From Agroathelia rolfsii (lineage: Eukaryota; Basidiomycota; Agaricomycetes; Amylocorticiales; Amylocorticiaceae), in contig JABRWF010000003.1 in assembly GCA_018343915.1 (NCBI GenBank), positions 1,240,001 through 1,304,000 on the forward strand: a DNA stretch of 64,000 nt. Reading direction: 5' to 3'. A program made the position numbers and the translations under genes. The notes under the pieces were generated by a model, which was not told the origin of the DNA, did no database searches, and saw nothing but the letters and a program-made list of their open reading frames with translations. Shown in pieces: positions 1 through 64,000 of the stretch; within the stretch, counting starts at the first letter, position 1; the number at the start of each line of letters is the position of its first letter.

Positions 1-2185
1 ATGAGCACGTCATCGAGTAACATGAAGCATAGTGCAGATATTGGCGGTGCGCATACAGGCGACATGTAGCCTTGTCCGCGTTGAGCAACCGTGACGATGC
101 GCAAAACACCGATGGATAGCACATATGAAGGGGATCTCGAGACCGAGTTTGGCCTGGGTAACGTTGTCAGACATGAGTGGTAGTATGCAATGATAACAAA
201 CAGAGGGAAGCACCATTCGTACTGCTCCGCAGAGGTGTTTGGGATGAGCGACACAGTAGGGAAACGTTACAGTTAAGCCCGGGAAAGCAGCTAACCAAAA
301 TTTGATGTCTGCACTATCGAACGTCCTTTTGAGAAATACGTAGATCTGGGCTCTGAATCACGAGTGACGGTCTACTTGCTCAGCGAGGCCAAGACATAGG
401 TAGAATTCCTCGAACTGACCTGTTGTCCACGGAAATCAATCTCTCCCTTGGCACTAAATACAAGACCTTCATGAAGTTTCATCAACGGTTTGCTTGGCAA
501 TGTTAAAGGGAGCATAGTGTATAGAAGTCTCACTCAGCTCAAGATCACGCTCATACTCTTGGAATCTTGTTGGCCGAGCTAGCTCTTTTTCGTGGGGGAG
601 ATTTATGGAGTAAGAGGCACGCCCTGCAAGGCTCTCATCCAATTGACTCTCAAGTTCTCTGGCATTGCTTTGTACACGGACTATGACCATGGCCTTGCTA
701 GCGTATTCCGAGTTTGGCCTTGACAGGAAAGTGGCTTGCATGACGGAGGTTGTGTTGACGTATTTTGAAAAATGACTCGAGACGGAAAGCACAGTAATGA
801 TGCGAGGGTATTGCCAAAATCCAAGGAAGGTGGAGAGATATCCAGTAGAGGCGTAGGCCGGAAAGACAGCGAGCGCGTCTTGATCGCGATTGAGCCTGAG
901 TCTGGAGTCCGATACGAGCGCGCGTCCGAGTTGCCGGCAACACAATACACCCCCGTTGCAGTTGACCGCTCCTCATCCCCCTTTGCGAAAACTGCTCTTC
1001 AAATAGACCCTCTCCCCGCCGATGTGGATAGAATCATCGTTGATATGAACTCCATACCTAACCACCTCTATCATCTCACTATACGCAAGCAGTAGCTATC
1101 TCCAGTATTTCTTACCCTATGTGCTAATGTAATTCCCATGCGCAGAAATGTTCTTACTCACTCCTAAGCTACTCGGGAGAGCATGCTACGCTCCTAAGGC
1201 GGCTCGATGGCAAGTACTAGACGAGGTCTGGGACGCGAGTGTCCACTACATACCTTTCCCGTTGCATCTGCGTCTTCACATGCTTTTGGGTCTGCCAATA
1301 CTGCCATCTCCTGTCTTTTCTCTAATCATTGAATCTTTTGTGAAGGTAGGGCATGATTTGCTTTCCGCCATCGCCCCCTTCTTTCCCCACGCACTATCCT
1401 CGCATGGCTTGAATTCTGCCGGTGAAAAGCATCGTTCTGCAATGAAAACTAACTCCATGGTATGAATGGAGATGAGGGATCATCCTTATGGAATTTGCAG
1501 TCCAACGTTCTATTTTGCGATTTATATACTATACAGGACAGCGGATGCAGAAACCCGTCGATGTAATTCTATCATCCGTCACTAAGAGGTACGTGTGCTG
1601 CTCGCTATTCTCGAGTTGAACGCTTGTATGTTCTTCTTTCTATGTTGTCGTCCCGATTCCAGTTTTGATCTACACATCTGATATAGCCACGAATAAGGCC
1701 ATTGTAAAGAACGCTTGCTCATAGTAAACGTTTAGTGCGCATTATATGTTAGCCACCTTGTCATTACCTCTAACTCAACCAAGACGAAAGATGATGCAAT
1801 GATGGTTGTGCGACAGTTGCTTTGCCATTGGCAGTTCAAAAAGTCAAAAAATAATACATGTCTTATGGTCTCAGTAAGAAAACAATACACATTGAAGCAT
1901 AAACAAAAAGAGGAAGAAAAGTATAGGTGACAAGAGAAAAACATGATGTTCGGGCTAATCGGTGTTATAAATCGTTCAAAAGTAAAGAACTCAAGAAAGC
2001 GGGAATGAAGGTACGATACAGTTACATGTGGTCAACAATCATAACAGCTCTGAACTCGGTGTCCATCTTTCTACAGATACAGCAGAAACTGTTTCAGTCT
2101 TTCTCGTATTGCCTTTAAATCACAGTGAGATCGTTAGCTTGACGATTGTTCAAATCGAAAGGTTCGAAACTCACAGCGTTTTGCC
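1..2185. other. Accessory stretch downstream of the first TPR-CHAT gene; no firm gene
   Basis: No recognisable gene. A minus-strand frame at 469-945 is open for about 158 codons but begins only with a TTG codon and matches no family I know; it could be an exon of a lost or unrecognised gene. The part from about 1090 to 2185 is clearly related to 10990-12094, the equivalent flank below the second TPR-CHAT gene, so it belongs to a segmental duplication. Plus-strand open frames at 772-1095 and 1148-1465 look fortuitous. Confidence 0.5.
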
Positions 2186-5100
2186 TCAAATACCAAGGTG
2201 GATGAACGGGATCCACGCAAAGAAACTGTCTTCTCCTACTCTCTCTCTCAGATGTGCAACCGCCTCGTGAAGTGCGTACGCCGCCTGTCCATCGCTTGTC
2301 TTCATTCTGTGAGATTTCAAGTACTTATAGAACTGCTCGGCGACGATCGGTCCATCCTTGTCCCTGATCGACCACATTGTGCCGATGACGGTGTGATATC
2401 CGCTCATGAGCATACCAGCTGCAAGATGAGCAGCCTCTTCGGGCATACCCTCGTCGCCCTTGGCTGTTTGACAAGCCGAGAGGAATGCTAGCCGAGCATG
2501 GGGCAAAGTTTCTCCAGAGATGGTACGAAGGTCGAGCGGACCGTCGTAAAGCATGAACGCACTCTTCATTGGATCTTTCTCCTGCTGTACACCGTGACAG
2601 GCCAAATGAATCCAGCTCCGCTCTCTCATCTGACGTAGAACGGCATCACGGGAGGCTGCACCTCCGCTGAGTAATGTGAAGTCTTTGCCATCGAGTTGAT
2701 CATGAATCATCTTGACTTCATTAATTGTGTAGGGCGGTGGACTCTGACCAGGCGTTGATGGCTGGGATATAGCCGCAAGCCCTCGAAAGTCTGGCAACGT
2801 ATTGCCATCTTCACGCTTCAGCAGCATGGACAGACTTGGTGTATAAGACGATACAGCATATTTATAGGCCCTGGATTCTGAGTTTGAGCCGTCTCGATTA
2901 TAGCATCCTGCTGCATGTATAGGCAGAAATGAGAGTGAACCAGTGGTGCACCATGTGACATGCGGTAATGAATCACTGAAAGCTAATGGCTAGAACATTG
3001 TATAAGCAAATCGTAAGACTAGTTAAAAAGAAAGGCGGCGACGTACAGTATATCCGAGTACCTGAAATACGGGGTGAACAATGTCGGTCCACAGCATCTT
3101 GAGAACTCGCGACATCCAACTGGAATACAAGAGAATCGTAGGAGCTGATGCACGGTCGTAATCATCACCCTCTGCAGAGGCGAGATCACGAAGCAGTTGA
3201 TCGTCTTCCGTATCAATCCAAGAGAAGTCTTCGGACGAGCCAGGTTTCTGCGAGTCATGGACGGTGGTGCGAGCACCTCGACCAGCTAATGCACGAGTAA
3301 AGACACGATGAACTTTATTGAGTCTATCAAGAGATGCATATTTCAAATGGACATGTTCCAAATTATGTGTTTCATCGTTCCGGAGGATAATAGCATCACA
3401 GCGGCTTTCACTGATATTGATAATGATAATAGGCCCATGTGCGGCCGCCGGTGTAAGCGTCGAAAGCTTCGGTGATTGAAGGAAGTCTTCGTATCCAGAA
3501 CATTGACGGACCTTAACAAGCACGTTTTCCCACTCTTGAGCAAGTCGTCGATGCTCACGTGCATCTATCTCCCACTGATTGGATGCGTCAGTAAGTAAGG
3601 AGACAGGCAAAATATCCAGGACCCTTCCCAATGTCTCTAGTGAATGCGAGACATTTTTAACCTGAGCGGCAAGGTTAGGATAGTCGCGTTTGAGATCATC
3701 AATTGGGGTACGTAGACGAAGGATCTGGCCCCAGACAATTGATCGACCTTGCTCAATCCATTCAAGCGCAAGGTCAGGATGACCAGAGGAACATGCAACA
3801 GAAGTCGCAATGGAAACGGATTTACTAACGGAAGCAATATCTTGGTATCGAAGAGCGACAGAATTGCCTAGCCAAGCTACGCGTGGGATGAGTTCCATAA
3901 GTATGTGAGATGCTCGAAGAGGGGAGAGATGGGGACCAGAGTCAGGAAGTGGGTGAGTAGAGGCAAGCAAAGCCCATTGACGAGCTGCATTATGGAGAGT
4001 ATGAGGGGATCCGACTGAAGAGGAAGCAGAAGCCGAATAAGCGAAAATGGCATGTTGTAGATAGTCGATATCAAGAGTACGTCGAAAGCGAGTGGTAAAC
4101 GAGTTCCCCAGGTTATTAAGATGACGGGGTTTGTCGGCATGGCCGCTAGGAGTGAGATCGACAGCCTGCTGCTGAACCTGAATAGCCTGGTCAATGTCTG
4201 CTACTTCGCCAAACCGTTTGAATCGGCGAAGAAACGAATTCCCTAGATTATTGAGACGAGAGGGTTTGTCGGCATGGCCGCTAGGAGTGAGATCGACAGC
4301 CTGCTGCTGAACCTGAATAGCCTGTTCGATGTCTGCTACTTTGCCAAACCATTTGAATCGGCGAAGAAACGAATTCCCCAGATTAGTAAGACAACTGGGT
4401 TTGTCGGCATGGCCGCTAGGAGTGAGATCGACAGCCTGCTGCTGAACCTGAATAGCCTGGTCAATGTCTGCTACTTCGCCAAACCGTTTGAATCGGCGAA
4501 GAAACGAATTCCCTAGATTATTGAGACGAGAGGGTTTGTCGGCATGGCCGCTAGGAGTGAGATCGACAGCCTGCTGCTGAACCTGAATAGCCTGTTCGAT
4601 GTCTGCTACTTTGCCAAACCGTTTGAATCGGCGAAGAAACGAATTCCCCAGATTAGTAAGACAACTGGGTTTGTCGGCATGGCCGCTAGGAGTGAGATCG
4701 ACAGCCTGCTGCTGAACCTGAATAGCCTGGTCAATGTCTGCTACTTCGCCAAACCGTTTGAATCGGCTTTGAAACGAATTCCCCAGATTATTAAGATAAT
4801 TAGGTTTGTCGGCATGGCCGCTAGGAGTGAGATTGACAGCCTGCTGCTGAACCTGAATAGCCTGGTCGATATCTGCTACTTCGCCAAACCATTCGAATCG
4901 GAGAAGAAACGAATTCCCCAGATTAGTAAGACAACTGGGTTTGTCGGTATGGCCGCTAGGAGTGAGATCGACAGCCTGCTGCTGAACCTGAATAGCCTGG
5001 TCAATGTCTGCTACTTCGCCAAACCGTTCGAATCGGCTTTGAAACGAATTCCCCAGATTAGTGAGATAACCGGGTTTGGAGGCATGGCTGCTATGCATCT

Positions 5101-5723
5101 CATGAGTAATCTGCTCAAAGAATAACACCGCTATATCAAGGTCAACAACCTGTCCTAATCGCTCAAACCGAAGAAGCAAAAGCCTTGCAAGCAAACCAAG
5201 GTTTTTTGTCCCAATTTCTTCATCTTCTGGCGTTAGTCCAATGACACTTTGCTGCAACTCAATCGCTTCCTCCAAGTCCTCCCAGTCTCCTGACAAATCA
5301 AAACGCGTCTGGACGGAAATTACGAGATTGCTTAGCATCCCTCGTTTTCGATAGCTATCCTCTGGTACTAGATTGATTATTTCTCTTTCAAAGAATATTG
5401 TCATATTGAGATCCTCGATACTCCCATGTTTTTGGTATTGCTCCCAGAAGTTCTGGGCCTCTCTCTGCGCAGCACTAATCTGTGCTTGTACTTATACAAG
5501 TCAGCTTCTTATCCTTGGACCATTATGTAGACCATGTTTAACTTGCTTACCCGCCACCCAATTTAGCATATCAGTAGGCGTTAATGTACTGAGACTGTCA
5601 TCATCATGCGTAATGCTGAGAATAATTGACATTATCTCATCCTGATAGTACATCTGTTTGTTCATAGCTTCATGCCACAGTAATCAGTGATTCACATACC
5701 AATGATGTATTGCCATTATCCAT
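2186..5723 (-). CDS. TPR-CHAT protein with a homogenised TPR array (copy A)
   Basis: Predicted caspase-like CHAT peptidase with an N-terminal tetratricopeptide array; substrate unknown. Five-part reading: exons 5723-5700, 5653-5551, 5490-3047 and 2989-2186 give a 1124-residue product. The first exon is only eight codons and ends at a GTATG donor, as in the two intact paralogues; the second intron has a CTGAC branch motif and a TATAAG acceptor. Residues about 75-505 are 45-residue TPR units (core NLGNSF, RFGEVADI, QQQAVDL), seven of them nearly identical. A helical linker follows with LALEWIEQGRSIVWGQ. The CHAT domain fills roughly 860-1124 and keeps the expected dyad: His in HLACHG (about residue 989) and Cys in FLSACQTA (about 1030). 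The intron after LGYT sits at the same place in every copy. Function in recognition or cell death is inferred only. Confidence 0.87.
4137..5081 (-). repeat. Tandem 135-bp coding repeats (TPR units) in copy A
   Basis: Seven copies of a 135-bp unit begin at 4137, 4272, 4407, 4542, 4677, 4812 and 4947, an exact 135-bp spacing that equals 45 codons. Units alternate between two types, so 4273-4542 and 4543-4812 form a 270-bp higher-order duplication that differs at only a few bases. The paralogues at 12-15 kb and 17-20 kb have the same 45- or 42-residue-type units but far more diverged in DNA. This indicates recent unit expansion or gene conversion in this copy alone. Confidence 0.93.
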
Positions 5724-8700
5724 ATCTCAAGGTAAACAATAAGACGATTTATGTGGTAAGAGTGATATACTGTTCTGTATCTTTCATGCGCCAGACAACA
5801 TTATTTATATTACTGGCTTAATGGCATATACATGGTACAGCCTTATCATCCAGATTCAGAAGTGAATGCGGCGCCATTACTGCCTCAAAATTTCATTTCA
5901 CAGCATGACAAATATATATTAAGCTTCTTTCATAAGTTCCGGGGTCACTGCGTGGCAGAAGGTGCTTATGCAGTATTCAAGAATCTAGAAGCGGAGGAAC
6001 CCGAGGTGGTAGGAGCTGTGATCTAATCGCTTGTGGTACGCTGTGTTACCAATGGTCTCTGCTCCGAATGGTCTCAGCTGTCGCGATTCATCAGCTTCTC
6101 ATTGACTTATTTTGTATGCTTTTACGTCTACGTTTATACAAATTCTTATTTGCTTCTGTGGCATTACTAAAGCTTCGGGGCCTCATTAGCAGCGAAAACT
6201 GCGATTACGCAGAATGATCCTTGTGCGTCCACATGCTCAAGAAGAATGCTGTACATGATTGCTCTCCGTTTGTATGCTTTCTGGCGAAGGAGGCACGACG
6301 CCGGCATAAGGCGGTGTCTCGGCGTGCGCGTCAGGGCTGGCGGCTGGCAGGTTTCTATCCGGCCGGGGCTTGAAAAGTGCTTCGCGCTTTTCCCCCATTC
6401 ACCGCCGCCGCTACTCTGCATACAGGCCAGCCAGCCCATCAAGCAATGCCAAAGATCACACAAAAGCGATAATACCCGATCTTTTTTCTTTTGATACTTC
6501 GGCTCCTACCAGAACAGCTACTAGACACTCTGCGTATTATGGACTTAATACAACTGCATTAGGTGGCTCGTTGTTCTTCTATACCCCACCCGCACTGCCC
6601 TACGCATAAGCCATGATATATGAGGCTTGTGCTGATCCAGAGCCCCAGCCTCAGTCTCTGATACCGTTGGCGCCTGTTTCTGCATCGCCTATGCTTCGAT
6701 ATGATATGATCATGCATCCTTAGCGCTTTAGCGCCCCAACACGCGCGCCCAATTATTAGTTATCATTGGTATTGCCTTGTGCACACGTCAATGTAAGGTT
6801 TGCATAGCCTGTCCTTCCTCTGCTATACATCAAAACACGTGCATCAAGCCTACGAAGCCCCACGTCGATGACCAAGTTGGATCCGATGTCCCTTCAAGTG
6901 CACTGCCTATGACGAGTCCTTCTGTCGCTGCCCAATCTTTGTCCTGGTATCGCCCTCCCTCTCTATTTGACTGGCATCCTCAATTGGCTAACCATGCATG
7001 CTCGTTTACCCATTTTCGAGCTTTAAAAATAATGGCCAGCATCGATATTTTTATACTACCCTACATTTTGGTTCTCCATCGGTTCACCTTGTGCGTATGA
7101 ATTTCGGTCAAGAAGAATATTCTTGCATCTGATCCATATGAGTTTCATACTGTAGCTATATAGCCATATCACATAGATAGCACAATCAATATACTAGCGG
7201 CATGTACACTATACTTTTACACCATATATCATACTGATATACACAAACTGTATTCAGTGACAATTTTGACACAAATGATACTAAGAATGTATCCAAAATA
7301 AGATTTTTGCTACCTTCTTGCGAGCGGGTCGCAGTGGGGTGACTTCACCTGTACTATTACCGCTCTTGAGATGCCGTAGATCTGGAAAAACCAAACAGAA
7401 CTGAGTGACGTAGGCTGACATCAACCACAAGAGACAACAAGAGGAATAATTTATTTCAATAATTTACTCACGAATATGATCAAAAAGCGAGAGAGAACCA
7501 CAAAAAAAAGGTGCACACGCCGCCGTGATTGTAAGCGGTCACGTGCCCTCGCAAACGTAAAGGCAGCCAGTGAACTGAGCGGTGAATTCTGTTGACACGT
7601 CGAGTAGTTAATATTCAGATGCTCATTTGAGTATACCGCAATTCCCGCCCATGGGAAAGTTAAGGCTTCAATAATTGAACATTTAGCTGGGACAAGCGCG
7701 ACAACACGGACGCACAGCTGTATGACTATTGTGTTCATTTTTTTTTAAAAAAAAAAAAAAAGAAGAAGAAGGGGAGGCCCCACCTCCTTCCGCGACCGGC
7801 TTGAGAAAATCAGATCTTAATCCTATCTTGCAGCATTTTGGTTGTTACATGGTTGGTATGCAACCGGTTCTTGCATCTGGCGCATTGAGGTAGCAGAGTT
7901 GATTACTATCAGGATAGGAGCAACGGTTCATGTTAGCATTTTATGCCCTTCAATCTGGTCATATCAGTAATAATAAAACTGGATTTCGGAAAGGAGAGGG
8001 GCAGGAAGCTGACTAGGATTGGAAGGGATAGTTATCCGGCCATTTGGGCGCTTAAAAGTCCGTTACTTAGTCAACCTATACTGAGCTTCATGTCTTGATA
8101 GGTTGGCCATGTTATTATGGCTACGATGTGGAATTGACTAATGACTCACCACTTGCCCCTCAATGGCCTTTGTGGGCAGGAAGGGTAGTACACTTGGCAG
8201 CGAATTGTTTTGCCTCGTTCAGTTGCCTTGGGGACTATAAGGAGCTAATAATGTTTGCATGGAGGAAGTGTGTCGCAAAATACGTGAGACAGAGTATTAT
8301 TAGTGGTTAAATGGGGTAAGAGCTTACTTCTACTACCATCACTATAATCTTCATTATAGGGTGCGAGGTGGGATAAGGCGACACATTCTTCAAGGTCATG
8401 AATGCGAAAAACATCAAACCACCCTATACTGAGGTAGCGATTAAATCGAGGAAAGAACCAAAAGCCTCCCCGAGTGCTATGAGGACCTGGATCACGCAGG
8501 AGGGTAGTAGTGATCTAGACGGCAGCTAGACTACATACAATGACCGAAGACAACCAATATTGCTTCATGGTTCGTCGGCGTGAAAAAAAAGGAGTCAAAT
8601 GATTTGGTAGTGACATCGAGCCTGATACAAGCAGTTAGGTGCAGTCAAGTAGATTTGAACCAGCGACACAACACCATGATCTTGATATCAAAAATAGGAA

Positions 8701-11700
8701 AGCCAACATCAACAACGTCTAGAGAGTTTGCATGGTCTGCTAGGGAAAAGAATCAAAATCACATGTGCCAAAATGGGCAAGGAAGGAGGAGATGAGACTG
8801 GGATGATGAAGACTTTGAATAGACAGATTTTGATTACAATTGCCATGAGGTAGAGGAACGACATAGATAGTGGCCGTGTACGTGTGTCAGGGTGGCCCCG
8901 TCTCTCTTGTCTATTATACGCGAATCGTTATGATTGGAGAACCAGGTTGGACCTAAGCATATCATTGTGGGCGGAGACATTTGTGCAAGCTTAGAGATGA
9001 GGAGAGGTACACCATCTATGCTGTCGAGACGAGAGAAAAATGCCGCGAGACGTACTGAAGTATGTCATGCCTGAGCATGGGAGGCTACCAGCGAAAGAGC
9101 GGCATCTGTAATTATAGTAATCGCTCAGCAGGCGTTACCTAGGCAGTGAGAAAGAAGGTGATGAGTTTATACTTTTATAAAGAGCAATTACAGGGGATGG
9201 ATCTTTCTTTGCTGTATGCAGAGGCTTAAGTAAACTTGATTGATAGGCCACTAGACCATCAGATGATAATACGGGACTAGTACAGCACAGAGCACAAGCA
9301 GACTAACTCATTATCATATCTCCCTCCCTATTACTGAGGGCTACATAGGCTTTACTTAGCAGGAAGAAATACATAGAACATAAGAGGTGGATTCCCAGTC
9401 CCGTCAGGACAGCAGTTTCATCGATGGAGGTCGCACCAAGACGCGTCTCAAAACAAACTAAGAGACGAGAAGCGTAACGATATTGAAAAATGCGTCCGCA
9501 AGGGTAGAGTGCAAGGCAAAGAAGATAGGGATACAGAAAACGCATTTTTTGGTGACAAAAAGTACACTCAAAAGGATACAAGAGGCGCATCTTCATCGCA
9601 CTCCAATTCATTAAAGCTGGAGCCAAAGCTTGGAGTCCAGGACGTAGTCGTATCCGATTCGGCCACCCTCCCCCGTAGCGTGGTTCAGTCTGACAAAGGC
9701 TGTTTTCATGCCTGCCAACTTGCCAGTGTGGCATGAACAGAATGCATTTTCAACGATTGAAGGTGGCAAGAGCAGTTTTCACCTGTGGCTCATTCGCTAC
9801 TGTATTTTAGCCACTGGTGCCACCGGATAACGGGCCGGCTGATACATTGATTTGGAATCCTTATTGACACCGCGACGAACGGAAATTCTATTCGTGTTGT
9901 CTGCTGACTACTGTCGTCTATCATTGACCCAGCAACTGTACCATCTGCCACTCATGTATCCACTTCCGGTGTGAATTTTGCAATCAATTTGCGCCTGTGA
10001 AATTGCCATTTATGTTGCCAAGCCATGACACGCATGATATCTCTCAGTTGACGGGACTATGCGGTAGTCTTCACTCTCGTTGCTACTTACGGTCTTGATG
10101 ATATTGAATCTAGGTGAGTACCACTCTCCTTCTTTATCACTGAGAATTTTGCTGGCATTTTTCGCAACGTTTCCGCGTATCATTTTTATACTCAGTAGCC
10201 TGGTCACAATGACGGAAGCCCACGATAGCATTATCGAGCCCAACTATCTCCAGGTATACTGCTTGCCCTACCTCATCACCCCCGCTTCCGAGTCTTTTTT
10301 TTCATCGTATCTGTTGCTCATTGGAACAGCACATCCTCATGGACGCTCTGCTCCCCCGTCACAACTACCACTGTGTTTCATTAGGTTCCATCCACTATTG
10401 CCTTCGCTTATGTGAGCCATAATACAGAAGTATTGGGAATATCTTTGGCACCCTCGTCAGCTTTTTTTCCAATCCAGGTAAGTACGTTTGTACTCGATCT
10501 CTCCTTCGGTCACCGTTGCCCATCATATCTTTCTGGATCTCGCCTGTTTATTCACTACAACGCGGCGAAGACTGTGATGAAAAGCCTGCATGCCGGTCAT
10601 GAAATGTGAGCTATTATAGTCCTATGCGTGTATTCTGCACTACTTCCAACCTTTCTACTCTATCATCAGCGCCGCCATCCATACTATAACGTGTATGTCC
10701 CTGTTCCCTAACCCAAACTTTATTGTGTATCCTGCCTACGCCGGCATGGCCATGATGTTCATGGCCTGTGAAGAACCAGGCCAGATCGGGCACCGTAACT
10801 ACTGAGCGGTTAATACAATGGATTTGAATCGTATCCTTTATGGCATTCGATACACCGATCGCGCTCTCGTTATATACTACTCTATGAAACTTACAGTTCC
10901 TAGAGATTCCGCATCCTGGTCAATCAAAAACAATCGCCTTTCATGTGTACATCGCACACAATGACTGCCGTCCACAACATCATGCAGGCAGCTATCTCCT
11001 CAATATTTTTATTCCATGTGCTAATGTAATATCAGCACATAGAACTGATTCTATTCATCTTCAAGTTATCTGGGTAAGCACCCTGGACTCTGGAAGGCGG
11101 TTCAAAGGCAAATGGTGAGTGAGGTCTGAAGCGTTGGTGCCCATAGCGCGTCTTGTCCGTTGCATCCACACCTCCTTTTCATTCTTTTAGTTCTGTGAAT
11201 ATTGTCACTCTCTATCTTTTCCCCAGAGACTGGCTCTTTCACAAAGATCAGACGCCTGTTCCCATCCCTACATGCCGTCCTTGTATAAATTTCAGTGCCC
11301 TTACTTGCTGTCGGTGAAAAACGTCATCCAGAAAAGGCGAGTCACTCCATAGTATGAATAAGTATGAGTGATCATCCGAATGATATGGTCATTAGTTGAA
11401 TATTGTAATGTGTGATTTAAGTTCTTTACCGACAGAGGCAGAAAAGTGGATGGAGGAACCCGGCAGTGCTGCTCTGTCGTCCGTTCCTCAGGTACATGTG
11501 CACCACATGCTATTGAGTTGAATATCCGTAAAAAAAATTCTACGTTGTTTCCCCAATTTTTGGTACTACACGTTTGATACAGACATGGATGAAGTGATCG
11601 TGAAGAACACTTTTCATACTAAACTTCCGGTTCGCATTAGTCTGAGGTAGCTATATTCGCTGCTCCGTCATTGCTTCTGATCCGACTGGACGAAAAACGA

Positions 11701-12094
11701 TTCACTGATTGTGCTGGGACAATCACTCTCCCACCAAAAAGTTATGACATGATACATATCTCATGTTCATGATAAAATAATACACATCGAAACGCAAACA
11801 AAAGAGAGAGAGGTGAGGGCAAAAAGAGCAACACATGATACTTGAGTTAATCTAATCGATGTTATAGGTTGTTTGAAAGTAAAGAAATATAGGAAGCAGA
11901 AATAAAGGCACCATACAAATACAATTAGTTATCAGTCACGACAAATCCGCACTCAATATCCGTCTTCTCGCTGATACAGCAGAAACCATTTTAGCTACTG
12001 ATGTAGTGCCTCTGAATCCTGCGCTGGAGAGCTAGATTGACGAACATATGAGTAAAAATATTGGCAACTTACCCAAGGCTATCGACTCTCACCT
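5724..12094. other. Long accessory intergenic stretch between copies A and B
   Basis: About 6.4 kb without a gene I can support. It contains a 9-bp T run next to a 15-bp A run at about 7739-7762, a GC-rich patch at 6290-6440, and at 6351-6442 a sequence related in inverted orientation to 59345-59435. A plus-strand open frame at 10080-10415 and a minus-strand one at 9303-9734 lack family resemblance. From about 10990 on, the sequence is a diverged copy of 1090-2185. Confidence 0.5.
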
Positions 12095-15000
12095 TCATAT
12101 CCCGAGGTGAATGAACGGAACCCACGCAAGGAAATTTTCTTCTCCTACTTTCTCTCTCAAGCGGGCAACTGCGTCGTGAAGTGCGTATGCCGCCTGCCCA
12201 TCGTTCGTCTTCATTCCATGAGCTTTCAAATACTTGTAGAACTCCTCGGCAACAAGTGGTCCATCCTGGTCTCTGATGGACCACATCGTCCCGATAACGG
12301 TGTGGTATCCACTCATGAGCATGCCAGCTGCTAGATGGGCAGCCTCTTCAGGTAGGTTCATATCGCCTTTTGCGGTTTGACAAGCAGAAAGAAATGCCAA
12401 TCGAGCGTGCGGTAGTTTCTCACGAGAGATGGTGCGAAGATCGAGTGGCCCATCATGAAGCATAAAGGCGCTGTTCATAGGATCTCCTTCGCGCTGTACG
12501 CCGTGGCACGCTAGATGTATCCAGCTCCGCTTCCTCATTTCATCTAAAACGGCATCCCGAGATACTGAAGCGTCATTCAACCAGGAAAACTCCAAGCCCA
12601 TCGTTCCGAACTGGACCTGTATCCTCTTGGCTTCTTCAATGGTAAATGGCAACGACGTCTGACCAGGAGTTGATGGCTGTGATATAGCAGTAAGCCCACG
12701 GAACCCTTGTGAAACATCGTCTTGCTTGCGCTTGAGTAACATAGACAAACTGGGTGTGTATGAGGATACGGCGTATTTGTATGCCTTATAATCTGTACAA
12801 AATATTGAGCTATTACGATCATAGCATCCTGCAGCATGTAGAGGTAAAAACGCTAGCGGTCCTGTGGTGCACCATGTCACGTGCGGTAATTTCTCGCTGC
12901 AGGTCGAAGGCTTTATCGCTATGTTAATGAGTTGTATAGTCAAGAGGAAAGGAGGAAAGGAGCATACGGTATATCCGAGGGCCTGAAACACAGGATGGAC
13001 TATATCCGTCCAGAGCATCCGAAGGATGCGCGATATCCAACTGGAACGCAAGAGAACCGTGGGAATAGATGCACGGTCATCACCCGGGACGGAAACGAGA
13101 TCGCGTAGTAGTTGTTCCTCCTCTGGATTAGCCAAAGAGGAGAAGTCTTCGTATACGTTTGTACCTAACACCTCAGAAGCAACGCAACGAGCACCTCTTC
13201 CTGTTAACGCACTCGTAAAGATACGATGAGCCTTGGTAATTTTATCTAGAGATGCAGATTTCAAGTGTACGCATTCTAACTTGGGCTTGAATTCATTCGT
13301 GCTCTGAAGGATAATTGCGCTACATTGGCTCTGTTCAGCAATAATAACGACAATGGGACCAAGCGATGCAGCTGGTGCAAGTGTTGATAAATTGGGGGGT
13401 TGGAGGAAATCTTCGTATCCTGGACACTGACGGACCCTCTGTAGTAGATCCTCCCATAGTTGAGCAAGTCGTCTATGCTCTTGTGCATCTGTCTCTTGTT
13501 TCCTTGAAGATGCCTTGAGAGTATATTCTGTTTCAATGGAGACGTCTAGATTAGCTCCCAAGATCTCTAGCGCATGCGAAACATTTTTCACTTGAGCGGC
13601 AAGCTCAGGATAGTCTGATTCCAGATCATCAATCGGTGTACGAAGATGAAGGATTTGTCCCCAAACGATTGAACGGCCTTGCTCGAGCCACTGAAGCGCG
13701 AGGTCCGGACGGCCAGAGGTGCATGCAATTGAAGCTGCGATATTGATTGAATTGCCAATTGAAGTAATATTCTGATATCGAAGGCCGATGGAATTTCCAA
13801 GCCAAACGACGCGTGGGACGAGTTCCATAAGTACGTGGCATGCGCGCAGCCATGATAGATCGGAATCAGTAAGGGATGGAATTCGAAAACTCAACGAGGC
13901 CCAATTAAGAGCTGAAAGGAGGCGGATATATGGGGATCCAGTTGAAGACGATGAGGAATCTATATACGCAGAAATTGCTTTTGTCCAGGTTATCAGATAA
14001 TGAATGCCAGAAGTATGGGGGAGCTTTGCTAATAACGAGTTCCCCAAACAATGTAAGCGAGTAGCCCTACAAGCATGGTCGTCAGGGGTGAGATCAACAA
14101 CCTGCTGGCGCAGAGAAATAGCCTGGTCAATGTCCGTTATTTTGCCAAACTTTTCGAATCGTCGAAAAAAGGCGTTACACAGATTATTCAGACGACCAGG
14201 TCTACGAGCATGGCCGTTTGGGGTGAGATCAACGGCATGCTTTTGCACTTGAACTGTCTGGTCAATATCTACCACTTTACCACAATATTCAAAGCGGCAG
14301 AGAAATGCATTTCCCAGGTTATTTAAATAACAAGACTTGTCTTCATGGTCACTAGGAGTAAGATCTACGGCTTGCTGCTGCATCAATATCGCCTGGTTGA
14401 TGTCTGTCACTTGACTAAAACGCTCAAATCGGCTTTGAAACGAGTTCCCCAAATTATTCAAAAGAGCAGGCTTGCTCACATGGCCGTTAGGAATTAGATC
14501 AACAGCTCGCTGCTGTGTCAAAATAGCTCGGTTAAGATCTCCCACCTCCCCAAACCGCTCAAATCGAGAGAGAAATGAGCCTCCCAGGCTATCCAGACAA
14601 CGGGGCATTTCTGCATGTCCGTTAGGTGTGAGATCAACAACCTGCTGCTTCGCCAAAATGGCCTGATCAATATCTGCCACTTTGGCAAGCTCATCAAATC
14701 GTTGTTGTAACGAAATTCCTAGATTACCCAAGTAGCCCAGCTTGTTGACATGATCGTTAGGAGCTAAATCAACGGCCCGCTGATGTGCCGAAATTGCCTG
14801 GTTCATGTCTTCCATATTGCCTAACTGCTCGAACCGGCTTTGAAACGCCACACCTAGATTACTCAAAAGACTCGGTTTGTCAAGACTTCCATCGGATGTG
14901 AGATTGGCGGCCTTCTGCTGAGCCAAAATTGCTTGGTTAATATCCACCAGCTCGCCATACCGTTTAAATCGTCCGCAATAGGAATTTCCCAGATTACTGA

Positions 15001-15768
15001 AGTACATAGGTTTACTGGGATGTTCGTCAGGAGTCAAATCAATAACTTGCTGGTGTATCAAAACTGCGTCGTCAATGTCTGCCACATTGCCAAGCCGTTC
15101 AAATCGTCGAAAAAACAGCATCCCTAGACTGTTCATATATTCAGGTTTCGTGGGATTACTGTTGGGCGTGCGGTCGATAGCTTGTTTAGACAAAGATATT
15201 GCTGTCTCAAGATCAAGAACTCGTCCCCATTGCTCGAACCGAATCAACAAAGCACTTGCAAGCAAGTGAAGGTGATCTGGAGCCACGGTTGTGTTGTGCG
15301 GAACCAGCATTATAGTGTGTTGCTGTAACGCTATCGCCTCATCCAAGTCATCCGATTTGCCGGCATGTTCAAATCTTTTCATAAGAAGTATTGTTAAATT
15401 GCTCCGACATCCTTGCCTCACATTGTCATCTTTTGGCAGCAGATCGATGATTTCCTTCTGCAGAGATATTGCCATGTTTAGGTCATTGATATCCCTATAT
15501 TTTCGGTATTTCTCATAATATTTGATGGACCGTTCCTCAGCATTCAAAATCTGTTGAATCTCTCGCTCTTAAACTTATCAGTTTGTTTTTCTTTTTATTA
15601 TATGACCAATTTTCTCACTTTTTATGGTTTTATATAGCTCACCTGGGAGCAGTGCATTGCCTAGTGTCCTTGACGTAATCCCACCCTGCCAACTTATTAT
15701 ATAAGATTATAGTTGTGCTGTCAATGACACACAACCTTGCATACCGAGTGTCTTGCATTGTTTTCCAT
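12095..15768 (-). CDS. TPR-CHAT protein (copy B)
   Basis: Paralogue of the genes at 2186-5723 and 17002-20399. Exons 15768-15745, 15685-15643, 15567-12968 and 12910-12095 yield 1160 residues. The eight-codon first exon with GTATG donor and the phase-1 second junction match the paralogues, while the second exon (14 codons) is unrelated in sequence and shorter. TPR units run to about residue 560 and are well diverged from one another. The linker contains LQWLEQGRSIVWGQ, and the CHAT domain keeps His (HLACHG, about residue 1025) and Cys (FLSACQTA, about 1066). The 57-nt intron at 12967-12911 is a multiple of three and has no stop codon, so an unspliced message would still be readable; position in the paralogues supports splicing. 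Inferred cytosolic signalling or peptidase role; partner unknown. Confidence 0.86.
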
Positions 15769-17001
15769 ATTCTCAACTTGATGAGGCAGTGAGATGAGGA
15801 CCGTGCAAAACTGATCAGAGATTTTCGTATTAAAGATATCAGGATTAATACCGCTATATAAGCAGCTTACTCATGGCACAGCCTCGTCATCCAGATTTAG
15901 ACATGAGTATAGCCCTAGTACTCCTTTGAACCCGGGTGGTGATACAAATTGAGCTTCTTTATACCTACAGTCGACTCTGTCTAAAGCCATGCGCTTCAGA
16001 CGAGCTCAGAGACCTCGTATACTTTTCGAATCATTTCCGCTTTTTTCTGTAATCCTAGGGTGTATGGGTATGTAGCCTCACTATCTGAAGAACTTAGCAC
16101 CTCATTAAATACGTACAAGTTGAAGAGGAAGCCAAAGCCTCCAAATAATATGACTTTAGACAGTCGACTGTAATAGAGAATCGATACAATTTGATAGACG
16201 CATCGTCAAGAGGTTCGATTTTAAGAGCTAGTTTCTAGGGTTCCAAACGGATCGGATTGAGGCGGATTGACTCGATTGAACTTGGACTCCACCCATCTTA
16301 GGCTAGCTGACCACTACCGAAGCTGTTCAAGGTTGACGTGCATGTACTGCCTATGATTAGTAACAAGTTTCAAACAATGGAGAGGGATTGAGTATTACGC
16401 GAGCGGGGTAGACGGAACGCGTGGGCCGAAGTTTTTTTGTCGATGTCGCGCTTCGTTGGAGTAAAGTACTTAATTCTATAAAACCCCTAGGCACCAGTCA
16501 TGCTCTTAAATTTTGTAAGTGTCATGGCAATGATACGACTGATTTAGTGATGAATCACCCTTGGTTGCAATAGAGCCTTCATAACTCAGGGCCAAAGATT
16601 GTTGAATGCAGTATTTTATATTAGTTTGGGGCAGGGGGAGTTGATTCACGAAATTATGTAGCAAAGTAGGTCGAAGTACAAATATAGACATAGATAGCAC
16701 AATACAGAAAAAAACAAACAATACTTCATCTTGTTGGTGCGATCAAACAGGAATTCCTACTAGGGCGCTCTCCATGGATATCAGCAAAAGAAAACAAAGA
16801 AACAAGTTATATCAAGATTGCGGTCTATTATTAGCGTCAATATAGTAGAGGTGAGCTAGAGTATGCGCGTCGTTTCGTCAATAGGGACATAAAATGTGCC
16901 CAGTGATTGTTTATTGCTCTTAACCTATAACAAAAACATTACCTCAGTAAAATCTTGTACAGAAATGTATAACACTCACATGATGCGTTTGATCCCTTGC
17001 C
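15769..17001. other. Intergenic stretch between copies B and C
   Basis: I see no gene, RNA or repeat here that I can support. The short minus-strand open frame at 16506-16721 has no family resemblance and no convincing splice context. Confidence 0.5.
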
Positions 17002-20000
17002 TTAGATGCCAAGGTGGATGAATGGAACCCATGCAAGGAAGTTGTTCTCTCCTACCCATTTCCTTAGCCGCTCAACTGCTTCATGAAGCGCGTACGCCGC
17101 CTCTCCGCCGTTTGTCTTCATTTCATGAGACTTTAGATACTTGTAGAACTCCTCGGCAATGATCGGCCCATCTTGATCCCTAATCGACCACATTGTTCCA
17201 ATGACAGTGTGATACCCACTCATAAGCATACCAGCCGCAAGATGCGCTGATTCCTCTGGTATATGTTCTTCGCCTTTAGCAGTCTGACAAGCGGAGAGGA
17301 ATGCTAACCTAGCGTATGGCAATGTTTCTCGAGATATAGTGCGAAGATCGAGTGGTCCATCGTGAAGCATGAACGCGCTCTCCATTGGGTTTTGTTCGCG
17401 CTGTATTCCGTGGCAAGCCAGATGTATCCAGCTGCATTCTCTCATCTGATGCAGAACTGAGTCGCGAGACGCCGCAGCGTTGTTGAGCCAAGTGAATTGA
17501 CGAGCGTCGAAAAGATCCTGAATCTTCGTCACCTCATGGACAGTACCAGGCAGTGGGTTCTGTTCTGGTGTCGATGGCTGTGAAATTGCAGCCAGTCCAC
17601 GGAAATCTTGGGAGCACTTGTCCTGCTCGCGCCTGAGCAACGTAGACAAGCTAGGGGTATATGAAGAAACGGCACATTTGTAAGCCCTCGTGTCTGACGT
17701 CGAGCCATCTTGCGCATAGCTTCCTGCAGCGTGGAGAGGCAAAAATGCAAGTGGGCCCGTAGCGCACCATGTGACATGCGGCAGTACACTATCGGGGGTC
17801 GGGAGCTATAGGAATACATAAGATGTGTGTTGGAAGATTAAAGCAAGAATGCAACGTACCGTATACCCGAGCTTCTGAAATACGGGCTCAACAATGTCTG
17901 TCCAGAGCATCTGAAGAATTCGCGGCATCCCACGCACGAGAATCGAAGGTGCCGAAGCGCGTTCATCACCTGCATTCAAATCGAGATCATGAAGTATTCT
18001 TTCAAGCTCCTCTTCCGCGTCACTCGAAAAAGAAACTTCTCCGGGCAAGCCGACGATCTCCGGGTCACCACCAGCATAGCGCACACTTCGACCAGCCAAA
18101 TTTCGGGTGAAAAGGAGTTGTGCTTTCTCTATCTTGTCTAGAGACGCAGATTTGAGATGTACGTGGTCTAGCTTGGATAATCCATTCGAGTATTGCAAGA
18201 TGATAGCGTCGCACCGACTCTTTGCAACACTAATAACGATGATGGGTCCTAATGCAGCGGCAGGGGCCAAGGCAACCAGCTTCGGTGGTTGCAGAAAACC
18301 TTCATACCCTGGACGTTGACGGACTTGTGCAAGCAAGCTCTCCCATTCTTCCGTGATTCGCCTATGCTTCTGTGCATGAGCCTCCCGTTGATTAACGACG
18401 ACCAACGCATTGGGAGCAGATAATATTTCAAGACCAGCACCAGAGAGCTCGAGTGAGCGAGATAGGTGTTCCATCGAAGCTGCGAGCTCGGGATGATCGC
18501 GCTTCAGATCGTCCATCGGTGTGCGAAGGCGGAGCATTTGACTCCAGATAATTGATCGGCCTTGTTCAAGCCATTCAAGCGCGACGCTGGGAAAGCCGGA
18601 GGAGCATGCAATTGGAGCCGCCAAACTGATGGCATCGCTAACAGAGGAAATCTCTTCATATCGAAGGCTAACAGAATTTCCAACCCAAATGACAAGCGGG
18701 ACGAGGTCCATAAGAACGCGGCAGGCCTGCATAGGTGAAAGGAGGGGATTGAGGGATGGCAAGTCGAACTCGGAGGCAAGCAGAGCCCAGCGACGAGCCG
18801 ATTCGAGGCGGATGCGGGGCGAACCAACCGTTGAGCGAGCGGACGCGGAAAAAGAAGAAAGGGCATCTCGAAGATGATCGTGATCAGAGGTATGTCTGAA
18901 TTGAAGCTCTAGCGAATTTCCCAGATTCTTTAGAAGAACGGGTTTGCCAGCATGATCATCAGGCGTAAGATCAACAGCCTGTCGTTGCGCCGAAATTGCC
19001 TCTTCAATGTCTACCACCTCTCCGAGCTGCTGAAATCGACTAAGAAGCGAGTTCCCAAGATTGGTCAAGCAGCTGGGCTTGTCGATATGGTCGTCGGAGG
19101 TGAGATTGACCGCCTGTTGCTCCACCGTAATCGCCCGGTCAAGGTCTGCCATGTTTCCGTACCGACTAAATCGAATGTCTAGCGATGCCCCGAGATTGGT
19201 TAAACAGCTGGTTTTTTCGACATGGTCATCAGGTATGATATCAACGGCACGCTGCTGTACCAGTATCGCCTGGTCAATGTCGGACATTCCCCCAAATCGT
19301 TCGAATCGAGCGAGAAACGAGTTCCCCAAGTTGCTCAAGCGACTGGGTTTTCTGGAGTGGTCGTCAGGGGTGAGATGAACCGCCTGCTGCTGCGTAAGAA
19401 CTGCCTGGTTAATATCTGTGATCTCACCAAACCGCTCGAATCGCGTGAGGAAGGCATTCCCCAGATTGTTCAAAAAGCCAGGTTTATCGATATGCTCATC
19501 AGGGATGGCATCGACGGCTTGCTGCTGCATCTGTATCGCTCGATCGATATCCGCCACCTCGCCAAACCGCTCGAATCGTGTGTGATACGAAGTTCCAAGA
19601 TTGTGTAAATATCCAGGTTTGTCGTCGTGGCCATCGGGACTGAGATCGACAGCCTGTAACTGCACCGAAATAGACTCGTCAAGGTCCGTCTTGTCACCTA
19701 GCCACTCAAATCGCTTCTCGAACGCGTTTCCCAAATTGGTGAGATAACTGGGTGTACTGTGGTAGTCGCTGGAAGCGAGATCAATGGCTTGTTGAGTCAA
19801 AGCGATCGCCATGTCAAGATCAACCATCTCTCCTAAGCGTTCGAATCGTACGAGCAAAGAGCTTCCCAGTGTGTTTAGGAAACCTGGGTCGATGGATGCA
19901 TCTTCGGGTGTCAATTCAATAGTTCGTTGCCCCAGCGAAATCGCATCTTCCAAGTCGGCCAGGTCCCCGGTGTGGTGAAACCTTGTCGTTAGAGACACCG

Positions 20001-20399
20001 CTAGGTTGTTCAGATGGTTTTGCTTGTCGGGCTCGGTGTCAGGTACGAGATCGATAACTTGACGTGCAAAACATATCGCCTTGTTGAGATCATTGATGTT
20101 CCTCAATTTTTGATACTTCTCCCAGTATATCACGGCTTGTTCCAACAAGCTATGAAGTCTTGCTCGCACTGTGTTAATGTCATCAGCATTGTTCCTTGAG
20201 CATGTTCAATGAGCGATCCCTCACTCATCATCCAGTCGTCGAACCCTTCATCCATAGCTGATATACCGACGTTATTACCTCCTACATGAAAAGCGGTTCT
20301 GGATATAATGTCATTCTGATAATATAGCCCCAGAGTCAGTTGTCGGTCGATGCTACGGTAGACTGCTGAGCATACGAGGGATATATCGCTATTATCCAT
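17002..20399 (-). CDS. TPR-CHAT protein (copy C)
   Basis: Third intact member of the tandem set. Model: exons 20399-20376, 20315-20225, 20168-17860 and 17805-17002, 1075 residues. The first exon again encodes eight residues starting MDN and ends in a GTATG donor. The frame stays open from 20399 to 20130, so retention of the first intron cannot be excluded. The second intron has a GTGAGG donor, an ACACAG acceptor, and joins in phase 1 exactly as in the other two genes. About ten TPR units follow, then a linker with LEWLEQGRSIIWSQ and the CHAT domain with His in HLACHG (about residue 940) and Cys in FLSACQTA (about 981). Moderately diverged TPR units contrast with the near-identical units of copy A. 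Confidence 0.86.
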
Positions 20400-21509
20400 G
20401 TTTCCTTATAGTTGTATGCCAATTGAGATGCTGTAGCTTTCGTTCCATGTCAAGAGGGCAAATATTTATATGACCATCTTCGAAGCACGGCTATCATATG
20501 GTCCTGTAGTCTTGATTGATTTATGAGAGCCACGTTATGCTTTCCACACACATTTGACAGCGTACCCGGTTGATTATGTACACTGTTACCAAGCGGACGG
20601 CAGCTCGAAAATGTAAAGACTCCTCTCGCAAAGAATACTCCAGAGTGAATCACTACCGGTAGTGGACTTGGAGCCCGAGTGCTGAAGCTGCTGGGGACTA
20701 AGAAACTGTATGATTTGCTCTTTGCGTTCGCATACGGTCATGTAGCAATAGTAGTCCCATAGCACCAGAGTTGGAAGTAAGTTTCAAGGCCAGTGATAGT
20801 AAGGCTGCGATGCCAAGTACGCTCCATCACCAGCATCACTTGGCAGGCATCTCCTGCCTCTTGTGTATTTGCACTGCCACAGCTAATGCTTACCACAACT
20901 CGGATGCTTTGTCATCTATCGCATTTCGTGGTGCCGCTCTCATGCCATCATTCCGAGTCGCTGCCAGGCTGAGTGTCACCTCATCTTGATCCCTCCTGCA
21001 GAGAAGCTTCCCTTAATATCGTCTTATTCTACGCTATTTCAATTGCTAGTTTCTACAAGCGACCCTCCAACAAAGTTAGACCGATTCATCGCACTCACCG
21101 TCTTAATTCCTTACACCCAGGCTGGGCTTGGTTATGCTAAATTCTTATCTTCATAATCGTATGATTCCGTGAGTGCTCGTCTGTCTCATTCTCCCGCATG
21201 CTTTCTTGTGATTAAATATTCCTTGCATCGTTGCCATTGTGGCCTATCGAGTACTCTCACAAACGTTATTATCGTCTATATGTAGATCAAAACACATTTC
21301 CAATATTTGGGCTGGTATTAATAAGGTCTAGATGCGTACTTGGTAGTAACGAAGAAGCCAATGCTAGTGGGAACAGTATTCACTAAATTGGCGATTGTGA
21401 GCAAAAACCATGATCCCGTAAATATTAATTGGAATGTGCAGAAATATGGAAAGGGTGAGATGCTCGTACAAAATATCAGTATAGACTCAGTAGAACTCGA
21501 TTCTCGAGC
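20400..21509. other. Intergenic stretch between copy C and the decayed copy D
   Basis: No gene, RNA or repeat recognised. The plus-strand frames at 20771-20989 and 21340-21525 are short and unlike any family I know. Confidence 0.5.
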
Positions 21510-23331
21510 TCAGATACCAAAATGAATGAACGGAATCCATGAAAAGAAGTTATTCTCCCCAACCTTTTCTCTCAGACGCGCAACAGCTTGATGTAACGCA
21601 TAAGCCGCCTGCCCATCGTCTGTCTTCATCCTGTAAATCTTCATATACTTGTAGAACTCCTCGGCAATAATTGGGGTATCTTCATCTTTTATCGACCACA
21701 TCGTCCCGATGACTGTGTGGTATCCGCTCATCAGCATGCCAGCTGCAAGATGCGCTGCCTCTTCTGATAGGTTTTCATCGCCTCTAGCCGTCTGACAAGC
21801 AGAAAGAAAAGCAACTCTCGCATGAGGCATTGTTTCCCTCGAAATATTGCTAAGACTCAGAGGTCCATCGTGAAGTATGAATGCATTTTCCATTGGATTG
21901 GTTTATCCTTGTGTTCCGTGACAGGCGAGGTGTATCCAACTGCATTCCCTCATCTGATGCAGAACGGCATCTCGAGTAGCAGCGGCTCCATTCAGCCAGG
22001 TGAATTCTATAGCATCAAATTAATCCCGGATCTTTTTTACTTCATCAATAGTTCCGGGGAGAGGGTCTCTATTAGGGGTCAATGGTTGTGATATGGCAGC
22101 AATTCCACGGAAGTCTTGAGATGTCATACTTCCCATCCGCTTCAAGGTATATAGCAAAGTTGATAAGTTGGGAGCATATGATGAAACGGCATATCTATAC
22201 GCTCTTGCATCTGAAGCTGACCCATCTTAAGAATAAAATCCCGCAGCATGTAGCGGTAGGAACGCCAGTGGCCCTTTGGTGCACCATGTAACACGGGACA
22301 AATGATTTTTTGCTCCTGCGGACTGCAATTAAGTGCGTCAAGCGGCCGTATAGTGAAACTTGGAATGAAATAGGAGAGAAGAAACGTATTATATATCCAA
22401 GTGCCTGAAATATGGGTTCGACGATATCTTTCCAAAGCATCTGAAGGATTTGTGGCATCCGACGCATAAGTATAAGTGCTGATATACGATCATCATCCGA
22501 TTCGATATGACGTAGCGTGCGACTTCCTTTCGTGTTAGCTACAAGAGAAGGAAAGTCTCTAGAAACCTCCGATATGATTGGCGGATCAACAGAATGGGTA
22601 TAACGACTGTTTGATGCACTAACGAGGAGGTGATGAGCAGAGTTAACCTTTTCCAAGGATGCAGACTGCAGATATACGCAGTCCATTCGGAGTGATCCGT
22701 CTACGTATCGTATGATTTCAGCATCGCATCCGCTGTCCTCAATATTAATCACGACAATAGGACCAAGAATGGCAGCTGTAGTAAGTTCGATAGTCTCTTG
22801 TGGTTGAAGTTGAAGAAAATCTTTGTATCGTGGATATTCAAATTTATGGACCCTAGACAGTAGATGTTCCCAATCTGATACAAGCTGTTTCTGGGTTTCG
22901 ACAGTCATCGCATCCAATTCTGGAGTAGGGGGTCCAAGCGATCTCCTTATTCGACCAGATGACCTCCGGGAGACAGACCGAAAGATCCCCCTTACCACGA
23001 CTTCACCTTCATCTATAGCGGAGAGTATGAAATCGGGTGCCACTCAGAACTGTAACATAGACCAACCATGCTCTTGTTGTGGTATAGAGGTAAATGGAGA
23101 GACTCTCTGGGCGCTTGCGAGATCCAAAGTAGGTAAGCCTTGTATAGACTCCACTGGTAGGTCATGTATGTCACTAGACGGAGCGTCACGGTAGTCTTCG
23201 GACCCGTTCCTGCGTCCAGCTATATATCTATCATAACTTGAATCAGAATTGATATTAAGAGTTGGATCCGAGTCGATTGCGCGACCCCGAATGAGTCTAC
23301 GGAGTACGGTGGGAAGCCTCAGATGAACCAT
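21510..23331 (-). pseudogene. Decayed TPR-CHAT gene (copy D), TPR array missing
   Basis: The 3' two thirds align with the linker and CHAT parts of the intact copies, but the TPR array is absent. Three in-frame TAA codons interrupt the CHAT part: near 22230 (after AAGFYS), near 22022 (where paralogues have a Leu before FDA) and near 21905 (after CHGTQG). The conserved intron has lost its donor: paralogues read GTACGT or GTATGC, here the bases at 22389-22384 read ATACGT. A further stop at about 23046 separates the upstream frame (23331-23044, a Ser/Asp-rich stretch with ATG) from the linker. HLACHG and FLSACQTA themselves are still readable and the C-terminal end is intact, so decay is recent or the 3' part still has some use. 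Confidence 0.85.
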
Positions 23332-23985
23332 CGGAATTTAGATAGCCCTAGTGATGAAAGGAACAGGTTGAGAGGGTATAAGTGCAGGGGAATATGACAT
23401 GCGCCCACCGGCAAGTAGGTGGAGCAGACACTCGAGGGCATCGCTTTCGTACGGCTTAGCCATCGATCAACCTAATCCTCATTTGAAATAAGTAATGAAA
23501 ACCTTATTTCATGGTCTTGACTTTCAACCGGTTCCAAAACAACACTCTACAGTTGATCTATGGAACTGGAACAAGGAAACCTGCTCGTAAATATATAATT
23601 GAGTACAAAGTGAATGAGCTAGGATTTTCAACTGAGAAGCCCATCGGTATGACACGAAATGGATGCGCCAAAGCTCCCACCGAAGTGAACTATAATGCGG
23701 CCTTGAGCATGTGAGTATTTCGATGAAAGCCTCCACGTTTGAATGAACACAGGATGGTGAATGCTTACTATCCCCTTGACCCAACGCTCATAGCTGTGTT
23801 ATTTGCTGCTCCAACAGCCATAGACAATTATCGACAACGGAAATCATCAATTCAAAAAAATGGTTGAGATGCAAATATCTACGTAGTGGTCAGATGATTA
23901 GTCGGACTACAGGAGGATATCGATAATAGAGACGTGGGTGTACCACCATTCTTCGGGCTAAAAATCTATATGGCATATCCTGCTT
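23332..23985. other. Boundary between accessory region and core gene block
   Basis: No gene recognised. Open frames on both strands near 23511-23784 overlap each other and show no family signature. This is the edge between the TPR-CHAT cluster and the housekeeping block. Confidence 0.5.
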
Positions 23986-24993
23986 CTAAAGCAAAATCGA
24001 AAAATTATTCCTACTCGAGCCCGTACGCAGCTCAGTTTTCTTGGAAAACCGGGCGGCCCCAGCCTGTTGAAGTTCTTGTCCTTCAATCTTACGGTAAAGC
24101 CAATAGCCCATTCGACCCCCAACCTTCCATCTCTCTTTGACACAGTTGAAGCCAACCGCGCTCATCAGTGCATGAAAGTGCTCGACCGTGATATAACGGG
24201 AATTTTGGACACAAGGCAAGGGAAGCTGGATCCGATATGGGGTCAAAGTTTGTAAAAGCTAACTGAGTGATAGTACCTACGGCCACAAAGAGATGCCCAT
24301 TTGGCCTAAGCATTGCATGTGCCAAGCGGATCATCCTCCCTGTCATAAAAACACGCCTAAGTTATATTATATTACCACTTCGGATGTGAGTGTATTGACC
24401 ACGATCATGAGCGTTAGGCACAAAGTTGAGCACTAAGCTAAGGCTGATTAAATCCCATTTGGATGTATGTTCCAAGATATCCATTTGGAGAAAGTCTTGT
24501 TGCTTGATAGCAGGGTGACGTGAACTCAAGTCAATGGGCGTCACACTGATCCACGAGCTGCACGGAGCATAATTGTCCGGGAGAAGAGCACCAACCTCTA
24601 AAAGGCTAGCAGAAATAAAGAAAGTTTCAGGGTAGCCGAGCTCATATAAGCGGATTAATTCGCGCACCTCAGCTTTTCAGAAGATGGCCTTGTACGCCCG
24701 ATCTGGAGCTCTTTCAGCCAAGATATGAAGAACTTTTCACTGCCACCACCACGCTCATCGCTTTGTCCAGCAGTTGACATGCGCTGATAAGTTTCGAGAC
24801 CGCCGAGAGACTCTATCTCTCGCTCTATTTCTGCGAGAGCTGCCGCATTTCCTGAATTATGTGCTCGCAGCTGGGCCTGGCGCTTGAGAAGAACATGGAA
24901 CCTCCGAATTGTTGCTCTCCCGGCACTGCTACTGGGCGATGAACTCGCTCGTTGCGCTACGGTGATAGGCGTCTTTCTTCTGGCTTTTGGCAT
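23986..24993 (-). CDS. bmt2: 25S rRNA adenine-N(1) methyltransferase, Bmt2 family
   Basis: Nucleolar SAM-dependent enzyme that makes one m1A in the large-subunit rRNA. Exons 24993-24668, 24605-24400, 24339-24281 and 24225-23986 join in frame to 276 residues. The start MPKARRK was chosen because family members begin with a similar short basic stretch; an in-frame codon further upstream is not ATG-supported by homology. Family landmarks in order: IRRFHVLLKRQ, LGGLETYQRM, GGGSEKFF, the SAM-binding LEVGALLPDNY, IDLSSRHP followed by QQDFLQMD, SLSLVLNFVP, then LPLPCVQNSRY and a closing YWLYRK. Length fits the family. Divergently transcribed from spe2 with 459 bp between the start codons. Confidence 0.92.
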
Positions 24994-25452
24994 CCTCAAT
25001 ACGGCCGAAGATTTGCACTCGATTCGAAATCTGTCTTTTGATATGGACTTGAAGTTCAAGTCGTGGTGGATCGTCGGAAATGCAGAGGCAGTGACAAGGA
25101 AGCACGATTTCGAAGCCTGTCACTGTGACAATGTGACGTAGCCGTCACGCATGGCCAAATCCGGCCATCGTCCAAAATTTGTTGTCTTTCAACACAGCAA
25201 CCAACTCGCAGGCCAGAGCGCTCCTGCGTCTCTTTCTGCCCTCCCTTGGTCCAGCAACACTTCTAATCTTTCCCCCCGCATTTCATGCATAACGGAACGG
25301 CCCTTCGCGGCGGATACGAATCTCCTTTTCGATAGCGGAATCACTAGCAAAAAGTTCTCATTATCATTCGATCATCTTTCATCATCCTCACCCCCTCCTC
25401 CCTGTCGAAGCCTAAGATCTAAACTTTTAAAATTATCTCTCGTATAAATTAC
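24994..25452. promoter_or_regulatory. Divergent promoter and leaders of bmt2 and spe2
   Basis: A 459-bp divergent intergenic region. Around 25120-25150 it has clustered GTCAC/GTGAC motifs on both strands. The spe2 side holds upstream ATGs: one at 25151 opens a 98-codon frame that ends five bases before the spe2 start, and one at 25285 opens a 16-codon frame. Whether either lies in the transcript is unknown. No TATA box is evident. Confidence 0.4.
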
Positions 25453-26937
25453 ATGGCACACGACCAGGAGACGGAGAATCATGACTACTCCTCGCCATTC
25501 GAGGGCCCCGAGAAATTACTAGAAATATGGTTTTCACCATCACCAGCACATGTGCCTAACGGCAGGGGCCTGAGGCAGGTCCCACGACAGATTTGGGAGG
25601 AAATGCTTGATATTGTCAAGTGTAAAGTCCTCAGCGTCATCGAAGGCGACGAAATTGACGCGTACCTTTTGAGGTAAATATTCCATATTATAGCATATAT
25701 CCTACCTTTTCACTCACAGCGGAAAATTTTTACTTTTTCTGTCAGCGAATCCTCATTGATCATCTCCTCTCACCGTCTCATCCTCAAAACCTGCGGTACA
25801 ACGCTCAACCTCCTGGGCCTCCCTCGCATTTTAGAAATTGCACGCGACTATGCCGGACTTCCACGTGTCCACAGATGTTTCTATTCTCGCAAGAGTTTTA
25901 TGTTCCCGGAACGCCAACACGGCCCCCACCGTGGCTGGTCCGAAGAGGTATCATTTTTAGATGCCGTCTTTCCCGGCGGCTCGGCATACACCATTGGCAA
26001 AGTGAACGGCGACCATTGGCTGCTGTATCTCACTGGTGAAGACCCCGGGTCGTCCAGCACCAGCGAGGGCGGGACGGCGCCGAGCAGTCCAATCATCCCT
26101 CTTATCGATGGTCCCATTCATGTTAACGTGGGAGGCACGGGCAGCACACCGGATTATACTATCGAAATTCTCATGAGCCAGCTGGCACCGGAGGCGCGCG
26201 CGCCGTTCTTTGCTCCCGACGATGGCAGCGTATTGTCTCCTGCCGAAGACGCTGCTAAACTCTCCGACGAGATTGGCATCTCGGACATCTTCCCACGAAA
26301 CATGACGACGTTGGACGGGTACTCGTTCACGCCGTGTGGATACTCTTCCAATGCGCTCATCAACTGGGGCAGCGGCGGTCTCGCCAACGGAACGGGTGCT
26401 GCCGCCACCGCCACCGAAGCGCCTACTAACGGACACGTGGATTCCTCCGAAGCCGAAGAACAGCCGACGCCAGCGCCAGCAGCCGCCACGCCGAGCAGGG
26501 AGGGATACTACACTATTCACGTCACGCCCGAAGAAGGCTGGTCGTACGCCTCATTCGAGTGCAACGTCCCGCTCTCACTCTCACGCTCGCGCTCGCACCA
26601 GCCAAACGGCGCTATCCCGGACCTTAGGACCGTCGTCCGCCGCGTGGTGGATATTTTCCGCCCCGGCCGCATCACGCTCACACTCTTCATCTCCAGCGAG
26701 GACAATCGCGACTTTTTGGAGGAAGACGAGGACGGCGTGGGGGAGAGTGCTGTCGAAGCTGCGCAGAGGGCATTTAAGCTCGCGCTGTCGGGCGTTCCCG
26801 CCGCGAGCAAGAAGATGAATGGGGCCACGAATGGGCATCATCATGGTGCTTGGGCGCGCTATAGACGCACGGATAAGATCAACTACGAGTTCGGGGGGTA
26901 CGATCTGGCGTTTGCGAGCTTTGAGGTCATGCAGTGA
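25453..26937 (+). CDS. spe2: S-adenosylmethionine decarboxylase proenzyme
   Basis: Pyruvoyl-dependent enzyme that makes decarboxylated SAM, the aminopropyl donor for spermidine and spermine. Exons 25453-25673 and 25746-26937 give 470 residues; the intron splits a Ser codon directly before the processing site. The N-terminal FEGPEKLLEIWFSP carries the two acidic residues of the family. LLSESSLI holds the self-cleavage Glu-Ser bond (Glu75/Ser76 here), which yields the beta chain and the pyruvoyl alpha chain. LKTCGTT has the catalytic Cys, CGYSSNAL the processing Ser and YYTIHVTPE the His. Two low-complexity insertions (Ser/Gly-rich near residue 200, Ala/Thr/Pro-rich near 320) make it longer than the human enzyme, as is usual in fungi. 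All key residues are present. Confidence 0.96.
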
Positions 26938-27938
26938 TGGCGATGTTAGAGATCGCGGTCATGTATGCCGGTGGTTGAAGAGAAAGAAGAAATGTTTGCT
27001 TCAACGATAAAAGTATCTGTGTTTTATTTTCTTGTCTTTCTGTCTTTTCTTTTCTTTATATTCCCTTATCTGTCTCTGTCTCTCCTGTCTTGTATCTGTC
27101 TATATCGCTATATGTCCCCAATCTGATTCTCCCGAGTTCCTTCTATATACAATATGATCTAAACATCCATAGCCTGCTAGCAGGTTGGTTCTATTCAAAT
27201 GTTTATTCTCGCTCTCTCTCCCTACCCATTAGTACCGTCGACTAGACTCAGTACTTGCTTACATCTGGCTTCTGTGCTATTTCTTTCCCACCGTATATGT
27301 TCGTCCTTGCGTGTTGATCTACACATCTATGATCTATTTATTTTTCACCAGAAAAAAACCAACAAGGACAGGGAAGAGGAAAAAGAGGAAATCTATGCAT
27401 AAGCAAAGCCAGCTGTGCTATGCGCCTATGCGCGTGTATATGTGGTATATAACTGATGGTAGAACTGAACTTTTTTTCGTTTTCTGTAAACTGGGATTTG
27501 AGTTGGCGTAGAGTATGTACATGCATTTATGAGTTGCTTTGAGTGGTGTGAGTAGGGAGGAGAGAAGAAAGAAGAAACTGAGAATAGAGAAAGAAAGAAA
27601 AAGTGAGAGAGAAGTCAACAACGTCCATGTTGACTTGAACAGAAGAAAAAATAAAGTATACTTCATTTAATCTTTTCCACAGGCCAACGTCCCAACCAAA
27701 GAAACAGAATAAGGGATAAGAAAAATATGAGGATTTTTAATAATCAACGAGGAAAAGGAGACATTGAGATATTAAACAGAGATCGAGAACAACGACGACG
27801 ATACATCTACACGAATCGCAATCATCACGGGAAAGAGAAAAAAAGAATAGACATTGAACTATCCTTCTGCCATTTTTTTTTTAAAAATTCATCACCGAGC
27901 CGGTCAGTGATTGAGCACTAGTAAAGAGAAGTAACCCC
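26938..27938. other. Convergent intergenic region between spe2 and hap2
   Basis: About 1 kb between two convergent genes, strongly T-rich after spe2 and A-rich before hap2 as read on the plus strand, consistent with 3' untranslated regions and polyadenylation signals of both. Short frames such as 27199-27402 and 27418-27666 are low-complexity and not credible genes. Confidence 0.6.
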
Positions 27939-30007
27939 TCACTGCGCCCCACCCTGCCTCTCACCTGCACCACCACCGCCCTGCGGCCCCTCATAAGCAC
28001 TTAAATCATACGCCGGCGTCTTCGCCGTCCTATACGGCCGATGATGGTGGCGCGCATGTGCATGCGGGTGTGGTACATGATGCATTACCACCCTCCCGCG
28101 TCCAGATCCACCTCCAACACCAGCACCACCGCCAGGCCCACCAGCTAGCTGCTGCGCGGAGTACTGGGGCGTCATCGGCGTGCCGGGCGCGGAGGGCATG
28201 CCCATCACCTCGGGCAGCGCCATCGGACTCATCACATCCCCGCCTGTGGTCGAGAGCGTGCTAAGCGGGGACGGCATCGTCGTCGACATCGGCGATGGCG
28301 GCATGTTCGTCGTGAGGGGACTAGACAAATCTGACAGATCGAGGGTGAGCGGGAGCGGTGGGGGAGGGCCACTACCGGTGCTGCTGCTGGAAGGGGGCGG
28401 CGGATGGTGATGGTGGTGCGGGGTGCTGCCCGAGGAGGGTGGGATGGACATGGACGAAAGCGGCGAGGGCGTTGCGGGGTGTGTGTTGTGTCCATGTGGG
28501 CCATGTACGTGCGAGTGGAAGCCGTGCATGGCGTGCGAAGAGGGTCCGGTTGTGTATGACGGCGGACCGTGGTGGTGCAGACCAAGCCCGTACGGAGAGG
28601 GGCGATGGCTCTCGTGGTACGCCATCGGGTCGGCGTTGTTGCTGTAGAACGGTGTCATGGGCGGGCTGCTCACGGGCGAGACTTGCATGCTTCCAGGGAG
28701 GCTTCCTGGCTGATTTTGTTGTTGTTGTTGTTGTTGCTGCTGCTGCTGCTGTTGTTGTTGTTGCGAGTGATGCTGATGCGGTTGCTGGCCATAAGAAGAC
28801 GGGTTAGAGCCACCTCCGTACGGCTGCTGGGGGCGCATATCGAACGGATTGCGGTGCTCTCCGCTGCCAAACGAGTCGCGTCGACCGGTGGAAGCGGCAG
28901 AACCACCAGTGCCAACGGTCGAAAATGGATCACGTGCGTGCTGCGCCCCCGGAGAGGGGTAGGGCGCAACTGAGAATGATCGGCGCTCATCTTGGGGAGA
29001 TGGGAATGGATGGCGGTGAGAAGATGTTTCTGGGGACGAGACTGGCATGCCCTGCTGTCTGGCTAGCATAGATTGATAAGCATGAGGCCCGTTGAAGGTA
29101 CGCGACATGAACTGGGCGGATGAGACCGCAGGCAAATCGATACGCATCTGAGGCGCCGGCCTGCTTTGCAGTGCTTGATGTTGCTGCTGCTGTTGGTGAG
29201 TAGCAGCAGGAGCCTGAGAGCGAGCATGCACCGATGACGAAGGGTCCAGGGTCATCCTAGGAGGAGATTGGGCGGTAGAAGTCTGTTTTCCTGTAGTCGC
29301 TGTGGCCGCTGCAGACATCGTCGAGGACGCAGCAGGTAGGGCGGGATCAGGTATGGGCTTGACATCGTCGCTTACATCCATCGCCATGTCGGGCGAGCCA
29401 GCGCCTTCCGAGGACGGGTGGCTGTTATTGCTTTCAGAAGAAGCTTCGGCGTGAGCCGGCTTGGTGCTATTTGAAGATGCACCCTGCGCGCCACCCATGG
29501 CGGCTATTTCTTCAGCAGTAAGAAAACGGCCACCAGGGCCTCTGGGACGACGCATCGCATGGTTGTGCCGGGATTCATGCAGATATGGCTGGAAAAAGCA
29601 GAAAAGAGGATATGTTTAGATGCAGGCCAGTCTAGCGAGCCAACCATGGCAACAGAATAGATATCAACTTGCCTTTCTCTGTGTAGAGAGCCTATGAAGC
29701 TCTGCAAGACGAGCGCGAGCAACGCGCCTTTTGATGATGCGCTGGTACTGCCTGGCATTCACGTACAACGGCTCTTCGTCTACGGCGATGGAACCAGTAG
29801 AGGGTGCAAAGGGATCACCTGGCGTAGATTGGGACTGCTGGGGCTGTGAGGGCGCCGAGAGAGGCTGCTGATGAGATCCATTTGCTGTAGACCGACAAGC
29901 AGTGAATGTGGATCAGCATGAGGGACTCGTGCGCTGGCAGGAGGAGAAAGCGAGCGCTACTCACCGGGCACGGCGTCCGAGTCTAAAAGGGCAGCAGAGG
30001 CCATCAT
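27939..30007 (-). CDS. hap2: CCAAT-binding factor subunit Hap2 / NF-YA
   Basis: Sequence-specific subunit of the heterotrimeric CCAAT-binding complex (Hap2/3/5), nuclear. Exons 30007-29965, 29884-29673 and 29588-27939 give 634 residues. The conserved core spans residues about 52-109: EEPLYVNARQYQRIIKRR (subunit interaction), a short linker, then KPYLHESRHNHAMRRPRG and GPGGRFLT (DNA contact). The second intron lies exactly between the two subdomains and has a GC donor (AAG|GCAAGT, TTTTCCAG acceptor); no GT alternative keeps frame. The remaining 520 residues are a disordered Ser/Pro/His/Gln-rich tail with a run of about 15 Gln encoded by mixed CAG and CAA, and a Gly-rich end; likely activation region. 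A second Met codon directly follows the first. Confidence 0.95.
29589..29672 (-). other. GC-AG intron inside the Hap2 core domain
   Basis: The 84-nt intron runs from GCAAGT at 29672 to CAG at 29589. Splicing joins Gln-Arg-Lys to Pro-Tyr-Leu-His-Glu-Ser, the invariant Hap2 sequence, with no change of phase. The AAG before the donor and AAGT after the GC give strong pairing to U1, as expected of GC-AG introns. Confidence 0.88.
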
Positions 30008-30249
30008 CCTATTGGCTGCCGCTCAACCGTCTGGCGTGACAAGTCCACACGTCGATCCCCCCGTCACGCGCCACAGTCACATGTCGCTTTGTGCGCCTCC
30101 TGCCTTCTTTTGGATGCCGGATTTCTTTTTATGGTATACCACGTGACACACTCCTATTGGCTGCAATGTCGTCACACGTCACATGTTCCATAACCAACCA
30201 GCAGCGAGGACTCACTTTCACTGCACTGCTCATTGTCATATTGAAACCT
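30008..30249. promoter_or_regulatory. Divergent hap2-tho1 promoter with two CCAAT boxes and an E-box
   Basis: 242 bp between the start codons. The 12-mer cctattggctgc occurs twice on the plus strand, at 30008-30019 and 30153-30164; its ATTGG is a CCAAT box on the minus strand. The first copy touches the hap2 start codon, the second lies 86 bp before the tho1 start. CACGTG occurs at 30140-30145, with further CGTCAC/GTGAC motifs. Hap2 is itself the CCAAT-recognising subunit, so feedback control is plausible but inferred. Confidence 0.65.
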
Positions 30250-31164
30250 ATGGAATCCAAGCTCAAGGCACTCAAGGTCGTCGACCTCAGAGATATTCTC
30301 ACCAAGGCCCAGGTTGCCATTCCTGCAAAGGCAAATAAGCAGGACCTTATTGCCAAAATTGTTCAGTCCCAGGAAGCCATCGACGTCTACAACGAGCTCC
30401 ATGGTGGTGGCGCGGCCCAGGCGAGTTGTTTATGCTTTTGATATGATTAACATCCAGCTCATGATTTCTTAGACCGTTGCACAACCGTAGGCCGGCCTGT
30501 CTTGACCATTTTTCTTTATACATCCTAACATATATCACATTGCAGACTAGAAACAAAACCTGCGACACCTGCTCCCATTTCGGCCCCTTCACCTGCTCCT
30601 GTGCCACCAGCACAGTCAAGTACACCTGCTGCTGCACCAACTCCAGCAGCCTCTGATCCCCCTGCTTCTGCTGCTGAAGCATCCGAAGCACCCGTATGTC
30701 GTCCATTGTCGATCATGTTGTATGTTCTTCTATAGCTGTGTAGGCTGTATCAACAGATTCAATGGAGACTCCAGCGCCGACCGAGTCAACAGATGCAGCA
30801 CCAGTTGATCCTGAACTAGAAAAACGCCGGGCGCGTGCTGCACGCTTTGGTATTCCTCTTGTAGAGCCCAAGGCCAAAAAGACGCCCAGGAGCGCTGCTG
30901 CAGCAACAAAACCTGCCGCCAAGCCGTCGGAGGTGTGTGCATATAATTGCGAATCATATACACCATACTCTAACATTCTTGCAGGATCCTGACAAGCTTG
31001 CCGCACGCAAAGCACGATTTGGTTCACAGCTGGAGCCCCTACCCTCAACAAAGCCCGCCAAGGCGCCAACCTCGAATAACAAGCGCGTGGCGAGTAAGAC
31101 GGAAGAGGTGGATGCCGCCGAGGCTGAGCGCAGAAGAAAACGGGCAGAGCGATTCGCGCAGTAG
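30250..31164 (+). CDS. tho1: SAP-domain RNA-binding protein, Tho1/SARNP family
   Basis: Nuclear mRNP biogenesis factor. Five exons: 30250-30420, 30473-30486, 30546-30693, 30744-30932 and 30985-31164, 233 residues. Residues 1-35 are a SAP motif (LKALKVVDLRDILTKA, then AKANKQDLIAKI) that binds nucleic acid. A Pro/Ala-rich linker follows. The C-terminal half has two Tho1/MOS11-type repeats, RARAARFGIPL and ARKARFGSQL, and ends in ERRRKRAERFAQ. The first intron appears to be GC-AG (CAG|GCGAGT, TTCTTAG) and the second exon only 14 nt; this combination is the one that keeps frame into the linker, but it is the weakest part of the model. An upstream open frame from 30091 is not needed, since the SAP domain begins at the chosen Met. 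Confidence 0.88.
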
Positions 31165-31428
31165 TCCTAGTATACTCCTCTCTCTTTTACTATCCGTCAT
31201 GTACATAATATCATTTCCCTATAATGGACTGTATCTTCCCTATGCAAGCTGCTGAGACCTAACAACACGTGATCGTCACAGGCAGTAGAGACGGTGCGTC
31301 ACGTCACGCATACATCCTGCTCCCGCACTTCGACGTGCGCCGTCGACGCTGTGCTCGACGCCTGCGCTCAAATCTCCCTCGCCACCTCGCGTGTACTACT
31401 TATTCCCTAGGGTCTTACCGCCCATCTA
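31165..31428. promoter_or_regulatory. Promoter region of the nucleoporin gene
   Basis: 264 bp between the tho1 stop and the nucleoporin start. It holds a CACGTGA at 31266-31272 and a GTCACGTCACGC cluster near 31300, similar motifs to those in the hap2-tho1 promoter. Binding factors are not identified from sequence. Confidence 0.4.
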
Positions 31429-34400
31429 ATGATGTCGACGACAAGGAGTCGTCGTCGCGCCCAACACACTCGCAAGACGTCCTTCTTTGGCACGATCAAA
31501 AGCTTCGTCTCTGCCCCACTTGCATGGCTCAGCGACGCAGGCGACACCGGCAGCAAAAGACAGCATGTCGGTAACGGATACGACGATGAAGACTCGGATG
31601 GCAGTGAAGGAAATGGCAGGAGAGGTCCCAAGCGGATGAGGGTCGATGAGCCTGGAGAGCTCGCCATCCCTGCTGCCCAACAGCAGCAGCAGCAACAACA
31701 GTACCAGGGACTGCCACTGCCGCCCCAACGCGAACGTCCAAAGCCGTACCTCGACCCACCCGCATCCGTATTCGCACCCAAGGCTGCCAGCTATGGCAAT
31801 TTGCAGACCATCTCCGAAAGGGCGCTCCGGCCTACGCGCAGCGTCACCATGCAACCCGTCGAGCCATCCATGCCTCGACGGACCATTTCACCCTTGCCCG
31901 CCCGCGCCTCGTTCTCCGGAACCCGTAACATGCCCGCATCGATGTCAGTCGACCCCCCACCGGTGGGCACGACGACGACCTCGACTGCGAGCCTGCGCGA
32001 CCTCGGCGGATCCACATTTTCCTTGCGCGATGACTCACCCCAGGTCGTCGGCCCCGTCGGCGGCCCCGGCGCTGGTGGGTCCAGCAGCATGGGCGCCACC
32101 TCATTCCGCATGCGTACCTCGCTGCCGCCGACGCTCAACCGGCTCAGCCTGGCGCCGCGCGACCCGAGCGAACCACCACCGCTCAGCGCGCTCGTCTCCA
32201 ACCCGTCCTTTGTTCGCGCCCCAAGCGAGATGATGCGCAGTGCGACGATGCAGCCCAACATGACGCTCGGATCTTACATGGAAACCCGCCGTTTGGTGAG
32301 TCGCAATCAAGTTTTTTTTTCTTCTTTTGTTTTTTTCTACGTTGTCATATGAGGAGCTAACATGTGCGATCTCAGCCTCGATCTCCCACTCATTTCCAAA
32401 ATACGCTCTTTGGATCTCAGTCGATGACGAATGTGAACGCATCTCGTGAGTTTTTTCCATAATCTTGTTCCCTACACGTGATCGGTATCTCACCTTTTCT
32501 CCCCAATTTTTCCCGTTTATTTATTTGTTCTGTCTATTTTTCATCATCAATCTACTCATCCAGAAGCTCTCCCGGCCGAAAAAGCCCTGCACGCCCTTGA
32601 TGTGTACAAGACGCCCTTGTTACCTTCGCGTCTGCGCGACGCGGGCACGATCCCTGCTATGTTCCTGCGCGCAGATCTCGCCGCTACGACCACTACAAAG
32701 AAGAAGTCGAAGAAGTCGCACAAGGACAGTAGCAGCAGCAACAAGGACGCTGACGCAGGAGATGGCAAGCACGCCGCCAAGAAGGACCGTAGACGAGAGG
32801 ACAAGAACGATGGGAAGCCGTACGCAGGCTCGGGCGGCATGAAGAAGCTGCTTGCGAGGCGTCGGCGTGAGGAGGAGGCGCATGAGCATGAGCAGCAGAG
32901 TGACCGCGAGGAGACGGAGGGGCAGGCGAAGAAGGAGGTGAACATAGCGGCAGGTGGTGACGCGGCTCAGGCGGACGATGCGCAAGAGTTTAAGCAGGAT
33001 GAGACCATGTCGACCTTGGATGAGGCGGTGGCAGCAGCGGTGGCGCCTGTGCCCAAGCCCACACCGTTGCCTTCGACGTCGACATTGGCCCCGCTGAATA
33101 TGGATAACGCGCGTATGCCATCTTCTGGGCGTGTAGGCAGGACGAGGCATAACCCGATGGGAACGGGTAAGCCCCAGAGACGCGGGGGAAGGTTCTCCGC
33201 TGTGGAGGAAGAGACGGAGGAGGATTTGGCTGCGGAGGAAGAGAAGAGACAGCTGGAGGAAGCCGCTAAGAACATCCCATCGTTCACCGCCCTGGAAAAC
33301 TTTTCGTTTGCACAAGGGGTAAGTCGATGGATAATATCACTTTTTTCTCGCTCGATGGATGTGTTTTGTTTCGTTTCTATGAGTTTGACTGATTTTATTT
33401 CACTATCACAGGGAAAGCCCGCACCTACATTCGTTGCGCCGAGCTCCAAGTTGGACGAGCCACCCGTGGCGCTGCCGTTCTCATTCAAGCCGAGTACGAC
33501 GCCAGCTCCCACTGCTACTACCAACACTACCAGCACCGCGACGCAAGTGCGACCTATCTTCGCCGCACCAGTCTCGGTTGCGCCGCCTACTACAGCAGGT
33601 GGTATACCAAACTTCTTTGCTGCTGCTGCGTCGAAGCCTCTGGAGATCAAGTCGGTCGCCAATCCATGGGGATCGGGTGCTAACAGCGCTACTTCTTCTA
33701 CGGCTCCTTCACCAGCTCCTACGCCGTCTCTGTTTGGCGCACCCAAGCCAACTGCGTCTGGAAACGGTACGGCTTCAGCGCCCTCCTCTCAGCCGTCCTC
33801 GCTGGGAGCTACGCCGGCACCTGCCACATCGACAGCCCAAACGCCATCTCCGTTCTCTTTTGGTGCTTCACCTGCACCTGCCAAGGAAATCCCCTCCGCA
33901 CCTGCCGTGCCTTCTCCCTCGTCCATGGAGAGCGATGCTGCAGAGACCAAGGCAAGCCCCATGGCGGATGATTCGACGGCCCCATCTGCACCTGCGTCGA
34001 CCCCCGCTGCGCCTTCGCCGTTTTCGTTTGGTGCGCCCGCAACTGCAGCAGCGAAGCCACCAGCTGTACAGGCACCACCTACTACGAACTTGCCGTTCTC
34101 GTTTGGCAACACTTCCTCTACCGCTACCAAGCCGGCTGCGCCCGCGAGCAGTCCCTTCTCATTCGGAGCGACGACGTCTACTACGGTACCAAGCGCTTCT
34201 TCTACCGCGCCTTCTGCAAGCAAGCCTCTCTCTGGCGGGTTCAGTTTCGGTGCGCCTGCGGCCACACCGGCATCTACTAGCTCGCCATTCTCCTTTGGCA
34301 AGCCTGCCGAGGTACCCAAGGCCCCAGAACCTGTGCGGCCTGCCACGCCACCTCCGGATAACGAGATGAATATGGAAGAAAGCCCGGCGAGGGAGCCCGG

Positions 34401-35778
34401 CGCGACAAAAGACGCTGCGCCCAAGTTGACATTCGGCAGCGGTTCTTCGCTCTTTGGTGGCAGTAACAACAACGCCAACAACAGCGGCGCGTCTTCGGGT
34501 GGTTTCTCCTTCGGACCTACTGGTGCTGCGAGCAATCCATTTGGAGCATCGAGCAGTGGTGCTACTGCCTCTACAGCGCCGAGTTCGAACATCTTCGGTG
34601 CAGGTCCAAGCGCCAAAGCTGAGGAGGCCAAGCCCGCGAGTAGTCCGTTTAGCTTTGGGGCTACTACCAATGCCTCGACTTCGTCTCCATTTGGCGCACC
34701 CAAGGCGGAAGAAGCCACACCGGCAGCTGCTGCGCCAACCGCTGCTGGTGTGTTTAGCTTTGGCTCCTCAGCACCATCCAGTGCCACGTCTACCTCCTCG
34801 CCGTTCTCGTTTGGCGCGGCGACCAGCTCTGGCGGATTCGGTGCTTCGAAGCCTGCAGAGACGACGCCTGCAGCAACGTCTGCGCCCTTCTCGTTCGGTG
34901 GTGCCAGCTCAAGTGGATTCGGCGCTTCGAAGCCCGAGGAGCCTAAGCCGGTCACATCTTCGTCCTCGTTCACGTTCGGCAGCACGTCCTCCTCTTCCGG
35001 GTTCGGGGCCTCCAAGCCAGCTGAGACGCCCACGACGCCCTTTGGTGCCGGCAGTGGCGGTTTCGGCTCTAACCCGTCGTCTACGACCACGACGACAGGA
35101 GGTGGCTTCGGCACACCCAAGGCTGCAGACAGCTCTGCTCCTACTTTCACGTTCGCCGCGCCTCAGCCTTCGACGCCGACACCTGGTGGCTTCGGTGGCT
35201 TTGGACAGACGCAAGCTGCGGAGACGCCCCGCCCTGCAACCGCTGGTGGGTTTAGCTTTGGTCCGCCGCCGATGCAGAGCCAGAAGTCGGAGCCGATCCG
35301 GCCAGCTTCGTCGGGATCGTTCACGTTTGGGTCCTCGGCTCCGCAGACGAACAATACTACCGCGCCATTCAGTTTTGGCGGTGCTGGGGGTAGCGGAGGT
35401 GCGAGCAGTGGCACCACTAACGGCCTGGCGCCCCCGAACGTGTTTGGGAGTGGTAGTTCGAACGCGGGATCTGCACCTGCTAGTCCGTTCGCGGCCCCCG
35501 CCCAGCTGCAGGCGAGCACGAGCGGGAGTGGATTCACGTTTGGTTCTCCAGCGCCTAATAGCGCCACGGTTCCGAGTAGCAGCCCATTCGCGTTCGGTAG
35601 TAGCCAGCCTGCGTCGCCTATTACGCCTGTCACGAACGGATCTTCGTTTACGTTCGGTGCTCCTACTAACGGTGGTGGCGGCAGCGGCACTACCCTGTTC
35701 ACGATGGGTGCTCCGCCTCCTACGACGCCGACGGCCGGCCGGCAGATCAAGAAGATGCCTACGAGGAAGAAGCGGTAG
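31429..35778 (+). CDS. FXFG-repeat nucleoporin, Nup1/Nup153-like
   Basis: Component of the nuclear-basket side of the nuclear pore that binds transport receptors. Exons 31429-32295, 32376-32445, 32564-33318 and 33412-35778 give 1352 residues. The N-terminus is basic and then has an amphipathic stretch, SFFGTIKSFVSAPLAWL, of the type that attaches Nup1/Nup60/Nup153 to the inner membrane. A middle Lys-rich region ends in PYAGSGGMKKLLARRR, a motif shared with Nup153/Nup60 relatives. The C-terminal 780 residues are Ser/Thr/Ala/Pro-rich spacers with dozens of FSFG, FTFG and FG repeats, and the last residues GRQIKKMPTRKKR are basic. The third intron (33319-33411, 93 nt) is a multiple of three and stop-free, so its retention would add 31 residues. 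Exact orthology to yeast Nup1 versus Nup60 is unsettled. Confidence 0.88.
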
Positions 35779-36765
35779 AGTCGTAGTATGATCAATGCAT
35801 GTTTCTTTTCTTCTTCCTCATTGCCGGATGGTCTTTCTCTCTGTCTATGCCCTTTGCATATGCTGCATACATGCCTCCCTCCTCTAGGTCTTCCATGGAC
35901 TTACAAAAAAAACAGACAAAAAATATTTTTGTTGTTGATACTCTTTTTTTATCCTGTTTTCTCTTATAAATCCGATTTCATTTATAAAGCGTCACCAAGT
36001 CCCACAGTTTTTCTCTCTTCTCTATCTTTCATTTTGTTTACATTGTCTTCTTTCGATGAAGCTTTTGATGAAGTCGACTCACCAGGTTTGCTTTTTTTAT
36101 TCTTTTTTCCCGTGATTTTTCTTGTCTTTTTCACCCCACTTTTATATGTTCAGTCACAGTGTTTGTCGCATCTCGTTGGCTCAAGGCTGACCCTCTCGTG
36201 TTGTTTCTCTTTCTTTTTTTCATTACATCGAATACCATCCATCATCCACCCTTCACTACGATAAATGCTGCATCTTTATCTATTCCTCCACATTACACAC
36301 AGCCTTTCTTTTCTTTCTTTTCTTCTCATACACACCTGCATTGGCTAAAGGCCAAACATCGTCGCAACGTTAGGGTATAGTATACGGTACAGTACATAAA
36401 CATCTTTTTTTTTTCATACTTCCTCTTTTTCCTCCTCCTTCCTCCCTACAAACCTGTTTGTTTTATATACACACATATATAGCCATTTTCCCATACACAT
36501 CCTTCCTCTTTCTTCCTACTTTTTTTTTCCTCATACGCACATACATAGGTAGGTCCAACTTTTTTTTTACATAGCCACTTGGGCTCCTTCAATATCAAAA
36601 AAAGAGTTGATTCTTCGGCTTCGATGTGGATTGGTCATTCCATTGAAACTCAGGCTTGAGTTCCCGATGCTCGTAAAGTAAAAGGCCCTGGAAGGTCGCT
36701 ATACACAGAACCAGTTACTGAAGTTTTGAAGAATATGAATATTGTATTTTAAAAACAAGAGTGAC
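35779..36765. other. Pyrimidine-rich 3' flank of the nucleoporin gene
   Basis: Nearly 1 kb, strongly T- and C-rich on the plus strand down to about 36560. It is probably 3' untranslated and intergenic sequence. The open frames at 35788-36264 and 36159-36380 are low-complexity and not credible. Confidence 0.55.
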
Positions 36766-37474
36766 TACTAGTTACCACAAAAAGTAATGGCAGTGCGATT
36801 TGTGCGAATTTTCACCACTTCCCTATCGATTTTCTTCAAACAAAAATTTGTACAACACAATATCAATGTGTTTTAGACTTCTATCATGTTAGATTTTAAA
36901 AATATTTGACAGGAAATGTAAGAGGTGGGTACAAGCATGTAGTGAAAATAGGGTTCAGATCAAGCTTTATAATGGCGATATTTTTTTGAAATGCAATTAT
37001 TTTTCCCTTGAAGTAAAAGGAAAGGACATGTGAAGAAAAAAAAAATCTTAGCAATGCGTTGACGTTGCAAAAATTCTGCAAGTTGGCCAATTTGGCCGTC
37101 ATTTTGGCTTGTTTGGCAGGAGAGCCGCTATATTTCCGAAAAGGATGGCTAAATCAACTTGCAGAATTTTTGCAATGTCAACGCATTGCTAAGATTTTTT
37201 TTTTCTTCACATGTCCTTTCCTTTTACTTCAAGGGAAAAATAATTGCATTTCAAAAAAATATCGCCATTATAAAGCTTGATCTGAACCCTATTTTCACTA
37301 CATGCTTATACCCACCTCTTACATTTCCTGTCAAATATTTTTAAAATCTAACATGATAGAAGTCTAAAACACATTGATATTGTGTTGTACAAATTTTTGT
37401 TTGAAGAAAATCGATAGGGAAGTGGTGAAAATTCGCACAAATCGCACTGCCATTACTTTTTGCGGTAACTAGTA
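36766..37474. mobile_element. Foldback / MITE-like element with 320-bp inverted arms
   Basis: Left arm 36766-37085 and right arm 37155-37474 are reverse complements over their full 320 bp; I see three mismatches, all transitions. The loop is 69 bp and itself has short TTTGGC/GCCAAA-type motifs. Arm ends read tactagttacc and ggtaactagta. The outermost TA or CTAG could be a target-site duplication, but because the end is palindromic this is ambiguous. No transposase is encoded; the two arm ORFs (36896-37102 minus, 37159-37344 plus) are simply mirror copies. Likely a non-autonomous DNA transposon or foldback element. Confidence 0.85.
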
Positions 37475-37676
37475 CTATTAGTACAAAGTTGATGAGGATA
37501 GCAATAACCAAAGCTAAATAATTATTCTAAGAATGAGACATGGATAGTCCAAATTTTGTTGCAAGTTATAGACAAGATTGGACGAGGGATGTGTATGGAG
37601 TGTACATTGCATGAGAAAGGGCAGAGGAAATGAAAAGGATACTAATAAGAACTAAATGGCATGAGTCACACCGAGA

Positions 37677-39263
37677 TCATGGTGTGTTGAAATGGTTATC
37701 TGTATTTTCTGGACCGTGCTGTTCAAGTTCGCCCAGTTGTCGAAGGACGATGTCTGATAGTCTAACATCGACGGTGTTATAATCATCCTCGAACTCGTCT
37801 ATTACGCGAGCTTCCAGATTCTCCTTCAAGTTAAGCATGAGGCGCGACATCATGGCTGTTGATGCGCTGTGGAACATTAAGCAAATTTATATTTAATCAG
37901 AATACTTCGAGTAATTGGAAAAAGACATACCATGCGGCGAACCAAGAAAAAGTCCCTCTCAAGAGAGTGGGTGATGTCGACTTTTGAAATAGAAATGCAT
38001 GATTGAGTCGATTAGTACCATAAAGATAGGATAAACTCACATAAAAAGTAAGTATGTTAACAAAATAAATCATTCCTATCAGTCTGTTCACGAATATAAT
38101 GTTAGGTGTTGTAGAGACAATTTGAATCCACTAACATAAAGTAGGCTATGCCTGTTTCACGGAATATTCCAATCATAAGACTTTAAACGGGAACATATGC
38201 AACGAAACTCACCATCTCTCAATAACACATAGCTCACAAAGCGGCGCCCAGTGAGCCTACGCGTAACTTTCGTTGCTCTCCAAGTCTTGATAATAGTTAG
38301 ACCAATAATTGACACATCCCAGATAAGAATGCAGATCCAAGACGTGCTCACGCCTACCCGGTATGAGTATTAGCTACTCCAGAAAGTCCAGCAGGACGAG
38401 CAATAAGTACTTACGTCGTGCACTTGATTGTCGCGGTGAATTCCAATTGACAGTTGTAATCGTGATGGCCTAAACGGTTGATAAAACAAGTAACTTACGA
38501 GGAGGTCGACTCTCGTATGGCGCATCCTGGTTGATCAACTACAGACGCTTCGGTTCCTGTTAATATAGCCCACTATACTCCATAATGCTATGAAAAAAGT
38601 AAACAGATGTGATTGAATTCGGTACTTACGACCACAAAAGACAATAAGGTTAGCAAAAATAAAACCATGCCTCCCAAGACTTTTCTGTTGTGGTTGTAAA
38701 GAGCTGAAACCCTCCATAACTGCAAGCCGCAGATAAAAACTTCGGATAACGTCATAAAAAGGTTGCGGATTTGTAGAATGGCGTGGCAGCTATAATACGC
38801 GGTGTTATTATTACAAGACGCAAGAAGCTGAGCATACCCCAGTTACCTCTATCATGAAGGAGCACCCAATTAGTGACTGCTTCCGAAATTAAGACTGGTA
38901 GAGCGAGATGTCACCTCTATTGGTACACTTTGCAAACGAACAACCAGCCTGACGATGTTTATAGAAAATGCAAAATAGCGATTGACAAGGAATGCGATCG
39001 ACAGTGGACGCAGCGGCCACCTCCAAATGAGCCTAATCTCTCTCCCTAGTGTTAATAGATGGTCGTAGAAAAGCAGCACTGTAAGAGCAGCTGAGTTTCC
39101 GATGCCTTGTTGACTGAAACTCCTGAGTCTCGACACACCAACAGCACAAGCATAGACTATACTCGTCGTCGTGCTAGTGATGTGATATGCGACCATGAGA
39201 ACAAGATGACCATACACAAGGCAGTCGTACTTACACTTCCTGTGCGGAAGCAGGAGAGGTCAT
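37677..39263 (-). CDS. Seven-pass-type membrane protein with N-terminal DUF6533-like domain (copy 1)
   Basis: Multi-exon gene; first exon 39263-39235 (MTSPASAQE, phase 2). The DUF6533-type segment lies at about 38935-39090: VLLFYDHLLTLG, EIRLIWRWPLRPLS, FLVNRYFAFSINIV. Then come a hydrophobic segment followed by RVSALYNHNRKVLG (near 38660-38710), the loop motif VDQPGC (near 38530), a helix WICILIWDVSIIGLTII with a basic loop TWRATKVTRRLTGR (38200-38350), two short exons (IYFVNILTFYV near 38040-38085; GTFSWFAAW near 37930-37970) and the tail exon from about 37877. The tail MMSRLMLNLKENLEARV with YNTVDV is shared with five neighbours. Most diverged copy of the array. Function unknown; topology suggests an integral membrane protein of about seven helices. 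Confidence 0.78.
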
Positions 39264-40423
39264 GACATTGGGGTTAAAGTCGAAGCTACATGGCTGTCTC
39301 TAATAGCTTACATGCCAGTGTGTCTAACCGTAACTAGCGTGCATGCGCTTGTTCAGCGGTGATACACCGGGGAATACGTCTATTGGCTGATCGAGCGTGA
39401 TCTCCGTTTTGCGCGGACGGGCCTCGCCAAACAAGCGAATCAAGGAGCGTGATCAAGGGATGTTCAAACGTTCAAATTTTGTTCAAAACTTGCTTCCGTG
39501 AGCAAGGGGCTGTTAGGCTAATTCAGTTGAGTTAACCGTCCAAACTTTTTTCATTGTTGATGGGATATGAGTCTATAAACAATTAAAATTTGGAAACTTC
39601 ATAGAGTACTTTATGACTTTCCTCAACTAAGAGGCAGGTAACATAGGGAGTGTGTATTATTGTGGGGGGGGGGGGGGGTTATAGCCCGGTCCAACCAACT
39701 AGACCCCATGATATCACAGAAGCAAACATTTGGAAACCCCTTAAGCATTATAGCGTTGGGCCCTAGAGTTAAATCGACATCGGCGTTCGCGCATGACAAG
39801 AAACTGAGCGTTGTTTTATCGCCCAGGTTTGATGGATAGATTATTTTCGACATGAGCTATTGCTTCGGCATATTTGTTTGGTGTTCAGTATATCTAAGAA
39901 CGATCATTAGAATAACCGTCATTGCAGAGCATTGCTGCTCAAATCCGTTGTTCAATTCTTTGGGATGGTAAAATCAGAAATGTCCGACGGTGACATCGGT
40001 GAGGCAGTGAGTGCACAGCCTGCCAAAATGGGATTTGGTCAGTCTGTTAAGATGAGCGATTATGATATTAATATCCCAGCAAGCTTCTGAACCAAACCCT
40101 ATTCTAATACAAAGTAGATATCGTGAAGAGCAATTATACTAAGTGTAAAGATCTAGGCTACTTGACGCATATATGTAGTGTTGAAGGGGTTGATAAGATC
40201 GTGATTATGAGATGTAATTTCATATCACTGCCTTCGGAAACCTAATAGATAAATAAGGGTGATTTTTTGATAAGCAATGGCTCGTGGTGAACATTATAAT
40301 TTAGGTTCTTAGCAAATGTGAATATACGTGCTTCACTAGCCATTCAGCTCCTGGGACCTGAGGTTCTCCGGCGGAAAGGGGATACTCTTGACTCGTGCAA
40401 TACGTGATTATGTTACAGGCCTA
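39264..40423. other. Spacer between membrane protein copies 1 and 2
   Basis: No gene recognised. A 15-base G run sits at about 39664-39678. The 39623-39853 minus-strand frame is not supported by similarity or splice context. Confidence 0.5.
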
Positions 40424-42010
40424 TCAAATAGATCTTGATCGAGAAGTCTCAGTGTCAGGAGTAATCGTGTCCCCTATGTCGTGCAGTTCCAAGTCGTCTA
40501 ATTGCCGAAATATAATGTCTGACATTGTAACATCAACAGTGTTGTAGTCATAGTCACGGCCATCGACTACGCGAGCATCGAGGCACTCCTTAATGTTGAG
40601 TATGAGACGCGACATCATTGTTGACGATACACTGATAAACATGGTTGAGTTCAATGTCCTATCCTGGTACAGGAATAACAGCGGTACATATTTACCACGT
40701 TGACAACCAACAAAAGGTTCCTTTTAGTACTGTATGTGAGGTCGACTGTAGGGGCAGAATATCAGCAAGTCAATACTACGGCAGGATTGGATAGGACTAA
40801 CGTAGAAAGTAAGGATGTTAATCAAGTATATGATAGCCATTACTCTGGTAATGACATATCCCACGTCTTTTTAGCTTGAAAATCTTGAAATACTTGTTGA
40901 GGACCCACGAACAAGAAATAGATCGCACCTAACGGTGAGCTTAGAGGGATGACACTCAGAGAAACAGATGAGACAAACCATCTCGTAAGAGCAATGTACT
41001 TAGGAAAGGAACCCCCACTATTTTGCGTGCATTCCTTGTCACTCTCCAAGTCTTTGCAACAGTCAAGCACATTATCATGACATCCCATATGAAGATGCTT
41101 ATCCACGCAATTCCTAAGTCTGCCGGTTCACAATTGGGTCAATCGACAAATAGACATGAGTCATTTCTCAACACTTACGTCTTGTACTGCATCGTATTGC
41201 ATAATGCGATTATCAGATCGGCTATTTGAGTCACAGATCCTGTGAGTAACTCACACCGAAAAGGGCGCTTGAACAGGACACCCCGGCTGGTCACTCGTGG
41301 AGCCACGAGGTGCCAATACTATGCCCCGCTGAATTATACTGGGTGTTAGTCACTAGCGAAGATTAATTTGCAAGACTTACGACGGCCAATAACGTCAGTA
41401 TGGAGATACATACTATCATACTGCCCAAAACGCGTTTGTCATGGTTGTATAGCGCCGTAATGCGCCACAGTTGAAATCCACATACGAAGATCCCAGTCGC
41501 CGTTACAAGAAAATTACGAAGACGAAGAACGGAAGGGCATCTATGAGGGTATTGTATCATTGACGGCACTGTAACACGTTCGAAAGACAGTATACTTCTG
41601 GGAAAATAGACATTGTGACAAAGAAGACTTTAAAGAGAAGTGTGGCATTTGAAAGGTTACCTCTATTGGTATGGTCTGGAAGCGAGTGAGAGACCGAACA
41701 ACATTTGCGAAAATAGAGAAATAGCGGTTGACAAGAAAAATGATTGACAGTGGGCGCAGGGGCCATTTCCATATAAGCCTAATCTCCATTCCCAATGTCA
41801 AGAGGTGATCATAGAAGAGTATCGCTTTAGAAGAAATTGAGCTCCTGTAAGACTGTAACCTGCAAGGTAAGACTGGTTGGCGTACTCATAGCGCAGACAT
41901 AGACGGCAGTTGAACTTGGGTTGATACGTCAGTGTGTCAGAATGCGAGCCTGTCATTTCCGGACGAGGTATCTACACTCACGTCTGGTGAGTAGAAATAG
42001 TCGAGCTCAT
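40424..42010 (-). CDS. Multi-pass membrane protein with DUF6533-like domain (copy 2)
   Basis: Start at 42010 (MSSTISTHQ, exon 1 ends at a GTGAGTG donor in phase 2). Core domain at about 41690-41820: LFYDHLLTLGMEIRLIWKW, PLRPLSIIFLVNRYFSIF. A later exon near 41400-41540 encodes VLRLRNFLVTATGIFVCGFQ followed by LWRITALYNHDKRVLGS. The loop motif SDQPGC lies near 41280, the cytosolic-type basic loop near 41000-41080, and the tail exon at 40424-40640 begins VSSTMMSRLILNIKECL and contains YNTVDVTMSDI. The order of elements equals that of its neighbours, and I see no stop or frameshift in the recognised parts. Not every exon border was fixed. No receptor family other than the fungal DUF6533 group is recognised. 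Confidence 0.78.
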
Positions 42011-43810
42011 GGGATTGGAGGTTAAGTCAAGCCCGAAGAGCGGAGAAGCCTTCAGCCGCCAAGTTCTCTTAGCATGAGTGATAGAATGGTAGATTGGTGG
42101 GATGATTAGCACGTAGTATGGTTCTAGGTAATGAGCTCTTGGCAGCCAATGACTGCGGTCTCTACGGCCTAAACACGCTGGGTCGAATCATAAATGACAG
42201 ACTCGGAACTCAATATTTGAATATTTGAATGCTCACTCTATCGAAGTGGCCACTCTTGGTGCCTGATTCCTTGGACAAAGCAAAGGGATACCCGGTGATT
42301 CAAGTTGAAGTCTATGCTTTTCTTACTGCTGATTGAGAATCGATAGACGCTTGCACAAAAGTTTTGATATCCACACCCGGTTTCCTCTTTCAGAAACCAG
42401 GTGATGTCACTTTGGTGGGACCTGGGCTTAGCCTGTGTCGTTGACATTGCTCAGCGGCGCTGGAGGCGTAAGTGCTTGTCCACGTCTACTCATGCCTTGG
42501 TGTCAGTGCTATCTCCTGTATTATATTCTTGTAACTCAAGGTACACAGTTACGTCTGTATACACCTCTCAATATTGATACCATACATTGTTAATCTTTGG
42601 TGCATAAGGAGAAGCTCTCTATTTGGATATGATATAATGGCAGGGCAGCGGTAATAATAAATTGCGACTGAGAGATGCATGCTGAGATCATGTTCACTAA
42701 TAGGCCATTGTAAAGTAAAATCATAGAGAAAGCAGAGCGCTACAGTCTGAAGAGCAGTGTTCTCCTAGCTGCATTGGCACTGGCAAGAGATAGGTGACGT
42801 ATAGGTGACACAGCCAAGCTTGGGTCCCATCAAAATGACATTACCTGGTTCCTGAAAGAGGAAGCTGCTTCTAAAAGAGGAAACCGGGTGTGGATATCAA
42901 AACTTTTGTGCAAGCGTCTATCGATTCTCAATCAGCAGTAAGTGTGCCGTCTACCGGATGAAGAATCCTATGTAAGCCTGAGGACGGAGGCGGCCCGGAG
43001 TGATTGTTACCTATTCCGCATTGGCGTTCACTGCTCCAGGGTCGAACTAATTCAAATATCTCCCAATAGGTTACTGATCTAGATGATTACGTCGTTCTCG
43101 ACTCATTTATGTCGTTTGTCGCAAAAAACTGTCTTAGCACTGAAATTATAACGGCACATGACTAAGATTTTTTTTTTTTTTAATACGTTTGTATACCGCA
43201 TCATGTACTGAAGACAAACTACGGTGTAAATAGCTAAGGGGTAGATTCAGACAATAAGGGAAGTGTGGAGTGTGGAGACATAGGGGGGAAGTTAGGAGAA
43301 TTGAAGCTGCATATAAAATGACCAGCCTGATATGACAATAGTGATCAAGAGGGAAGGAAAGAAGTTAAGCCAAAAAAAAAAAAAAAAAAAAAAGGATAAA
43401 ACCAAGAAAACAAAACAAAACCAACAAAAAACAAAATAAAACACATGACTAAGAGCATGTGGATTACGTGCCACATTCGACCGCTGACATCTTCCGACAC
43501 AGCCCCTACTGGGGTTCTTCACTGGGATATGTGATAAAAAAAAGGCTATGGAGCATATATAAGTGTTTAACGTTTAACTATCAGTTCTATATATATACGA
43601 GTATTTTATTTTCAACTAGTATGAAGCTTTGAGAAAGGTACTGTTATCTGAATTTATGCCAAAGGAGCTGGATAGCACAATGCGACTAACACGTGATCTA
43701 CGGAGATGTATGAAACGTACAAGTGTAATTGGAATTCCCAGTAAATATTATTCCAAGGAAAAGGGCTGAAAAACGGAGGCACTCTCTATTTGTGAGTAAG
43801 AAGCAGAGTC
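42011..43810. other. Spacer between copies 2 and 3 with an inverted repeat pair
   Basis: About 1.8 kb. It carries the inverted pair 42322-42439 / 42805-42942, listed separately, a 12-base T run near 43170, and a 20-base A run at about 43374-43394 followed by A-rich sequence. No gene is supported here. Confidence 0.5.
42322..42942. repeat. Inverted repeat pair, arms 118 and 138 bp, 365 bp apart
   Basis: 42322-42439 and the reverse complement of 42805-42942 match. The first 65 or so bases, from cttactgctgattgag on, appear identical, and the rest has scattered changes. The right arm carries about 20 extra bases, a near-tandem duplication of the gaggaag-type segment. Read on the minus strand (left) or plus strand (right), each arm has an open stretch that reaches a GTAAG, so the pair may derive from a duplicated exon or from a transposon end. 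Confidence 0.7.
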
Positions 43811-45353
43811 TCAAGGAGGTTCCGATCGTGGGGCAGTGGGGCCATGGTCCATTGTATGCTCTAAACGGGGCCGCTCCAAGTCATTCAATTGATGAAGAAT
43901 GATATTTGACACCGTAACGTCGACAGTGTTGTAATCATATTCGAGATCATTGACTACGCGGGCTTCCATACGTTCTCGGAGGTTGAGCACGAGACGTGAC
44001 ATCATCGTCGACGATATGCTGATAGACGTGGTTGAATTTAATATCGTTTCGAAGCTGGAGTATCTGTAATGGGTACCCACCATGCTATCACCCAGGGAAA
44101 GGATCCTTTCAGATCATTATTTGATCCCAACTATCACATGAAACGTGAGTAAATATATACTATGGAAGGACAAGACCAGACTTGCGTAGAAAGTGAGGAT
44201 ATTAACAAGGTATATAAATGCTATTGCCCTATCGTGGCAAATACAGTGTTTAGTCCCAAATCTCATGGAACATGAATTTAAAGCCCACAGACAAAAAATA
44301 TATTACACCTAACAAAGAATTAACTCCGGGTCATTGCTTAGGAAGGGTATGACACACCGTCTCGTAGAAGCAACGTAGTCAAAAAAGGAAGACCAATTAT
44401 TTTATGTGTATCCTTTGTGACGCACCAGGTTTTTGCGACAGTTAAGCAGATTATCGAAATGTCCCATACAAGAATGAGGAAAGAAATGAATACCCAGTCT
44501 GTTTATTCGGGATAGAAATCAATCAATAGATTCAGACAAAGCAAATCATCCACGCCTACATCTTATATTACAGTGCATTCCATATTAATTATTTGATTTC
44601 GCGAATATAACAAAAACTTACGCATGGGTGGAATGTTGGGCAGGACAACCCGGTTGGTCACTCATAGAGTTGAGAGACGGCATTACTGCTGACCACTAGA
44701 TCCCCATGAGTACCAGCTCATATTAAACATTATGTGGTTTAACTTACAACGCCGACGAACGCAAGAGTGGAGAGGAATAAGGTCATGCCACCCAGGACTC
44801 GTTTGTCATAATTATACAACGCCGAAGCTCTCCATAGTTGAAGAGCACATACAATGAACGCAGTCACTACTGTAAAGAGAGCTCGAAGTTGATGAATGGA
44901 GGGACATCTAGTGTAATGTTACATCATTGACGGCACCAAGATGATTAGAAGTGGTAATGATATACTTCTAGAAAAATAGTTGTTGACATTCAAATCTTCG
45001 ATGTAAAGTAATATATTTGGAAATTACCTCTACTGGCACCATTTGGAAGCGGGTAAGAGATCGAGCAATGTTGGCAGCAGCAGAGAAATAGCGGTTTACA
45101 AGAAAAATGATCGACAATGGACGCAAGGGCCACTTCCATATGAGCCTGATTTCCATGCCCATCGTCAGGAAGTGATCATAGAATAGTATCACTTTCGGAA
45201 GGCTGAGTTGTTAGTTTTCAGGAGGTAAGACTGGCGTACCTATGATGCAGACATAGACGACAGTTGAGCTTGAATTGGCATGTTAGAATATCAACTTGGT
45301 TGTCCAAGTAGCTACACTTACGGCTCCTGTATGGAGGCAGTAGAGCTCAACAT
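43811..45353 (-). CDS. Multi-pass membrane protein with DUF6533-like domain (copy 3)
   Basis: Start at 45353 (MLSSTASIQE, GTAAGTG donor). Core domain at 45050-45192: VILFYDHFLTMG, EIRLIWKWPLRPLS, IIFLVNRYFSAAANI. A membrane segment with ALQLWRASALYNYDKRVLGG lies near 44770-44880, the loop motif SDQPGC near 44660, a helix plus basic loop (TVAKTWCVTKDTHKI) near 44395-44480, and IYLVNILTFYAS near 44195-44230. The tail exon, 43811-44030, starts ISISSTMMSRLVLN, contains YNTVDVTVSNI and ends in a short charged stretch. It belongs to the tighter subgroup with copies 2, 4, 5 and 6. Its upstream flank is shared with copies 4-6 and runs into the rei1 promoter. Confidence 0.78.
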
Positions 45354-46262
45354 AGGAGTTGAGGATGAATCTATACTATAGTCAAGCCTTATATATATAG
45401 CCGATGACGAGACCTCTTAACACGCGGCTGTACAACAGCGGGGTTTCGATGATTGGCAGGATGGCAGTGCGAATATGTGTACGGCTTGGAATGGGCTGCT
45501 AGGTCGCTGTTTCCAGGGTCGGACTAGCACGGTGGAGAAGAAACTATTTATATGACTCATCAATTATTCTTTCAGCCATAACTAATTTTTGTTTTCATGA
45601 CATTCTAGCCGCCCGGTTTGGTCGGGACAATAAAACTTAGACATGAAAAATAGAGCGAAAGAGAACAGCCCTAGACTTGAGTAATCTCCGATTAATTGAT
45701 TCGTAAAAACTTCTTGGACGGATAGTTGTGGAGAACTAGGGTTGTAAGGTTATCGTAGATAGCCGCAGCTCACGAGTATTTGCAAGTGCTTAGGCCTTAT
45801 GTTGTGAGACTAGCACCCGGGCCACAGTCGAGCTCTGGGGTAAAACCGTATGATGACACTGAAAAACTTGAAGTGGCGGACGGAGACCAAGGAAGGCGTT
45901 GAGTGCTGAGCGTTCATACACAACTGTATATGGTAATCATGATCACTCTCTTCGCTAACTGACGACGCGTTCAAGTCGGCGCCATATGGTCAGGTAAATG
46001 GTGAATACTGTATGACTGTGAATGACGACTCGGAAGACGGAGAGCTGGACGGAGCCGTCACGGTTACGCTGTGCTGACTGAGTGAGTCAGCTGAGTCAGC
46101 TAATCGGAAGCATCTTTAGCCGTATTCGAGGAGATTTTATAAAGCCCCACTTCGACTCGTGGTAAGCACAATCTACTGATACTCTTGGACGAGATTTCCA
46201 AGCTGCTACTGTCTTCTCTCACAGAAATTATCGGATTCAATAGACAAGCAAGTAACTTGAAT
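45354..46262. promoter_or_regulatory. Divergent region between membrane protein copy 3 and rei1
   Basis: The copy 3 side (45354 to about 45650) resembles the upstream flanks of copies 4-6. The stretch at about 45950-46140 resembles 50750-50900, with a shared atcggaagcatctt core. Two TGAGTCA motifs, at 46083-46089 and 46092-46098, lie about 165-180 bp before the rei1 start; TGAGTCA is the Gcn4/AP-1-type site. No gene is seen inside. Confidence 0.5.
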
Positions 46263-47869
46263 ATGGCTACTGCCACAGCAACTACGACGGAAAGCCTTGA
46301 CCTTGGATCGCTCTTTACATGTCTATCTTGCTCGATTGCATTCCACACCGCCGAGGAGCAGCGTCAGTCTTGCCCCAAATTTCCAGTTTACATCAAAACT
46401 AAATGAGCTGCTCTAGGTGCGCATTATCGCTCTGATCACCATAGATATAACATGAGGCGTCGTGTGGCTGGCTTGCCTCCCGTTAATGTTGCTATCTTCA
46501 ATCAAAAGGTGATAGAGCGAAGAGCGGAGACAGCCATTATGGCATCTCCTAAAGGTTCAACATGCGAAGTGTGCAAGTAAGTCTAGTCATCAGGCTAATC
46601 CGAACTTTCTAATTGACCTGTACGCAGTAAATCTTACACGACGGAAAATGCCTATCGTTCTCATCTAAACTCTAAACGTCATAAAGAGAATGAATTGAAG
46701 GCTGCCAGCCGTCTGTCCAAGTCGTCCGCCATAGTGGTGGAAGATACAGTACCCTCACATGGCAGTGAAGAACCAGCACAGTCAGAACCGAAGGAAGAAG
46801 ATGATGCTGATGTGTTAGCCCAGAAGACAGCTTCGCTGACTGTCGACGATGATGCCTCAGAGGACGAGATCAACCAGACCATTGACCAAAAGATTGCTGC
46901 GGCAAGATCAAGACTCTCTCCCGTCAACTGTCTATTCTGTCCCAACAAGTCATCTTCCCTAGATGAAAATCTGACGCATATGTCCGCTGCTCATTCATTC
47001 TTCATCCCTGATGCGGAATACCTCATCGATCTCACCGGTTTGATTCAATACCTAGGCGAGAAAATCGCTGTCGGAAATGTTTGTATTTATTGTAACGGCA
47101 AGGGAAGAGAGTTCCGCTCTCTCGACGCCGTACGGAAGCACATGGTCGACCGCAGTCATTGCAAGATCGCCTACGACACCCAGAACGAAAAGCTGGAGAT
47201 CTCGGACTACTACGACTTTACGAGCTCCTACCCAGTTGAGCTCCAGAAGAAAAAGAAGCGATCTTTGCGAAAGAAGAAGACTGGAGCAATGGAGGTCGAT
47301 AAGGAAGAGGATGGAGAGTGGGAGGAGATGGATGAAGATGACGATGCCGAGATTGACGAGGTCGTGGACGAGAGCGCCTCCTCTGAAGAATCAGAAACAG
47401 AATCCGACTCTGAAGAGTCCCTACCTGACAACCAGATAACATATGGCGATTCGCATCTGGAGCTCGTCCTCCCCTCTGGCGCTCGTATTGGTCACCGAAC
47501 AATGAAGCGCTATTACGCACAATCGTACACTCGCTTCGGAGGCAAGGACGATGAAGACCCAGAGTCTGGCAGGTCTATCGTGCGTCGACTGCTAGCAGAT
47601 AAGAACAGCGCACTGGTGCCGCGTAAGGGTGGATTTGGCGCATATGGTATGGGCACGGAAGTCATCAAAGCTCGGAATCGCGGTGAGGCACGTGAAGCTG
47701 GGAGACATATGCGCGAGTTCAGAGATCAGAGGAAACGTGAAGATTTTAAGACTCAGATTGGATTTATCCATAATAACCAGAAACACTTCCGGTATGTCTA
47801 CTCCTTGAATATCGCAAACCAGTCAGCTAATGCATGTCTCTTTCATTTAGTGCACCTTTTTTGCAGTGA
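46263..47869 (+). CDS. rei1: Pre-60S ribosome maturation factor Rei1 (ZNF622 family)
   Basis: Cytoplasmic zinc-finger protein that acts late in 60S subunit maturation, in release and recycling of shuttling factors and checking of the peptide exit tunnel. Exons 46263-46362, 46417-46576, 46628-47791 and 47851-47869 give 480 residues. The first C2H2 finger is CLSC with the His pair in RAHYRSDHHRYN; a second is CEVCNKSY with RSHLNSKRHKE. CLFCPNKSSSLDENLTHM and CIYCNGKGREF followed by HMVDRSHCKI are the third and fourth. An acidic Glu/Asp/Ser-rich region lies near residues 300-345, and a basic C-terminal part ends NNQKHFRAPFLQ, close to the family's usual end. The last exon is only 19 nt. Located as an island inside the membrane protein array. 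Confidence 0.95.
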
Positions 47870-47972
47870 TTTGCTTGCCCTATTATACATTTTGTATGAA
47901 TATTTCTTGTATATTTAGTCATGCATCTTAGTATGCGCTACCACGGATAGAAGTACATACACACATACATTG

Positions 47973-48178
47973 TTATACGGGATAAATAGCAGGTTCTACC
48001 GGCTTGGGTTTCTTGCTTTGGACTAGCCTAGCCTGTTCGAGCGTAATCTGCTGCTTCTTAAGCGCAAGATTCGGCAAATGTTTGGGGAATGGGTTTGAGA
48101 TCTTCGGGTTCGCCCTGCGAGCGAAAGGTGCTTAGGTGGTAACAATCTTGTAATCTTGAATACTTACATGGACTGCAT
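47973..48178 (-). CDS. Small protein of 50 residues, function unknown
   Basis: Two exons, 48178-48168 and 48114-47973, joined by a 53-nt intron with a perfect GTAAGT donor and a CGCAG acceptor. The product begins MQSMANPKIS, has KHLPNLALKKQQITLEQARL and ends PAIYPV. It is basic and probably contains one helix. It lies tail-to-tail with rei1, with 103 bp between the stop codons. The clean splice sites and a protein-like composition argue for a real gene, but I do not recognise the family. An additional upstream exon is possible. Confidence 0.6.
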
Positions 48179-48540
48179 GGAAAATTAACGCACTTCGGCT
48201 AACTGAGCTTTTTTATTATACTGCAATATAATAACCAAGCTACAAAAATAAAATCTACAATAGTTTGAATCATCAATAGTGTAAAGTATATATCCTAAGA
48301 AATAGAAGAGTAAAATTTGAAGGGATCACACTTGTACAGATATTACGGAAGGATTTAGTAGGACAGTGATAATATTGAAGATAACGAAGCAAATACGTAG
48401 CCAGGCCTAGTCAGGGATTATGGACTGCGACAATATGATGACTCGGATTTCTGCCAATACGGATATTCATTGGCCATCTGGCGCATCTGGGGACCGTGTC
48501 TTGATTTTCCCAACGGAAGGGCCAAGAAGATAAAGGGCGG
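48179..48540. other. AT-rich gap between the small gene and membrane protein copy 4
   Basis: I see no gene here. It probably holds the promoter of the 50-residue gene and the 3' end of copy 4. Confidence 0.5.
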
Positions 48541-50170
48541 TTAATTTATGTTCGAGGTAACCATGGTATGGGGGTGTCGGGAATATCTTAAGCGCGAGGG
48601 GGGAGTGTCATAGTCCACTGTATGGCCAAGGTTGCGTAGTTCGAAATCGTCGAGTCGTCTGAACACAATGTCTGACGCCGGAACATCAATACTATGGTAG
48701 TCGAAGTCAATAACGGTGGCTACGCGTGCATTCATATATTCTTGAAGGTTAAGCATGAGACGCGACACCATCGTCGACGATACGCTGATAGACGCAGCAG
48801 AAATCAGCATTCTATCTTGATGTTAGAGCAACGACAATGAATTCCCACCACGTTACCAGCCAAGGAAAAGTTCCCTTCAGTAGCTTGTTTGATCCCAACT
48901 ATCATATAAAAGTATAAGCAGGTTTGTACTATGACAAGACAGTGCGGTACTTACGTATAAAATAAATATATAAATAAGATATATTATGGCCATTACTCTG
49001 ATAATCACGAGTAGGAGTTTTTTTTGTTAGTTCATCATGTCTTGGAGCATTCAACAAGAGCCTACGGACAAGAAATAGATTGCACCTAACGATGATCTCA
49101 GAAACCACTGCTTGAAAAAGAAAAGAAAAGAAAGAAACATACCGTCTCGTAGAAGTAATGTGCTTAGAAGAGGAATTCCTGTTATCTTGCGAGCATCCCT
49201 TGATACCTTCCAAGTCCTCGCGATGGTCAAGCAAATGACTACAATATCCCATAAAAGAAGGAGAATCCAAGTGATCATCCATTCTGTACATTCAAGATAC
49301 GATCGGTCAGAAGTGCTAAACAAACCGATTTATGATGCTTACGGTTGGAACTATCTCGCATTTTATAATATAATCAATGAGTTGGCTAATCGATTAGCGA
49401 ACCAAATAAGAAACTCACGCATGAACAGACTCTTGGATAGAACATCCTGGTTGGTCGCTCAAAGCGCTACGAGGCGCCGTTATTACAATCCACTGAATCA
49501 ACCTGAGCGTTAGTCGTTGACTAATGTTGAGTCGTTTGACATACAATGCCCAAAATCATTAGTATGGCCAGAAATATGACCATACCACTAAATACTCTTT
49601 TATTGTGATTATACAGCGCCAAAATTCGCCACAATTGAAATGCGCATACGATGACCACAAGCACTGTTAAACAAAGGGCTCTGAGGTAAAGGATTGTGGA
49701 GCATCTGTAATGGTATTCCATCAGTATTGGCGTTCAGATCAGTTTGAAAGTTGGTTATAATGTACTTCTAGGAAATGGTGGTTGAGATTTAAGTCATTGG
49801 CCCAATGTGAGATAATTGAAGAATCACCTCTGCCGATACTTTCTGGAAGCGAGTAAGGGATCGAATGACGACGACGACAACTGAGAAATATCGGTTTATA
49901 AGGAACACAACGGACAACGGACGCAATGGCCATTTCCACATGAGCCTGATTTCCATCCCCAGTGTTAGAAGGTGATCATAGAAGAGTATCACTTCGGATA
50001 ACGTTGAGCTAATGGTACCTAAGAGACAAGGCTAATTGGCGCACCCAAAGCAGAGACATAGACAACCGTTGAGCTTAGATGAGAGCATCAGAACGCGAAT
50101 ATACTTTGTCCGAGCAGAAAGATACATATGCTCACACTTACACTTCATTTATGCTGGCAGTAGAGCTCAT
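48541..50170 (-). CDS. Multi-pass membrane protein with DUF6533-like domain (copy 4)
   Basis: Start at 50170 (MSSTASINE, GTAAGTG donor, phase 2). Core domain at about 49850-49995: ILFYDHLLTLGMEIRLMWKW, PLRPLSVVFLINRYFSVV. The exon near 49560-49700 has LRALCLTVLVVIVCAFQLWR and ILALYNHNKRVFSG. The loop motif SDQPGC lies near 49460, and a helix with the basic loop TIARTWKVSRDARKITG at 49170-49290. The tail exon from about 48780 to 48541 starts VSSTMVSRLMLN; its YHSIDVPASDI deviates from the YNTVDV of the others, and the end is longer. No inactivating change was seen. It is the first membrane protein gene downstream of the core rei1 island. Confidence 0.77.
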
Positions 50171-51302
50171 GACATCGAAGTTTGGGTCAAACTTGAAGCA
50201 GACTATAGCAGGTACAGATTTCTGGCTCGCGGGTCTGCAAATTTCGCTACTCACGAACTTCGCCCTCGATATTTCCAGGGTCGAACTGAATAGAGACCAA
50301 ATGAAGGCAAAACAAAGACATGTCCCGTGTAGTGCAACCCAAGTGACATTGATATTTTAGAGTTCTTAATTGATTCAGGATCGTCTTTTTCGCACAATAT
50401 TTCAGCTGTCCAGTACTCATCAGGGTTCAAATCAAGACTTATATAGGCATAGGCTGAGCAGATTTAGAGAAAGACACAATCAAAGGAGCCTCCAGTCAAC
50501 TGATTGACGAGACTTTGAAAAGTGTAAAGGAAGACTAGAAGTATCTAGGCATCGTATATCATAGGCAGCCGTGGCTTGTAGATGTATGGGAGGAGCCCGT
50601 ATGAGTCGAGCTTTGCGACAGAAAGCCTTAGTACCGACCGTAATATCATATTGATAAATAGCCCGACGTGAATAAAGCCTAGCTCAGTGCTCATACGTGT
50701 GGTCAATCGTCACTGCGTGCATAGACAGGCGTAAACTGACGACACGAGGATGCTCGTATGCTTCAAGTTGATGCGAATTGAAGAGCGGAGAGGTTTGTCA
50801 GGATGACGAAGCCATACGTGGACTTGTGCCATGATTTGTCTGGAGTCCAACTGAGCCGATCGGAAGCATCTTCAAGTTTGGGATTTGTGAAAGCCAATGT
50901 TCACGCAATCACGGCATCAATGAGTAGTGAGCAGCGGACATAAATAACAACAGTCTTCAAGAGTCCAAAACATTATGCCATATAGTACTAGTATGTAGGT
51001 ATTGTAACATCATATAAAAAGTGTTGAGATCATGCGTGTATACATGCACCATGTGCTGCTGAAGGATTGCAGTCAGGTGTCCGTGAGCAAGACCGTAGTT
51101 ATGATTCTTGTGAAAATGTCTTTGGAGGCAATGAGAGGTGATGAGTAATCGGAAATGATTTTAGGGAGTAAATCAGTAATTTATATCCGTGTCAAATAAA
51201 GCGGATTCACCAGCCATCCAACTCATATGGTTTACGACCTCGGATTCTTGATGGAAAGGGCTGGAAGGGTGCCAAGTACCCTCAGTCCGCGAGATGACCA
51301 CA
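50171..51302. other. Upstream flank of copy 4 and spacer
   Basis: No gene recognised. 50385-50445 resembles the upstream flanks of copies 3, 5 and 6, and 50750-50900 resembles the rei1-proximal sequence at 45950-46140, which marks a duplicated segment. Confidence 0.5.
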
Positions 51303-52906
51303 TCATGAGCATATTGAATGTTCTTGATGTGGTATCTTAGTGGTGTTAAGGCTAATTGTGCCAGTGGACTCCAAATCTTGCAGTCCCAAGTCATCTAATT
51401 GTTGAAAGACAATATCTGTGATTGTAACATCAACAGTATTGTTGTCAGATTCACGGCCATCGACCACGCGAGCATACATGTATTCCTTGAGGTTGAGCAT
51501 GAGACGCGACATCATCGTCGACGATAAACTAATAGGCACGGTTCAATTCTTGTTTTGAGCCAGTGGTCACAGCACCAAACACTCACCAAGCTAACAACCA
51601 AGAGAAAGCCCCCCTTGGTACCACATGCGAGGTTGACTGCCGCATAAAGCATTAGTAAATTTATGGCGTGTTAGGATCGGATAAGGCTCACGTAAAAAGT
51701 AAGGATATCAAGAAAGTATACGACAGCCATTACCCTGATGATGAGTGTTACCCCATTTTAGTTTGGTTTGTCCTAGGACACTTATAGAGGACCTACGAAC
51801 AGGAAATAGATAACACCTAATTGAAATATGGATGACATATCGTTGAGAAAAAGTATAAAGCATACCATCTCGTAGAAGCAGTGTGCTTAGAAGAGGAAGC
51901 ATTGTTATCTTATGTGTGTCCCTTGCCACTCTCCAAGTCTTTATGACAGTCAAGAAAATTACTACAACATCCCATAGAAATACACAGATCCAAGTAACCC
52001 TTGATCCTTTTCATTTAAAACACAGTCAATCAAGAGAGCAAGACAAGCAACTTCCTAATACCCACGTCTTGTACTGGCAGTACTACATCACATTCCGGAA
52101 GGTGACTGTTGGATCAGGACTTCGAAATCAGTAACAGATTTCGTGGATGGCTTACATGAGAGCGGATTCCTGGTCGATGCACCCTAGCTGGTCAGTCATA
52201 GAGATGTCAGATGCTGTTACCATGCTCCACTGAACCACGCTAAACATGAGTTAATAGAGGACATATACCTATATGACTCACAATACCCAAGAACGCTATG
52301 ACGGACACAAATAGGATCAAACTACCCAAAACCCACTTGTTGTAATTGTATAGTGCCGACATTCTCCATAGCTGAAATATGGCCACAAAGACCCCGGTTG
52401 CGACTATAAACAGATCGCGTAGGTGAAGAATAGAGAGACATCTATAATGATGTTGTATCACCAAGAGCATCGAGAAAAGGGTAAAAGTCAGTAATACTTC
52501 TAGAGAATGAACTTGAGGTCAATATCTTTGTGAAGCATGACAATTGAATGGTTACCTCTAATGGCACAGTCCGGAATCGAGTGAATGATCGAATTATGTT
52601 GAGAGAAAGAGAAAAATAACGGGTGACCAGAAAAACGATTGACAGTGGGCGCAGGGGCCGTTTCCATATAAGCCTAATCTCCATTCCTAATGTCAGGAGG
52701 TAATCATAGAAGAGTATTGCTTCGGAAGAAGCTAAGCTATTTGGTATCCAGGAGGTAAGACCAGTTGACATACTCATAGCGCAGACATAGACGGTAGTTG
52801 AACTTGAATTGGCATATCAATAAGTTAAAGTGCGGGCCTGCCTTCCTGCCAGCGGATATGAAGGTACCTGCACTTACGTTTGGTGAGTGGAAGCAGTTAA
52901 GCTCAT
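51303..52906 (-). CDS. Multi-pass membrane protein with DUF6533-like domain (copy 5)
   Basis: Start at 52906 (MSLTASTHQ, GTAAGTG donor). The second exon (STTVYVCAM) starts after a TTCAAG acceptor and ends at a GTATGTC donor, near 52760-52800. The core domain at about 52570-52740 reads ILFYDYLLTLGMEIRLIWK, then PLRPLSIVFLVTRYFSLSLN. The next exon has ILHLRDLFIVATGVFVAIFQ and MSALYNYNKWVLGS (52290-52440). The loop motif has Leu instead of Pro (TDQLGC, near 52180). A basic loop TVIKTWRVARDTHKIT lies at 51890-51953. The tail exon 51303-51536 has SSTMMSRLMLNLKEYM and NNTVDVTITDI. I found no break in the recognised segments. Confidence 0.77.
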
Positions 52907-54204
52907 GACATCGGAGTTGTGGTCAAATTCAAAGTACATGAAAGCTTTTGAAAGCCTTAACCGGTATATTTTTTTAGCGTGGGGCTGTACAGGGACGCGA
53001 GGTCAGGGCAAAATGGTTACAGGAGTCTAGGTTCCTGATGGTTGATAGGTCTCAGAACTTCCGAGTCACGGCTACAAGAACATTGCTAACTTTAATCTGA
53101 AGAGGCAGCTCACTGACGAGATCTTCAGTTGATGGATCAGTTCCTCGTGTGCGTGGTGAAACAGGGAAAATCTGATTCTCCCCGCCCATGTGATTTTCTT
53201 CAAAAATTCAGCTCCTACGTGTAAAAAGTAACTAAGGTCGGGTTATTGACTCGGAACCGCTGTTGCATGCTGTCTCTATCCAGGGTCGAGGCTGAATAGA
53301 GACTAGCGATACCGAAGGGATGCCATATACGTCATTACCTTTGTCATCCAGATGTTCAAGTCAAAACACAACTGATTCAGGTCTGACCTATTTTATTTTC
53401 TTATGACGTTCTAGCCACCGAGTCTTGGTTAGGGTTCAAGTTGGAACTTAGCAACTTAGATACACATGAACTCAGAGTGGGAAAGATTAGTCAGTCCCCA
53501 CTGGCAATAAGATGAACTGATTGGTGGGACTTTTTTAACAGTGGTCGTGAAGGGCATTGATGACGGTTGAGGCTTGTTTGGGAGGACCTCGTTTTTGAAA
53601 CTGGCATATGAGTAGGGCTGCAATCAAGGTACATGTAACAGTCATTCATAGAACGACGAAACAAGAGACAGGGGTTACAAATGCCTTTATAAGCTAGGCA
53701 AATGGGACAAATCATGCTACTGCATAATACAATTCTCCCATATTCATGCCACAATCTTAACTTACCAGCTTGATCGCACATCACGACTCACAAGGGTGAT
53801 GCTACGAGATTTAATGCATGCTTACCAAAATGAACACGAGATTCTTGGGTTGTTCAAACCGCTTACGCAATGATTTCCATAAGCGATGACCATGAACTAT
53901 GATATGAATATACCATAACGTGAAGAATTATGCAAAAAGGTAATGACATAATGCAAGTATGCTTATGTACAGGTGCTCTGGAAAGACTCGGAAAGGCTAT
54001 GGCTGCAGTGTTTTTGAGGTCTAATAAATAATCAAGAAGGGCCATAAGAAATGGACTATAATAATATAATTTAGATTCTTAGCACATAAAGCGGGTTCAC
54101 CCACTATCCAGTTCCTAGGGTCTACAGCCTGGCGCTCTCGACGGAAGAGGCTGGAAGGGAAGGTATTCTTGGCTTGTGTACTAGGTGATCATGTTACAGG
54201 GATG
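52907..54204. other. Upstream flank of copy 5 and spacer
   Basis: 53190-53330 and 53390-53455 are recognisably similar to 56060-56180 and 56185-56245 upstream of copy 6. The minus-strand frame 53491-53784 has no family resemblance and no supporting splice context. No gene is supported. Confidence 0.5.
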
Positions 54205-55791
54205 TCAAGGATATGTTGGTGACGGGGTGTTAGTGTCAGCATCAATCGTGTGTCCCAAATCATGCAGTTCCAAGTCATCCAATTGCCGAAAGACAATGCT
54301 TGACATTGTAACATCAATGGTGTTGTAATTGGGTTCCCGACTGTCGATTACACGAGCTTCCATGTATTCTCTCAGATTGAGCATGAGACGCGACATCATC
54401 GTCGATGATAGGCTGGATACACATGGCTAAACTTAAGATCCTGTTTCGAGGAAGGGAAAACAACATATCAGATGCCCACCAAGCTACCAACCAAGAAAAA
54501 GCTCCTTTCGGCATCGCATGAGGAGCCGCCTGCATGAGATGTGAGCAAGTTTATACTACGGCCAAGCGGGACTAGACTCACGTAGAAAGTGAGAAGATCA
54601 AGAAAGTATATGATAGCCATCACTCTGATAATGGAAAAATGGCGTTTTGTTAATTTGGCATCTCTTGGAGCATTCATAAAGAAGCTACGGACAAGAAATA
54701 GATCAGACCTAGTGATGACATGAGCGAAATCCCGTCTAGAAAAAGGCCTGAATTATACCGTCTCGTAGAAGTAATGTGCTCAGGAAAGGGAGCGCCGTTA
54801 TCTTGCGTGTATCTCTTGTCACTCTCCAAGTCTTTGCGACAGTCAAGCAAATTATTAGGACCTCCCATAGAAAGACGCAAATCCATGTAATACCCAGTCC
54901 TGCTCATTTGAAATAGGGTCAGTCAGTGGAACAAAATAAGCCAGTTTTCAATACCCACGTCCTGTATTGGTGGTGCTACGTCATATTTCGCAAGGTAACT
55001 ATTAGTCATCGAAAACGCAGATTCCGTGAGCAACTCACACGGGAGCGGATTCTTGAATAAAACATCCTGGCTGATCAACCACAGAGCTATAAGGCGCCGT
55101 TGTTATACCCCACTAAATCGTGTCGGATATTAATCAACAAAGGGCATTGGGCAATTTGGCTTACGATTTCCAAGGACACCGGAACGGAAAGAAATACAAG
55201 CATGCTGCCCAAGACTCGCTTATCATGGTTATATAGTGCCGAAATTCTCCATAACTGAAATGTAGCCACAAAGATGCCGGTCGCTGCTATAAACACACCG
55301 CGAAGATGAAGAATTGAGAGGCACCTATGACGTTGTGGTCATTGAGGGTACTGAAGTAAATTTCAAAGGCAAAAATAGTATACTTCTAGAGAAATGAGCA
55401 TTAAAATTACGGAATTCAACGAGATACGTGTCAATTGGAAGGTTACCTTTGCGTGTACAGTCCGAAAGCGAGTGAGAGATCGAATAATGTTAACGGAAAG
55501 AGAGAAATAGCGGTTAACAAGAAAAACGATGGATAATGGACGCAGGGGCCATTTCCATACGAGCCTAGTTTCCATGCCGAATGTCAGGAGATGATCATAG
55601 AAGAGTATCACTTCAAGAGAAGCTGAGTTGCTGATATTCATGAGGTAAGAATACCAAGTAATTTGGCGTACCGATGGCGCAGACATAAACAGTAGTTGAA
55701 CTTGAAATCAGAGCATCAGACTGCAAGCCTGTCTCGCCTGGACATGAAAGCACCTGACTCACGTCTCGTAAGTGGAAACAAGAGGATTCAT
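54205..55791 (-). CDS. Multi-pass membrane protein with DUF6533-like domain (copy 6)
   Basis: Best resolved of the six. Exon 1 is 55791-55763 (MNPLVSTYE, GTGAGTC donor, phase 2); the second exon STTVYVCAI ends at GTACGC; then SLEVILFYDHLLTFGMETRL, VWKWPLRPLSIVFLVNRYFS and NIIRSLTRF (55440-55640) form the DUF6533-type part. Next are HLRGVFIAATGIFVATFQLW and RISALYNHDKRVLGS (55160-55320), VDQPGC (near 55075), WICVFLWEVLIICLTVAKT with a basic loop (54770-54890), IIYFLDLLTFYV (near 54590-54625), KGAFSWLVAWW (near 54480-54515) and the tail MMSRLMLNLREYMEARV ending PSPTYP at 54205. That is about seven hydrophobic helices. Ligand and role are unknown. Confidence 0.8.
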
Positions 55792-57786
55792 AAGATTGGA
55801 GTTGGGGTCGAAATCGAAGTACATAGTGAAACATTCCAGCCGACAGCTCTCTTAGCGTGGGGCTGTACAACCGTGCGACGCCATGATGATTGGTAGGATG
55901 ATTATAGTGAATCAATGGCAGGTGTGCGAACTTCACGACCCACGGAGCGTTATTAGCGCTGCCCCGAATCTGGAAGAACGGTGTACGGCTATTTGTGTAT
56001 CGGATGGGTCTTCGCTTCATAGATCAATTTCTTGTTCACGCAGTGAATCTTATTCTTGCTTGTGTGATTTTCTTTAAGAATTCAGCCACTCGGCGTGAAA
56101 AGTGGATGAAAGTGGGTTATTGAACCGCTGTTGTGTGTTACCGTTTCCAGGGCCGAACTGAATGGAATAATGACTGAAGGGGCCCTTTTTTCGCACGACA
56201 ATCGAGCCATTCCGACTCGGTCAGGATTTGAATGGAAACTTAGAAAGGGATGGACTGGGCAAACCGGAGGATAGAAAAACCGGTCTAAGCAGTCTCCGAT
56301 CAGTTAATTCACAAAATTTGACAGTGGTCATGTACCCGGAAAGGTGGAAAACATTGCAGGCAGCCGCGGTGAAGAACCCGCTTGAGCTGTTAGAGCCGAC
56401 CTGATCCCGTCAGCTCTGTCCGATCCAAGTAAGCACACAGCAAACCGTCAGAGGCTGCCGGTTCCTCTAATCCCTACTAGGAAGCTTTGGCTTATTAAGA
56501 ATCCAAAAACAGCAATATTAGCTTCGATTTAAAATATGAGTCATGATCGTCGGAAAGCCCAGGATATATACGGCTTTTGGCCGAAAAAATTGACACTTAT
56601 AGGGATCCGAAGCGCCGACCGCTGGCACCAATTAGGCCTAGTCGTCTCGATTAGGATTCAGGATACCCAATAATTCCGAGTCAGCCAAGGACGACAGCTA
56701 ACTAAGTCACGGTCATCTACCAGTACATGTACTAGTACAAGATATCCTTGATTCCTACAGCGCCTGTAATTACATGTGTATGTCACATATGCAGTGGCTC
56801 GTCTGTTAACACATAATGAAATGCTTTCACTCCACACGTCGTTGTCGTTGACTCAATTACTTTCCCATATCCAAATACTTATGTGCGATCTGTCGTCGCT
56901 GGCAATCAATCATGGTGTCTGCACCTTCGTTCTCGCCCATGCACCACTCGTGAAACATAGTTGTAAAACCTGCAGACAGACTTTACAACCCTTTTTCGGC
57001 GCCTCACTGCCACACTGGCTGTGATACACCAGTACTCCCGTCACCTTTTCTACTATACTTCAGCGTCAGTTCAACTTGAAGTATTCCGACGAAAGACTGC
57101 GACGCTCCGCGTCCTCACCTATCAATATCCACATAAGGCTTCTGTATGATATGGTTAATCCTAGGACCACCAGCCTCCTCCTTGTTGCCGAAGTAACTAA
57201 AGCTCGTCAGAGTTTGGGACTCAGTCTATGTTGGATTGTTTCTGTGCATATGGAGAAGCAGCTTTGTCCGACGATTGTGAGCATAACATAGTTGACGATG
57301 ATCCCATCACCGTTACTTGCCTACTGTAGTCCAGATATTTGGTCGATATGTACTTATACCGGACATTGGGAAAAGGAAAAGAAAATTTCTGGTACAAAAG
57401 TGATTGCTGGTGTTGGGGATTGTGGAGTCGGATTTGTTAGTCAAGCTAATCAAGGGTCACATCCCGGTCATTGCTCTTTATAGACGTGATGAGGACAAAT
57501 TACGATGTAGCAATGACGACTATGAAAGGCATGTAACCAAAACAATTCGCAGATAGGATATCTGTAAAGGCGGAAAAAGGAATCCTGAAGCTTAAGTGGA
57601 AGGGAAGGAAATGCGAGATATTCTACATTGACCTCTACAAAATCTGAATAATATTGGACATCCTCTTCTAGAGAAGTTAGAATGGCAAGTACAGTCTATG
57701 AAGCCAAAAATTCGAAGACGAGAAGAGAATTTTGACAAAATTGTGTTATTTATCCAAAATTATATTCAAGTCAAAAAATAGGCCAT
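55792..57786. other. Accessory spacer between copy 6 and the TPR-only gene
   Basis: The first 450 bp are the duplicated upstream flank shared with copies 3-5. The rest shows no gene I can support; plus-strand frames at 56776-57024, 57076-57291 and 57292-57483 lack family resemblance. Confidence 0.5.
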
Positions 57787-58920
57787 CTATTTGTTTTCGA
57801 CTAGGAGCGAGCTTCTCAAACCGTTCAAGTAATCGAGTTTGTCAACAAGACTACGGGCGTAAGGTGCGAGATTAATGGCCTGCTGTTGCAACAAAATCGC
57901 CTGGTCGATGTCTGCCAACTCTCTAAGTCGTTTGAATCGTCTGAGAAACGAGTTCCCTAGATTTTCCAGGAGCACGGACTTGTTCGGGTGATTATCAGGG
58001 GTGAGATCAACAGCTGTCCGAAGAACAGAAAGCGCTTGGTCGCAATCCGAAAGATCATAGCTAAATCGTTCAAATCGGAGGAGATGTAAGCTTCCCAGAG
58101 TGTTCAAGGTCATGGGTTTATCAGGATGATCGTTAGGGGTGAGATCAACGGCTTGTCTTTGGACTAGAATTGCACGCTCTAGGTCTGTTCCTTCACTGGA
58201 TAGCTCAAATCTGTTAAGAAGGGAATCACCCAGGTTGTTAAGAAAACTAGGCTTGTCACTGTGCTCATCAGACGTGAGATTGATGACACGCTGTTGCACC
58301 GAGATTGCTTCGTCGAGATCTGCCACTCCTCCGGACTTTTGGAATCGCTGAAGAAGTGACTTCGCTAATTTGTTGAGATATTCGAATTTGTCAATGTGAT
58401 CATCAGGCATCAGGTCAACAGCCTGCTGGCGCACCGAAACTGCTCGTTCGACGTCTGACACTCCGCCAAATCGTTCGAATCGAATAAGATAAAAAGTCCC
58501 TAAATCATTTAGAAGGCCAGGTTTGTGGGAAATGCTGTCTGGTATGATATCGACGGCCTGCTGTTGTAATAAAATTGCACGATCGACGTCTGATCCTTGG
58601 CCGAACCTCTCGAACCGGTTTATAAGTAAAGTTGCCAATGTGCACAACGCGTGCGAGTGTATTAGATCATCTTTGTGTGTAATTTCAACAGCTTTTGTGC
58701 TACTTGTGATAGCTAGGTCCAAATCTGCTGGCTTGCCTAAGCGATAGAACCTCTTTTGTAGCAATGTCGCCAAATCACATAGGGATTGAGGTTTATTGAG
58801 ATTATCATCCGTGATAATATTTGCGATCTCTTGTTCCAACGATATAGCCATGTCGAGATTAGCGATATCTCCTGATTCCTGGAACATCTTTAACAGTAGA
58901 TCTATCTGCTCCCGAGCCAT
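57787..58920 (-). CDS. TPR-only relative of the TPR-CHAT family (copy E), probably truncated
   Basis: 377 residues made almost entirely of the same 42-45-residue TPR-type units as the TPR-CHAT genes (for example LNNLGDSLLNRFELS, RAILVQRQAVDLTPNDH). It starts at an ATG at 58920; the frame stays open upstream to a possible AG acceptor near 58937, where the paralogues also have a splice junction, so an N-terminal exon may be missing from this model. After the last TPR the frame stops, and neither the EQGRS linker nor a CHAT domain follows. It is either a 3'-truncated pseudogene or a TPR-only decoy or adaptor; the unbroken 377 codons do not decide between these. Confidence 0.65.
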   Translation of the reverse strand: MAREQIDLLLKMFQESGDIANLDMAISLEQEIANIITDDNLNKPQSLCDLATLLQKRFYRLGKPADLDLAITSSTKAVEITHKDDLIHSHALCTLATLLINRFERFGQGSDVDRAILLQQQAVDIIPDSISHKPGLLNDLGTFYLIRFERFGGVSDVERAVSVRQQAVDLMPDDHIDKFEYLNKLAKSLLQRFQKSGGVADLDEAISVQQRVINLTSDEHSDKPSFLNNLGDSLLNRFELSSEGTDLERAILVQRQAVDLTPNDHPDKPMTLNTLGSLHLLRFERFSYDLSDCDQALSVLRTAVDLTPDNHPNKSVLLENLGNSFLRRFKRLRELADIDQAILLQQQAINLAPYARSLVDKLDYLNGLRSSLLVENK

Positions 58921-59834
58921 ATCAGCGAAAGTTTTAGCTTGATAAATTGTGAGTACAGCGACTACTTAATAGACAAAAGGATGTGCCTGAGGATGAATCA
59001 AACACATGTAAATAAAGCAAGCGTAAAATTACTCAATTAACAGTATGCAAACGATTTTCTGAGGCTGTCTATAGTCATTACTGTAACAGTATAAGGTGCT
59101 ACATAGACTTAGTTTTAAAGAAAAAGGAATGAAATGAATGCGTTCAAAGTGTACCCAGATATTTTTCGCTCATTGCTAGTACTACTACACGTGCCTACTG
59201 GAGTTTCCTGACGAAAGGTACTATTTTATCAATCCTATTATTCAGCAGCCTTCATAAGATGTCAAAGCGCTCACTGATTTTTTATTTTTAAACACACGCT
59301 CACATCTTAAATGTAGAGATTTTATATTTGAGTTGGTTGCTCGATGCGCTGACCGGCATGTATGCAGAGAGCAGTAACAGCAGCGAATATGGAAAAGGCG
59401 TGAAGTGCTTTTCAAGCCCCGGCTGGACAAAAATCTGTAGGGAGAGGGGTAAACAGCGCAGGTGGGTGGGATTCCTCGCTGCGCCATCTCTCTAGCGGCC
59501 CAATGGCTTGAGCTGGGTCGAGATTGAGTATGAGGTATGTGCTAGGACGGGCCAAGGCAATATAAAAAATCATAGGGACTCCAAGATGTAGCCTTTGCCT
59601 GGTGAAATATGGAGAGAGTGGTAAGTGCATTTTTAAAAAGTAAGAGTTGGTAGGAGATGGGCCACCAGCCCTGATGTGCACGCCAAAGACATCGATTAAT
59701 ACACATATGAAAATAGGTTATCAGGCTACTATTACAAAAATTGTTGCCATGTAATCTGTACTCAGTGTATCATTGAATTACATATAATAGCGATGGAAGA
59801 GGAGTTTTAACTCACCAATAATATTGATATTTGC
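58921..59834. other. Spacer between copies E and F with a dispersed repeat
   Basis: No gene recognised. About 90 bp at 59345-59435, read on the minus strand, resemble 6351-6442 on the plus strand; both contain ccggggcttgaaaag, a TTTTCC stretch and ctctgcatac. It is possibly a fragment of a dispersed element. Confidence 0.5.
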
Positions 59835-62800
59835 TCGGTGGATGAACGGGATTCACGAGGTAAAGTTCTCCTCGCCAACCTTCTACCGCAATTGCTCGAG
59901 AGCTTTGTGCAAAGCATATGCCGCCTCGCCATTACTAGTCTTCTGATTATGAGCTACAAGATACCTGTAGAATCCTTTAGCGACGACCGGCGCATCCTGA
60001 TCTCTGATGCACCACATCGTACCAATAACGGTATGATACCCACTCATCAGCATTCCTGCTGCAAGATGGACCGTTTCCTCCGGCAGTGCCTCGTGGCCTG
60101 CGGCCGTCCGACATGCAGATAGAAAAGCGAGCCTAGCATGAATTGAATAATGGTACGAAGATCTAGAGGCCCGTCGTAAAGCATGAATGCACTGGTCATT
60201 GGATGGCTTTTGCTCTGTACACCATGACAAGCGAGGTGTATCCAGCTGGATTCTTTCATTTGTTCTAGAACAGTTGCCCGAATCGCGCTAGAATCATTCA
60301 GCCAAGCGAAGTGCTTCGAGTATATCCGAGTTCGAATCATTTCTACTTCAGTAACTGTTCCGGGAAGTGGGCTCTGTTTAGGTGTACTGGGTTGCGATAC
60401 AGCGAGGAGCCTACGAAACTCAGATGTATCAACTTCCTCTAACGATAAAGACAGGGTCGATAGACTAGGCGCATAGGAAGAGACGAAATAGTTGAACGCT
60501 TTGGTACTAGCAGTGATATGTGGGCTGTAGTAGCCTGCAGTGTGTAGAGGCAAGAATGCAAGGGGCTCTGTAACACACCAGGTGATACGCGGTAGTATGT
60601 CACTTGAAAGCAAAGGCTATAAAAGGATTTATTTTATCTAAAATGGGCGAGCAAATAGAAGTCATACCACATATTTCAGCCTTTTAATAATAGGCTCGAC
60701 AATATCACTCCAAAGCACATGAAGAATACGTCGCATCCTTAGTGATTGGAATACCGGCCTTGAAGCACGAGCCTGAGTACCGACATCATTGTCACTACTC
60801 AGAGCGCGTGCTTCCCAAAGTTCCGATTCTTCTTGAGATCGCTCGTTATTTGATGACGCCAGACCGGGTAGATCACCTAGGGAAGATTTTCGGGCTCCCC
60901 TGCCAGCTAGAGTCTTGGATAAAAGAATATGGACATGTTGGATCTTGTCCAACGTGGCTGAAATCAAATGTAAATGATCTAGCTTGGGAAAATTTCCATC
61001 ATATTGAAGAATGAGCGCATCACAACGACTTTCTTCGAGGTTGACAACGTCAACAGGACCAAGCCTTGCGGCAAGAAAAGCTTCTCTAGTTTCTTCGGCT
61101 GCAAGAAATCTTCATATCCGGAGCATTGACGAACTCTATCAATTAGATTCTCCCATTCTTCCGTAAGTCGTCTATGAGTTTGAAAACGTTCCTCTTGGGA
61201 AAATTGACTGAGCGAATAGATATCAGTGCTGGTATATGCGTTCATATAATTGTTTGATTCCTCTAATTGACGAGAAACATGCACCATGGAAGCGGCAAGA
61301 TTTGGGTGATCATGACAAAGGACATCCATAGGCGTACGGCGACGAAGCATTTGACCCCAGACAATCGAGCGGTCTTGTTCAAACCATTCCAAGGCGAGGT
61401 CAGGAGAGCCAAAGGAGCATGCAACCGCAGTTGCATGATTGACAGCGGCAGTAATAGAAATTATATCCGCATATCTATGATTTATCGGGCTTCCCAGCCA
61501 AGCAACGCGAGGGATGAGTACTATGGTCACTCGACATACATGTAGTGCGGATAGATAAGTGTCCTGACGATTGGACGAGCCCTTTGAAGCTAATGTAGCC
61601 CAGTGACGGGCTGATGCAAGCCGTACGTGGGGAGATCCGGAGGGCGCCATGACGGAAGTTGAAAAAGAAAGTATAGCCTTTTCCAAGTCATGTGGATTGG
61701 AGTAAGAATCGAACCTGTGCCTAAATAAACTGCCCAGTTTGTGAAAACGACTACTTTTAAAAAAGTGATTATCAGGCGTCAGATCAGTGGCATACTGATA
61801 TAGCACAAGTGTTCGGTCAATATCTACTGGTTCGCTCAGTCTTCCAAACCTCACGACAAGAGTCTCCAAGAGCAGTTAAGGAGCTGGGTTTCTTGGGGTG
61901 ATTGTTGGGCGTAAGATTGACGGCCAATCTGAGAGTTGCTATTGGCTCATCAAGGTCAGCCATTAGATCGCATCGCTTGAATCGACTGCACAACGAAAGC
62001 CCTAAATTGTGCAAACGAGAGGGTTTTTAGGGTGGCTATTAGGCGTAAGGTTGAAAGCATGTAGCTGTGATAAAACCGCCTGATTTATGTCGTCCATCTG
62101 GTCCAGTTGCCTAAATCGAATAAAATACGAGCTTCCGAGGCTATCTGTGCAGCGAGGTTTATGGGCATGATCATCAGGTAGAAGATTTACGGCACGCTGT
62201 TGTATCAGGATATCCTGATTCACGTCCGCGATCTCGCCAAGCCGCATAAATCGTTCGCGCAAGGGGGTACCTAGATTCTTTGAAATGTCGGGTTTGCTGG
62301 TATGGCCGTCAGACGTAAGATTAACGGCCTTCCACAGCGCTGAGACTGCCCGATCGATGTCTGCCGCTTTGCCAAAACGCCCGAAAGGTTGGATTAATGA
62401 GCACCCTAGATTGTTCAGGCTATTAGCGGCACCTGGATGGTCGTCGAGCGTAAGGTCGGCGGCTTGCTGATGGGCATCAACAGCCTGGTCAATATCTGTA
62501 ACCTCGCCATACCGATCGAACCGACTAAGCAGCGAGTTTCCCAGATTGTTCAGGAAACTAACTTTCAGAGAATTACCATCGGGTGAGAAATCAACGGATT
62601 GCCTTTGAACCATGATGGCCTGATCAATATCCGCGGGTGTGCCAAGGTATTCAAACCGCCTGCGCAATGAAACACCCAAGCTGTTTAAACGATCAAGTCG
62701 ATCGAGACTGCTGTGGTCGCCGGGTGTATTAGCGACAGATTTCTGTTGCAGAGATACAGCGATATCGATATCTACCGCCTTTTCTGATAGCTCAAAACGG

Positions 62801-63270
62801 ATTGCCAGCGAGCGTTCAAGAGCGTCCAATAATCGAGATTCAATGGAAACTCCTTCTGGGACGAGTTCAATTACTTCTTGCTCGAGTGAAATCGCCCGCT
62901 CCAAATCTGCGTGATCTCCTGATCGTTGATACCGATGCTTCAATGATGCCGCAAGGTTACATATTGCATAAGGCTTGAGGAAATACTTCCCCTTCGGTAA
63001 CACTTTGATTGACTCCTCCATGAAGAAAATCGACATATTGAGATCATTGATATCTCTAGATTTCTGACATTTCCCCAAAAATAAAAACGCCTTTCCCGTA
63101 GGATGCCTGCGAGTATCTCTAATTTACGTATTCATGAGTCCAGTCATGTATTATTCGTTTTTCAAAATGGTATTCACTTACCCGGTTTTCTTACGCTACC
63201 GTTTTGCAATAGTTGGGTTATCAACCTGAAGGTCATGTAGTTCGCGGGTTGGAACGTCGATACCAGACAT
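59835..63270 (-). pseudogene. Decayed TPR-CHAT gene (copy F) with several frameshifts
   Basis: A full-length TPR-linker-CHAT order can be followed, but not in one frame. Frame changes occur near 63075 (before the first TPR), near 62025 (in an A run), near 61855, near 61075 (before the linker's end) and near 60145, where residues between LRTI and HARLAFLSAC are lost. Two stop codons break the last 20 residues (near 59885 and 59850). A first exon from 63270 would also contain a stop. The conserved intron is still seen as GTATGA to TTTTATAG around 60663-60615. His of HLACHG remains; the Cys motif reads FLSACRTA, still with Cys. The gene is most likely dead. Confidence 0.82.
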
Positions 63271-63872
63271 TGTGCGGCACTTAAGATATCGAAAAATCGA
63301 ATTGTTGTCGTGGTGCCATACTGAAACCTATTTCACATACCAGATACGAGGGTAAGAGGCTCCAGAAGATAGTGATTTTTATTGTACCAGGGGATTCAAA
63401 TACTTGGGAGCTGGGCTGTGTGAATTTATCATTCTGTGCTTTCCTGTTACTAATGGATACCAATAAGATAAAGGCAATAATGTAGTGAGCATAACCCCAA
63501 GAGTTTAACTTACAAAGGACTGCTAATGGGCGCTGCCGCCACATCCAAGCTGATGATGAAAATGTTTTCTCTTAGTAACCAGGCTGGACCATTGTTGATA
63601 TCTCAATATTGAATCCTGACTCACTAGAAACGACCAGAAAAAAACACCAGGGAATTGCTATCGCTATTATCATGTAAAAATTCCTCAAACCATGTGTTTT
63701 TTCAATTGCAGATCCGACACACACCGGCGATTACAAGTGGGGGATTCATTATCCAAAAGAAAATTAGTATACGACAAAACACCATAAGCGTCTAGAGTAA
63801 GAAAAAAAAAAAGTGCGTCCTCGAAAAAGAAAAAAAGCACCAACATCAAACAACCCCCTTCCCCTTTATCAA
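63271..63872. other. Spacer before the last partial gene
   Basis: No gene recognised. The minus-strand frames 63281-63544 and 63685-63876 have no family resemblance, and the latter overlaps the 3' end of the next gene in a different frame. A-rich runs near 63800-63830 probably belong to that gene's 3' flank. Confidence 0.5.
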
Positions 63873-64000
63873 TCAATCCCTCACAGGCTTGCCGGCATTG
63901 TTCAGCCTATTCCGAACCCTCTCGCCCATCTCCTTAGCAGCCTTGCGCGTGCCAGCACCTCCAGCCCACCCACGGGCCTGCAGCCACCTAACGAGCTTGG
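63873..64000 (-). CDS. 3' end of an unidentified gene (partial, cut by the window edge)
   Basis: The last 42 codons of a minus-strand frame end in TGA at 63875-63873. The visible product reads KLVRWLQARGWAGGAGTR, then KAAKEMGERVRNRL, and ends NAGKPVRD. It is GC-richer than the spacer beside it, basic and helix-like. The remainder lies outside the window, so I cannot name the family. Confidence 0.6.
   Translation of the reverse strand, partial: KLVRWLQARGWAGGAGTRKAAKEMGERVRNRLNNAGKPVRD

Follow-up and report, generated by a model that had tools for sequence, protein, structure and literature searches.

Highly conserved TPR arrays have been described in fungal NLRs by Dyrka et al. 2014 (PMC4986451), passages of which report repeat-number polymorphism and, in Podospora, positive selection on the concave face. 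In the same passages NLR-like proteins account for 60–70% of the conserved arrays in dikarya, so that conserved arrays outside NLRs have already been counted. The gene analysed here (L046), which encodes a TPR array joined to a CHAT domain, shares with those arrays its near-identical TPR units, which reach at least 85% unit identity over at least 100 aa (345 aa covered, by an offset method and not by T-reks), and the location of its variable positions in the TPR helices (on the concave side in the NLRs). Unlike L046, the NLR arrays in these passages occur together with a NACHT or NB-ARC domain and are backed by strain polymorphism and codon tests. Judged from sequence, the product of L046 appears to resemble a highly conserved repeat receptor, but one that has no NOD domain.

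The link between a TPR-bearing CHAT protease and fungal gasdermin reportedly goes back to the original study of Clave et al. 2022. Passages in two reviews (PMC12881547, PMC10197012) state that a TPR-bearing CHAT protease activates fungal gasdermin and that protease domains can fuse directly to TPRs; in a passage of PMC11138114, however, the protease that controls gasdermin in this 2022 study is a serine protease, and CHAT proteases are placed near gasdermins by survey. Like the gasdermin-controlling proteases of these passages, L046 has a CHAT cysteine protease domain fused directly to superstructure-forming repeats. For such a protease a gasdermin gene would be expected within about 10 kb, and none was detected near L046: the gasdermin profile (PF04598) gave 0 matches in the genome, but the control was likewise silent in all 14 genomes. 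The hetB protein of Aspergillus fumigatus, characterized in PMC11138114 as a large CHAT-domain protein acting in heterokaryon incompatibility, has the CHAT domain in common with L046; hetB, however, is an idiomorphic locus in an ascomycete.

The original prediction took the WD40 arrays of HET-E as its precedent. In Podospora HET-E, HET-D and HET-R (PMC12222747, PMC2873952), near-identical tandem units are shuffled and homogenised inside a recognition protein, which is the likeness to L046; their units are, however, WD40 repeats in a HET-NACHT architecture. The precedent was kept as an analogy only; closer ones are the conserved arrays in fungal NLRs (PMC4986451) and the gasdermin-linked TPR-CHAT proteases (PMC12881547, PMC10197012). 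Csx29/Craspase of type III-E CRISPR also combines TPR and CHAT, but it is bacterial and has an RNA-guided partner (PMC9729208, PMC9935389), and L046, whose exon 3 matches NF041237 with E = 2.6e-06 and 26.6 of the 300 bits needed, is not a member. A passage on gene families in Rhizoctonia solani AG8 (PMC4014442) calls CHAT the most abundant peptidase domain. Among the papers listed by a literature search that mostly excluded subscription journals, none dealt with arrays of conserved units in NOD-less Agaricomycete TPR-CHAT proteins.

Gene model and unit structure of the array

The window is the whole stretch of 64,000 nucleotides that was analysed (C3:1240001-1304000, in a genome of 37.7 Mb on 8 contigs), and coordinates without a contig name refer to it. 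L046 lies on the minus strand, from 5665 to 2186, in three exons which after splicing give 1,118 codons with no internal stop. Exon 1 (5551..5665) is an open frame with the donor G/GTAAGC, and the frame is kept on splicing to exon 2; the start ATG is probably that at 5665. Exon 2 (3047..5484; open frame, splice sites read) carries the TPR units and the linker toward the CHAT domain, and exon 3 (2186..2989) most of the CHAT domain and the stop codon; the introns measure 66 and 57 nt. In the Pfam scan, TPR_10 matched the exon 2 ORF 3023-5404 (E = 8.8e-22) and CHAT (PF12770) the ORF 2186-2827 (E = 2.8e-29); the genome-wide CHAT profile match of this gene is at C3:1242192-1242977 (E = 4.0e-33).

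The protein begins with a short N-terminus, which is followed by three diverged and then seven near-identical TPR units of 45 residues, a helical linker and the CHAT domain, with 10 TPR units detected before the CHAT domain by HMM. In its AlphaFold model (mean pLDDT 81, pTM 0.71), helix A extends over approximately codons 26-44 of the unit, and structure search matched TPR superhelices, including 8chy, OGT (1w3b) and LGN, as expected. The His/Cys pair of the CHAT domain, previously called intact, is indeed present in the spliced protein: His983 (codon 2594..2596, in the motif LACHG starting at 980) and Cys1024 (codon 2471..2473, in SACQT starting at 1022), both read from the spliced translation and the letters of the window, are what we take to be the catalytic pair, a role known from the CHAT family. 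No NACHT or NB-ARC match was found with Pfam on the exon 2 and exon 3 ORFs or with NCBIfam, a library of prokaryote models, on all three exons; the 65 aa preceding the Pfam-scanned ORF are too short for either domain. By these searches the predicted protein is NOD-less and not a fungal NLR (STAND) receptor. It is an intact member of a large Agaricomycete TPR-CHAT family (CHAT domain-containing / TPR-like protein), and the sensor-effector layout proposed for it is supported by the presence of a TPR repeat array and a CHAT protease in one protein.

Seven units at an exact spacing of 135 bp had been claimed, and this was confirmed in three ways. TRF found one array (4097-5093; period 135, 7.4 copies, 91% matches, 0 indels); the codon register gave seven units from 5017 down to 4073, with each of the six spacings exactly 45 codons; and the lag-135 identity across 4073-5017 was 0.902, whereas 1,000 codon shuffles averaged 0.277 and never exceeded 0.332. 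The boundaries given earlier (4137-5081) fall inside the TRF array but are offset from those of the units, which occupy 4073..5017 on the minus strand in the order A1-X-A2-B1-A3-B2-C. The description of the array as a 270-bp higher-order repeat was correct for units 3 to 6 only: dimer copy 1 (A2+B1, 270 bp, 4478..4747) and dimer copy 2 (A3+B2, 270 bp, 4208..4477) are identical at 269 of 270 positions, B1 and B2 being the same and A2 differing from A3 by one base (99.3%). Unit 1 (A1, 4883..5017) is a further A (97.0% identical to A2 and 97.8% to A3), whereas unit 2 (X, 4748..4882; 89.6-92.6% to units 1 and 3-6) and unit 7, the last of the array (C, 4073..4207; 80.7-83.7% to the other six), are other types. 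DNA identity between adjacent units along the array is 89, 92, 93, 92, 92 and 80%. A plus-strand open frame, 4517-5125, overlaps the array region and is probably a by-product of the stop-free repeat period.

Tandem units can be collapsed, expanded or made chimeric by an assembly, and a passage of PMC12222747 reports that short reads assemble comparable arrays of 126-bp WD40 units unreliably. Such an artefact is highly unlikely here, given that several units differ from one another, that no stop breaks the reading frame, and that 8 contigs for 37.7 Mb suggest long reads able to span 1 kb.

In the neighbourhood, seven ORFs chosen from the far larger number at 0.5-12 kb of the window gave no Pfam match above cut-off. 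Among three chosen at 22-25 kb, one (24658-25119, minus strand) is a piece of the Bmt2 25S rRNA methyltransferase (E = 1e-10) adjoining an S-adenosylmethionine decarboxylase gene (25756-26937). The named relatives inspected among the listed matches of this decarboxylase are Agaricomycete fungi, at up to 60% identity, and one metagenome protein matches it at 89%, so that the organism is most likely a mushroom-class fungus. Farther off, 46695-47918 on the plus strand codes for a C2H2 zinc-finger protein (zf-C2H2_2, E = 2.2e-34). A second copy of the downstream ORF 472-972 was not found in the genome, by searches whose counts are lower bounds. Comparison of flank ORFs all-against-all produced 1,208 pairs, and the 60 that were inspected were mostly antisense frames or segmental pairs of L034 and L035; no partner gene is proposed for L046.

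Paralogues, relatives and age of the array

The CHAT profile had 27 matches in the genome, which were merged to 25 loci. As a side observation, 12 of the 25 are clustered inside C3:1191130-1537849, about 347 kb of one contig. The comparison covered 22 loci (C3:1333183 and C1:5294326 were not fetched whole, and L048 at C3:1261516 is without TPR units), one of these sets, in the window from 30 kb, being remnants. An identical pair of units occurs only in L046; the next best pair is at 94.1%. In L042, the gene on C7, adjacent-unit identity is 80, 94, 88 and 77% inside the array and 34% at the first pair, in L039 it is 74-87% after a first pair of 45%, and the remaining loci range from 26 to 82%, except for two pairs in L032 (93 and 85%). 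L046 is the extreme of the 22 sets in having five consecutive pairs at 89-93% and the sole identical pair. The averages over whole loci, outer units included, are nevertheless not extreme (L046 0.76, L039 0.78, the three units of L038 0.79; mean best-in-array identity 0.83 in both L046 and L039), and nearby units with at least 85% aa identity were found in four loci in a graded manner (2 of 21 units in L032, 2 of 13 in L039, 3 of 6 in L042 and 6 of 10 in L046). For these reasons, L046 is one end of a homogeneity continuum among paralogues. The locus means, 0.37-0.78 over the 22 sets and 0.79 in the three-unit fragment, are graded as random expansion and decay would predict. They accord with concerted evolution without any recognition role, that is, a TPR scaffold with CHAT whose units are homogenised as a by-product of their similarity and whose ligand face varies from low structural load; we consider this explanation possible, if not probable, and return to it below.

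The two other paralogues of the window with stop-free CHAT matches proved to have diverged units, as had been claimed, with adjacent-unit DNA identities of 42-66%. One is L040 (12095..15568, minus strand), a single open frame of 1,157 aa (CHAT E = 7e-35; adjacent units 42-65%), and the other, hereafter the static sibling (17002..20205, minus strand; CHAT E = 9.4e-36), consists of two abutting open frames, which were taken unspliced. Between 3 and 21 units were detected per paralogue, a few of these paralogues being broken copies. Decayed copies were also seen: L048 (21516-22310, minus strand) has three TAA within the CHAT match and no TPR units found; 57787-63078 on the minus strand holds remnants of at least one more TPR-CHAT gene, with stops that break the CHAT match; and in the paralogue L047 (C3:1210400-1219400), whose units are similar, an in-frame stop interrupts the TPR array, which suggests a dying copy.

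Recent expansion of the array, as the original prediction had it, is supported in the form of expansion or homogenisation. By nearest-unit counts, the nearest relative of all seven array units is another unit of the same array. The three diverged outer (N-terminal) units 0-2 (5018..5422, minus strand, by HMM) have their closest match outside L046: for units 0 and 1 it is the unit at the same position of L047 (75 and 76% DNA identity), and for unit 2 it lies in L030 (70%). The region after the array is 64-76% identical to the paralogues in alignments longer than 100 nt, and 77-79% in two stretches of 95 nt. Because both the outer units and the post-array region match the paralogues at only about 64-79%, the inner array is younger than the gene split and was duplicated or homogenised afterwards. 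Fourfold sites point the same way: 12 of 115 differ between adjacent array units, 31 of 129 between array units and the best-matching L047 unit (a best-of-14 choice), and, relative to L047, 24 of 54 over the 363 nt that follow the array. By that measure L042 is equally young (3 of 33 over two pairs), and six other arrays stand at 0.34-0.61. The opposite mode is seen in L034 and L035, which share 21 collinear units at a mean identity of 90%, with 0 of 21 units of either nearest to its own array; they are likely a segmental duplication. An HMG-box gene adjoins each of them, L034 on C2 and L035 on C1.

Outside the genome, 45, 90 or 135 aa was the best self-offset in 120 of 121 proteins, L046 being one of the 120 (L046 and the listed relatives; offsets 34-59, 90 and 135). 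By the offset method, 85% identity over 100 aa was reached by 44 of the 120 listed relatives and by 32 of 95 further ones, both lists favouring proteins that resemble the query. Highly conserved arrays are thus common in the TPR-CHAT family and not peculiar to L046, whose array is real, recent and of an already known kind. Among the 120 matches listed of 1,450, the best identity to L046 was 55% and no strain copy or ortholog was present; an ortholog, if present, would presumably have outscored P0015. Likewise, no ortholog of L042 stood among the matches listed in its own protein search, where P0254 and P0291 were checked as one-to-one orthologs and rejected.

Positions at which the units differ

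Ligand-face positions were assigned by the TPR numbering of PMC1261162, together with the predicted helices. The face set comprised TPR positions 2, 5, 9, 12 and 13 (codons 28, 31, 35, 38 and 39), and positions 33 and 34 complete the published set. Within the genome, units with at least 75% DNA identity were linked by 55 minimum-spanning-tree edges in 9 genes, the last unit of each array being left out; the L046 array gives 5 of the 55 edges, and its variable codons were known before the face set was chosen. Of 773.5 replacement differences, 189.7 fell at the five face positions, where 85.9 were expected by codon share (permutation P = 1.2e-4), and 236.2 when positions 33 and 34 were added (P = 2.6e-4), although position 33 itself was not enriched. 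Silent differences, counted in this genome only, showed no such concentration (43.3 of 497.5, 55.3 expected). A test without L046 used minimum spanning trees of proteins drawn from the 120 listed. Unit pairs with at least 90% identity, found in 40 of them, had 134 of 401 differences at the face (44.6 expected, P = 1.2e-4), with the direction of enrichment the same in 33 of the 40; at a threshold of at least 80%, the face received 785 of 2,655 differences in 74 proteins, 71 of which lean the same way. Amino-acid differences between similar units thus concentrate on the ligand face of the TPR, both here and in the 40 database proteins. Outside the canonical set, positions 29, 25, 12, 42, 43 and 1 are also strongly variable.

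Within the L046 array, 7 of 13 replacement columns are among the ten most variable positions of the database proteins (P = 0.003), versus 1 of 9 silent-only columns. Seven of the nine silent-only columns lie in helix A, and patchy homogenisation therefore explains part of the pattern. The proposed check by per-codon dN/dS and diversifying sites on the concave face came out divided: replacements do concentrate at the face, but with last units left out the smallest P for a codon omega above 1 was 0.003 among 45 codons, which is not significant after correction, and the overall omega was 0.60-0.64.

These values bear on concerted evolution without recognition. An omega not significantly above 1 is consistent with it, and ligand-face positions vary in TPRs at large (PMC1261162), so that concentration at the face is by itself no proof of recognition. 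On the other side, the same codons are variable in 40 other proteins, and an unconstrained face would predict at least as many differences there between orthologs as elsewhere, whereas fewer were found in the one pair available. This pair consists of the static sibling and P0015, a protein from a related organism that is its best candidate ortholog (77% identity in the head and 69% in the tail, where the runner-up among the fetched loci has 55%). P0015 probably lies on the contig that also carries the 89% match of the decarboxylase. Each has nine units in collinear order, with a mean aa identity of 79.8% on the diagonal and 53.8% off it (fourth unit on), and only 3 of their 82 differences fall at the five face positions, where 9.1 were expected (P = 0.03). 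Pairwise comparison of the sibling's units with each other gave 897 differences, of which 145 are at face positions (P = 0.001; pairs not independent). On the thin evidence of one ortholog pair, the face of the sibling differs from unit to unit and yet is kept between organisms. Since they are conserved there, the face positions look like a maintained per-unit code.

The static sibling also lends itself to another explanation, namely that the protein is a conserved protease-scaffold of the cell whose ligand is fixed; extra units would then only tune affinity or length, and no non-self recognition would take place. Its collinear units and conserved face fit such a scaffold; it is, however, a different gene from L046, unit counts vary widely among the paralogues and the face residues of L046 differ between units, which make a fixed ligand improbable for L046.

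Paralogue pairs gave mixed results. Face enrichment was found in L034/L037 (P = 3e-5), L035/L037 (P = 4e-5) and L038/L042 (P = 7e-4, three unit pairs). L032/L033 was enriched as well (P = 6e-13), although its collinear pairing barely exceeds the next best unit (0.73 vs 0.72). L034/L035 had no face excess (18.5 vs 13.8 expected, P = 0.25).

Proposed function and its meaning

Taken as a whole, the locus is best explained, with a probability that we put at about 0.55, by a recently grown or homogenised TPR array that serves as a ligand sensor and switches a CHAT protease for defence or incompatibility. The array, its recent homogenisation, the intact dyad and the position-specific variation are the observed part of this reading, and a recognition role of L046 is likely on the sequence evidence. 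The inner array would owe its growth and homogeneity to recombination among its 135-bp units, whether by unequal crossing-over, by slippage or by conversion, and a 270-bp dimer would have been duplicated once in this way. Most likely the superhelix of TPR units binds a protein, using helix A residues of each unit, and changes in the number and kinds of units would have changed the binding surface. Ligand binding may then switch on the CHAT cysteine protease, which would cut a downstream target, plausibly a pore-former, leading to a defence or incompatibility reaction.

A wider and more doubtful proposal, which we hold to be rather unlikely as it stands, is that the TPR-CHAT proteins of Agaricomycetes are a second set of receptors with repeat-coded specificity, which lack a NOD and carry a caspase-like protease of their own. 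Its loci would alternate between a dynamic state, as in L046, and a fixed state, as in the static sibling, whose unit order and face are frozen across species; specificity would arise as units are duplicated and later be fixed by selection.

The sensor reading bears on which non-self or danger signals mushroom-forming fungi may sense via their many TPR-CHAT genes. L046 is a compact case in this respect: a single gene with seven near-identical units and defined face residues, for which the static sibling, some 12 kb away, can serve as a control. A face that differs between units but is kept in orthologs would make it easy to test whether selection acts on the face as a code.
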